Source: Sulfurimonas sp.
GTDB taxonomy: Bacteria; Campylobacterota; Campylobacteria; Campylobacterales; Sulfurimonadaceae
Direction: 5' to 3'
Length of the DNA stretch: 39,522 nt
Assembly: GCA_026988315.1 (NCBI GenBank)
Contig: JALSLJ010000088.1
Span: 1-39,522, forward strand
Below, piece after piece: positions 1 through 39,522 of the stretch; position 1 is the stretch's first letter, and each line of letters begins with the position of its first letter. Below the pieces are notes generated by a model. That model saw only the letters and a program-made list of their open reading frames with translations. It did no database searches and was not told where the DNA came from. The position numbers were made by a program, and so were the translations under genes.

Positions 1-423
1 GAGAACAATAACCCTGTGGGTATCGCTAACATTGTTGCTAATGAAGTTGCTAGAGAGTTAAAAGAGAAACAAGTAAATGAGCTTAAATTTACTCCAAAGC
101 AAGTAGCCCAACTTATTAAAATGGTTGATGATGAAACTATCTCAAACAAAATTGCTAAGTCAGTGTTTGAAGAGATGGCTAAGAGTGGAGAAAATCCTAC
201 ACAAATTGTGGAAGCTAAAGGGCTTTTGCAGATAAGTGATCCTGCCAAAATTTCACCTATTATTGATGAAATAATTGAGAAAAATCCAAACAATGTTGCT
301 AAATTTAAAGCGGGAAATACTAAGCTATTAGGTTTCTTTGTTGGGCAAGTTTTAAAAAGTACAGGGGGCAAAGCAAACCCAAAAGTGGTAAATTCCCTTG
401 TGGCTCAGAAGTTACAAGAATAG
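1..423 (+). CDS. gatB: Aspartyl/glutamyl-tRNA amidotransferase subunit B, C-terminal part (5' truncated)
   Basis: The reading frame is open from base 1 to the TAG at 421-423, so 140 C-terminal residues are visible and the start lies outside the window. The segment matches the helical GatB/YqeY tail: it opens with NPVGIANIVANEV, continues through a helix-rich stretch and ends with the family's typical motif (GFFVGQVLKSTGGKANPKVV). In GatCAB this tail grips the tRNA during transamidation of Glu-tRNA(Gln) or Asp-tRNA(Asn), which is required in Campylobacterota that lack GlnRS/AsnRS. A GTG at 16 is internal and not a start. Confidence 0.93.
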   Translation, partial: ENNNPVGIANIVANEVARELKEKQVNELKFTPKQVAQLIKMVDDETISNKIAKSVFEEMAKSGENPTQIVEAKGLLQISDPAKISPIIDEIIEKNPNNVAKFKAGNTKLLGFFVGQVLKSTGGKANPKVVNSLVAQKLQE

Positions 424-435
424 ACTAATATTGTT

Positions 436-1365
436 CTATCCTTTGAGTAACGCTAAAGCACCTTTGTAGATGGGTTCATCAATAAAACCATACTCATCAT
501 CCACAAAACCTGTGACGCCCATCTCTTGGTGCATCTCAAAAAGTTTCACTACAACTGTTGCTCTTTTTATCTCTTGTTCCTCATCTATAAATGTCTCATT
601 CACGAGCTTTATCTGATCAGGAGAGATACACCCTTTTGAGGAGTAGCCCATACTTTTTTCTAGTTGTATCCACTGAGTAAACTCCTCTAAGTTTTTAAAC
701 TCTTGATATACAAAAGAGACAGGATGAACACCCACAGCCTTAGAAGTTATAAGAAAATGTGAAAGCATATAAAGCATAGTTGGATTATCTCTTTGGATGA
801 GGCTCTGGGGAAGTTTCATATCGGCAAATAAATCTAAGATACCTAAATAAAAAGTTGTAACATTTTTATTTACTTTAAGTGAGGCGAGATTATGCCATGC
901 AGATGCAGTTTCTATAGAGAGATGTAGCTCTATAGTATCATTCAAAAGAGCCAAAACATTTTTCACCTCTTGAGTATTTCTAATTTTAGGCACTCTAATA
1001 GCATCTGGCATAAACTGATTAAGATAGACAATCTCATCATATCCACCCTCATCTAATGCATTCACTCTTACTACAAGTTTTTTATCGCTTTTTTGATGTC
1101 GAGACAAAAATATAGCACAAAGAACAAGAGCAAATGGCTTCTCTTCTAAGCTGACTCCATCTTCAAGGTTTAACATAATACAATCCGCTTCTAAATTTTC
1201 TATCTTAAGAAGATGCTTTATATTATTGCATGAGAGCATTAAGACTGAGCGAAAATCTTTTTTTTTATTAATTTCTCTAAATTTTGGAATTGCTAGTTTA
1301 TCAAGAGCTTCTAAATCTCTCTGTTCATACGCCAATTCTATTGCTTGTATGTTATTTTTTTTCAT
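436..1365 (-). CDS. HpcH/HpaI aldolase / CitE-like lyase family protein
   Basis: A 309-residue protein of the citrate lyase beta-subunit (CitE-like) family. Visible landmarks are NLEDGV (about residues 66-71, metal-ligand region), RVN near 100, PKIRN near 126, SIETA near 150 and a metal-site-like D in the LGILDLFADM segment. Family members cleave or condense acyl-CoA esters such as malyl-CoA or citramalyl-CoA, with Mg2+ bound by Glu/Asp. The substrate here cannot be told. The start ATG overlaps the end of the upstream cytochrome gene by 14 bases, so the two are co-transcribed. It converges with gatB, with only 12 bases between the stops. The N-terminal 35 residues, rich in Glu/Lys, look like an extension outside the barrel. 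Confidence 0.75.
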   Translation of the reverse strand: MKKNNIQAIELAYEQRDLEALDKLAIPKFREINKKKDFRSVLMLSCNNIKHLLKIENLEADCIMLNLEDGVSLEEKPFALVLCAIFLSRHQKSDKKLVVRVNALDEGGYDEIVYLNQFMPDAIRVPKIRNTQEVKNVLALLNDTIELHLSIETASAWHNLASLKVNKNVTTFYLGILDLFADMKLPQSLIQRDNPTMLYMLSHFLITSKAVGVHPVSFVYQEFKNLEEFTQWIQLEKSMGYSSKGCISPDQIKLVNETFIDEEQEIKRATVVVKLFEMHQEMGVTGFVDDEYGFIDEPIYKGALALLKG

Positions 1366-1702
1366 TAACTACATCTCCTTTTTTCTCATTCACATACAAG
1401 TAAAGAGCCTCAACCTCTTTTTTTGTTAAAAAATACCTTGGCATCCCTAATTTTCTAACATTTAAAGCCTTATAAAAATCATCAAAACTCATATTGTTTA
1501 TAGGGGGGCCTTCAAAAGTTTTTTTCTTTTTTTTATGTATATAAGTAGCAACGAGCTTTCCCTCCCCGCTTTCACCGTGACAATGCTCACATCCAATCCC
1601 TCTAGGATTTTTGTAAAATTGCGAAGCATACTCCATTGGGGTGATAAAACTGCCTTTAGCACATAAAAAAAGCGGTAGAATTAAAAAATATATATATTTC
1701 AT
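1352..1702 (-). CDS. Small monoheme c-type cytochrome
   Basis: A predicted 116-residue exported protein. The start was taken at ATG 1700-1702 because it directly precedes a signal peptide (MKYIYFLILPLFLCAKG); a longer frame to 1741 adds only a non-signal-like leader. A single haem-binding CEHCH follows at about residues 37-41, and a Met in the LGMPRYFL motif is a plausible distal ligand, the usual class I arrangement. The C-terminus ends in a Lys/Glu-rich helix. It is divergent from folD and overlaps the CitE-like gene downstream. Its likely role is periplasmic electron transfer; the partner is not evident. Confidence 0.8.
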   Translation of the reverse strand: MKYIYFLILPLFLCAKGSFITPMEYASQFYKNPRGIGCEHCHGESGEGKLVATYIHKKKKKTFEGPPINNMSFDDFYKALNVRKLGMPRYFLTKKEVEALYLYVNEKKGDVVNEKK

Positions 1703-1730
1703 TGTAAAGCGACCTTTTATCAAAAGATAG

Positions 1731-1736
1731 TATAAT
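1731..1736 (+). promoter_or_regulatory. Putative -10 box for folD
   Basis: TATAAT lies 27 bases before the folD ATG. No good -35 hexamer is seen, which is normal for Campylobacterota sigma70 promoters. A GAGG ribosome site follows just before the ATG. Confidence 0.45.
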
Positions 1737-1763
1737 AGCAAAAAAATAATTTATGAGGTTTAA

Positions 1764-2642
1764 ATGCAAATTCTTGATGGTAAAGCACTCTCAAAAAAAA
1801 TAGAGCTTCAAGTTACTGAAGAAGTAAAATTGTTAAAAGAAAAGTGTGGCTGTACACCAGGTCTTGCTGTTGTTCTAGTTGGACAAGACCCAGCAAGTGC
1901 TGCTTATGTAAATATGAAGAAAAAGGCTTGTGATAGGGCTGGTTTTTACTCCATAACACATGATATGCCTGAAAGTATTTCTCAGGAGGCCATAGAAAAA
2001 ACAATTATTATGATGAATAACGATACCAATATTGACGGTATTTTAATTCAACTTCCACTTCCCTCGCAAATTGATACAACAAAAATACTTGAACTCGTTA
2101 GCCCTGAAAAAGATGTAGATGGTTTTCATCCCTTTAATGTTGGTCGCCTTGTTACTAATCTTGATGGTTTTGTTCCTTGTACCCCTCTTGGCGTAATGGA
2201 ACTATTTAAAGAGTATAACATCGATGTAAAAGGGAAAAACTGTGTAGTTATTGGTGCTTCAAACATCGTTGGAAAACCGATGGCATCACTTCTTTTAAAT
2301 GCAGATGCAACAGTTGAGATATGCCATATATTTACAGATGATTTAAAACGCCATACTTTAAATGCGGATGTTATTTTAGTTGGTGTAGGTGTTATAAACC
2401 TAATTACAGAAGATATGGTCAAAGATGGGGTAATTGTTATCGATATAGGTGTAAGTAGAACTGCTGAGGGTAAGCTCGTAGGTGATGTTGACTTTGAGAA
2501 TGTAAGTAAAAAAAGTTCATATATTACACCAAGTCCTGGTGGGGTTGGTCCTATGACTATCGCCATGCTTCTTAGCAATACACTCAAAGCAGCAAAAATA
2601 AATGCTCAAAAACTAAAAGATCAAGCTAAGGACGCAAAATAG
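1764..2642 (+). CDS. folD: Bifunctional methylenetetrahydrofolate dehydrogenase / methenyltetrahydrofolate cyclohydrolase
   Basis: FolD interconverts 5,10-methylene-THF and 10-formyl-THF in the cytoplasm with NADP+. The 292 residues fit the family length. Visible are the catalytic YVNMKKKAC segment (Tyr-x3-Lys), ILIQLPLP, the nucleotide-binding GASNIVGKPMA and the C-terminal TPSPGGVGPMTIAML signature. The TAG stop shares its last base with the GTG start of lepB, so the two are translationally coupled. The order folD-lepB-M50-rpiB-hypothetical-apt corresponds to what I recall as H. pylori HP0577 to HP0572, which supports vertical inheritance. Confidence 0.97.
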   Translation: MQILDGKALSKKIELQVTEEVKLLKEKCGCTPGLAVVLVGQDPASAAYVNMKKKACDRAGFYSITHDMPESISQEAIEKTIIMMNNDTNIDGILIQLPLPSQIDTTKILELVSPEKDVDGFHPFNVGRLVTNLDGFVPCTPLGVMELFKEYNIDVKGKNCVVIGASNIVGKPMASLLLNADATVEICHIFTDDLKRHTLNADVILVGVGVINLITEDMVKDGVIVIDIGVSRTAEGKLVGDVDFENVSKKSSYITPSPGGVGPMTIAMLLSNTLKAAKINAQKLKDQAKDAK

Positions 2643-3451
2643 TGAAAGAAGTTCTATACAAAGCATACAAGTTTTCAAACTCATGGACGGGAACTATAGT
2701 TATAGTTCTTTTTATCATCTTTTTTATAGCACAAGCTTTTAGGATTCCATCTGGGTCTATGAAGGACTCTCTCTTAATTGGCGATCACCTTTTTGCTAAA
2801 AAATTTGCTTATGGTATCCCTATGCCTCACATCCCTTTTTTAGAACTCTCTATCATGCCATGGAGCGATAAACTTCGCCTTATGGATGGTGATACTCCAG
2901 AGCGTGGTGATATAGTAATTTTCAGACCTCCACACAACACTAAACAACACTTTGTAAAAAGATGTATAGCACTTCCAGGTGATGAACTTTTTGTTCAAAA
3001 CAAAGACCTATATCTTCACCATCGTGAGGGTGATGAGTGGATTCAAAAAGAGTTTGCTGATTATGAGATAGTAGTTTTAGGTGAAAAACTTTGGGTAAAA
3101 AATCCATATATGAAAAAACATCCAGGTATTCATCACGATGAAAAAATCATAAATAATGGACGCTACCCACAACAGCTCTTTAATGTAGCACCTATAAAAA
3201 TAGATGAAGGGTATTATTTTATGATGGGCGATAACCGTGATCACTCAAATGACAGCCGTTTTTGGGGAAGTGTTCCCTATGACAATATTGAGGGAACGCC
3301 ATGGTTCATCTACTTTAGTGTGGATGATAACTGGGAGATTAGATGGGATAGAATGGGTAAAACTCCTACTGATTTAGAATCTCCTCAGCACCTTGAATTA
3401 GCAAGAGAAGAAAGACATAGAACTGATAAAGATGACCATGGAATCTATTGA
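2642..3451 (+). CDS. lepB: Signal peptidase I
   Basis: Type I leader peptidase, which removes signal peptides at the outer face of the inner membrane. The start is GTG 2642-2644, overlapping the folD stop by one base. One membrane segment (about 16-33) precedes the catalytic serine in RIPSGSM (Ser39). The general-base lysine is in FVKRCIALPGDE (Lys106), and the conserved MGDNRDHSNDSRFWG box lies near residue 200. The length of 269 fits the Campylobacterota form, which has a single N-terminal membrane anchor plus inserted periplasmic loops. The stop lies inside the next gene, which overlaps by up to 20 bases. Confidence 0.96.
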   Translation: MKEVLYKAYKFSNSWTGTIVIVLFIIFFIAQAFRIPSGSMKDSLLIGDHLFAKKFAYGIPMPHIPFLELSIMPWSDKLRLMDGDTPERGDIVIFRPPHNTKQHFVKRCIALPGDELFVQNKDLYLHHREGDEWIQKEFADYEIVVLGEKLWVKNPYMKKHPGIHHDEKIINNGRYPQQLFNVAPIKIDEGYYFMMGDNRDHSNDSRFWGSVPYDNIEGTPWFIYFSVDDNWEIRWDRMGKTPTDLESPQHLELAREERHRTDKDDHGIY

Positions 3452-4115
3452 TTTACTTAAAATATTAGCAGCAGTTCTTGCTTTAGCAGTAGCTATTATA
3501 GGGCATGAGATAATGCACGGTTGGGTAGCTTATATGTATGGTGATACAACTGCTAAAAATGCTGGGAGGTTGTCTATCAATCCTCTTATCCATGTTGATT
3601 TAGTTGGTACTATAATTGTACCTGCTACTATGTACTTTTTACCTATGCTTCTTGGTGGTGAGAGTGGTTTTCTTTTTGGATGGGCAAAGCCTGTTCCAAT
3701 AAATACAGCGACAGTTATTAGAAAAGGTGGATACAACGCGGCTATGCAAGTAGATTTAGCAGGAATTGTATATAACTTTACCTTAGCTGCTTTTGCTTCT
3801 ATCGCTTTAGTTTCTATGGCGCAACCAACATCTGCTGATAGCTTAGTGTATATATTTTTATATCTGTTTGTTATGCAACTACTCATCATAAATGTTGTAC
3901 TTGGAGTATTTAACCTACTCCCTATCCCGCAATTTGATGGAGCACACTTTGTTATGCACTTAGCTTTAAAATATAAAGTTAATGCTATTGCAGAATTTTT
4001 ATATAAAAATGAAAAATATGGAATTATTATTGTTTTAATTATTTTAATGACACCATTAAAAGACTATTTATTACTGATGCCTGTACAAACTATTATCAGT
4101 TTATTATTATCATAA
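3432..4115 (+). CDS. Site-2 protease (M50) family membrane metallopeptidase
   Basis: A 227-residue multi-pass membrane protein with the zinc motif HEIMH in its first membrane helix (about residues 25-29) and the distal LLPIPQFDGAH motif (Asp zinc ligand), both typical of compact M50B peptidases without a PDZ domain. It is therefore a probable intramembrane peptidase. No substrate is known; H. pylori HP0575 occupies the same slot. Two starts are possible, ATG 3432 or ATG 3438, overlapping lepB by 20 or 14 bases. It is distinct from the PDZ-containing RseP encoded at 22296. Confidence 0.88.
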   Translation: MTMESIDLLKILAAVLALAVAIIGHEIMHGWVAYMYGDTTAKNAGRLSINPLIHVDLVGTIIVPATMYFLPMLLGGESGFLFGWAKPVPINTATVIRKGGYNAAMQVDLAGIVYNFTLAAFASIALVSMAQPTSADSLVYIFLYLFVMQLLIINVVLGVFNLLPIPQFDGAHFVMHLALKYKVNAIAEFLYKNEKYGIIIVLIILMTPLKDYLLLMPVQTIISLLLS

Positions 4116-4125
4116 AGGGAAAAAA

Positions 4126-4566
4126 ATGAAGTTTTATATTGCCACGGATCACGCTGGAATAGATTTAAAAGATTACACTGTAGAATTATTAAAAGAAAAA
4201 GGTCACGAAGTTGTTGATTTAGGGCCTTTTGATAAAACAAGAGTTGATTATCCTGATTATGCTCATAAAGTATCATCAAGTGTTTTAGAAGATACAAATG
4301 CACAAGGTATCCTTATCTGTGGTTCAGGTATCGGTATGAGTATGGCGGCAAATCGTCATCAGGGGATCCGTGCTGCTCTGTGTCATGATGCGTACACCGC
4401 TACTGTTGCTCGTGGTCATAATGATGCAAATATACTATGCTTTGGTGAGCGAATTGTTGGAAAAGGTGTTGCTGAGTCCATCTTGGATGCTTGGATTGCA
4501 GGAAGTTTTGATGGTGGTAGGCATTGTAATCGTGTGAAAAAGATAGAACTTAAACAAAGTAATTAA
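4126..4566 (+). CDS. rpiB: Ribose-5-phosphate isomerase B
   Basis: A 146-residue RpiB/LacAB family isomerase, interconverting ribose-5-phosphate and ribulose-5-phosphate in the pentose phosphate and Calvin-type routes. Visible are the N-terminal ATDHAG (His9 region), the active-site loop LICGSGIGMSMAANR with the catalytic Cys, and the DANILCFGERIVG segment. It is part of the folD-apt run, 10 bases after the M50 gene and preceded by an AAAGGGAAA ribosome site. Confidence 0.95.
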   Translation: MKFYIATDHAGIDLKDYTVELLKEKGHEVVDLGPFDKTRVDYPDYAHKVSSSVLEDTNAQGILICGSGIGMSMAANRHQGIRAALCHDAYTATVARGHNDANILCFGERIVGKGVAESILDAWIAGSFDGGRHCNRVKKIELKQSN

Positions 4567-4581
4567 AGTAAAGGAAACACT

Positions 4582-4914
4582 ATGTTTTGGGAATGGTCAC
4601 TCTTATCAATCTTATCAATTGTATCTATATACCTCTTTGTAAAAATGTTTTATTTTAAAAGCATTACAAACAAAGAACAAAGAGGTAATGACTTAATGAA
4701 ATTAACGCTAAAAGAGGCTGAGATTTTAATACGAAAGTATCAAATCCAACTCCAGCGTGCTTTAGGAAATGTAGATATTTTAAGTGAAGAATTGACAAAA
4801 CTAAGAAATGAATTAAAAGTTCTTAAACAAAGAAACACAAAACATAGACAAGAAACTGACCGCCTCAATGGTAAAATCAAAGCACTAGAGAGTCGTATAG
4901 ACGCTCTACTATAA
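4582..4914 (+). CDS. Membrane-anchored coiled-coil protein of unknown function
   Basis: A 110-residue protein with an N-terminal membrane helix (about residues 4-24, including [12 protein letters not shown]) followed by a long charged region with heptad-like Leu/Ile spacing (about 40-110), predicted as a coiled coil exposed to the cytoplasm. AAAGGA precedes the ATG at a good distance. A hypothetical gene occupies the same slot between rpiB and apt in H. pylori. No enzymatic motif is seen and I do not assign a function. Confidence 0.75.
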
Positions 4915-4928
4915 AAGGAGGAAACACT

Positions 4929-5477
4929 ATGACATTAAGTTCAACAGAGAGAAAAATTTTAGAAGATTCTATAAGAGATATAAAAGATTTTCCAAAACCT
5001 GGCATTGTTTTTAAAGATATTACAACGCTTTTAAATGATAAAAAAGCCTACGGCGTTTTAATGAATCACCTATATCAAAGATATAAAGAGTATGACTTAG
5101 ATTATATTGCTGGAATTGATGCGAGAGGTTTTATCTTTGGTGCGGCTCTTGCCCAAATGCTAGGACTTGGTTTTGTCCCTATCAGAAAAAAAGGGAAGCT
5201 TCCATATACAACTATCAGTGAAAAATACTCGCTAGAGTACGGAATTGATGAAGTTGAAGTGCATATAGATGCTTTTAGCGGAATTGAAAATGCAAGAGTT
5301 CTTATTATCGATGATTTGATTGCTACAGGCGGCACTGCCAATGCAGCAACAACACTTGTAAATCAAACTGGAGCAAAATGTGTTGAAGCTTGTTTTATCA
5401 TCGGTCTTACTTTTTTAGAAGGGATAAAAACATTAGAAGAGAAAACAGATGTTTATTCTCTTATAGAGGTTCATTAA
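4929..5477 (+). CDS. apt: Adenine phosphoribosyltransferase
   Basis: A 182-residue type I PRTase that salvages adenine with PRPP to AMP. It shows the N-terminal [16 protein letters not shown] motif, the DARGFIFG hood/loop segment, and the PRPP-binding [14 protein letters not shown] motif at about residues 120-135. AAAGGAGG lies directly before the start. Its TAA stop overlaps the trpB ATG by one base (TAATG), so translation is probably coupled. Confidence 0.96.
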
Positions 5478-6679
5478 TGTACATTCCTAGCGCTTCTAAA
5501 TATGACCCAGATGAAAATGGACACTTTGGTATCTTTGGCGGGCGTTATGTACCAGAAACACTTATGCCAGCACTATTGGAACTTAAAAATGAGTATGAAA
5601 AAATTCGTTTTGATAAAGATTTTTGGAAAGAGGTTCATTACTATTTGACAGACTATGTTGGTCGCCCTTCTCCACTCTACTATGCCCAAAATATCTCAAA
5701 CGAATTAGGTGCAAAAATCTACTTTAAAAGAGAAGATTTAAACCATACTGGTGCACATAAAGTGAACAATGTAATCGCTCAAGGCTTGATGGCTAAAAGA
5801 CTTGGATATAAAAAAATTATCGCTGAGACTGGTGCTGGACAGCATGGTGTTGCAACTGCTACTATTTGTGCGCTTTTAGGGTTAGAATGTGAAATTTTTA
5901 TGGGTGCAAAAGATGCACAGAGACAAGAACTTAATGTTTTTCGTATGAAACTCCTTGGCTCTAAAGTAAATGCTGTCGAGAGTGGTTCACACACTCTTAA
6001 AGATGCAATGAATGAAGCAATCCGTCATTGGGTTACAAACGCAAGAGATACTTTTTATATCATAGGGACAGTTGCAGGTCCACATCCATACCCAATGATG
6101 GTAAGAGATTTTCAAGCTATCATCGGGTATGAAGCAAGAGCACAAATTTTAGAAAAAGAAAACAGATTGCCAGATCATGTTATCGCGTGTATTGGTGGTG
6201 GTTCAAACGCTATAGGGATGTTTCAGCATTTCTTAGAAGATAAAGATGTTGAGTGTATCGGTATTGAAGCAGGTGGACTTGGAATTGAAACAAATAAGCA
6301 TGGATGTTCACTTAAAAAAGGTCGTCCAGGAGTTCTGCATGGTCAAATGAGTTATACACTTCAAGATGAAGATGGTCAAATCCTTGAAGCTCACTCTATA
6401 AGTGCGGGGCTAGATTATCCAGGAATTGGACCGGAACACTCTTTTCATAGTGACAACAAGTCTATCACTTACGATAATATTACAGACCAGGAGGCATTAG
6501 ATGCTTTTGTATGGTTATCTCGTAAAGAGGGAATCATCCCAGCTTTTGAATCTGCTCACGCTGTAGCATACCTCAAAAAACTCTCCAACATCAAAGATAA
6601 ACTCATCATCGTAAATCTCTCAGGTCGTGGTGATAAAGATATGATTCAAGCAAAAGATATACTTCACTTTGATGACTAA
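5477..6679 (+). CDS. trpB: Tryptophan synthase beta chain
   Basis: PLP enzyme condensing indole and serine to tryptophan. The start was taken at ATG 5477, overlapping the apt stop, because this gives the normal TrpB N-terminus ([20 protein letters not shown]) and a 400-residue length; the frame is open further upstream inside apt but that part is not TrpB-like. The PLP lysine lies in HTGAHKVNN (Lys95), with the phosphate-cradle [10 protein letters not shown] near residue 230 and a serine-site [10 protein letters not shown] segment. This is a TrpB1-type chain that would need TrpA, but no trpA is adjacent, so the trp genes are dispersed in this genome. Confidence 0.96.
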
Positions 6680-6688
6680 TATCTCACT

Positions 6689-6729
6689 AAAGAAGATTTA
6701 GAGCTACCCTTTAGATGTTAATCTTCTTT
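6689..6729. terminator. Possible bidirectional terminator hairpin after trpB
   Basis: AAAGAAGATT (6689-6698) and AATCTTCTTT (6720-6729) are perfect 10-bp inverted repeats with a 21-base loop, sitting between the convergent trpB and VanZ-like stops. The stem is AT-rich and the loop long, so termination is only plausible. Confidence 0.35.
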
Positions 6730-7091
6730 GGTATCTTTCTTTCAAGTATTTTACAAGCAATTATTCCTAAAACTATCCCTATCGCGTCTGCAACTACATC
6801 CAAGGCAGAAAAATAGCGCCCCTCTATAAAATACTGCACAACTTCTATTTGAATCGCAAAAGTTAAAAGTATATAAATTTTCACTTGCATATCCATTTTT
6901 AAATACCCAAGGGAGAGTAAAATATATAAAACAAAAAAGGCAAAAAAATGGTTTGATTTATCCCACATGTTTTCTACCATCTCTATTTGAATCGTTGTTG
7001 TTGCCAAGTACTCTATAGATACTAGACATATAAAAAATAAAACTTTAAATACATGACTATTTATAACTTTACCAAAAAATCTTAATTCCAT
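6711..7091 (-). CDS. VanZ-like family membrane protein
   Basis: A 126-residue protein with about four hydrophobic segments. The VanZ-family landmarks are present: WDKSNHFFAFFVLYILLS (D-K-x2-H-F), an E-x2-Q-x-F-x2-GR motif (about 82-91, VVQYFIEGR) and the following D-x3-D-x2-G pattern. VanZ homologues are small integral membrane proteins; a molecular role is not established outside teicoplanin tolerance. The start codon overlaps the stop of the upstream hydrolase by one base (TAATG), so the pair is a coupled unit. Confidence 0.75.
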   Translation of the reverse strand: MELRFFGKVINSHVFKVLFFICLVSIEYLATTTIQIEMVENMWDKSNHFFAFFVLYILLSLGYLKMDMQVKIYILLTFAIQIEVVQYFIEGRYFSALDVVADAIGIVLGIIACKILERKIPKKINI

Positions 7092-7888
7092 TAACTAAGT
7101 ACCTCTCCATAGATAACCTTATGAATTTCAGATACAACTTCATCATCCCAAAGCAGTTCTTTATGAGTTACATTATCCAACTCTTTATAAAGCGCTAAGT
7201 TTTTCACATATTGTTTTAAATTTCTAGCATTTTTTATATATGTTGTCTCATCATCCGTTCCTGCAAAAATATAGGTCTTTGCATTGATCTCTTTGACATA
7301 CTGCGTGTTATCAAATCTATATCGTAACAACCATGATAATCTTTTTCCATATTTTTCTCTTGCAAGAAGAGCTATCGAATCAAATGAACCAACTAAAAAA
7401 ACACCTAAAGTATCTGTTTTGCTCGCTACATAAGAAGCAACACTCGAACCTATAGAAAATCCAAGTATATAAAAATCACCATAATTTTTTTGAACTAGCC
7501 TCGCTATCTTTAAACCATCATTTAAAATATTTTTCTCATTGATTTTTCCATCACTTTTGCCGTATGATCGGTAATTGAATGTGATAATCCTAACATGAGG
7601 ATATTTAAGAGAAAGCCTTTTTATCAGCCCTACTGTATCGTGAGAGCGACCACCAAAGAAAAGAAGTGTTGAGTTAATTGTAGGCAGTTTTCTGTACAAA
7701 TCTTTAGGTTCATAAACAACCCCTTCAAGCTCCACCCCATCATCAGTAGTGACACTGAGGATCTCAAACTCCTCACTCAAATCTTCATCCCGATAATGGA
7801 TTGGAGAAAAAACCATAAAATACTGCCACTGATAAAAAGCCAGTACTAAAATCAACAATATAAACACTATAAATATTATATAAATCAT
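7091..7888 (-). CDS. Membrane-anchored alpha/beta hydrolase
   Basis: Alpha/beta-hydrolase-fold protein of the BEM46-like type. An N-terminal membrane anchor (IYIIFIVFILLILVLAF) is followed by the oxyanion region FFGGRSHD and the nucleophile elbow GFSIGSS (G-x-S-x-G). A probable acid lies in FAGTDDETT and the histidine in NVTHKEL near the C-terminus, so a full Ser-Asp-His triad seems intact. I chose ATG 7888 because it begins directly with the anchor; an upstream ATG at 7936 adds 16 less typical residues, and neither has a clear ribosome site. A TATAAT sits just upstream of 7888. The last eight codons (VIYGEVLS) lie in or beside a copy of the terminal repeat found at 28961, so the C-terminus appears repeat-derived. 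Confidence 0.75.
   Translation of the reverse strand: MIYIIFIVFILLILVLAFYQWQYFMVFSPIHYRDEDLSEEFEILSVTTDDGVELEGVVYEPKDLYRKLPTINSTLLFFGGRSHDTVGLIKRLSLKYPHVRIITFNYRSYGKSDGKINEKNILNDGLKIARLVQKNYGDFYILGFSIGSSVASYVASKTDTLGVFLVGSFDSIALLAREKYGKRLSWLLRYRFDNTQYVKEINAKTYIFAGTDDETTYIKNARNLKQYVKNLALYKELDNVTHKELLWDDEVVSEIHKVIYGEVLS
7097..7117. repeat. Isolated end of the AAGTACC-type inverted-repeat element
   Basis: This 21-base stretch matches the left end of the 230-bp element (28961-28981) at 20 of 21 positions; the single difference is an A-to-G change. No second end or core is seen nearby. It lies inside the 3' end of the hydrolase gene and is translated. Confidence 0.7.
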
Positions 7889-8031
7889 GGAGTGATTATA
7901 ACATTTTATATCTAGTTCGAAGATAATACAAATCATTTCTACATCTATCTATTTTGATATTTTAAGAAGCTTTTTGATTAAAAACTCCCCATTTCTAGAT
8001 GTTACGCATCTTTGCACTTCTAAACATATGC

Positions 8032-8037
8032 TATAAT
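8032..8037 (+). promoter_or_regulatory. Putative -10 box upstream of pdxA
   Basis: TATAAT with a weak TTTGCA 15 bases upstream. The two repeat ends at 8049 and 8094 would lie in the leader transcript. Confidence 0.35.
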
Positions 8038-8048
8038 CATCATTATAA

Positions 8049-8118
8049 TAAGTCCTGAGTCAAAAAATCACCCACTGAAATATTTAAAACTTATAAGTCC
8101 TGAGTCAAAAATAACAAC
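8049..8118 (+). repeat. Two direct copies of the TAAGTCCTGAGTCAAAA element end
   Basis: TAAGTCCTGAGTCAAAA occurs at 8049-8065 and again at 8094-8110 in the same orientation. The second copy continues as AATAACAAC, like the right end of the 108-bp element read in reverse. They fill the gap before pdxA and look like remnants of two separate copies. The rest of the 210-base gap between the hydrolase and pdxA is AT-rich, with no other gene seen. Confidence 0.7.
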
Positions 8119-8146
8119 AAATCCAGAATATCAAAAGGTTAATACA

Positions 8147-9097
8147 ATGAATAATCAAGATAGTGTAAAAAAAATCGAATGCTTACCTACAATTGCGATA
8201 AGTATAGGTGACTTAAACGGTGTAGGGATAGAGATAGCTCTTCGTGCTCATAATGAGATCTCAAAATTTTGTACACCTATCTACTGCATAAATAATCATA
8301 TGCTCAAACAAGCCGCTAAACTCCTCAATATTGCAATACCTAAAGGGATACAACTCCAAAGCGTAGATGGTGATTTTCATATACAAGCGGGTCAAATAGA
8401 CGCAAAATCTGGAAGATACTCTTACGACTCTTTTATGAGTGCTATCAACCTATGTGAAACAAAAAAAGCCGATGCTGTTGTAACAATGCCTATAAATAAA
8501 GAGTCTTGGATGTTAGGAGGACTAGAGTACAAGGGTCATACTGATCTACTCCGTCATCATTTTAAAAAAGATGCAATCATGATGCTTGGATGTGAGAAGA
8601 TGTTCGTAGCACTCTATACTGAACACATTCCACTCCGAGATGTTCCATCTTTTATAAAAAAGGATAAATTAGTTGATTTTTTTCTTAATTTACACAAAAG
8701 TATCCCAAATGAAAAAATAGCAGTTTTAGGACTCAATCCTCATGCTGGCGATAATGGTGTATTAGGTGATGAAGAGATAGAGATAAATGCTGCTATACAA
8801 AGTGCCAATGCTATTATAGACAAAGAACTTTTTATAGGGACTATTGTTCCTGATGTAGCATTCACCCCTTATACAAGAAAAAACTTTAAATATTTTGTCG
8901 CAATGTATCATGATCAAGGACTTGCACCACTGAAAGCTTTGTATTTTGATGAAAGTGTAAACATATCATTAAATCTACCTATAATCAGAACTTCAGTTGA
9001 CCATGGAACTGCCTTTGACATAGCATACAAGGGAAAAGCAGAAACTCTCAGTTATCACAACGCTATAAAAAATGCCATATTATTTATGGGAAAATAA
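8147..9097 (+). CDS. pdxA: 4-hydroxythreonine-4-phosphate dehydrogenase
   Basis: PdxA oxidises 4-phosphohydroxy-L-threonine in the DXP-dependent route to pyridoxal phosphate, with NAD and a divalent metal. At 316 residues it fits the family. Visible are the N-terminal ISIGDLNGVGIEI, the substrate/metal motif GHTDLL, NPHAGDNG and the metal-binding YHDQGLAPLK. pdxJ, often its neighbour, is not in the window. The gene stands alone, behind a leader that carries two element ends. Confidence 0.93.
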   Translation: MNNQDSVKKIECLPTIAISIGDLNGVGIEIALRAHNEISKFCTPIYCINNHMLKQAAKLLNIAIPKGIQLQSVDGDFHIQAGQIDAKSGRYSYDSFMSAINLCETKKADAVVTMPINKESWMLGGLEYKGHTDLLRHHFKKDAIMMLGCEKMFVALYTEHIPLRDVPSFIKKDKLVDFFLNLHKSIPNEKIAVLGLNPHAGDNGVLGDEEIEINAAIQSANAIIDKELFIGTIVPDVAFTPYTRKNFKYFVAMYHDQGLAPLKALYFDESVNISLNLPIIRTSVDHGTAFDIAYKGKAETLSYHNAIKNAILFMGK

Positions 9098-9210
9098 AGA
9101 TATTACTACTCACATAAGAAAACCTTATATTGATTTATTTGTATTTTAAGAAAAATCAAAAGATTAAGTAGCTACTATACAGACATTATTTTTCAATTAA
9201 AAGGGACTCT

Positions 9211-9954
9211 ATGAAATCTTTAAAATTAGCTTTATCAGTAGCAGTAGTAACTATGCTTTCTACTAGTGCTTTCGCAGCTGGGCCACACGACAGTGTAACA
9301 TGTCTAGGTTGTCACTCTACTCACTTCGCAGTTGATGATAAAATCTTTGCAGTAAAAAATACTGTAATGAAAAATCCTCTTACAAAAAAATCTTTTGATG
9401 GTCTTATCGCTAAAAACTGTCTAGGTTGTCATGAATTAACTCAATTTGGTGGAGCTGGAATCAGACCTGTACATATGCATACTACTCACCCAATCGGTAT
9501 GGTTCCAAATCCAAAAATTGCTAGTGTTCCTCAAACAATGCTAAACGATGGTAAACTTGACTGTGTTAGTTGTCATGAAGCGCATCCATCAAACAAAAAC
9601 TTTATGTATTTAAGAGTTGATACAGGTAAAGATGGTGAAAACATCCAAAACCTTTGTGCTGTTTGTCATGATGCTAAAGTAGATTTAGGTTCAGCTGGCT
9701 TCAAAAAAGTGAGTGATATCAAAATCTTTAGTGCTATGGATCAAGAAAAAGGTTCAGGTTTCTTCTCTAGAGACAAAGTTAGAATTCAAAATAAAACTAC
9801 ATCTTATGTGATGCCGCTTGGTAAAGTTGGAGCAAATGATATTATGCCAAACTACTTAAATCAACCAGACTGGGTATATGCACCTACTGTTAACCCTTTA
9901 GCTGATTTTAAAACTAAAAAATCTACAAAAAGAACAACTACAAAAGTAAAATAA
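9211..9954 (+). CDS. Tetraheme cytochrome c (doubled CXXCH type), exported
   Basis: A 247-residue protein with a clear signal peptide (cleavage after STSAFA). There are four haem sites: CLGCH near residue 31, CLGCH near 70, CVSCH near 117 and CAVCH near 151. Several spare His (GPHD, STHFAV, HMHTTHPIG, EAHPS) could give bis-His ligation. The haem domain occupies the first 160 residues; the last 90 are haem-free and end in a Lys/Thr-rich tail. AAAGGGA precedes the ATG. It is the largest of three tetraheme proteins in the window and probably a periplasmic electron carrier; donor and acceptor cannot be inferred. Confidence 0.88.
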   Translation: MKSLKLALSVAVVTMLSTSAFAAGPHDSVTCLGCHSTHFAVDDKIFAVKNTVMKNPLTKKSFDGLIAKNCLGCHELTQFGGAGIRPVHMHTTHPIGMVPNPKIASVPQTMLNDGKLDCVSCHEAHPSNKNFMYLRVDTGKDGENIQNLCAVCHDAKVDLGSAGFKKVSDIKIFSAMDQEKGSGFFSRDKVRIQNKTTSYVMPLGKVGANDIMPNYLNQPDWVYAPTVNPLADFKTKKSTKRTTTKVK

Positions 9955-9980
9955 TACAAAAACTTTTTTACTTAAAAACT

Positions 9981-9997
9981 AAAGAGATTCTCTCTTT
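9981..9997 (+). terminator. Probable terminator hairpin after tetraheme cytochrome
   Basis: AAAGAGA-TTC-TCTCTTT forms a perfect 7-bp stem with a 3-base loop 27 bases after the stop. The following GGTTTAAAT is only weakly T-rich. Confidence 0.45.
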
Positions 9998-10104
9998 GGT
10001 TTAAATCAACCTCATTCTTATATCTTCAGTTATAAAAAATCTCAATCAACAAGCTAACATAATAATATTGATTAAAAACTAATTTTATTTTTATAAAAAC
10101 TTGT

Positions 10105-10110
10105 TATAAT
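10105..10110 (+). promoter_or_regulatory. Putative -10 box for second tetraheme cytochrome
   Basis: TATAAT 38 bases before the ATG in a T-rich upstream region, suggesting the gene is transcribed separately from the 9211 cytochrome. Confidence 0.4.
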
Positions 10111-10147
10111 TATACACATAATCCTCAATAATAACTATAGGTTAACA

Positions 10148-10684
10148 ATGAAAAATATAATCATAATATCACTCTTAGTAACTACACTTTTTTCATCTAT
10201 GCTTGGCGGTTTACATGATTTAAGTGGCGGAATTGCTACTACAGAAGATGAGCTATGTATATATTGCCACACTCCTGATTTACTTGCAGATGGAACTGCC
10301 AGCTTTCCAGTTTATGGACAAGGGGATACTACATCTACACAGTTTATAGATGCAACACTCTCTTGCTTAGGATGCCATGATGGTGTTAGTGCTACATACC
10401 AAGCTATAAACCCAATAGAAAATAAAGTGTACTTAGACCGTATGCATCCAGTAGCGATTATCTATAATGAAGCAAAAAGAAGCTTAAGAGATAAAAACAC
10501 ACCTGTAGTAGATTGGCAAAATGCAACTACCATTAATGATTTGTTAGTTAATGGTGAACTACAGTGTGTTACTTGCCATAACCCTCACAGCAATGCTAAT
10601 AGAAGATTTCTAAGACATAACAATAGTAAAAGTAATTTATGTTCTAGCTGTCATGATATGGGTAATGGATTAACATATCCATAG
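10148..10684 (+). CDS. Tetraheme cytochrome c, exported, paralogue of the 37410 gene
   Basis: A 178-residue protein with an N-terminal signal peptide (KNIIIISLLVTTLFSSM) and four haem motifs: CIYCH, CLGCH, CVTCH and CSSCH. The layout is the same as in the protein at 37410: an N-terminal LHDLSGG (DFHRLD there), first haem, C-L-x-C-H-D-G for the second, an isolated HP before the third (RMHPVAI here, RGHPIFV there), then C-x2-C-H-x2-H and a terminal haem. This conserved spacing indicates paralogy and shared bis-His packing. Likely a periplasmic electron carrier; partner unknown. Confidence 0.88.
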   Translation: MKNIIIISLLVTTLFSSMLGGLHDLSGGIATTEDELCIYCHTPDLLADGTASFPVYGQGDTTSTQFIDATLSCLGCHDGVSATYQAINPIENKVYLDRMHPVAIIYNEAKRSLRDKNTPVVDWQNATTINDLLVNGELQCVTCHNPHSNANRRFLRHNNSKSNLCSSCHDMGNGLTYP

Positions 10685-10731
10685 ATAAAATTTATTTGAA
10701 CTCATTTATCATACCTTTACCTTTATTTTAG

Positions 10732-10737
10732 TATAAT
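10732..10737 (+). promoter_or_regulatory. Putative -10 box for pyrD
   Basis: TATAAT 25 bases before the pyrD ATG, preceded by T-rich sequence; no firm -35. Confidence 0.4.
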
Positions 10738-10762
10738 CAAAAAAATTATATAAAGTAGCAAT

Positions 10763-11821
10763 ATGATAAATTACGCAACAATAAAACCTTTGCTTTTTAA
10801 ACTAGATCCAGAATCGGCTCATCATTTGGCTGAGTGTGTTTTAAGACTGCCAAATATCTGCCAAATACCATTTAACTCTTTTTTGAGTTCCCATTTTATT
10901 GATGATGAGATTTTATCTCAGGAACTTTTTGGGCGCACATTTTTAAACCCTATTGGTCTTGGTGCAGGATTTGATAAAAATGCTACTATGATTAGAGGTA
11001 TGCAGGTATTAGGTTTTGGTTATACGGAGATAGGAACATTTACACCAAAACCACAAGCAGGAAATCCAAAGCCAAGAATGTTTAGACATATTGAAGAAGA
11101 GTCTATTCAAAATGCTATGGGTTTTAACAATAAAGGACTACTAAAAGTTCAAAAAAGACTCAAAGCTATTTACCCTTTTACAACACCTATCGGTATAAAT
11201 ATTGGCAAAAATAAATTAACTCCTGAGAGTGAAGCGATTAATGATTATACCACTCTCATAAAAGCTACACACACTTTAGGTGACTATATAGTAATAAATA
11301 TATCTTCGCCAAACACTCCAGGGCTTCGTGATTTACAAAATGAAGAGTTTATAACAAGGCTTTTTACAGAAGCAAAAGCGATAACTGATAAACCTATTTT
11401 ATTAAAAATTGCTCCAGATATGACCTTAGAAGATGCTGTGGCACTTACTACAATGGCAGTTGATAAAGGTGCGGATGGAATCATTGCAACGAACACAACT
11501 ATAGACTACTCTCTTGTAAAACATCCAAAAGAGATTGGTGGGCTTAGTGGAGCTGTTTTAAAACATAAAAGTTTTGAAATATTTGAAGCAATCGCAAAAG
11601 AGCTTTTTGGAAAAACAATACTTATCTCTGTTGGTGGCATTGACTCAGCTGAGGAGGCTTACAAACGCATCAAAGCTGGTGCTTCTTTAGTGCAAATCCT
11701 AAGTGGGCTTATCTTTCATGGTCCAGATATGATTAAAGATATAAACCTTAAACTTGTTGAGCTTATAAAAGCTGATGGATATACAAACATCACACAAGCT
11801 ATAGGCGCAGATAGAAAATAA
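10763..11821 (+). CDS. pyrD: Dihydroorotate dehydrogenase (quinone), class 2
   Basis: Membrane-associated class 2 enzyme oxidising dihydroorotate to orotate with quinone as acceptor, step four of pyrimidine synthesis. The 352-residue length and the N-terminal helical extension (KPLLFKLDPESAHHLAE) are diagnostic for class 2. Further landmarks are FMN-binding GLGAGFDKNA, the catalytic-serine loop NISSPNTPGLRDLQ, and the phosphate-site ISVGGIDSAEEAYKRIKAGA. It heads the run pyrD-M16-dapA-SDR, the same order I recall for H. pylori HP1011-HP1014 and C. jejuni Cj0804-Cj0807. The next gene starts two bases after the stop. Confidence 0.96.
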   Translation: MINYATIKPLLFKLDPESAHHLAECVLRLPNICQIPFNSFLSSHFIDDEILSQELFGRTFLNPIGLGAGFDKNATMIRGMQVLGFGYTEIGTFTPKPQAGNPKPRMFRHIEEESIQNAMGFNNKGLLKVQKRLKAIYPFTTPIGINIGKNKLTPESEAINDYTTLIKATHTLGDYIVINISSPNTPGLRDLQNEEFITRLFTEAKAITDKPILLKIAPDMTLEDAVALTTMAVDKGADGIIATNTTIDYSLVKHPKEIGGLSGAVLKHKSFEIFEAIAKELFGKTILISVGGIDSAEEAYKRIKAGASLVQILSGLIFHGPDMIKDINLKLVELIKADGYTNITQAIGADRK

Positions 11822-11822
11822 T

Positions 11823-13121
11823 ATGAAAGCATTCATACTACTTACACTAATTTTAGGGACAATAATGGCATCATCATTACCACAAATAGAAACAAAAACA
11901 CTTAAAAACGGACTACAAATAGTCGTAATCCCTTTAAAGAACAATACAAATGTAATTAGCACCGATATCTTTTACAAAGTTGGAAGCAGAAATGAAGTGA
12001 TGGGCAAAACCGGTATTGCTCATATGCTTGAGCATATGAACTTTAAATCTACAAAAAATTTAGATGCGGGTGAGTTTGACAAAGAGGTAAAAAGTATAGG
12101 TGGAGTAAATAATGCTTCAACAAGTTTTGACTACACCCATTACTATATAAAATCTAGTACAGATAATCTTGGTAAATCTATAGAGCTTTATGCGGAACTT
12201 ATGCAAAACCTAAACCTCAAAGATGAAGAGTTTCAACCCGAGCGTGATGTTGTAACAGAAGAGAGATTATGGAGAACAGACAACTCCCCTTTAGGATACC
12301 TTTACTTCAAGATGTTCAACAACGCTTATGTGTACCACCCATACCACTGGACACCTATCGGCTTTATGAATGACATACGAACATGGACTATAGAAGATAT
12401 AAAAGATTTTCACAAGACTTACTATCAACCAGGCAATGCTATTTTAATGGTAACTGGCGACATTGACCCAAAAGAGGTCTTTAAAAAAGCTAAAAAAGAG
12501 TTTGCTAACTTAAAAAACACGGCAAAAATTCCTGAGTTTAAATTTGTAGAACCTGAACAAGATGGACCCAAAAGAGTTACTATTCATAAAGATAGTGAAG
12601 TAGAGATGATAGCTATCACTTTTCATATCCCAGACTTCAAACATCCAGACCAGCCTACTCTCAGTGCTATTTCTGAGATTTTATTCTCAGGAAAAAGTTC
12701 AAGACTATATAAAGATTTAGTAACTAAGAAGCGTCTTGTGAACTCAATATATGCTTACAATATGGAAAGCATCGACCCTGGTCTTTTTATATTTTTAGCA
12801 GTCTGCAACCCAGGTGTTCAGGCAAAAGAGGTAGAAAAAGAGCTAATTACACAAATCAACCTTCTTAAAAATAAAAAAGTCACAAAAGCTGAACTTGATA
12901 AAGTAAAAATCAATACCAAAGCAGACTTTGTACATTCACTAGAAAGCTCAACTTCTGTAGCAAACCTTTATGGAAGTTATCTGGTAAGAGGTGACCTAGC
13001 TCCACTTTTAACTTATGAAGAAAACCTCAATAAAGTAACAGCATCACAAGTTAAAGAAGTTGCAAATAGATACTTTAATTTTGACAAATCAACAACTCTT
13101 ATACTTAAAAAGGGTGAATAA
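11823..13121 (+). CDS. M16 family zinc peptidase (PqqE-like), exported
   Basis: A 432-residue pitrilysin-family protein with an N-terminal signal peptide (ending near MASSLPQ). The inverted zinc motif HMLEH is at about residues 67-71, with the downstream ligand Glu in DVVTEERLWR near 142. A second, inactive-type M16 domain follows (IPDFKHPDQPTLSAISEIL and the YLVRGDLAP region). It is the orthologue by position of H. pylori HP1012, annotated PqqE although no PQQ pathway is present, so the substrate is unknown. Predicted location is the periplasm or outer face of the inner membrane. It starts two bases after pyrD. Confidence 0.9.
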   Translation: MKAFILLTLILGTIMASSLPQIETKTLKNGLQIVVIPLKNNTNVISTDIFYKVGSRNEVMGKTGIAHMLEHMNFKSTKNLDAGEFDKEVKSIGGVNNASTSFDYTHYYIKSSTDNLGKSIELYAELMQNLNLKDEEFQPERDVVTEERLWRTDNSPLGYLYFKMFNNAYVYHPYHWTPIGFMNDIRTWTIEDIKDFHKTYYQPGNAILMVTGDIDPKEVFKKAKKEFANLKNTAKIPEFKFVEPEQDGPKRVTIHKDSEVEMIAITFHIPDFKHPDQPTLSAISEILFSGKSSRLYKDLVTKKRLVNSIYAYNMESIDPGLFIFLAVCNPGVQAKEVEKELITQINLLKNKKVTKAELDKVKINTKADFVHSLESSTSVANLYGSYLVRGDLAPLLTYEENLNKVTASQVKEVANRYFNFDKSTTLILKKGE

Positions 13122-13169
13122 ATTTTAGTTGATACCCTATGCAAATATTATAATTTAATAGTTTTTCGA

Positions 13170-13175
13170 TATAAT
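13170..13175 (+). promoter_or_regulatory. Putative -10 box for dapA
   Basis: TATAAT 29 bases upstream of the dapA ATG in the 83-base gap after the M16 gene. Confidence 0.4.
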
Positions 13176-13204
13176 TTCGCATTAATTAAAGCAAGGCTAA
13201 ACAG

Positions 13205-14098
13205 ATGAATATAGTAACAGGTTCTTCAACAGCACTAATAACTCCTTTTAAAAATGGGAAATTAGATGAACAAACTTATGCAGCACTTATAAGAAGACAA
13301 ATTAACAACGGCATGGATGCAGTATGTCCAGTTGGAACTACGGGTGAGAGTGCAACCCTTACTCCAGGTGAAGATATCAGATGTATGGAAATTGCAGTAG
13401 AGGTTTGCAAAGGTACCAATACAAAAGTATTAGCTGGTGCGGGAAGCAACTCAACATCAGAAGCGATAAGCGCTGCTAAAAATGCACAAAAATGTGGTGT
13501 AGATGCTATTTTCTCAGTAGCACCATACTATGTAAAACCATCTCAAGAGGGTCTTTACCAACATTATAAAGCTATTGCTGAGTCTGTAAGTGAACTTCCC
13601 TTTATGCTTTATAATGTTCCAGGACGCACAGTGGTTGACATCTCTGCAGATACCGTCATTAGACTTTTTGATGATGTAAAAAACATCTATGGAATTAAAG
13701 AGGCTACAGGAAGTTTAGAGCGTGCCGTAGAACTTCTTTCTCGCCGACCCAAACTGAAAGTATTTTCTGGTGATGATGCTATTGATTATCCTATTTTAGC
13801 TAATGGTGGAGCTGGCATAACCTCTGTTACATCGAATCTTATGCCTGATTTAAAATCAGAGTTAGTGAAACTCTCACTTGTGGGTGACTTTACAGGAGCA
13901 AAAGCTATCAACGATAAGCTCTACCCTTTAAACTCAGTAATGTTTTGTGAAGCTAATCCAATCCCTATAAAAGCTGCTTTGTATATAGCTGGACTTATTG
14001 ATACTCTTGAGTATCGCCTTCCTCTTACTGCTCCAAGTTTACACAATATGAAAAAAATCGAAGAAGTTATGAAAAATTACGAAATTAAAGGACTATAA
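13205..14098 (+). CDS. dapA: 4-hydroxy-tetrahydrodipicolinate synthase
   Basis: DapA condenses pyruvate and aspartate semialdehyde, the first committed step to diaminopimelate and lysine. The 297-residue TIM barrel shows VGTTGESATL (44-53), the catalytic tyrosine in YNVPGRT (about 136-142) and the Schiff-base lysine in YGIKEATGS (about Lys165). The SDR gene follows after one base and is clearly in the same operon. Confidence 0.96.
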   Translation: MNIVTGSSTALITPFKNGKLDEQTYAALIRRQINNGMDAVCPVGTTGESATLTPGEDIRCMEIAVEVCKGTNTKVLAGAGSNSTSEAISAAKNAQKCGVDAIFSVAPYYVKPSQEGLYQHYKAIAESVSELPFMLYNVPGRTVVDISADTVIRLFDDVKNIYGIKEATGSLERAVELLSRRPKLKVFSGDDAIDYPILANGGAGITSVTSNLMPDLKSELVKLSLVGDFTGAKAINDKLYPLNSVMFCEANPIPIKAALYIAGLIDTLEYRLPLTAPSLHNMKKIEEVMKNYEIKGL

Positions 14099-14099
14099 G

Positions 14100-14879
14100 A
14101 TGGAAAAAACTATGGTAGGAAAAACTTTATTTGTAAGTGGTGGCACTCGTGGTATCGGTAAGGCAATAGCGTATGCCTTTGCTGCTAAAGGTTGCGATAT
14201 AGCATTTACCTATGCTTCATCCTCTGACACTGCAAATGAAATAATCGCTGATATTGAAAACAGATACAGCGTTAAATGTAGAGCTTATAAACTAGATATA
14301 TTGGAACCATTGACTTACAAAGATGTGTATAAAGAATTTGATAAAGATTTTGATAGACTTGATTACTTTATCTCAAATGCTATCATCTCTGGTCGTGCTG
14401 TTGTTGGTGGTTTTGCTCCATTTATGAGACTCAAACCAAAAGGTTTAACAAATATCTATACTGCTACAGTTTCTGCTTTTGTTGTTGGAGCTCAAGAGGC
14501 TGCAAAAAGGATGGAGAAAACTGGTGGCGGCTCAATCATCTCCATGAGTTCAACTGGTAACCTTGTCTATACTCCAAACTACTCGGGTCACGGTACAAAT
14601 AAAGCTGCCATAGAAACTATGATTAAATATGCTGCTACAGAACTTGGAGAGAAAAATATCCGTGTAAATGCAGTAAGTGGTGGTCCAATTGATACAGATG
14701 CACTCAAAGCTTTTCCTAACTACGAAGAGGTCAAAGCAGAGGTTGTAAAACGCTCTCCATTAAGTCGTATGGGTGATGCTACAGACCTTACGGGTGCTTG
14801 TATTTTCCTTTGCGAAGAGAACTCTTCATGGCTAACTGGTCAAACTATTGTTATTGATGGTGGCACCTCTTTTCAGTAA
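14100..14879 (+). CDS. SDR-family oxidoreductase, enoyl-ACP reductase-like (FabL/FabI type)
   Basis: A 259-residue short-chain dehydrogenase with the NAD(P) motif GGTRGIGKA at about 15-23. The catalytic pair is spaced Tyr-x6-Lys (YSGHGTNKAA), which is the enoyl-ACP reductase arrangement rather than the Tyr-x3-Lys of classical SDRs. The C-terminal VNAVSGGPIDTDALKAFPN stretch resembles Bacillus FabL. The positional orthologue in H. pylori (HP1014) carries the old name hdhA (7-alpha-hydroxysteroid dehydrogenase), which this spacing does not support. Likely activity is reduction of an enoyl thioester or a related substrate; a second enoyl reductase elsewhere in the genome is likely, so its essentiality is unknown. 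Confidence 0.85.
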   Translation: MEKTMVGKTLFVSGGTRGIGKAIAYAFAAKGCDIAFTYASSSDTANEIIADIENRYSVKCRAYKLDILEPLTYKDVYKEFDKDFDRLDYFISNAIISGRAVVGGFAPFMRLKPKGLTNIYTATVSAFVVGAQEAAKRMEKTGGGSIISMSSTGNLVYTPNYSGHGTNKAAIETMIKYAATELGEKNIRVNAVSGGPIDTDALKAFPNYEEVKAEVVKRSPLSRMGDATDLTGACIFLCEENSSWLTGQTIVIDGGTSFQ

Positions 14880-14893
14880 GCATTTGCTTACTG
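14874..14893. terminator. Hairpin at the end of the SDR gene, likely terminator
   Basis: CAGTAAGC-ATTT-GCTTACTG is a perfect 8-bp stem with a 4-base loop that contains the SDR stop codon. It sits between convergent genes and may serve both strands; there is no strong T-tract. Confidence 0.5.
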
Positions 14894-14905
14894 CTAGCAA
14901 CCATT

Positions 14906-15547
14906 TTAGTTTGAAAAGACTATTAATCTTCCACTTATTTCTACATCTTTAAATGCAAACCTTTCTTTTATCCACTCTATTGTACATTTATGATAAAAAA
15001 ATACATGGGAGGGATCATTTTTATAATACCACGAATCAAACTCTATACTGTCATCATAAATTTCTGTCATGCAGTAAAGTTTTCCATCTTTATGCAACAT
15101 ACTTTTGAGTAATGCAAACTCCTTGTATGGATAGTGAAAGTGCTCTATCACCTCACAAGACGATATATAATCATACCTTTCACCTAGTAACTCTTTGTAA
15201 TTATGAAAAATTGGATCATAGGGGCTAATATCATAATTATTATCTCTAAGTACCTTGGTTATCACTGGTCCGGTTCCTGCACCAAAATCTAAGCCTTTAG
15301 AGTTTGGATTAAAATCCCTCATCACTGACAATGTAATGGGTGAAACAAATTTTTGATAATTAAAGTCTTCCACAATATTTTCATGTTGTTCATATATTGA
15401 TTTCTCAACTTCAAAACTCGGCTTAGAGTCATCATTAGTAAATACAGCCAAACAATTTCCACACTGATAATAATGAATATTGTTATTTTTATAAATAAGA
15501 GAACCAAATTCTCTACAAAGTGGGCAGTTCTCATCTTGTTTTAGCAT
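14906..15547 (-). CDS. Class I SAM-dependent methyltransferase with N-terminal zinc-ribbon-like motif
   Basis: A 213-residue protein from ATG 15545-15547; an upstream ATG at 15601 would add 18 residues that look unrelated. The N-terminus has CPLC (about 8-11) and CGNC (about 29-32), a treble-cleft/zinc-ribbon pattern. Then comes motif I of the Rossmann methyltransferases, LDFGAGTGPV (about 85-94), the acidic strand-2 end ISPYDP, and SSCEVIEHFHYPYKE as motif IV/post-I. This is the 'Methyltransf_23' style often seen in small-molecule, sugar or lipid methylation. The acceptor is unknown. It lies next to flagellar genes but nothing in it indicates a flagellar role. Confidence 0.75.
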   Translation of the reverse strand: MLKQDENCPLCREFGSLIYKNNNIHYYQCGNCLAVFTNDDSKPSFEVEKSIYEQHENIVEDFNYQKFVSPITLSVMRDFNPNSKGLDFGAGTGPVITKVLRDNNYDISPYDPIFHNYKELLGERYDYISSCEVIEHFHYPYKEFALLKSMLHKDGKLYCMTEIYDDSIEFDSWYYKNDPSHVFFYHKCTIEWIKERFAFKDVEISGRLIVFSN

Positions 15548-15777
15548 AATAAAATTCTTTTTCGGTAGAATAGCAATATTATAATATAACCTTGCTTTCA
15601 TAGAATACTTATTCTTTTCTTTGTTATATTAATTAAGTAGTTACATATATCTACACTTTATTAAAAATATATAATTAATACAAATAATACTCATGGTTAT
15701 CACAAAACTTAGGTAAAATTACTAAGTTATCACTTTAGAAATATTTTTTAACTTAATTTATAAATATATTTATTTTA

Positions 15778-15794
15778 TGGCACATTGATTGCTA
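15778..15794 (+). promoter_or_regulatory. Sigma54-type promoter upstream of the SprT-like gene
   Basis: TGGCACATTGATTGCTA has the -24 GG and -12 GC separated by exactly 10 bases and matches the consensus TGGCAC-N5-TTGC. It ends 39 bases before the ATG at 15834. The gap 15602-15833 otherwise holds only AT-rich sequence. In Campylobacterota RpoN/FlgR control the rod-hook class of flagellar genes. Confidence 0.7.
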
Positions 15795-15833
15795 TAAATT
15801 AATGTAAATTTACTTTATAGGAATAGCGCAATA

Positions 15834-16370
15834 ATGCTTACAAGAAAATTTAAAATTATGTTTGCTTCAACTATGTTCGCATCCGCTGCTATTCTCGCTA
15901 GTAACTGGGAAAAAATTAATGAAAACTACGAAACAGACAATCTTTACAAGAAAATTATTTTAAAAGAAAAAAGTGTCTTAGCGCTTATGCAGAGTAAATA
16001 CGGCTTTCAATTTGATGTACCTATTATACTTACAAAACAATTAGAAGATAATGTTTATGGGGTAACTATTTGTGATAAAGATGATTCCATTAAAATATAT
16101 TTAAATAAAAAAATAGTTCAAAACAATCTTGACTATGTTCTTGATACAGTGATCCCTCACGAATATGCTCATGCTCTCATGTTTAAGCAAAAACTTTTAG
16201 CTAAAAATAGAGATGGATATGCTTTGAGAGTTAGGCAAGTTGGTCTCACACATAAAAGCAAACATGATGGTCACAACCATATTTGGCAAAAAACCTGTAA
16301 GGACCTTGGTGGAGATCAATGTCAGAAATTTGTTACTCATAAAGATGCCAAAATGAGTCAACTTTTCTAA
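15834..16370 (+). CDS. SprT-like putative zinc metallopeptidase, probably exported
   Basis: A 178-residue protein with a basic, then hydrophobic N-terminus (MLTRKFKIMFASTMFASAAILAS) that reads as a signal peptide or anchor. The zinc motif HEYAH is at about residues 103-107 (DTVIPHEYAHALMF), and a distal His lies in the HDGHNHIWQKTCKDLGG segment, where SprT-like proteins place the third ligand (H-x2-W). SprT/Spartan relatives are cytoplasmic, so a signal peptide is unusual. It is converging on flgG and sits behind a sigma54-type promoter like flgF, suggesting expression with flagellar rod genes. The substrate is unknown; a role in envelope or peptidoglycan-associated proteolysis is inference only. 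Confidence 0.75.
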   Translation: MLTRKFKIMFASTMFASAAILASNWEKINENYETDNLYKKIILKEKSVLALMQSKYGFQFDVPIILTKQLEDNVYGVTICDKDDSIKIYLNKKIVQNNLDYVLDTVIPHEYAHALMFKQKLLAKNRDGYALRVRQVGLTHKSKHDGHNHIWQKTCKDLGGDQCQKFVTHKDAKMSQLF

Positions 16371-16419
16371 AATCTACATTACTTCATCCAATTATAATCA
16401 AGCTATCTACTACGCTCTA

Positions 16420-17208
16420 CTATCGCTTAAGATTATTTACTGTTTGAAGCATTTCATCACTTGTCGTTATTACTTTCGAATTAGAATCATACGCTCTTTG
16501 ACCTGATATAAGGTCAGTTAACTCAACAACAAGTTCAACATTACTCAACTCAACAAAACCTTGTCTTAATTGCCCTAAACCATCAAGACCTGGTGTTCCC
16601 TCAACAGGTTGACCTGAACTATCAGTCTCAATATATAAGTTATCTCCCATAGAGTGAAGACCAGCTGGATTTATAAAATTAGTAAGTGTCATTTGACCTA
16701 TCTGTGTTGCTTGCACCTGTCCTGGTTGAACAACAGTGATTGTACCATCTGTACCAACACTAATATTGGTTGCATCTGGCGGGATAACGACTTCTGGAAT
16801 AACTTTATAACCATCACTATTTACTAAAGTTCCATTACTGTCAACTTTAAATGCACCATTTCTTGAATATACTTCTGTACCATCAGCAAGCTCAAGTTTA
16901 AAAAATCCTCCACCTGTAACTGCAAGGTCAAGTTCATTATCGGTTTGCTTCAAACTTCCTTCTGAAAAAATTTTACTAACTGCAGTTGGTCTTGAACCAA
17001 GTCCAACCTCTATACCAGTAGGACTCTTTGTTACATCACTTGTAGCAGTACCTGCGTATTCCATAACAGAGTACATAAGATCAGCAAATTCTGCACGAGA
17101 TTTTTTAAATCCTATTGTATTAACATTCGAAATATTATTGGCTGTTACATCTATTTGTGTCTGCATACCCAACATTCCTGTTGAAGCAGTATATAATGAT
17201 TGCATCAT
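16420..17208 (-). CDS. flgG: Flagellar distal rod protein FlgG
   Basis: Builds the distal rod of the flagellar motor, exported by the flagellar type III system. The 262 residues fit exactly. The N-terminal rod signature LYTASTGMLGMQTQIDVTAN and NNISNVNTIGFKK are present, as is the C-terminal motif NVELVVELTDLISGQRAYDSNSKVI, which makes the coiled-coil D0 domain. AGGAGTT lies directly upstream of the ATG, 11 bases after the flgF stop, so flgF-flgG are one operon. Confidence 0.97.
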   Translation of the reverse strand: MMQSLYTASTGMLGMQTQIDVTANNISNVNTIGFKKSRAEFADLMYSVMEYAGTATSDVTKSPTGIEVGLGSRPTAVSKIFSEGSLKQTDNELDLAVTGGGFFKLELADGTEVYSRNGAFKVDSNGTLVNSDGYKVIPEVVIPPDATNISVGTDGTITVVQPGQVQATQIGQMTLTNFINPAGLHSMGDNLYIETDSSGQPVEGTPGLDGLGQLRQGFVELSNVELVVELTDLISGQRAYDSNSKVITTSDEMLQTVNNLKR

Positions 17209-17219
17209 CTCTTAACTCC

Positions 17220-18041
17220 TTAAGCTTTTTTAGCAATTTTTTCTATTGCATCACGATTCATATCATTCATCTGAGTATCCATTGCTTTTTGATACATCCC
17301 AACTAAACGATTTGTCTCAATCATCTGTGTCATCATCTTTACAGCATTTACATTACTTCTTTCCACAAAACCCTGAATAACTGCGCCACTCTCTTCTAAG
17401 CTTTTTAGTTGCTGCACATCTTCGTAGCTATATAGATTGTCTCCCTCTTTTTGAAGAAGGTTGATATTATCAGGCTGTACTACAAACAGCTTAGAATTTA
17501 ATGTTAACTTTGCAGAATTTGGTAAATTTGTATATAACTGCCCATTTTTATCCATCTCTATAATAGTGTCTTGTTCAGTAAAGCTAATGCCATTACCTGT
17601 CTCAAAATAATCACTAGGTAAAACTTCATAGCCCTGCTTTGTAACTAGCCTACCTTCATCATCTTTAGTAAACGAACCATCCCTAGTAAGTTTAGCTCCA
17701 TCTGGAGTTTTAACAAGAAAAAATAACCCTTCCCTTGAAAGAGCAAAATCCAAACTATTTCCAGTTTGTTGCATATCACCAAGTGATTGATCAGTATATG
17801 AATCAACTATTTGAGGGGCTCTCGTCATTGTTCTATTTAGAAACTCTGCTGCTTCTTTTGTATGGTTGTTATTTGGCAGTTCATCTCTTGCTTCTTTATA
17901 AAGTCGCATAAAATCACCAATAACTAAGTTATCTTGTTTAAAACCAGCAGTATTAACATTGGCAAGATTATTCGATATGGTATCTAGCCGATTAAACTGT
18001 GTAACCATTCCCGCTGCCGCGCTATAATAACCTGTCTGCAT
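17220..18041 (-). CDS. flgF: Flagellar proximal rod protein FlgF
   Basis: Proximal rod component of the flagellum, 273 residues. I chose ATG 18039-18041, giving the canonical start MQTGYYSAAAGMVTQ; a longer frame to 18137 would run through the sigma54 promoter and into a repeat element. The rod signature RLDTISNNLANVNTAGFKQ and the C-terminal SNVNAVKMMTQMIETNRLVGMYQKAM are clear. It is the first gene of the flgFG operon. Confidence 0.95.
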   Translation of the reverse strand: MQTGYYSAAAGMVTQFNRLDTISNNLANVNTAGFKQDNLVIGDFMRLYKEARDELPNNNHTKEAAEFLNRTMTRAPQIVDSYTDQSLGDMQQTGNSLDFALSREGLFFLVKTPDGAKLTRDGSFTKDDEGRLVTKQGYEVLPSDYFETGNGISFTEQDTIIEMDKNGQLYTNLPNSAKLTLNSKLFVVQPDNINLLQKEGDNLYSYEDVQQLKSLEESGAVIQGFVERSNVNAVKMMTQMIETNRLVGMYQKAMDTQMNDMNRDAIEKIAKKA

Positions 18042-18075
18042 AAAATCCCTTTCTGTGCATCTATTTTCTTTCTCA

Positions 18076-18093
18076 TAGCAAAGAGTGTTCCAA
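18076..18093 (-). promoter_or_regulatory. Sigma54-type promoter of flgFG
   Basis: On the minus strand TTGGAACACTCTTTGCTA has GG and GC separated by 10 bases, the sigma54 (RpoN) -24/-12 spacing, with one change from TGGCAC. It lies 34 bases upstream of the flgF ATG, as expected for rod/hook genes in Campylobacterota. Confidence 0.75.
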
Positions 18094-18122
18094 AAAATCA
18101 AAAGGTTTACAATACAATAAGT

Positions 18123-18230
18123 TAAGTCCTGAGTCAAAAAGATGGCTAATGCGAGACAAAAACCAGCAGGAGCTACAGCTAGTCCTACAAATATATGCCT
18201 AATTGGTGTTATTTTTGATTTAGGACTTAT
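18123..18230. repeat. 108-bp non-coding inverted-repeat element (short form)
   Basis: The ends TAAGTCCTGAGTCAAAAA (18123-18140) and the reverse complement of the right end, TAAGTCCTAAATCAAAAA, match at 16 of 18 positions. The interior matches the 230-bp element in two blocks: 18144-18183 against 29006-29045 (29 of 40, ungapped, mostly transitions) and 18179-18201 against 29113-29135 (19 of 23). No open reading frame. It lies 30 bases upstream of the flgFG sigma54 promoter. The rest of the 18042-18329 gap contains no other feature. Confidence 0.75.
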
Positions 18231-18329
18231 TCAAAATACCTCGAAAACATTTTCCATAATTTTTCATGAATCCACTTATAATAAATTTATTTTGTTATAA
18301 TTACCCATTAGAAAATCAGGAATTTATAA

Positions 18330-19064
18330 ATGCAAACATTTGGAATATTTTCAACAAATATTGATCTAGAATACTTAACAAAACAATACATCTATCTTCC
18401 ATTGGAAGATGAAACTATAGATACGAAAGAGTTAAAAGCTCTTCTAAAAAACAAACGCAAAACTGTTGCTGGCACCATATTTTTATATAATCCAACTATG
18501 AGTCCTCTCGGATACAATAATGAATCAACTCTTGCGGAACAAGGGTATGAGTTTGATGGTGAATACTGTGAACTTAACTTCGATGCTAATTGTAATCTTT
18601 TTGCAACTGCATTAAAAAAAGAGTATAAAGGCAAGCTTGTAGAGATTAAATACCTTTTTAATCTCAATAAAGCCAACATTGAACCAACTCCTATCTTAGA
18701 AGAGTTTGATGCTGATTTAGATAGATATACAAGTAATCAACTCACCCGTTATGACAAAAAACTAAACTATCAAGACTATTTAAACATGAGTCTAAATGGT
18801 AAGTGGGTTTTCTTTGCCTCTGGAAACAAATATGACAGACACCATAAAGAGATTATCAGATATGCAAGAAGTTTAGCTGCCCATGTAAAAAAACTCGGCA
18901 AAGAGATATCTTTTATGCATGATAGAAACTATGATGCGGAGGAATCAGTGGATGTTGCGTATTTCCTACCTCCAATTGCAGCTGGAAAACTAAAAGATAT
19001 TCGTGCTAATGCTTTTAAAAATGCCTTTAGAACAAACCCACCAACTATTCAAAGAATAGGATAG
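18330..19064 (+). CDS. Conserved-looking protein of unknown function
   Basis: A 244-residue cytoplasmic protein without signal peptide or membrane segments. It is rich in Tyr, Asn and Lys. Recognisable stretches include the N-terminal FGIFSTNIDLEYL, a central LNGKWVFFASGNKYDRHHKEII and AHVKKLGKEISFMHDRNYD. I do not recognise a family. An ATG with weak upstream GGAA serves as start; codon use looks like the neighbours, so it is probably a genuine gene of the lineage. Its position upstream of, and divergent from, flgFG may be coincidental. Confidence 0.65.
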   Translation: MQTFGIFSTNIDLEYLTKQYIYLPLEDETIDTKELKALLKNKRKTVAGTIFLYNPTMSPLGYNNESTLAEQGYEFDGEYCELNFDANCNLFATALKKEYKGKLVEIKYLFNLNKANIEPTPILEEFDADLDRYTSNQLTRYDKKLNYQDYLNMSLNGKWVFFASGNKYDRHHKEIIRYARSLAAHVKKLGKEISFMHDRNYDAEESVDVAYFLPPIAAGKLKDIRANAFKNAFRTNPPTIQRIG

Positions 19065-19163
19065 TAATATTTGCTACAAATGAGTAGTTTAAAGATTTTT
19101 TCTTAGATATACAAAGAAGTTTATATAAAATCAATGCTTCTATTAATCGTAAAAGAAGAGATA

Positions 19164-20288
19164 TTAGAGTTTTTTAGCCCATCTAGCAAAAAATCTTGCT
19201 GGGCTAATTCTCTCACTAATTTTTTCACCACTTAGTATATGTTTTGTTAAAATCTTTGCCAAATATGGTGCTAAAACAAAACCGTAACCACCATTTCCAT
19301 TTATCATATACAGATTTGGGTAGTATAAAAACTCTTCAAAATCAGGCTTTTTAACTCTGATTTTTCTCATAGAAGTTGCAAGTGTCTCTTTGGATAAGAC
19401 TAAAGAACCTAAAAGCGGCATATAATCAAATGAGCCTGACCTGAGACCTGTATAATCATTTATAACCTCTACATTTTCAAGGTTCATGGTTCTGGAGGCT
19501 TTTTCTAAGAGTTCAGCACGCCCCTCTTCAAGGTTGTACTTTTCTTTATTTTTTTGTGGATGGTAGTGAACATTATGGGTAGCCCCTAGAGCTAAAACAC
19601 CATCTTTACTCGGGCTTATAGATAAGAACTGATGAATTGAGTAGGGATTAGGAGTTGTTGTTTTCACATCAATGCGGTGTCCCCAAACTCCTCGTATCTG
19701 GATGTAAGGCTCTTTTATAACAGCCTCATATGCACCAGTTGCTAAAACTACATCTTTAGCAGTATAGGTATCATTAATAATCCACACCCCTTCATCATAA
19801 ACTAAACTGGTCACTTTTTCTTTTACAAACTTAGCATCCCTGCTCATCGCTTCACACATCCCTTTAGCGTTTACAACACCAGCGTCCATATAGATACTCT
19901 CTTTGTCTTTTACTTGAGGCTCTAGTGATTCTAAAAGCTCTTGAGGTTGGGTTTTCATCTCTAAGGGTGTGTTTTGTTTATAATGTCTTAAAATAGCAGA
20001 GTCTTTCTCATCATGAGCGATGTGCAATAGTGGAACTTTTGTAAGCAGATGCCCAAAGTTTTTCTCATAAAACTCCATACTGTAAACAAAAGCATCATGG
20101 AGTAAATCTTTGAGCTCACCAGACTTGGAAAACTTAGGAGCGATAAAAGCACCAGCGGCACCACTGCCACCACTCGCAATACCTCCCATATCAAAAATGA
20201 CAACATTTTTATTTTTTTGCGTTAATTCATAAGATACACTACATCCATTGATTCCAGCGCCGATTATTGCTACATCATACAAATTCAC
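19164..20288 (-). CDS. FAD-dependent oxidoreductase, DAO family (MnmC FAD-domain-like)
   Basis: A 374-residue D-amino-acid-oxidase-fold protein with the dinucleotide motif VAIIGAGINGCSVSYEL at the N-terminus and the GSGAAGAFIAPKFS loop. VVLATGAYEAV closes the FAD site, and the C-terminus has LRSGSFDYMPLLG and NGNGGYGFVLAPYLAKIL. The two last motifs and the IRGVWGH segment are like the C-terminal FAD domain of MnmC, which oxidises cmnm5-tRNA to nm5-tRNA, but the MnmC methyltransferase domain is absent. Alternatives are glycine oxidase or a D-amino acid dehydrogenase. It is divergent from tgt, another tRNA-modification gene, which fits but does not prove a tRNA role. Confidence 0.7.
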   Translation of the reverse strand: MNLYDVAIIGAGINGCSVSYELTQKNKNVVIFDMGGIASGGSGAAGAFIAPKFSKSGELKDLLHDAFVYSMEFYEKNFGHLLTKVPLLHIAHDEKDSAILRHYKQNTPLEMKTQPQELLESLEPQVKDKESIYMDAGVVNAKGMCEAMSRDAKFVKEKVTSLVYDEGVWIINDTYTAKDVVLATGAYEAVIKEPYIQIRGVWGHRIDVKTTTPNPYSIHQFLSISPSKDGVLALGATHNVHYHPQKNKEKYNLEEGRAELLEKASRTMNLENVEVINDYTGLRSGSFDYMPLLGSLVLSKETLATSMRKIRVKKPDFEEFLYYPNLYMINGNGGYGFVLAPYLAKILTKHILSGEKISERISPARFFARWAKKL

Positions 20289-20408
20289 TCCAGTTTATTA
20301 TATTTCTAATATTATCTACTTTATTGTTAATAGGAAGTTTATTGTCAACTTTTTACAGCTAGGATACTTATTTTAAAACTTTAAAGCTAACATTATGACA
20401 ATTCTAAA

Positions 20409-20435
20409 TTGAAATGAAGATTTTACAAGTATAAT
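20409..20435 (+). promoter_or_regulatory. Putative sigma70 promoter of tgt
   Basis: TTGAAA (20409-20414) and TATAAT (20430-20435) are separated by 15 bases. This would leave an untranslated leader of roughly 70 bases before the tgt ATG. Confidence 0.45.
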
Positions 20436-20462
20436 ACACCAATATTATAAAGCACTGCCTAG

Positions 20463-21629
<1,167 letters not shown>

Positions 21630-21744
21630 TAAATATTTTTTATCTATGTTAAGTATTTCAAAATCCAAAATTTAGCTTTTCCAAATTAAGTATAAACAAG
21701 TAATAAATAGTTAAAATTTCATAATTATAAAAACAAGGACTTTT

Positions 21745-22296
21745 TTGTTAAACCTTCCAAATGCGTTAGCATCACTTAGAATACTACTAGCACCTTTAAT
21801 GTTTTGGATTATACTTAATCCTGAATTTTTTACAGATAATGGCTATCATATCACATGGAACTACTACTTCGCATCACTTTTGTTTGTACTTGCATCTGCA
21901 ACTGATTTTTTTGATGGTTACATAGCACGAGAATGGAATCAGATGACAGTCTTAGGAGCTATACTAGATCCTTTAGCAGATAAGATGCTTACTCTTGCTG
22001 CATTTCTAGGGCTTATGATGATTGGTGAGGCTTCTGCTTGGGCAATCTATATCATCATTGTTCGTGAGCTTTTCATCACTGGAATCCGAACAGTTGCTGT
22101 GAGTGAAGGGATTAGCGTGAAAGCTTCATGGGCTGGAAAAATAAAAACTGTAGCACAAATGATTGCCATAGGTTTTTTACTTATGCACTGGCCTTTAGGG
22201 ACAGAGCTTCTTTGGTTTGCAGTTGCACTTACAGTCTATTCAGGACTAGAATATCTTTGGGGTTTTAGAGCTGCAATAATAAAGGAAAACAAATAA
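21745..22296 (+). CDS. pgsA: CDP-diacylglycerol-glycerol-3-phosphate 3-phosphatidyltransferase
   Basis: Inner-membrane enzyme that makes phosphatidylglycerol phosphate from CDP-DAG. It starts with TTG at 21745 (AAGGA five to ten bases upstream), giving the canonical N-terminus LNLPNALASLRILLAP. The CDP-alcohol phosphotransferase motif is complete: D-F-F-DGYIAR-x8-G-x3-DPLAD (about residues 54-76). Several membrane helices follow. Length 183 is normal. The stop overlaps the ATG of rseP (TAATG). Confidence 0.95.
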   Translation: MLNLPNALASLRILLAPLMFWIILNPEFFTDNGYHITWNYYFASLLFVLASATDFFDGYIAREWNQMTVLGAILDPLADKMLTLAAFLGLMMIGEASAWAIYIIIVRELFITGIRTVAVSEGISVKASWAGKIKTVAQMIAIGFLLMHWPLGTELLWFAVALTVYSGLEYLWGFRAAIIKENK

Positions 22297-23348
22297 TGAG
22301 TTGGTTAGTATCTTTAGGTGTTTTATCTGCACTTATCTTTTTTCATGAGCTTGGGCATTACGCAGCAGCCAGACTTATGGGTGTTTATGTAGAGGTTTTT
22401 AGCATAGGTTTTGGTAGTAAGGTAGCATCATTTAAAAAATGGGGAACTGAATGGAAAATCTCTATGATTCCACTTGGCGGATATGTAAAGATGAAAGGTC
22501 AAGATGACAGCGACCCTGCAAACATTAGTCTCGATGATGACAGTTACAACACTAAAACACCTGTGCAAAGAATCTTTATACTTCTAGCTGGTCCTGCCGC
22601 AAACTTTGTTTTAGCATTTATACTCTACTTTATCATTGCACTCGGTGGTCCAAATATACTCTCTCCTGTTATTGGTCAGGTTGTAAAAGACTCACCTGCA
22701 TTTGTTGCTGGACTTGAAACAAATGATACGATTCGCTCTATCAACGGTACAAATATCTCTACATGGAAAGATATGGCTGAGATTATCACAACATCTGAAG
22801 GATCACTTAATATAGAGATACAAAGAGATGGTTTTATTGAGTATAAAATACTTACTCCTAAAATCACTGAAACAACCAATATATACAATGAAATAGTACA
22901 AAAAAAGATGATAGGAATTGGGAGTGCTGGGGTTACTCATAAACTCGAATTAGGTATAGGTGAGACTTTATCCTACGCAACGGAACAAACAATATTTGCT
23001 TCTACTCTCATCTTCACTGGTGTAAAAAAACTTCTCTTTGGTGAGGTTCCAGCTGAGGATTTAGGCGGGGTAATAAGCATAGTAAAACTAACCTCTGATG
23101 CAACGGATGCAGGTTGGATGGCAGTACTATTTTTTGCGGCACTTATCTCTGTAAACTTAGGTGTTTTAAATCTACTTCCAATCCCTGCATTAGATGGTGG
23201 ACATATAATGTTTAATCTCTATGAGCTTATCAGAAGAAAAGCACCAAGTGAAGCTGTTATAATTAAACTCACAATAGCTGGATGGGTAGTTCTTTTCTCA
23301 CTAATGGGGCTTGGACTTTATAATGATATAAATAGATTAATGGGATAA
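22296..23348 (+). CDS. rseP: RIP metalloprotease RseP
   Basis: Site-2 intramembrane protease with a PDZ domain, 350 residues. Zinc motif HELGH is in the first membrane helix (about residues 16-20), followed by GFGSKVASF and the LGGYVKMKG beta-hairpin. A PDZ domain spans about 120-190 (GQVVKDSPAFVAGL), and the distal NLLPIPALDGGHIMF carries the third zinc ligand. In proteobacteria RseP cleaves anti-sigma factors and remnant signal peptides; the substrate here is not known. Coupled to pgsA by a one-base overlap. Confidence 0.96.
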   Translation: MSWLVSLGVLSALIFFHELGHYAAARLMGVYVEVFSIGFGSKVASFKKWGTEWKISMIPLGGYVKMKGQDDSDPANISLDDDSYNTKTPVQRIFILLAGPAANFVLAFILYFIIALGGPNILSPVIGQVVKDSPAFVAGLETNDTIRSINGTNISTWKDMAEIITTSEGSLNIEIQRDGFIEYKILTPKITETTNIYNEIVQKKMIGIGSAGVTHKLELGIGETLSYATEQTIFASTLIFTGVKKLLFGEVPAEDLGGVISIVKLTSDATDAGWMAVLFFAALISVNLGVLNLLPIPALDGGHIMFNLYELIRRKAPSEAVIIKLTIAGWVVLFSLMGLGLYNDINRLMG

Positions 23349-23362
23349 AAGGAATGAAGATA

Positions 23363-24037
23363 ATGAATGAAGTTGAATACAAAATATATATAGATGATAT
23401 AATTAGAAGAGTTGAAACAGCTAGACTTAAAGTAAATGATTACCATATTGTAAAAATCATAGCAATTAGTAAATACTCTACTCCTGATGATATACAAAAA
23501 CTTTACAAAATAGGTCAAAGAGCTTTTGGTGAAAATAAGGTTCAAGACTTAAAAGTAAAAACTCAAGAACTTGAAGAGTTGCCACTAGAGTGGCATTTTG
23601 TTGGAAATTTACAAAAAAACAAAATAAATAATTTGCTAGATATAAATCCTGCCCTATTTCACGCATTAGATTCTCTTGAGTTAGCACAAGAGCTACAGAA
23701 GAAGCTTGAGGCAAAAGAGATGACTCTTGACACTCTCCTTCAAATAAATTCTGCAAAAGAGGAATCTAAATATGGTGTAATGCCAGAAATTGCATATGAA
23801 GTATATACAAAGATACAAAAAGAGTGTCCAAATATCAACCTTAAAGGTGTTATGAGCATTGGTGCACATAGTGATGATAAAGAGATTATTAAGAAGAGTT
23901 TTGAGATAACCTATAATATTTATAAATCTTTAAATGGAGCAACAATTTGTTCTATGGGGATGAGCGGTGATTTTGAGCTTGCTATTGAGTGTGGCTCTAA
24001 CATGGTTAGACTTGGCTCGGTTTTATTTCCTAAGTAA
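23363..24037 (+). CDS. YggS family pyridoxal-phosphate homeostasis protein
   Basis: PLP-binding fold-type III barrel without known catalytic activity, involved in PLP and amino acid homeostasis (YggS/PROSC/PipY). The PLP lysine lies in IIAISKYSTPDDI (about residue 36). Also visible are RAFGENKVQDL, the WHFVGNLQKNKI motif, and the C-terminal SMGMSGDFELAIECGSNMVRLGS phosphate site (quoted in parts: SMGMSGDFE and GSNMVRLGS). The ATG at 23363 is preferred over 23354 because AAAGGA sits at a proper distance from it but abuts the earlier one. Third gene of pgsA-rseP-yggS. Confidence 0.92.
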   Translation: MNEVEYKIYIDDIIRRVETARLKVNDYHIVKIIAISKYSTPDDIQKLYKIGQRAFGENKVQDLKVKTQELEELPLEWHFVGNLQKNKINNLLDINPALFHALDSLELAQELQKKLEAKEMTLDTLLQINSAKEESKYGVMPEIAYEVYTKIQKECPNINLKGVMSIGAHSDDKEIIKKSFEITYNIYKSLNGATICSMGMSGDFELAIECGSNMVRLGSVLFPK

Positions 24038-24049
24038 CTTTTTTAAAGA

Positions 24050-24070
24050 TAGTGTGGCAAAGCCACACTA
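24050..24070. terminator. Strong hairpin between convergent yggS and delta-CA genes
   Basis: TAGTGTGGC-AAA-GCCACACTA is a perfect 9-bp GC-containing stem with a 3-base loop. It lies 13 bases after each stop codon and is flanked by TTTAAA-rich sequence on the minus-strand exit side, so it probably terminates both transcripts. Confidence 0.65.
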
Positions 24071-24082
24071 CTCAATATAAAA

Positions 24083-24916
24083 CTATTTTATCTCAGATAG
24101 TAGTTTTGGATCAGTTACCAATTTTCTTACACCATGAGCATGGTCTTCTTTAAACACATTATCGCCATCACACCATTGACCAATTGTTTTAATGTCAAGC
24201 TTAGCACATTGGGGACGAACACTCCATGTTGCTTTATAAGGTGAACATTTAGTGTAATCATTATAACTTGGTCCTGTTGTAGAACCTATAAATTCAACTG
24301 ACTTTCCAGTATTTGTAGGAATAGCCTTTGGTTGATGAAGACCATTAACTATATTTCCATCATATGTAAGTTTAGTAAAATCTAAAGCATTTGAATCATT
24401 AACTAAAGTAAATACTTGAGTTTCAACACGAAGATTTGGATTTGCACAACTATCAGATACACATGAACCTAAACCTTTACCAGGTTCAATGTCACATGAA
24501 GTAAATACCCAATGAACTTCGATAGTATCACCTGGAACTAAATCACCATGTTTACCTTTACAGATTTTTTCCTCTGTTGGTTTCAACTCAGCTGGGGAAA
24601 GTGTTTTACTTATACTGCACTGATAACCACTATCGTAACCATGTTCACCATCACCTGCATAAATTGAAAATTCTTTTGCTTTATGCTCAGCATTTTCATG
24701 AAAATGTATATTACATAAATTTAGATTTTTATAACTTGGGGCAATAGAGATAAGGTGTTTGTTTTCACCAAAAAGAGAATCTATATCTCTTGGTGTTTGC
24801 GGACCATAACCTTTGCACATACCCTCGTTTTCGCTCTCACTATGTGCACTAGCCATTAAAGAACTACTCAATAAAGCAACACACACACTACTAGTTAAAA
24901 ATTTACTTATATTCAC
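24083..24916 (-). CDS. Exported delta-class carbonic anhydrase-like protein
   Basis: A 277-residue protein with a signal peptide (cleavage near LMASAHS). The start is GTG 24914-24916, with AAAAGG eight bases upstream. The body contains YGPQTPRDID, NLCNIHFHENAEHK and VHWVFTSC. The His-x-His plus later His pattern resembles delta carbonic anhydrases first known from diatoms (putative carbonic anhydrase family, Pfam 'CA_like'), where three His bind zinc. About ten Cys suggest periplasmic disulfides. Periplasmic CO2/bicarbonate interconversion would suit an autotroph. The degraded alpha-class enzyme directly upstream suggests functional replacement. Family assignment is from motif memory. Confidence 0.78.
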   Translation of the reverse strand: MNISKFLTSSVCVALLSSSLMASAHSESENEGMCKGYGPQTPRDIDSLFGENKHLISIAPSYKNLNLCNIHFHENAEHKAKEFSIYAGDGEHGYDSGYQCSISKTLSPAELKPTEEKICKGKHGDLVPGDTIEVHWVFTSCDIEPGKGLGSCVSDSCANPNLRVETQVFTLVNDSNALDFTKLTYDGNIVNGLHQPKAIPTNTGKSVEFIGSTTGPSYNDYTKCSPYKATWSVRPQCAKLDIKTIGQWCDGDNVFKEDHAHGVRKLVTDPKLLSEIK

Positions 24917-25003
24917 TATACTAACCTTTTTTTTAAAATACTCATGAAGTATATCAAAAAAAACATTAAAATATCATAAAACAATCTTATATTTAAGAGT
25001 GGA

Positions 25004-25252
25004 TTATTTCATAACATTTCTAGCATTTATTTTTCTAAATAGGTCTGTTGTATGCACAAAGAGTGACCTTCAAGGAGAAAAATTTTACCATCTATTTGAT
25101 TTTTGCCATCTTTACACATACGATAATCTGATAATAAATCACCCCCAGTTTGATAGACCAACATAACCCCAGTAAGTTCCTCCACTTGCTAACAAAGTCT
25201 TACTTAACAAAGTAGCAAGAAGAGCACCTGCCAATATGTTACTTAATTTCAT
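25004..25252 (-). pseudogene. Decayed remnant of an alpha-class carbonic anhydrase
   Basis: Read on the minus strand from ATG 25250-25252, the frame gives a signal peptide (KLSNILAGALLATLLSK, then LLASGG) and TYWGYVGLSNWG, then stops at TGA after a GGGGG run (about 25141-25145). One base shifted, it continues DLLSDYRMCKDGKNQ. These pieces match the alpha-CA N-terminus pattern (HWGY...HWG-DLSP-Y-MC-GKNQSPI). Next comes IDGKIFLLEGH and, in a further frame, LFVHTTDL, resembling the later alpha-CA ME-H-VH segment, so a large internal deletion and at least two frameshifts are implied. The zinc ligands are not complete; it cannot be functional. It fills most of the 24917-25396 gap; the rest is AT-rich and empty. 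Confidence 0.7.
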
Positions 25253-25396
25253 CAAATAACATTTTTTAATATTTTTGAAATCATATCTATTTTTTATAAA
25301 CTACAGCTAAAGTAAAAAAGTATTTATATATTTGATGAAACTTTAACAAAATATGCGATACTATTTTAAAATTTTGAAAATAATAGTTAAGGAAAT

Positions 25397-25996
25397 ATGT
25401 TGAGTTTAAAAAACGATATTAATATGGTAAAAGAAGAGTTAAATTCTGAAGAGAAATTTTTTGAAAAAGCTGTAATGACAGAAAAGTTTGTAAAGAGATA
25501 TAAAAACTTAATGATAGGATCTCTTGTAGTTGTTGTTGCAGTAGTGGCTGCTAATATTGCTTATGACATCAACAAACAAAACAACATAGAATCTGCAAAC
25601 CAGATACTTTTAACACTCAGTGCAAACCCAGACAATACACAAGCCTTAAAAGAGTTAAAAGATATAAGTCCAAGATTGTATGATGTATGGCTTCTCTCAA
25701 AAGCTATTGTAGCTAAAGATATGGCAACATTAAAAGAGCTTAAAAGCTCAAAAGTTATGCTTGTTGGTGACTTATCAGCATATGAACTAGCACAAAACTC
25801 TAAAGATATTGACGCGTTAAATGATTATGCTTCAAAACAAAACTCTATCTATAGGGAATTAGCACAGGTCCAGTCTGCTGTAATGCTAATGCATGAAGGT
25901 AAAACAGATTTAGCACACCAAAAACTTGCAACTATAAGTGAGCAATCTTCTTTATACAAAGTAGCTCAAGCCTTGCTTCATTATGGAGTAAAGTAA
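25397..25996 (+). CDS. YfgM-like membrane-anchored protein with helical repeat domain
   Basis: A 199-residue protein. A cytoplasmic N-terminus of about 38 residues is followed by one membrane helix (NLMIGSLVVVVAVVAANIAY) and a periplasmic helical region (about 65-199) with TPR-like repeats (ALNDYASKQNSIYRELAQVQ, AQALLHYG). Topology, size and position directly before a BamB-like gene match E. coli yfgM-bamB. YfgM works with PpiD at the Sec translocon, so an envelope-protein chaperone role is likely by analogy; the sequence itself is divergent. Confidence 0.65.
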   Translation: MLSLKNDINMVKEELNSEEKFFEKAVMTEKFVKRYKNLMIGSLVVVVAVVAANIAYDINKQNNIESANQILLTLSANPDNTQALKELKDISPRLYDVWLLSKAIVAKDMATLKELKSSKVMLVGDLSAYELAQNSKDIDALNDYASKQNSIYRELAQVQSAVMLMHEGKTDLAHQKLATISEQSSLYKVAQALLHYGVK

Positions 25997-26000
25997 AACT

Positions 26001-26993
26001 TTGAAAATATTTTCACTTTTTTTTATTGTAGCAACTCTACTCTTTACTGGCTGTAGTAGCAAAAAGGTTTATGAACCTGAAAATGTTACAAATCATTGGC
26101 ACAAATATGGTGATACAAACCAAAGCATCATCGATATAACATCAGATTTAGCACTTCTTGAAAATCAAAAAGTTTTATCTAAAGATGGCACTATTGATGT
26201 TGCAATTGACAAATCTTATAGACTTCTTGGCAGTAGTGATGGGTGGATAATCAGTTCAAATGTTGAGGGGAATGTAACTTTACAATATATCGAGGATAAC
26301 TCTACACAAGAAAACTTTACACTTAAAAAGACTATTGCAGCTGCTAGTGTAAAAAACAATATACTGGCTGTTTTGTTTGCCGATAATGAGATGGCACTTT
26401 ATAATATCTCAACAAAAGAGTTACTTATAAAGGTTCAGGGAAAGGCACCCATAGTTGTTGATTCAAGAATAGTCAGCCCATATTTTATGAATGATTTAGT
26501 TTTATTTTTAACACTTGATGGGAAAATAGTTATTGTAAACTCTACACTGAAAAAGAAACTCAGAACTATTATAGTTTCATCTGAAGACCACTTTAACAAT
26601 ATCATATACTTCAATGTAATTGATGGAAAACTCATTGCTGCAACAGGTCATAAGATACTCTCTCTTGCCGAGAAAGAGATTCGTGTCAAGTATGAAATTC
26701 GCACTATTGTTTATGACAACAAAGATATTTTCATCACAACAAAACAGGGCGAGGTTCTATCTTTAACACCAGATTTGCAAGTAAATGCAAAAACTAAGTT
26801 TCCATTTGCTCACTTTATTGGAGCAATCAGCACTGATGATAAATTATATCTTTTAGAAAAAGAGGGTTATATCATAGAGCTCTCAAAAGATTTACTTGAA
26901 TATACTGTATATGAAGTTGACATTGATGATGGGTATATATTTGTTGGAGATAAAACTTTCTATATAGATGATGAGTTTATCTCAATAAAGTAA
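26001..26993 (+). CDS. BamB-like outer-membrane assembly lipoprotein (beta-propeller)
   Basis: A 330-residue lipoprotein beginning with TTG 26001 and a lipobox LLFTGC (Cys18). The mature part consists of repeated short beta strands with motifs such as SSDGWIISSNVEGNVTL, LVLFLTLDGKIVIVNS and DIFITTKQGEVLSLTP, consistent with a PQQ-type beta-propeller as in BamB. Location after the YfgM-like gene supports the call. It lacks the most conserved Trp/Gly of E. coli BamB, so this is a family-level call. It overlaps the next gene's ATG by one base. Confidence 0.65.
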   Translation: MKIFSLFFIVATLLFTGCSSKKVYEPENVTNHWHKYGDTNQSIIDITSDLALLENQKVLSKDGTIDVAIDKSYRLLGSSDGWIISSNVEGNVTLQYIEDNSTQENFTLKKTIAAASVKNNILAVLFADNEMALYNISTKELLIKVQGKAPIVVDSRIVSPYFMNDLVLFLTLDGKIVIVNSTLKKKLRTIIVSSEDHFNNIIYFNVIDGKLIAATGHKILSLAEKEIRVKYEIRTIVYDNKDIFITTKQGEVLSLTPDLQVNAKTKFPFAHFIGAISTDDKLYLLEKEGYIIELSKDLLEYTVYEVDIDDGYIFVGDKTFYIDDEFISIK

Positions 26994-27808
26994 TGTCAAA
27001 CGAACTAGAGGCTTTTATAGAGTTTATACGCATAAGAAAGTCTCTAAGTAAGAAAACCATTGAGGCTTACGGTAGTGACTTAAGCTCTATAGAAAATGAA
27101 CTCTCAAAACCACTTATAAAATTAGACTCATCCACACTTTTAACCCTACTCTCAAAATATAAAAACAAAAGAACACTTAACAGAAAACTATCATCAGTAA
27201 ATGCTTTCTTTGCCTTTTGTTATAAAAGTCAGTTTAACGATACAGTTACAAAACTAAAATTAGCAAAAATTCCAAAACATCTTCCAACATTTTTATCTTT
27301 TGATGAGATACAAAATTCACTCAAACTTATAGATACCTCTACTTGGATAGGGCTTCGTGATTATGCTTTAATCCTATTTTTATATGCAACAGGTACTAGG
27401 ATTAGTGAATGTTTGGCTCTCAAAAGAGATGACATTGATGGGGAGTGGTTGCATATACGACACGCCAAAGGTGAAAAGGAAAGGATAGTACCCATAGCTA
27501 AAGTTGCAAGGGAAGCAATAATCACTTATTTGAATGCATTTAAATACGAAAGAGAATCTATTTGGTGCAACTATAAAGGGGATACACTCAGCAGAATAAG
27601 TGCGTACAAAATAACACAAAAATATTTAGGTGTCTCGCCACATGTTTTAAGACACTCTTACGCAACCTCTCTCATAATGGGAGGAGCAGACTTAAGAGTG
27701 GTTCAGGAGTTACTTGGTCACTCATCACTACTAACAACTCAAATCTATACCCACATCCAAAAGCAAAGCCTAAAAGAGACTGTTGAAGTGTGTCATCCCA
27801 TGTCTTAA
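26993..27808 (+). CDS. Tyrosine recombinase, XerC/XerD family
   Basis: A 271-residue integrase-fold protein with an N-terminal SAM-like core-binding domain (AFIEFIRIRKSLSKKTIEAY) and a catalytic domain. All active-site residues are visible: Arg in ATGTRISECL, Lys near HAKGEKERIVP, His/Arg in HVLRHSYATSL, His in LLGHSSLLTT and Tyr in IYTH. It is somewhat shorter than the H. pylori/Campylobacter XerH (about 355 residues), so it could be the chromosome-dimer resolvase of this lineage or a related recombinase. It is coupled by TAATG to the BamB-like gene, which argues for a housekeeping gene rather than a mobile one. I saw no certain dif site. Confidence 0.85.
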   Translation: MSNELEAFIEFIRIRKSLSKKTIEAYGSDLSSIENELSKPLIKLDSSTLLTLLSKYKNKRTLNRKLSSVNAFFAFCYKSQFNDTVTKLKLAKIPKHLPTFLSFDEIQNSLKLIDTSTWIGLRDYALILFLYATGTRISECLALKRDDIDGEWLHIRHAKGEKERIVPIAKVAREAIITYLNAFKYERESIWCNYKGDTLSRISAYKITQKYLGVSPHVLRHSYATSLIMGGADLRVVQELLGHSSLLTTQIYTHIQKQSLKETVEVCHPMS

Positions 27809-28917
27809 TCGTGATAAGTATCTCTAATTAATAAAAAGTCGTCTAAATTATCTTTAAAAAGTTCCACTAGCTTCGGATCAAAATGTTTACCACTCTCTTG
27901 ATCAAAAAATTCTAAAATCTTATCTAATTCCCAAGCCTTTTTATATATTCTATCACTCCCTAAGGCATCAAAAACATCTGCTACAGCAGTGATGCGACCA
28001 TATATATGGATATCTTCACCTGCTAATCCATTTGGATACCCTGTGCCATCATACTTCTCGTGGTGCTCTAAGGCAACTGTAGCCGCAGCTTTAAGGATAG
28101 GTTTATTGGACATTTTAAGCATATTAAACCCTAACTGTGCATGAGTTTTCATTATTTCAAACTCCTCTTGTGTGAGTTTTCTCGGAGCATTTAAAATTTC
28201 ATCTGCGATAGCAACCTTACCAATATCATGCATTGGTGAAGCCATTTTTATGAGTTCTGATTCCTCTTGTGAAAGTCCGTATAATAGTGCAAGCTTTTGA
28301 GAATAAAGAGCTACCCTTTTTACATGGTATCCAGTTTCACGCGACCTTGTCTCACCTATCTCACCCATCGCATAAATAACTTCTCTTTGAGTTTCCTCTA
28401 TAGCATTGTTAAGCTCTATAATCTTAGTGACATCATGAACATAAATGAGCAATATCTTATCCTCTTTTACACCTTGGAGATACACTTGATAGGTTTTAGA
28501 ATCTACTACATATATACTTTCTTCATTGGCACTTGTGCTAATAAGTTCTTTCATATTAGTGATATTTAAATCATCAACACTCTGAATATGTTTAAAGTCA
28601 CTCTTTGCTATACGATTTTCAAACAACTTCTTGTCATTGCTGTCAAAAATAAAAGAAGCAGATCTGTTGTATTTTGGTAACTGCGATATATAATAACTAT
28701 CAAGACTAAATCTCTCATTTATTTTAAATAATGAATAAAAAAAACAGTGTTTTGTAAGTGCAGAATGAAAAAGAACAATACTTATAATTGCAAGCCAAAA
28801 GTAACCGTAAGCGACACTTACGAACAAGACAATAGAGGCTGCCATAAACCTTAAATAGGACTCAGAGTTACTCATATTACAACTAGCATTTTGTGAAAAC
28901 ATCTTCAACCTTAACAT
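27805..28917 (-). CDS. Membrane HD-GYP domain protein, probable cyclic-di-GMP phosphodiesterase
   Basis: A 370-residue protein. N-terminal hydrophobic segments (about 25-55, ASIVLFVSVAYGYFWLAIISIV) are followed by a PAS-like region (about 80-160) and a C-terminal HD-GYP domain. The latter shows MHDIGKVAIADEIL, HAQLGFNML, and HHEKYDGTGYPNGL, so both the HD and GYP signatures are intact and c-di-GMP hydrolysis is expected. It converges with the recombinase gene, overlapping by four bases. Upstream lies the 230-bp repeat element. Confidence 0.9.
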   Translation of the reverse strand: MLRLKMFSQNASCNMSNSESYLRFMAASIVLFVSVAYGYFWLAIISIVLFHSALTKHCFFYSLFKINERFSLDSYYISQLPKYNRSASFIFDSNDKKLFENRIAKSDFKHIQSVDDLNITNMKELISTSANEESIYVVDSKTYQVYLQGVKEDKILLIYVHDVTKIIELNNAIEETQREVIYAMGEIGETRSRETGYHVKRVALYSQKLALLYGLSQEESELIKMASPMHDIGKVAIADEILNAPRKLTQEEFEIMKTHAQLGFNMLKMSNKPILKAAATVALEHHEKYDGTGYPNGLAGEDIHIYGRITAVADVFDALGSDRIYKKAWELDKILEFFDQESGKHFDPKLVELFKDNLDDFLLIRDTYHD

Positions 28918-28960
28918 ATTATTTTATTTTGGTTACTATAACCTATCTCGGCTTAATTAT

Positions 28961-29190
28961 AAGTACCTCTCCATAAATAACTCAACTTCAGAAGCTTAAA
29001 AAGAGGGCTAATACAAGGCGAAAGCTCGTAGGAACTACTGGTAGTTTCAAGAGTTTTCAACGAAGTAGTAGCTCTCTTTTTAAGCTTCCCTTCGGGCGAA
29101 AAGCAAATAGCCCTAGTCCTGCAGAAATCTGCCTAGCACTAGAGCTATTTGCTTTTCGCTGAAGCTGGGGTTATTTATGGAGAGGTACTT
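28961..29190. repeat. 230-bp MITE-like element with terminal inverted repeats and two internal hairpin arms (long form)
   Basis: Both ends carry AAGTACCTCTCCATAAATAA facing inward (28961-28980 and the complement at 29171-29190), and the similarity extends to about 30 bases. Inside are two perfect arms: GAAGCTTAAAAAGAG (28991-29005) pairs with 29074-29088, and GCGAAAAGCAAATAGC (29096-29111) pairs with 29144-29159. Their loops contain the core blocks shared with the 108-bp element. The predicted shape is a closing stem with two long arms. No protein-coding potential is apparent, and no target duplication was certain. Confidence 0.8.
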
Positions 29191-29215
29191 AAAATAAAGT
29201 TCAATACTTTTTTTG

Positions 29216-29251
29216 ATATAATAACTATATCATATAATATAGTTATTATAT
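29216..29251. repeat. AT-only perfect palindrome
   Basis: ATATAATAACTATAT (29216-29230) and ATATAGTTATTATAT (29237-29251) are perfect 15-base inverted repeats with a 6-base loop, between the long element and the HD-domain gene. It could be an operator or cruciform; no function is evident. The remainder of the 28918-29376 gap holds the two repeat features and AT-rich sequence. Confidence 0.6.
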
Positions 29252-29344
29252 TAGTTATTTTAAAAAGAGGTTCTCTACTTAACTTTTTGAGCATTGTAAA
29301 AGCTTTTTCTACTAAAAAATGCTCCTTGTTGGATGTTAGAGATG

Positions 29345-29366
29345 TTTTGACTCAGAACTTAATTTA
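29345..29366. repeat. Isolated end of the TAAGT-CTGAGTC element
   Basis: TTTTGACTCAGAACTTAA and the following four bases are identical over 22 positions to 31174-31195. It is one end only, 11 bases before the HD-domain gene. Confidence 0.65.
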
Positions 29367-29376
29367 AAGCGAAACA

Positions 29377-29847
29377 ATGAACAAAGTAAATAACAATTTT
29401 TTTTCAAAACCATATTTAAGATCACTCTTTTTTATCCAAAATAATTGGCACCAGCATGGTGTACTTATTCATACTCTTCGGGTTGCCTATTATTGTTTAA
29501 AAAACAAAGAGTACAAACTATTAGCGGCTGCCTTGCTTCATGATATTGGAAAGCCCTCAGTTGCCTACCAAAAGAGTGAAGATATTGAACATGGAGAGTA
29601 TAGCTTTACAGACCATGAAGAGAAAAGTTACCAGATTATTAAAAATTGGTTTTTTGTCAGTGACTACACAAAAGAGATAGTTCGCTATCATTATTTAATT
29701 CGCGATATTCAAAAGAGTAAAAAAGAGGACTTATCAAGATATGCTCTTAAAAAAGATATTTGGGATACTTTAGATGAAGAGATACAAGAAGATTTGAAAA
29801 GATTTTTACATTATGACGACTTAGGAAAAGGAAAAAAAAGAAGATAA
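29377..29847 (+). CDS. HD-domain protein (predicted metal-dependent phosphohydrolase)
   Basis: A 156-residue soluble protein with an HD fold: H in WHQHGVLIHTLRVAYY, the HD pair in AALLHDIGKPSVAY, a His in FTDHEEKSYQII and a further one in VRYHYLIRD. The order H...HD...H...D fits a single-domain HD phosphohydrolase, like the tRNA nucleotidyltransferase-associated or RelA-like subgroup, acting on nucleotides or phosphorylated molecules. Substrate unknown. The start is ATG 29377, behind an element end and without a strong ribosome site. The basic C-terminus (GKGKKRR) is notable. Confidence 0.75.
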   Translation: MNKVNNNFFSKPYLRSLFFIQNNWHQHGVLIHTLRVAYYCLKNKEYKLLAAALLHDIGKPSVAYQKSEDIEHGEYSFTDHEEKSYQIIKNWFFVSDYTKEIVRYHYLIRDIQKSKKEDLSRYALKKDIWDTLDEEIQEDLKRFLHYDDLGKGKKRR

Positions 29848-29927
29848 TCAAATAAAAAGTAAAACTAATACTAAATTAACATTTTTTATATAAAATTCTT
29901 GCAAATATTTTTAAGGAAAGATTTTCA

Positions 29928-30434
29928 ATGGCAAAAAAGCTACTCCCTTTTTTAATTATTATCATCATTATCATTATTATTGTAGCAATATTTTTATCTT
30001 TAGCATCCACAAAAAGGATGATAGTTATTCAAGAGGGAAATCTTCAGCAATTACCAATAAAGATGGAACTAAGTAAATATCAAGACAGTGATTGTGGGAT
30101 GGTGATAGAAGATTTACAATATGCTTCTCAAGTTGTTGCAAAAAATGGTAAAACTTGGTTCTTTCATGACCATGGAGGGTTTATTAATTGGCTCAAAGAT
30201 AAAGAGTTCAAAGATGATGTAGTGATTTGGGTGATGAGTAGAGATACACGAAAATGGATAGATGGAAGAAAGGCCTTTTACTCTTTAACTGAGAATACAC
30301 CAATGGGTTTTGGTTTTGGCGCATATGAAACAAAAGCAAAAGGGTATGTAGATTTCGATACAATGAGACTTCGGGTGCTTCGTGGTGAAACATTAAACAA
30401 TCCATACATAAAACAACAACTCTTAGGTAAATAA
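29928..30434 (+). CDS. NosL-like membrane-anchored protein, probable copper-site protein
   Basis: A 168-residue protein with an Ile-rich membrane anchor (eight or more consecutive Ile, about 10-18) and an exported domain containing DSDCGMVIEDLQYASQVV and KTWFFHDHGGFINWL. The Cys-Gly-Met motif (Cys56, Met58) and the F-x-D-x-G-x2 segment are typical of NosL, the Cu(I)-binding lipoprotein of nitrous oxide reductase assembly. Here the anchor is a helix instead of a lipobox, and no nosZ is nearby. It precedes a DsbD_2-type membrane protein by eight bases, suggesting joint copper handling for oxidase assembly. That is inference. Confidence 0.65.
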   Translation: MAKKLLPFLIIIIIIIIIVAIFLSLASTKRMIVIQEGNLQQLPIKMELSKYQDSDCGMVIEDLQYASQVVAKNGKTWFFHDHGGFINWLKDKEFKDDVVIWVMSRDTRKWIDGRKAFYSLTENTPMGFGFGAYETKAKGYVDFDTMRLRVLRGETLNNPYIKQQLLGK

Positions 30435-30442
30435 TAAACTTC

Positions 30443-31156
30443 ATGGAAACAGTAAATATTCTAACAATTATTAGTATCGCTTTTTTAGGCTCTTTTGGTC
30501 ACTGCATAGGGATGTGTGGTGGTATAGTGGTCGCTTACTCTACTATAAAAATCGATCCTAAAAGTTCTAAAGTGTCTCAAAGTGGAGCACATCTGCTCTA
30601 TTCATCTGGCAGAATATTAACATACTCTATTCTCGGTGCCATCTTTGGTTTTTTAGGTGGTGTAGTAACTTTTAGTAACAATGCAAATGGAGGGCTTCTG
30701 ATATTTGCAGGTATTGCCATGATTTTAGCTGGTCTTTCACTTATGGGAAAAATAAAATTTCTTACTCTAATAGAACACTCTTTTTCTTCATCAAGTATCT
30801 ATAAAAATGCTTTTAGATCTATTTTAAATTCAAAATCAAATTTAAGCTTTTTTATACTTGGGATGCTCAACGGTCTTTTACCTTGTGGCTTTGTATATTT
30901 TTTCGCCATCACAGCTGCAAGCACAGCCGATCCTTTTTACGGTGCTTTAGTTATGTTTATTTTTGGTCTTAGCACTGTTCCAGCTATGTTTGGACTAGGT
31001 TTTCTAACCTCTCTTACATCTGCAACAAGCTTTCGAAACATGATGATGAGCCTTTCCTCTATAGCTGTTATACTTTATGGAGCCTATACTATTTATAATG
31101 GCTATGGCTACATCGCTAATCCTCAAAAAAACTTGACTGAATGCCATGATAAATAA
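30443..31156 (+). CDS. DsbD_2/TauE-like integral membrane protein (cytochrome oxidase/copper-assembly type)
   Basis: A 237-residue, about six-helix protein. It starts SFGHCIGMCGGIVVAYS with the conserved C-x3-C pair, has LLYSSGRILTYSILGA, and later NGLLPCGFVYFFAI with a third Cys and a Pro. This is the family annotated 'sulfite exporter TauE/SafE' or 'DsbD_2', often encoded with cbb3 oxidase (cco) genes and thought to transport or reduce copper. The preceding NosL-like gene supports a copper role. The stop codon TAA (31154-31156) is the first three bases of the repeat element downstream. Confidence 0.8.
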   Translation: METVNILTIISIAFLGSFGHCIGMCGGIVVAYSTIKIDPKSSKVSQSGAHLLYSSGRILTYSILGAIFGFLGGVVTFSNNANGGLLIFAGIAMILAGLSLMGKIKFLTLIEHSFSSSSIYKNAFRSILNSKSNLSFFILGMLNGLLPCGFVYFFAITAASTADPFYGALVMFIFGLSTVPAMFGLGFLTSLTSATSFRNMMMSLSSIAVILYGAYTIYNGYGYIANPQKNLTECHDK

Positions 31157-31190
31157 GTCCTGAGTTGGTGTTATTTTGACTCAGAACTTA
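31154..31190. repeat. Core-less (collapsed) inverted-repeat element
   Basis: TAAGTCCTGAGT faces ACTCAGAACTTA with the 13-base remainder of a right end between them. It is exactly the two ends of the 108-bp form with the core missing. It can fold into an 11-12-bp stem with one mismatch and may act as terminator for the membrane protein gene, whose stop codon it contains. Confidence 0.7.
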
Positions 31191-31218
31191 ATTTAGGGTA
31201 TCTCTAATTTTAAAGTGA

Positions 31219-31224
31219 TATAAT
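31219..31224 (+). promoter_or_regulatory. Putative -10 box for HDOD gene
   Basis: TATAAT 36 bases before the GTG start; AAAGG serves as ribosome site. Confidence 0.4.
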
Positions 31225-31260
31225 AAGCACAAAATAAAGAAATTTATAAAGGCTTATATT

Positions 31261-32085
31261 GTGAAAACATCTATTATAGAGAGTATCAACGCTCTACCTC
31301 CACTTTCAAAAACTATAATTGACATAAATACTGTTTATGCTAATGAAGACTCATCTATTCACGATTTAGCTAAAGTTATTGAAAATGATCCTATGATTGT
31401 TGCAAATCTCCTAAAAACAGCAAACTCGCCCCTCTATAGTTTTGGTCGAGAGATTAAAAATATTGCCCAAGCTGTAAGCCTTTTTGGGATGAATATGACC
31501 CGCTCTATCGCCATTGGAAACTCTGTAAGAAAACTTTTAAATGTAGATATGCAACCCTATGGAATCACTCCAGATAAATTTGCTGATATATCAAGTATGC
31601 AAGCAAAGTTGATGATTGATTGGTACAAAAAGATAGATAAAGACAAAGCAGAAAAGTTGTATTTAGCTGCTTTTTTACAAGAAACAGGGAAAATTCTTAT
31701 CGCAAATGCTATCATACAAGATGATGAAACAATAAGTTTCCAATCAGAGGTAGAAAATTCTTCTAATGTAGCTATGGTTGAGAAATCATATGTTGATGTT
31801 ACAACTTCTGAAATCACTGCTGCTGTTTTTGAATTTTGGAAATTTGAGAGTGAGTTTTGCGAGATAATTAAATACGCAGATAATCCAAAAGCCGCTCCAG
31901 ATGAGCTTAAAGAATACTCTACAGCTCTTCATATTGTTAAAACAATCATCCCTATCAATAAGCCCTTTAGTGAAATGTCCATAAATTTTGGACTTCAACA
32001 AGCTAAAAATACTGGATATAGCAGTTCTATTTTAGAAAATGCTATTAACGATTTAGTACAAATACATTCAGAGGATAAGAATTGA
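31261..32085 (+). CDS. HDOD domain signalling protein
   Basis: A 274-residue HDOD protein starting with GTG 31261. The family hallmarks are INALPPLSKTIIDIN at the N-terminus, VIENDPMIVANLLKTANSP and SIAQ/AVSLFGMNMTRSIAI-type helices (here NIAQAVSLFGMN). HDOD domains are HD relatives lacking catalytic metal residues and act in signalling, often with c-di-GMP or two-component systems. Its stop overlaps the TTG start of polA by two to three bases, so it is translationally coupled to polA. Confidence 0.87.
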   Translation: MKTSIIESINALPPLSKTIIDINTVYANEDSSIHDLAKVIENDPMIVANLLKTANSPLYSFGREIKNIAQAVSLFGMNMTRSIAIGNSVRKLLNVDMQPYGITPDKFADISSMQAKLMIDWYKKIDKDKAEKLYLAAFLQETGKILIANAIIQDDETISFQSEVENSSNVAMVEKSYVDVTTSEITAAVFEFWKFESEFCEIIKYADNPKAAPDELKEYSTALHIVKTIIPINKPFSEMSINFGLQQAKNTGYSSSILENAINDLVQIHSEDKN

Positions 32086-34829
32086 GTAAAACAGTTACAA
32101 TTATAGACACATTTGGGTTTTTCTTCCGCAGTTTTTATGCACTTCCACAACATTTAAAAAACAAAGAGGGGTTTCCAACAGGTCTTCTTACTGGCTTTAC
32201 AAATTTTATAGCAACTTTGCAAAAAGAGCACGATAGTGATTATCTTGTTTTTGCCATCGATATAAAAGGTCCAACATTTAGAAATGAGATTGACCCCAAC
32301 TATAAAGCAAACCGTAGTGCACCGCCACCAGAGTTAAGTATGCAACTCCCAATTGCTATAAAATGGATAGATAAGATGGGCTATAAAACTCTCGGCAAAG
32401 TTGGATTTGAAGCTGATGATATCATCGCTACAGTTACTAAATTTGCTAAAGAAAAAAACTACAATGTAAGAGTTGTTTCACACGATAAAGACCTTTACCA
32501 GCTGATAGATGATGGCAAAATTGTAGTTGTGGATGCTATTAAAAGAAAAAGTATGGATGAAGATGCTTGTTTTGAAAAATATGGGGTTACCCCGAAGCAA
32601 TTTATAGACTATCAGTCTATTCTTGGTGATAGTGCAGATAATGTCCCCGGTATTAAAGGGATAGGTAAAGTGGGTGCTGAAAAACTTTTAAAAGAGTATG
32701 GTACTCTTGATAATATTTATGAAAATATAGGGACAATTAAAGGGGCAACACAAAAGAAACTCATTGCATCAAAAGATGCAGCTTATATGTCAAAAGAGCT
32801 TGTAACTCTAAAAAATGACATCTTAGATAATTTTGATTTTGAAGAGTACATTATGGATGTTGAACACCCTTTTTTAAATATCTATGATGAACTTGTAAAG
32901 TATGAACTCAATGCTATTCTTAGAATTTTACATGCTAAAAACATGGTTAGCGAAGAGCTTAAAAAACAAACATTTTCAAATAACTATAATGACTCACAGA
33001 CAGATGAAGAGCAAAGCTATCAAGTAGTTCAAAGCAAAAACCTAGAGTTTACATCCACTCTTCTAACAGATGCTAAAGAGCTCAATAAAATTTTAGATTC
33101 TCTCAATCAAGATACTGTTATAGCTTTTGATACTGAGACAACAGGCTTGCACTATGACAAAGACAAACTGGTAGGATTTAGTTTTTGCTTCAACGATACA
33201 GAGGCTTATTATGTTCCATTTGGACACTTTTATTTAGGCGTTGGTGAACAAATCACTCCTCAAGATGCAGCCTCAGCGATGAGAAAGATTTTTAAATCTA
33301 AAGTTATTGGACACAACATCAAGTTTGATTTACACTTTGTAAGTAGGTTTTTAGAAGATGACTCTTTAGAAGTTTACGCCGATAGTATAATTTTAGCATG
33401 GCTGATAAATCCAGAGAGCGCTCTTGGACTTGATAAACTAGCAGATAAACTTCTTGCTCACACTATGGTGTCTTTTAAAGATACTGTAAAAAAAGGTGAA
33501 ACTTTTGCGAGTGTTACACTTGAAGATGCTTGTAAATATGCGGCTGAAGATGCTTTTATAACACGAGAGCTATTTAACCTTTTTAATCAAAAACTAGAGC
33601 TTCAAAATGCCACTCATTTAATACAAGAATCACAAACAGTTGAAGTCCCTTTTATCCACACACTTCTGCGTATGGAAAAAGAGGGTATAAAAGTAGATAC
33701 TTCATTTCTAGAAAAGTTTTTAATTGACATCAAAGAAACATTATCAGGTTTAACACACAAAATCCACACATTAGCAGGCAGTGAATTTAACATCAACTCT
33801 ACGAAACAGCTGGGTGTCATACTTTTTGAAACACTTAAACTTCCTGTTGGTAAAAAAACAAAAACAGGCTACTCAACCGATGAAAAAGTTTTAAACTCAC
33901 TCAAAGATAAACATGAGATAATCCCTATGCTTTTAGAGTATCGCGAAGTTTATAAACTATGCTCTACTTACATAGAACCACTTTTAAAACTAAGTCTTGA
34001 AGATGAAGAGTCTCGCATCCACACATCTTTTGTACAAACTGGAACGGCAACAGGACGACTAAGCTCCAAAAATCCAAACTTACAAAACATTCCTGCAAGA
34101 ACAAAACTGGGTCTCAAAATAAGAGAAGCTTTTGTAGCATCTCAAGGGAAAAAACTTATAGGGATTGACTACTCTCAAATCGAGTTAAGACTACTGGCCC
34201 ATTTTTCACAAGACGAAGTTTTGGTGGATGCCTTTAAACATGACAAAGATATCCATATGCAAACAGCCATAGCACTCTTTGGTGAAGAGGAAGCTCAAAG
34301 TAAAAGAGCTGTCGCAAAAACAGTTAACTTTGGACTTCTTTATGGAATGGGACAAAAAAAACTCGCTGATACACTAGGTATTCCGACAAAAGAAGCAAAA
34401 GCAATTATAGAGAAATATTTTGAAAGTTTTCCTACAGTTAAAACTTATTTCCGCTCTATTGTAGATGATTCAAAAGCGTTTGGTTATGTAGAAACACTGC
34501 TCAAACGCCGTAGATATTTTGACTATGAAAACGCAACACCGATGTTTAGGGCTGCTTACGAGAGAGAATCTGTAAACTCACTTTTTCAAGGAAGTGCATC
34601 AGACTTAATAAAACTTTCTATGAATAAAATCCACACTATCATACAAGATGAAAACCTTGATGCAAAAATGCTTCTTCAAATCCATGATGAACTAATTTTT
34701 GAAGTGGATGCTGATAAAGCGGAGGTTTTAGGCAATAAATTTAAAGAAATAATGGAAAGTATAACGGAGCTAAATGTTCCACTCAAAGCAAGTATGAATA
34801 TTGGCGATAATTGGGGTGAATTAAAGTAA
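32082..34829 (+). CDS. polA: DNA polymerase I
   Basis: A 915-residue PolI, starting with TTG 32082 (GAGG nine bases upstream). There are three domains: 5'-3' exonuclease (about 1-290, with GFEADDIIAT and GDSADNVPGIKGIG), 3'-5' exonuclease (about 330-520), and polymerase (about 540-915). The proofreading residues are all visible: D-x-E in FDTETTGLH, N-x3-F-D in GHNIKFDLHF, and Y-x3-D in KYAAEDAF. Polymerase motifs A (GIDYSQIELRLLAHFS), B (RAVAKTVNFGLLYGMG) and C (LLQIHDELIFEV) are intact. It acts in Okazaki fragment processing and repair. Confidence 0.97.
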   Translation: MSKTVTIIDTFGFFFRSFYALPQHLKNKEGFPTGLLTGFTNFIATLQKEHDSDYLVFAIDIKGPTFRNEIDPNYKANRSAPPPELSMQLPIAIKWIDKMGYKTLGKVGFEADDIIATVTKFAKEKNYNVRVVSHDKDLYQLIDDGKIVVVDAIKRKSMDEDACFEKYGVTPKQFIDYQSILGDSADNVPGIKGIGKVGAEKLLKEYGTLDNIYENIGTIKGATQKKLIASKDAAYMSKELVTLKNDILDNFDFEEYIMDVEHPFLNIYDELVKYELNAILRILHAKNMVSEELKKQTFSNNYNDSQTDEEQSYQVVQSKNLEFTSTLLTDAKELNKILDSLNQDTVIAFDTETTGLHYDKDKLVGFSFCFNDTEAYYVPFGHFYLGVGEQITPQDAASAMRKIFKSKVIGHNIKFDLHFVSRFLEDDSLEVYADSIILAWLINPESALGLDKLADKLLAHTMVSFKDTVKKGETFASVTLEDACKYAAEDAFITRELFNLFNQKLELQNATHLIQESQTVEVPFIHTLLRMEKEGIKVDTSFLEKFLIDIKETLSGLTHKIHTLAGSEFNINSTKQLGVILFETLKLPVGKKTKTGYSTDEKVLNSLKDKHEIIPMLLEYREVYKLCSTYIEPLLKLSLEDEESRIHTSFVQTGTATGRLSSKNPNLQNIPARTKLGLKIREAFVASQGKKLIGIDYSQIELRLLAHFSQDEVLVDAFKHDKDIHMQTAIALFGEEEAQSKRAVAKTVNFGLLYGMGQKKLADTLGIPTKEAKAIIEKYFESFPTVKTYFRSIVDDSKAFGYVETLLKRRRYFDYENATPMFRAAYERESVNSLFQGSASDLIKLSMNKIHTIIQDENLDAKMLLQIHDELIFEVDADKAEVLGNKFKEIMESITELNVPLKASMNIGDNWGELK

Positions 34830-34848
34830 CATTTCACGCTAAATTGTG

Positions 34849-34854
34849 TATAAT
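34849..34854 (+). promoter_or_regulatory. Putative -10 box for mqo
   Basis: TATAAT 38 bases before the ATG in the 62-base gap after polA. Confidence 0.4.
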
Positions 34855-34891
34855 CTTTTCAAATACTATAATGTTAGGATAAGAGGGATAT

Positions 34892-36253
34892 ATGACACAA
34901 AATCATTATGATGTAATTGTTATCGGGGGCGGTGTTTCAGGCGCTGCTCTTTTTTATGAACTAGGTCGCTATACAGATGTAAAAAAAATCTGTTTACTCG
35001 AAAAATACGGCTCTTTAGCTTCACTAAACTCAAATGGTTCTGCAAACTCTCAGACTATTCACTGTGGAGATATAGAGACAAACTACACACTTGAAAAAGC
35101 CGCAAAAGTGAAACGCACTGCAAAAATGGTTGAGAAATATTGTTTGCAATATGGCTATGAAGATAAAGTAATTTTTTCACATCAAAAAATGGCTCTGGGT
35201 GTTGGTTATGAAGAGGTTGATTATATTAAGAACCGCTACAAAGAGTTTAAATCTCTCTATCCTTACCTTGAACTCTACACAAAAGAGCAACTCAAGATAA
35301 TAGAACCTGCTGTTGTTTTAGACAAGGATGGCAAAGAGCGTCCTGAAGATATAATTGCTATGGGTGCGCAGGGTGAATATACTACAGTTGACTTTAAAGC
35401 ATTAAGTGATAGTTTTATAGATAATACTCTTAAAATAGAAGATAAAGTAACAGATGTTTTCTTCAACAATGAAGTGAAAAATATTCAAAAAATCGGAAGC
35501 ACTTACCATATTCAAACAACTATGAGTCAATTTACTGCTGACTTTGTTGTAGTGGATGCTGGAGCGCACTCTCTTTTCCTCGCACACCAAATGGGTCATG
35601 GGCTTGACTATGGATGTCTCCCAATGGCAGGGAGTTTCTACATGGGTAACCGTAAAATTCTTAATGGCAAAGTGTATATGGTTCAAAATCCAAAACTACC
35701 CTTTGCTGCACTTCATGGTGATCCTGATATTTTAGTCAATGGCTTTACAAGATTTGGACCAACTGCACTTATGCTCCCAAAACTTGAACGCTTTAAACCA
35801 GGTACTTATTTAGATTTCTTTAAAACACTAAGACTTGATTTTACAGTTATTAAAATCTTCCTTGACCTGTTTAAAGACTCTGATATTCGTAACTATGTAC
35901 TTAAAAATTTTATGTTTGAAGTACCTTATATCAATAAAAAATTATTTATTCAAGATGCTAGAAAAATTGTCCCCTCTTTAAGTGATGAAGATATCTCATA
36001 CGCGAAAGGTTTTGGAGGGGTAAGACCTCAAATCTTAGATAAAAAGAATCAAAAACTGATGCTGGGTGAAGCTTCTATAAATACTGGTGAAGGGATTATT
36101 TTCAACATGACACCATCACCAGGCGCTACATCTTGTTTAGGGAATGCTGTTAGAGATGTTGAGGCGATTTGTGATTACTTAAACTTAACTTTTGATAAAG
36201 ATAAGTTTAATGATGAGTTAGTTGAAGAACAACTTATAGATGGAGGTAGATAA
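34892..36253 (+). CDS. mqo: Malate:quinone oxidoreductase (FAD), Helicobacter type
   Basis: A 453-residue FAD protein with VIVIGGGVSGAALFYEL, the NSNGSANSQTIHCGDIETNY segment, QNPKLPFAALHGDPD and FNMTPSPGATSCLGNA. These stretches match what I recall of H. pylori HP0086 (Mqo), of the same length. It oxidises malate to oxaloacetate and delivers electrons to the quinone pool at the inner membrane, replacing NAD-malate dehydrogenase. Campylobacterota Mqo is distinct from the E. coli type. Its end carries the GGAGG for the next gene, so the pair is co-transcribed. Confidence 0.9.
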   Translation: MTQNHYDVIVIGGGVSGAALFYELGRYTDVKKICLLEKYGSLASLNSNGSANSQTIHCGDIETNYTLEKAAKVKRTAKMVEKYCLQYGYEDKVIFSHQKMALGVGYEEVDYIKNRYKEFKSLYPYLELYTKEQLKIIEPAVVLDKDGKERPEDIIAMGAQGEYTTVDFKALSDSFIDNTLKIEDKVTDVFFNNEVKNIQKIGSTYHIQTTMSQFTADFVVVDAGAHSLFLAHQMGHGLDYGCLPMAGSFYMGNRKILNGKVYMVQNPKLPFAALHGDPDILVNGFTRFGPTALMLPKLERFKPGTYLDFFKTLRLDFTVIKIFLDLFKDSDIRNYVLKNFMFEVPYINKKLFIQDARKIVPSLSDEDISYAKGFGGVRPQILDKKNQKLMLGEASINTGEGIIFNMTPSPGATSCLGNAVRDVEAICDYLNLTFDKDKFNDELVEEQLIDGGR

Positions 36254-36255
36254 CA

Positions 36256-37383
36256 ATGAGTGAAAACAAGACAAGAAAAAAACTTCTTTACATTACAGAC
36301 CAGCAAGAATATACCGACCATGGAACAATAGGTCCCCTTTTTAACGGATATTTAAAAGAACATCTTGATGTTTATATAGTTTATTTTACAAAATACAAAA
36401 ATAGTTTTCAAGCTAAAGGTACTGATTATGTTATACCACAACAGTACAAAAAAGAGATTTGTAGATATATGGATGTTAAAGATGTTGATTTAGCTTCATT
36501 TGATTTCGTTTTTGTTCGTAATATGCTAGATGTATTAAGTGATGTACTTAAAAGTCGTGATAAGTATGGTTTTAAAGTTGGCTATAGAGTTTCCTTTCCA
36601 AAAACCGAAGAAGCTTATGAAGCTGCAAAGGTTGACAACAACGAAACATTCTTTGGAATGATAGGAGCATATCTTCAAAAATTTAGTAAAAATAAACTTC
36701 TTTCTCAATGTGACTTGTTTATGCCAACTTCTAAAGATATGGAAGAGATGTTTTATCCAAATAGCGGTGTAAAAAGCTTCCCTCTTCCATCAGGACTGGA
36801 CCCTGCTAGAATCACACCACACCGTGAATCAGATGGGGATGAACGCCACTTTATTTATGTTGGTACACTCGATAGTCTTAGAAGATTTGAGCAAATCCTT
36901 ATAGCCTTTACAAGAGTAAAATCAGATAACTGGCATCTCAATATCTCAACATTTAATCCAGAGTTTGCAAAAACAATTATGGGGCGCTACTCCACTATAG
37001 CTGATAAAGTCAGTATAATCAAAGCAGATAACTTAAATGAGCTTATGGTTCAGGTTGATGATTGTGATGTCGGTATTGCTCTGCTACCTGATATTCCTGT
37101 TTATTCTACAGCAGTTCCTGCAAAAATCATGGACTATTATACCTGTGCGATACCAGCCATGCTAACTGATAACCCTAAAAATCGCTCCCTATTTAGTGAT
37201 GAAGATGCGCTCTTTTGCCATTTTAATATAGAGGATATTGTGGAGAAACTTGAAGAGATTATAGATATGTCTCAAGAAGATATAGCAAAAATGGGGCATG
37301 CTGGACAAAACAAACTTCTGAGTCATAAACGCAACTATAAAATTATGGCACAAGAGCTTTATAAAGAATTAGAATCATTATAA
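36256..37383 (+). CDS. GT-B fold glycosyltransferase (GT4-like)
   Basis: A 375-residue protein without signal peptide. The N-terminal half is Rossmann-like (LLYITDQQEY, FVFVRNMLDVLSDVL). The C-terminal half shows FIYVGTLDSLRRFEQILIAF, the nucleotide-sugar fold start, and DVGIALLPDIPVYSTAVPAKIMDYY, the typical GT4 acceptor/donor E-x7-E region (here with S-x-A-V-P-x-K-x-x-D-Y). This is a glycosyltransferase of surface polysaccharide or glycoprotein synthesis. Donor and acceptor cannot be told. It follows mqo by two bases. Confidence 0.8.
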   Translation: MSENKTRKKLLYITDQQEYTDHGTIGPLFNGYLKEHLDVYIVYFTKYKNSFQAKGTDYVIPQQYKKEICRYMDVKDVDLASFDFVFVRNMLDVLSDVLKSRDKYGFKVGYRVSFPKTEEAYEAAKVDNNETFFGMIGAYLQKFSKNKLLSQCDLFMPTSKDMEEMFYPNSGVKSFPLPSGLDPARITPHRESDGDERHFIYVGTLDSLRRFEQILIAFTRVKSDNWHLNISTFNPEFAKTIMGRYSTIADKVSIIKADNLNELMVQVDDCDVGIALLPDIPVYSTAVPAKIMDYYTCAIPAMLTDNPKNRSLFSDEDALFCHFNIEDIVEKLEEIIDMSQEDIAKMGHAGQNKLLSHKRNYKIMAQELYKELESL

Positions 37384-37409
37384 ATAAAACTACTATTTAG
37401 GTTATGTGT

Positions 37410-37973
37410 ATGAAATATTTAATAAAGTCAATTTTTCTTGTATCACTCATGGAGTTAAGTATCTCGGCAGCGGCATACGATTTTCATAGATTAGATATCA
37501 ATGATACTGTAATGCAAAAAAACGATTTATGCTCTAATTGCCATGTTACTGCAACAGATATGAATTCAAATATTAATTGGACACAACCTAAAGATTCTAT
37601 AGATGGTACTATTAACAATTATTACGATAATTTTGGAACTCCCGATTCATTTTCAAAAGCCTGCTTATTGTGTCATGATGGGAGTAAGGCATCTTTAACT
37701 TTAAATGCACCATTGAGCCCATGTGGCATTAAGGGAAAAAATACAAGTAGAGGTCATCCAATATTTGTAAACTATACTATAAAAAACGACCTCCACAATC
37801 CTTCTACTCTTCTTGGTGAGGTATGGAGAGATGCAAAAACAGTTGGTGATCTACTGCGTGACAATAAAATAGTATGTATCAGTTGTCATTTAGCCCATAA
37901 TGGGGAAGGGGCTGGTTATTTAAGAACTTATAGCACAAACTCTATGCTATGTCTTGGTTGCCATAATAAATAA
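37410..37973 (+). CDS. Tetraheme cytochrome c, exported, paralogue of the 10148 gene
   Basis: A protein of about 187 residues starting at ATG 37410, preferred because TTTAGG is eight bases away; ATG 37404 would add Met-Cys. The signal peptide (KYLIKSIFLVSLMELSISAAA) precedes four haem sites: CSNCH, CLLCH, CISCH and CLGCH at the very C-terminus. Spacing and intervening motifs (D-F-H, CH-D-G, G-H-P, C-H-x2-H) match the protein at 10148. It lies just after the glycosyltransferase in the same orientation, converging with tonB. Confidence 0.87.
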   Translation: MKYLIKSIFLVSLMELSISAAAYDFHRLDINDTVMQKNDLCSNCHVTATDMNSNINWTQPKDSIDGTINNYYDNFGTPDSFSKACLLCHDGSKASLTLNAPLSPCGIKGKNTSRGHPIFVNYTIKNDLHNPSTLLGEVWRDAKTVGDLLRDNKIVCISCHLAHNGEGAGYLRTYSTNSMLCLGCHNK

Positions 37974-37990
37974 AAAATAGCTCTAAAAAA

Positions 37991-38761
37991 TTATCTTAAA
38001 ATATATACAATTGTAATTTTAAACTCTTTAGGAAAGTCAAAAAGTGTGCTCTCTATCTCCACGGGAAAGCTTCGCTCTATTGCCTGAAGTGCTGATTTTT
38101 TAAAGACTCTTCTTCCAGTAACTATCTCTATATCTCTCACATCACCATCAGATAGAATTTTAAATGTAACCTCTACACTCCCTTCAATAGCGCGTCGTCT
38201 TGCCATATTTGGATAAGACTTATTAGAGTTTATACGCTCAACCAAATTTGCGATAAATATATCTTGCTTTTGTTTTAATATATTTGCTGCATTTGCCTCT
38301 TGAATTTGCTTTTGTAATTCTTCTTGTTGTGCTATTTGCTCTTGTGTTATTGTCTCTTCTTCTATTGTCTCTTCTACTAGCTCTGTGACAACATCCTCTT
38401 CTATCTCCTCTATAAGCTCCTCTTGCGCTTCGATAATTGGCTCTTCTATGGGCTCTTCTATTATAGGTTCCTCTACTGGCTTAGGTTCTGGTTTTGGCTT
38501 GATTTTTTTCTTTTGTTTTGGCTTTTTTTCTGGCTTAGGCTTTGGTTTCTTTTTAGGCTTTGGTTCCACTTTTTTCTCAGGCTTAGGCTGTACCTCTTGA
38601 ATTTTCTGTGGTTTAAGAATTGAAAAGTTTACTTTATATACATCAATCACTCTTACCTCTGAGTGGGAAATATCATCTTTATTTAAAAAATAAAATACTA
38701 AACCCATAATAATGACATATATTATCGAGGTAAGTAAAAGTGACGAGAGATATCTATTCAT
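37991..38761 (-). CDS. TonB family energy-transducing protein
   Basis: A 256-residue protein with one N-terminal membrane helix (SSLLLTSIIYVIIMGLVFYF), a periplasmic Lys/Pro-rich stretch of EPKPKKKP-type repeats (about 55-95), a Glu/Ile-rich stretch (about 97-145), and a C-terminal TonB domain. The latter shows YPNMARRRAIEGSVEVTF, the usual YP-x-A-x3-x2-G-x-V motif, and ending in FKITIVYIL. It transmits proton-motive force from ExbBD to outer-membrane receptors. It overlaps the stop of the RND permease by ATGA, suggesting a transporter-associated TonB rather than a global one; exbBD is not in the window. Confidence 0.87.
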   Translation of the reverse strand: MNRYLSSLLLTSIIYVIIMGLVFYFLNKDDISHSEVRVIDVYKVNFSILKPQKIQEVQPKPEKKVEPKPKKKPKPKPEKKPKQKKKIKPKPEPKPVEEPIIEEPIEEPIIEAQEELIEEIEEDVVTELVEETIEEETITQEQIAQQEELQKQIQEANAANILKQKQDIFIANLVERINSNKSYPNMARRRAIEGSVEVTFKILSDGDVRDIEIVTGRRVFKKSALQAIERSFPVEIESTLFDFPKEFKITIVYILR

Positions 38762-39522
38762 AAAGATTTATACCTGTGAAAAAAGTTATACATCGTAGGA
38801 AGATAAAAAAGGTTTAATATTGTTCCCCATAAAAGCCCAAACCCTATAGTGACAGCTAAAGGCTGGAATGTTACAGCCTGTCCTGATGCAAAAAACATCA
38901 AAGAGGAAAGTCCTATAATAGTTGTAACAGATGTTAAAATAATTGGTCTAAAACGCCTTTGAGCAAGAGTAAATATCTCATCTTTTGTCTGGGCTTTTTT
39001 GAGTGTTGCCATCATTATAATTCCATCATTTACAATAACCCCTGCCAAACCAAGTGCACCTATAAGAGATGGGAGTGATATATTGAGCCCCATTATAAAG
39101 TGACCTACATATACACCTAAAATGGAAAAAGGGATAACAGACATAACAATCAAAGTATCTCTTAGCGAGTTAAAAAGATAAAGTATTGCTATAAAAATTA
39201 AAATAATTGCAAGAACAGAAGCTAAAATCATCTCTGTTTGAAGCGTTTGCTTTTGCTCTCTTTCGCCTTTAAATTTGAGTTTTATACCCTCATTTTGCAG
39301 TTTTTGAACTATAGGATTGATTTGTTGTAAAACTTCACTCGATGTAACTATGGAAGGATTAACATTTGCAAATACATAAAAAGTTGTTTCACCATCATCT
39401 TTTACTAACCTCTCTAAGGTAGTAACCTTTTCAAAACTGCATATATCTTGAAGCTTCACAAAGGTATTGTTTTTTAGAGGTATCTCTAGGTTTTTAAAAC
39501 TCTCAAAATCATCTTCAGCATT
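38758..39522 (-). CDS. RND-family efflux permease, C-terminal part (5' end outside window)
   Basis: The frame is open to the window edge (39522), giving 254 visible residues. It shows part of the porter domain and then the membrane half: LASVLAIILIFIAILYLF, NISLPSLIGALGLAGVIVNDGI (the conserved GLAGVIVND helix), and LAQRRFRPIILTSVTTIIGL, the AcrB/CzcA-family signature. Short C-terminus, GTILNLFYLPTMYNFFH. The trans-membrane proton relay Asp lies outside the window. The substrate class (drugs, metal or lipid) cannot be decided. A GTG at 39459 is not the true start. Confidence 0.88.
   Translation of the reverse strand, partial: NAEDDFESFKNLEIPLKNNTFVKLQDICSFEKVTTLERLVKDDGETTFYVFANVNPSIVTSSEVLQQINPIVQKLQNEGIKLKFKGEREQKQTLQTEMILASVLAIILIFIAILYLFNSLRDTLIVMSVIPFSILGVYVGHFIMGLNISLPSLIGALGLAGVIVNDGIIMMATLKKAQTKDEIFTLAQRRFRPIILTSVTTIIGLSSLMFFASGQAVTFQPLAVTIGFGLLWGTILNLFYLPTMYNFFHRYKSL

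Follow-up and report, generated by a model that had tools for sequence, protein, structure and literature searches.

The window, a stretch of 39,522 nucleotides of Sulfurimonas sp. DNA, contains two divergent genes whose products both carry HD domains, and between them lies a 228-bp element (28962–29189, boundaries that fit all copies) with ends AGT...ACT and a TA on either side (28960–28961 and 29190–29191). The initial annotation had placed a non-coding structure at 28961–29190 between two HD-domain genes; the place and the neighbors were right, and the span is corrected here to the element proper between the TA pairs. The 30-bp terminal inverted repeat that it reported is present (28952–28981 paired with 29170–29199, 30 nt, 93%), as are the two arms, which are not the perfect 15–16 bp repeats described: arm 1 pairs 28991–29014 with 29065–29088 and arm 2 pairs 29096–29120 with 29135–29159 (24–25 nt, 92%). 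The closing stem of the element measures 22 bp. The window strand folds as RNA at −125.3 kcal/mol versus a mean of −58.9 kcal/mol for shuffled sequences (z = −14.7; none of 200 shuffles was as low), and the same strand folded as DNA gives z = −13.4, which bears out the claimed shape of a closing stem with two hairpin arms. In the following list, R1 is a covariance model of one arm, built from 33 arms, and A1 and A2 are two alignments, the latter of 67 arms found and aligned by the model.

28960–28961, no strand: left TA target duplication (TA at both ends of 22 of 22 AGT...ACT copies; single TA at the empty sites of sister copies)
28962–29189, no strand: very probable mobile element of 228 bp, derived by deletion from a 264–268-bp element (fold z −14.7; own-genome and relative copies; own-copy alignment)
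28962–28983, no strand: closing stem P1, left half, terminal inverted repeat (fold, inverted-repeat search, own-copy alignment)
28991–29088, + strand: arm 1, intact core hairpin, sense on the + strand (R1 match 28991–29087, +, 101.7 bits, the arm itself belonging to the R1 training set)
29014–29019, + strand: conserved CAAGGC on the 5' side of the internal loop in the core (A1; A2)
29059–29065, + strand: conserved AACGAAG on the 3' side of the internal loop in the core (A1; A2)
29088–29096, no strand: short inter-arm hairpin CCC-TTC-GGG (fold; inter-arm gap 7–12 nt in 34 complete elements, mostly 9)
29096–29159, − strand: arm 2, core inverted, with ~35 nt deleted so that the TAACG half of the core is missing (alignment to the intact own-genome copy C80; weak R1 match on the − strand, 34.1 bits)
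29168–29189, no strand: closing stem P1, right half (same basis as the left half)
29190–29191, no strand: right TA target duplication (same basis as the left TA)

The window's own genome holds four copies (the window copy, C56, C80, and C109), and arm 1 is nearly unchanged in all of them. Arm 2 is worn to different degrees in an alignment read by eye: C80 is still complete, half of the arm-2 core is gone from the window copy, C56 has an inverted arm-2 tip, and C109 equals C56 apart from one more deletion, which lies between two GCTA repeats. Because C56 and C109 have a common derived, core-less arm 2 at two different loci, their sequences suggest that an element without the arm-2 core could still move, unless conversion copied the derived arm.

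Anatomy and strand polarity of the arms

Complete elements are built in the order P1, arm 1, a 9-nt hairpin (CCC-NNN-GGG), arm 2, and P1'. Intact members of the AGT...ACT group measure 264–268 bp despite very different sequences (19 of 22 copies, the three short ones all coming from the window's genome). Both arms have the same core hairpin, with unpaired AAGGC and TAACGMAG, which is inverted in arm 2, and paired arms run + and then − in R1 scans. Because the arm-2 core sits on the other strand, each strand has a single sense core, located in the 5' half of that strand. The arm unit is ~97 nt long; read in the sense direction, it consists of an outer stem of ~13 bp, ~10 bp with wobbles and mismatches, an internal loop in which AAGGC faces TAACGMAG, a helix of 8 bp, and a short hairpin at the apex. 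The outermost ends are entirely different between elements with similar arms; they vary widely yet stay self-complementary (AGTACC, AGTGCCTGACC, AGTAAGAGAGC, AGGGCACCTCTAAAAACC, ATACCAAACCC, ACTGACC, and others).

Unusual arrangements were also seen. An element at ~470–800 of L081 (G068) has ends of ~30–40 bp (TATGAGACCACTGCACAG...) and carries its right end twice in tandem, and downstream of the first element in L025, two different family members abut end to end (GGCACTTAAGGGCACCTC). Solitary core-motif hairpins occur between convergent genes in the window's genome (L042, G000:C24:13756-13856; L045, G000:C76:77701-77816).

Covariation, which the initial annotation had proposed as a check, is strong in both alignments. 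Compensatory change was found in 27 of 30 pairs of A1, whose covariation score was 0.895 versus 0.249 when shuffled and at most 0.232 when slid. The score of A2 was 1.057 versus 0.236 when shuffled; its 67 arms come mostly from other genomes, their alignment leans to the model structure, and a few of them also built R1. The fold is thus kept through compensatory changes while nearly all letters change.

The wobble pairs of the arms are strand-specific. In 118 arms read on the sense strand, the ratio of G.T to A.C was 168:15 in the inner arm (p ~ 7e-34) and 83:6 in the inner helix, and the outer arm had no G.T excess (27:46); the arm filter used a fold and so slightly favored G.T, and the outer arm, which passed the same filter, serves as the control. 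The counts in A2 were 120:11 (inner) and 16:15 (outer), and this polarity is independent of the lean of A2 to the model structure. R1 scored the sense strand of arms at up to 98 bits and the opposite strand mostly at 24–34 bits where reported, except for a degenerate-symmetric arm of L068 (53 and 48 bits). The AG-GC and AA-CG letters are 85–93% conserved in A2, for which no motif pattern was used; the motif letters of the 118-arm set are partly fixed by its search pattern. The inner G.T excess on the sense strand therefore indicates that selection acts on a single folded strand. Collectively, the inner arms are conserved in one orientation as a single folded strand, which may be DNA or RNA; the polarity is equally compatible with either.

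Copies, TA insertion sites, and an element within 16S rRNA

DNA-similarity searches matched 22 of 99 relatives, and many short matches to the arm-1 core proved on inspection to be complete but divergent elements. The single-copy occurrence that would have spoken against the initial reading was not seen, given the four own-genome copies and those in many relatives. Among 150 genomes of the order Campylobacterales, 44 have R1 arms, as do 56 of 397 across the phylum, where every listed carrier belongs to the same order, in several families; some genomes carry ten to 25 arms. Named records with the arm-2 core 20-mer include Sulfurimonas, Sulfurovum, Sulfurospirillum, Nitratifractor, and other Campylobacterales.

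The initial annotation did not recognize the family, and this stands. The plasmid, phage, viral, and E. coli collections searched gave no element match, and a phage or plasmid origin was rejected on this ground, one weak plasmid match being a chance-level piece. No Rfam model matched the window region or seven relatives at its gathering score (microRNA models matched the hairpin below threshold only), which led us to reject a structured RNA of a known family. Searches of the open-access literature yielded no description of the element family. The weak plasmid match came from a record that resembles an assembly-duplicated chromosome stretch; L289 (NZ_CP043618.1), labeled as a Sulfurimonas lithotrophica plasmid, resembles an inverted duplication of chromosomal genes and is probably an assembly artifact.

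To find empty sites, the joined flanks of fourteen copies were searched against the genus. Filled sites have two TAs and their empty counterparts in relatives just one: single-TA sites were found for L019 in G053 (94% identical), for L046 in G011 (86%), and for L023 in G018 (83%), and L024 and L011 have single-TA uninterrupted sites at related loci in the window's own genome (C56 and C77). L004 roughly fits the same pattern. Three filled sites deviate from the simple TA model, L113 by one A in an A-run, L012 by an additional 2 nt, and L112 through a small indel; the joined-flank search within the genus found no empty site for the window copy itself. As noted above, TA flanks all 22 copies of the AGT...ACT group, and the target appears to be TA in AT-rich DNA only. 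Because the empty sites in relatives show a single TA, we conclude that the element inserts at TA and duplicates it, and its mobile, TA-duplicating nature is almost certain. The flank comparison that had been proposed thus yielded both a target duplication and empty-site counterparts. The TA pair could equally be a 2-bp recombination crossover, as the data do not separate a crossover from a transposase duplication.

A different repeat of ~200 bp with ends TTAACACACGGT...ACCGTGATGTTAA lies at ~1300–1500 of L158 (G034), at the exact TA where the relative L046 carries a twin-hairpin element. In G183 (L287), a Y1 transposase gene is likewise flanked by the CGGAAGCAAGGTTTYAACCTTGCC part of this repeat, which may therefore be RAYT-linked.

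Simple ORF calls place 15 of 32 copies between genes that run in the same direction, 10 between divergent pairs, and 2 between convergent pairs; the remaining 5 overlap an ORF, in several cases close to where the ORF ends. Some insertions sit at tight junctions: L002 lies within the overlap of xseA and xseB (names from our own reading of the translation), and L011 lies between a likely Shine-Dalgarno sequence and the ATG. In G134 (~2.1 Mb in two contigs), a complete twin-hairpin element lies within 16S rRNA, with identical sequence at three loci (L072 / L075-L077). The one locus scanned gave a full-length bacterial 16S match (model 1–1533) broken by the element, both of whose arms were recognized (59 and 53 bits), and the insertion point, judged by eye, is in the helix-10 region. 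The G134 element, in distinction from the window copy, is therefore a stem-closed insert within an rRNA gene, as rRNA intervening sequences (IVSs) are. In a transcript, the closing stem would join the flanks with the element folded away, and this would account for insertions surviving in 16S rRNA and at operon junctions.

The IVSs of Helicobacter fennelliae measure 271 bp in 23S rRNA, with a 21-bp closing stem, and 355 bp in 16S rRNA, with a 24-bp closing stem; both have inner stems, and a 122-bp part resembles the H. canis 23S sequence in opposite orientation (PMC3335488). These H. fennelliae IVSs are like the twin-hairpin elements in size and in having a closing stem with inner stems, and the G134 element likewise sits within 16S rRNA; however, twin-hairpin elements lie mostly outside rRNA. 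The reported size and layout, rather than sequence, suggest a possible kinship with the H. fennelliae IVSs.

The mobilizing enzyme and rival explanations

The element is a MITE-like insertion with REPIN-like twin inverted hairpins. It has the marks of a MITE, being short, gene-less, multi-copy, and bounded by terminal inverted repeats, with a target-site duplication visible at empty sites (TA, three sites imperfect). The original reading, a MITE or a structure mobilized in trans, was largely right given the copies in many relatives and the single-TA empty sites; it did not foresee the same core inverted in both arms, the strand-specific selection, or the copy within 16S rRNA. Window positions 28962–29189 are probably a copy of a non-autonomous, MITE-like transposable element whose hairpins are recognized by an enzyme encoded elsewhere. 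Such an enzyme would recognize the core hairpins in single-stranded or extruded DNA, one core per strand and hence one recognized hairpin per end, and would insert the element at TA. Recognition as single-stranded DNA is our favored, if tentative, reading of the conserved arms, and an RNA-level role is its main rival.

Were the element an ordinary MITE, the DDE transposase of an insertion sequence would bind the terminal inverted repeats and the hairpins would be incidental. The inverted ends with the recurrent AGT...ACT agree with this, as does the TA duplication, a typical trait of IS630/Tc1-mariner elements and of certain IS5-type ones. However, IS630-type DDE_3, the transposase expected in carriers of an IS630/Tc1-type MITE, exceeded its cut-off in just one of 15 element-rich genomes, and DDE_Tnp_1 is absent from 6 of 17 carriers, the insertion sequences found having inverted repeats around the DDE_Tnp_1 gene that are unrelated to the element ends. 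In a pattern search, AAGGGCACCTCTAAAAA ends paired only ~270 bp apart, in three genomes, and never at insertion-sequence spacing. Neither this search nor the surveys of DDE_3 and DDE_Tnp_1 loci found an insertion sequence with matching ends, so that of the original trans-mobilization idea, MITE-like mobility stood and the partner with the same ends was missing among the families examined. Ends that differ fully between elements with similar arms also speak against an ordinary MITE, which would leave the covariation and polarity of the arms unexplained, and we regard it as doubtful. Far less probable is a REPIN/BIME-type element with unusually large REP units and a RAYT (Y1 tyrosine transposase) as its mobilizer. 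The pair of inverted hairpins and their single-strand character would fit, and Y1_Tnp proteins occur in 10 of 17 carriers, but they are absent from the other 7, including the window genome, and from the nearly complete G134. HUH transposition would not be expected to duplicate a TA. None of the ten Y1 genes examined has a convincing core arm next to it, on which ground RAYT mobilization was rejected, and the Y1 gene of G183 is flanked by a different repeat family. REP units are 20–40 bp long and tagged by GTAG or CGTC (PMC3733652), whereas the arms are ~97 nt and no such tag was noticed at the arm foot; the REPIN tests thus failed.

It is conceivable that the fold acts in RNA instead, through sense cores that bind a nuclease or an RNA protein, or through neutralization of the folded insert in transcripts, as with an rRNA IVS, and that selection keeps the copies that fold. 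The G.U polarity, the complete element in the 16S match of G134 with its three identical loci, and the insertions at tight gene junctions and between a likely Shine-Dalgarno sequence and start codon (L002, L011) argue for this role. Yet the cores lie on opposite strands, so that one transcript has one sense core; the outer arms lack strand polarity, and 10 of 32 copies sit between divergent genes. We give this role a minority chance, though a substantial one. It appears improbable that a serine or tyrosine recombinase integrates a circular or single-stranded form of the element site-specifically, with the TA as the crossover: the TA in 22 of 22 copies equally fits a 2-bp crossover and the strand-specific folded hairpins recall integron attC sites, but the target looks to be only TA in AT-rich DNA and the core motif is unlike attC. 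An attC identity was itself rejected by eye, since the R''/R' boxes do not map onto the core. Against recognition of the hairpins by an enzyme encoded elsewhere, the surveys of DDE_3, DDE_Tnp_1, and Y1_Tnp did not find the mobilizer, and the C56 and C109 copies make an intact arm-2 core seem not strictly needed for movement.

Several known systems resemble the family in part. Correia/NEMIS and RUP are bacterial MITEs with TA duplication, and like the twin-hairpin elements they are short, gene-less, multi-copy, and mostly intergenic, with inverted ends; the twin-hairpin family differs in its two inverted core hairpins, strand-specific conservation, very constant length, hypervariable ends, and lack of a matching autonomous element among the insertion sequences examined. 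The inverted terminal repeats of AAV and other parvoviruses also have one closing stem and two internal hairpin arms; this is an analogy of shape only, as the twin-hairpin element has no replication protein and is not at genome ends, and no kinship is claimed. REPINs and BIMEs with RAYT likewise have two inverted hairpin units that form a larger fold (PMC3733652), and the twin-hairpin family is set apart from them by its unit length, its TA duplication, and the carriers that lack Y1.

DDE-driven MITEs are read as double-stranded ends. We entertain, as a speculative extension of single-strand recognition, a system apart from both these and RAYT/REPIN, in which an enzyme would read folded single-stranded cores, one per strand, and insert at TA, and which may also be the source of Campylobacterota rRNA IVSs. 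Taken together, these results describe a widespread and apparently undescribed family, whose fold, length, and geometry persist while its sequence is largely replaced. Its measurable strand polarity makes single-strand recognition testable, R1 provides a search model for tracing the mobilizing enzyme by co-occurrence, and the family is a concrete candidate for the origin of the rRNA intervening sequences of Helicobacter and Campylobacter.
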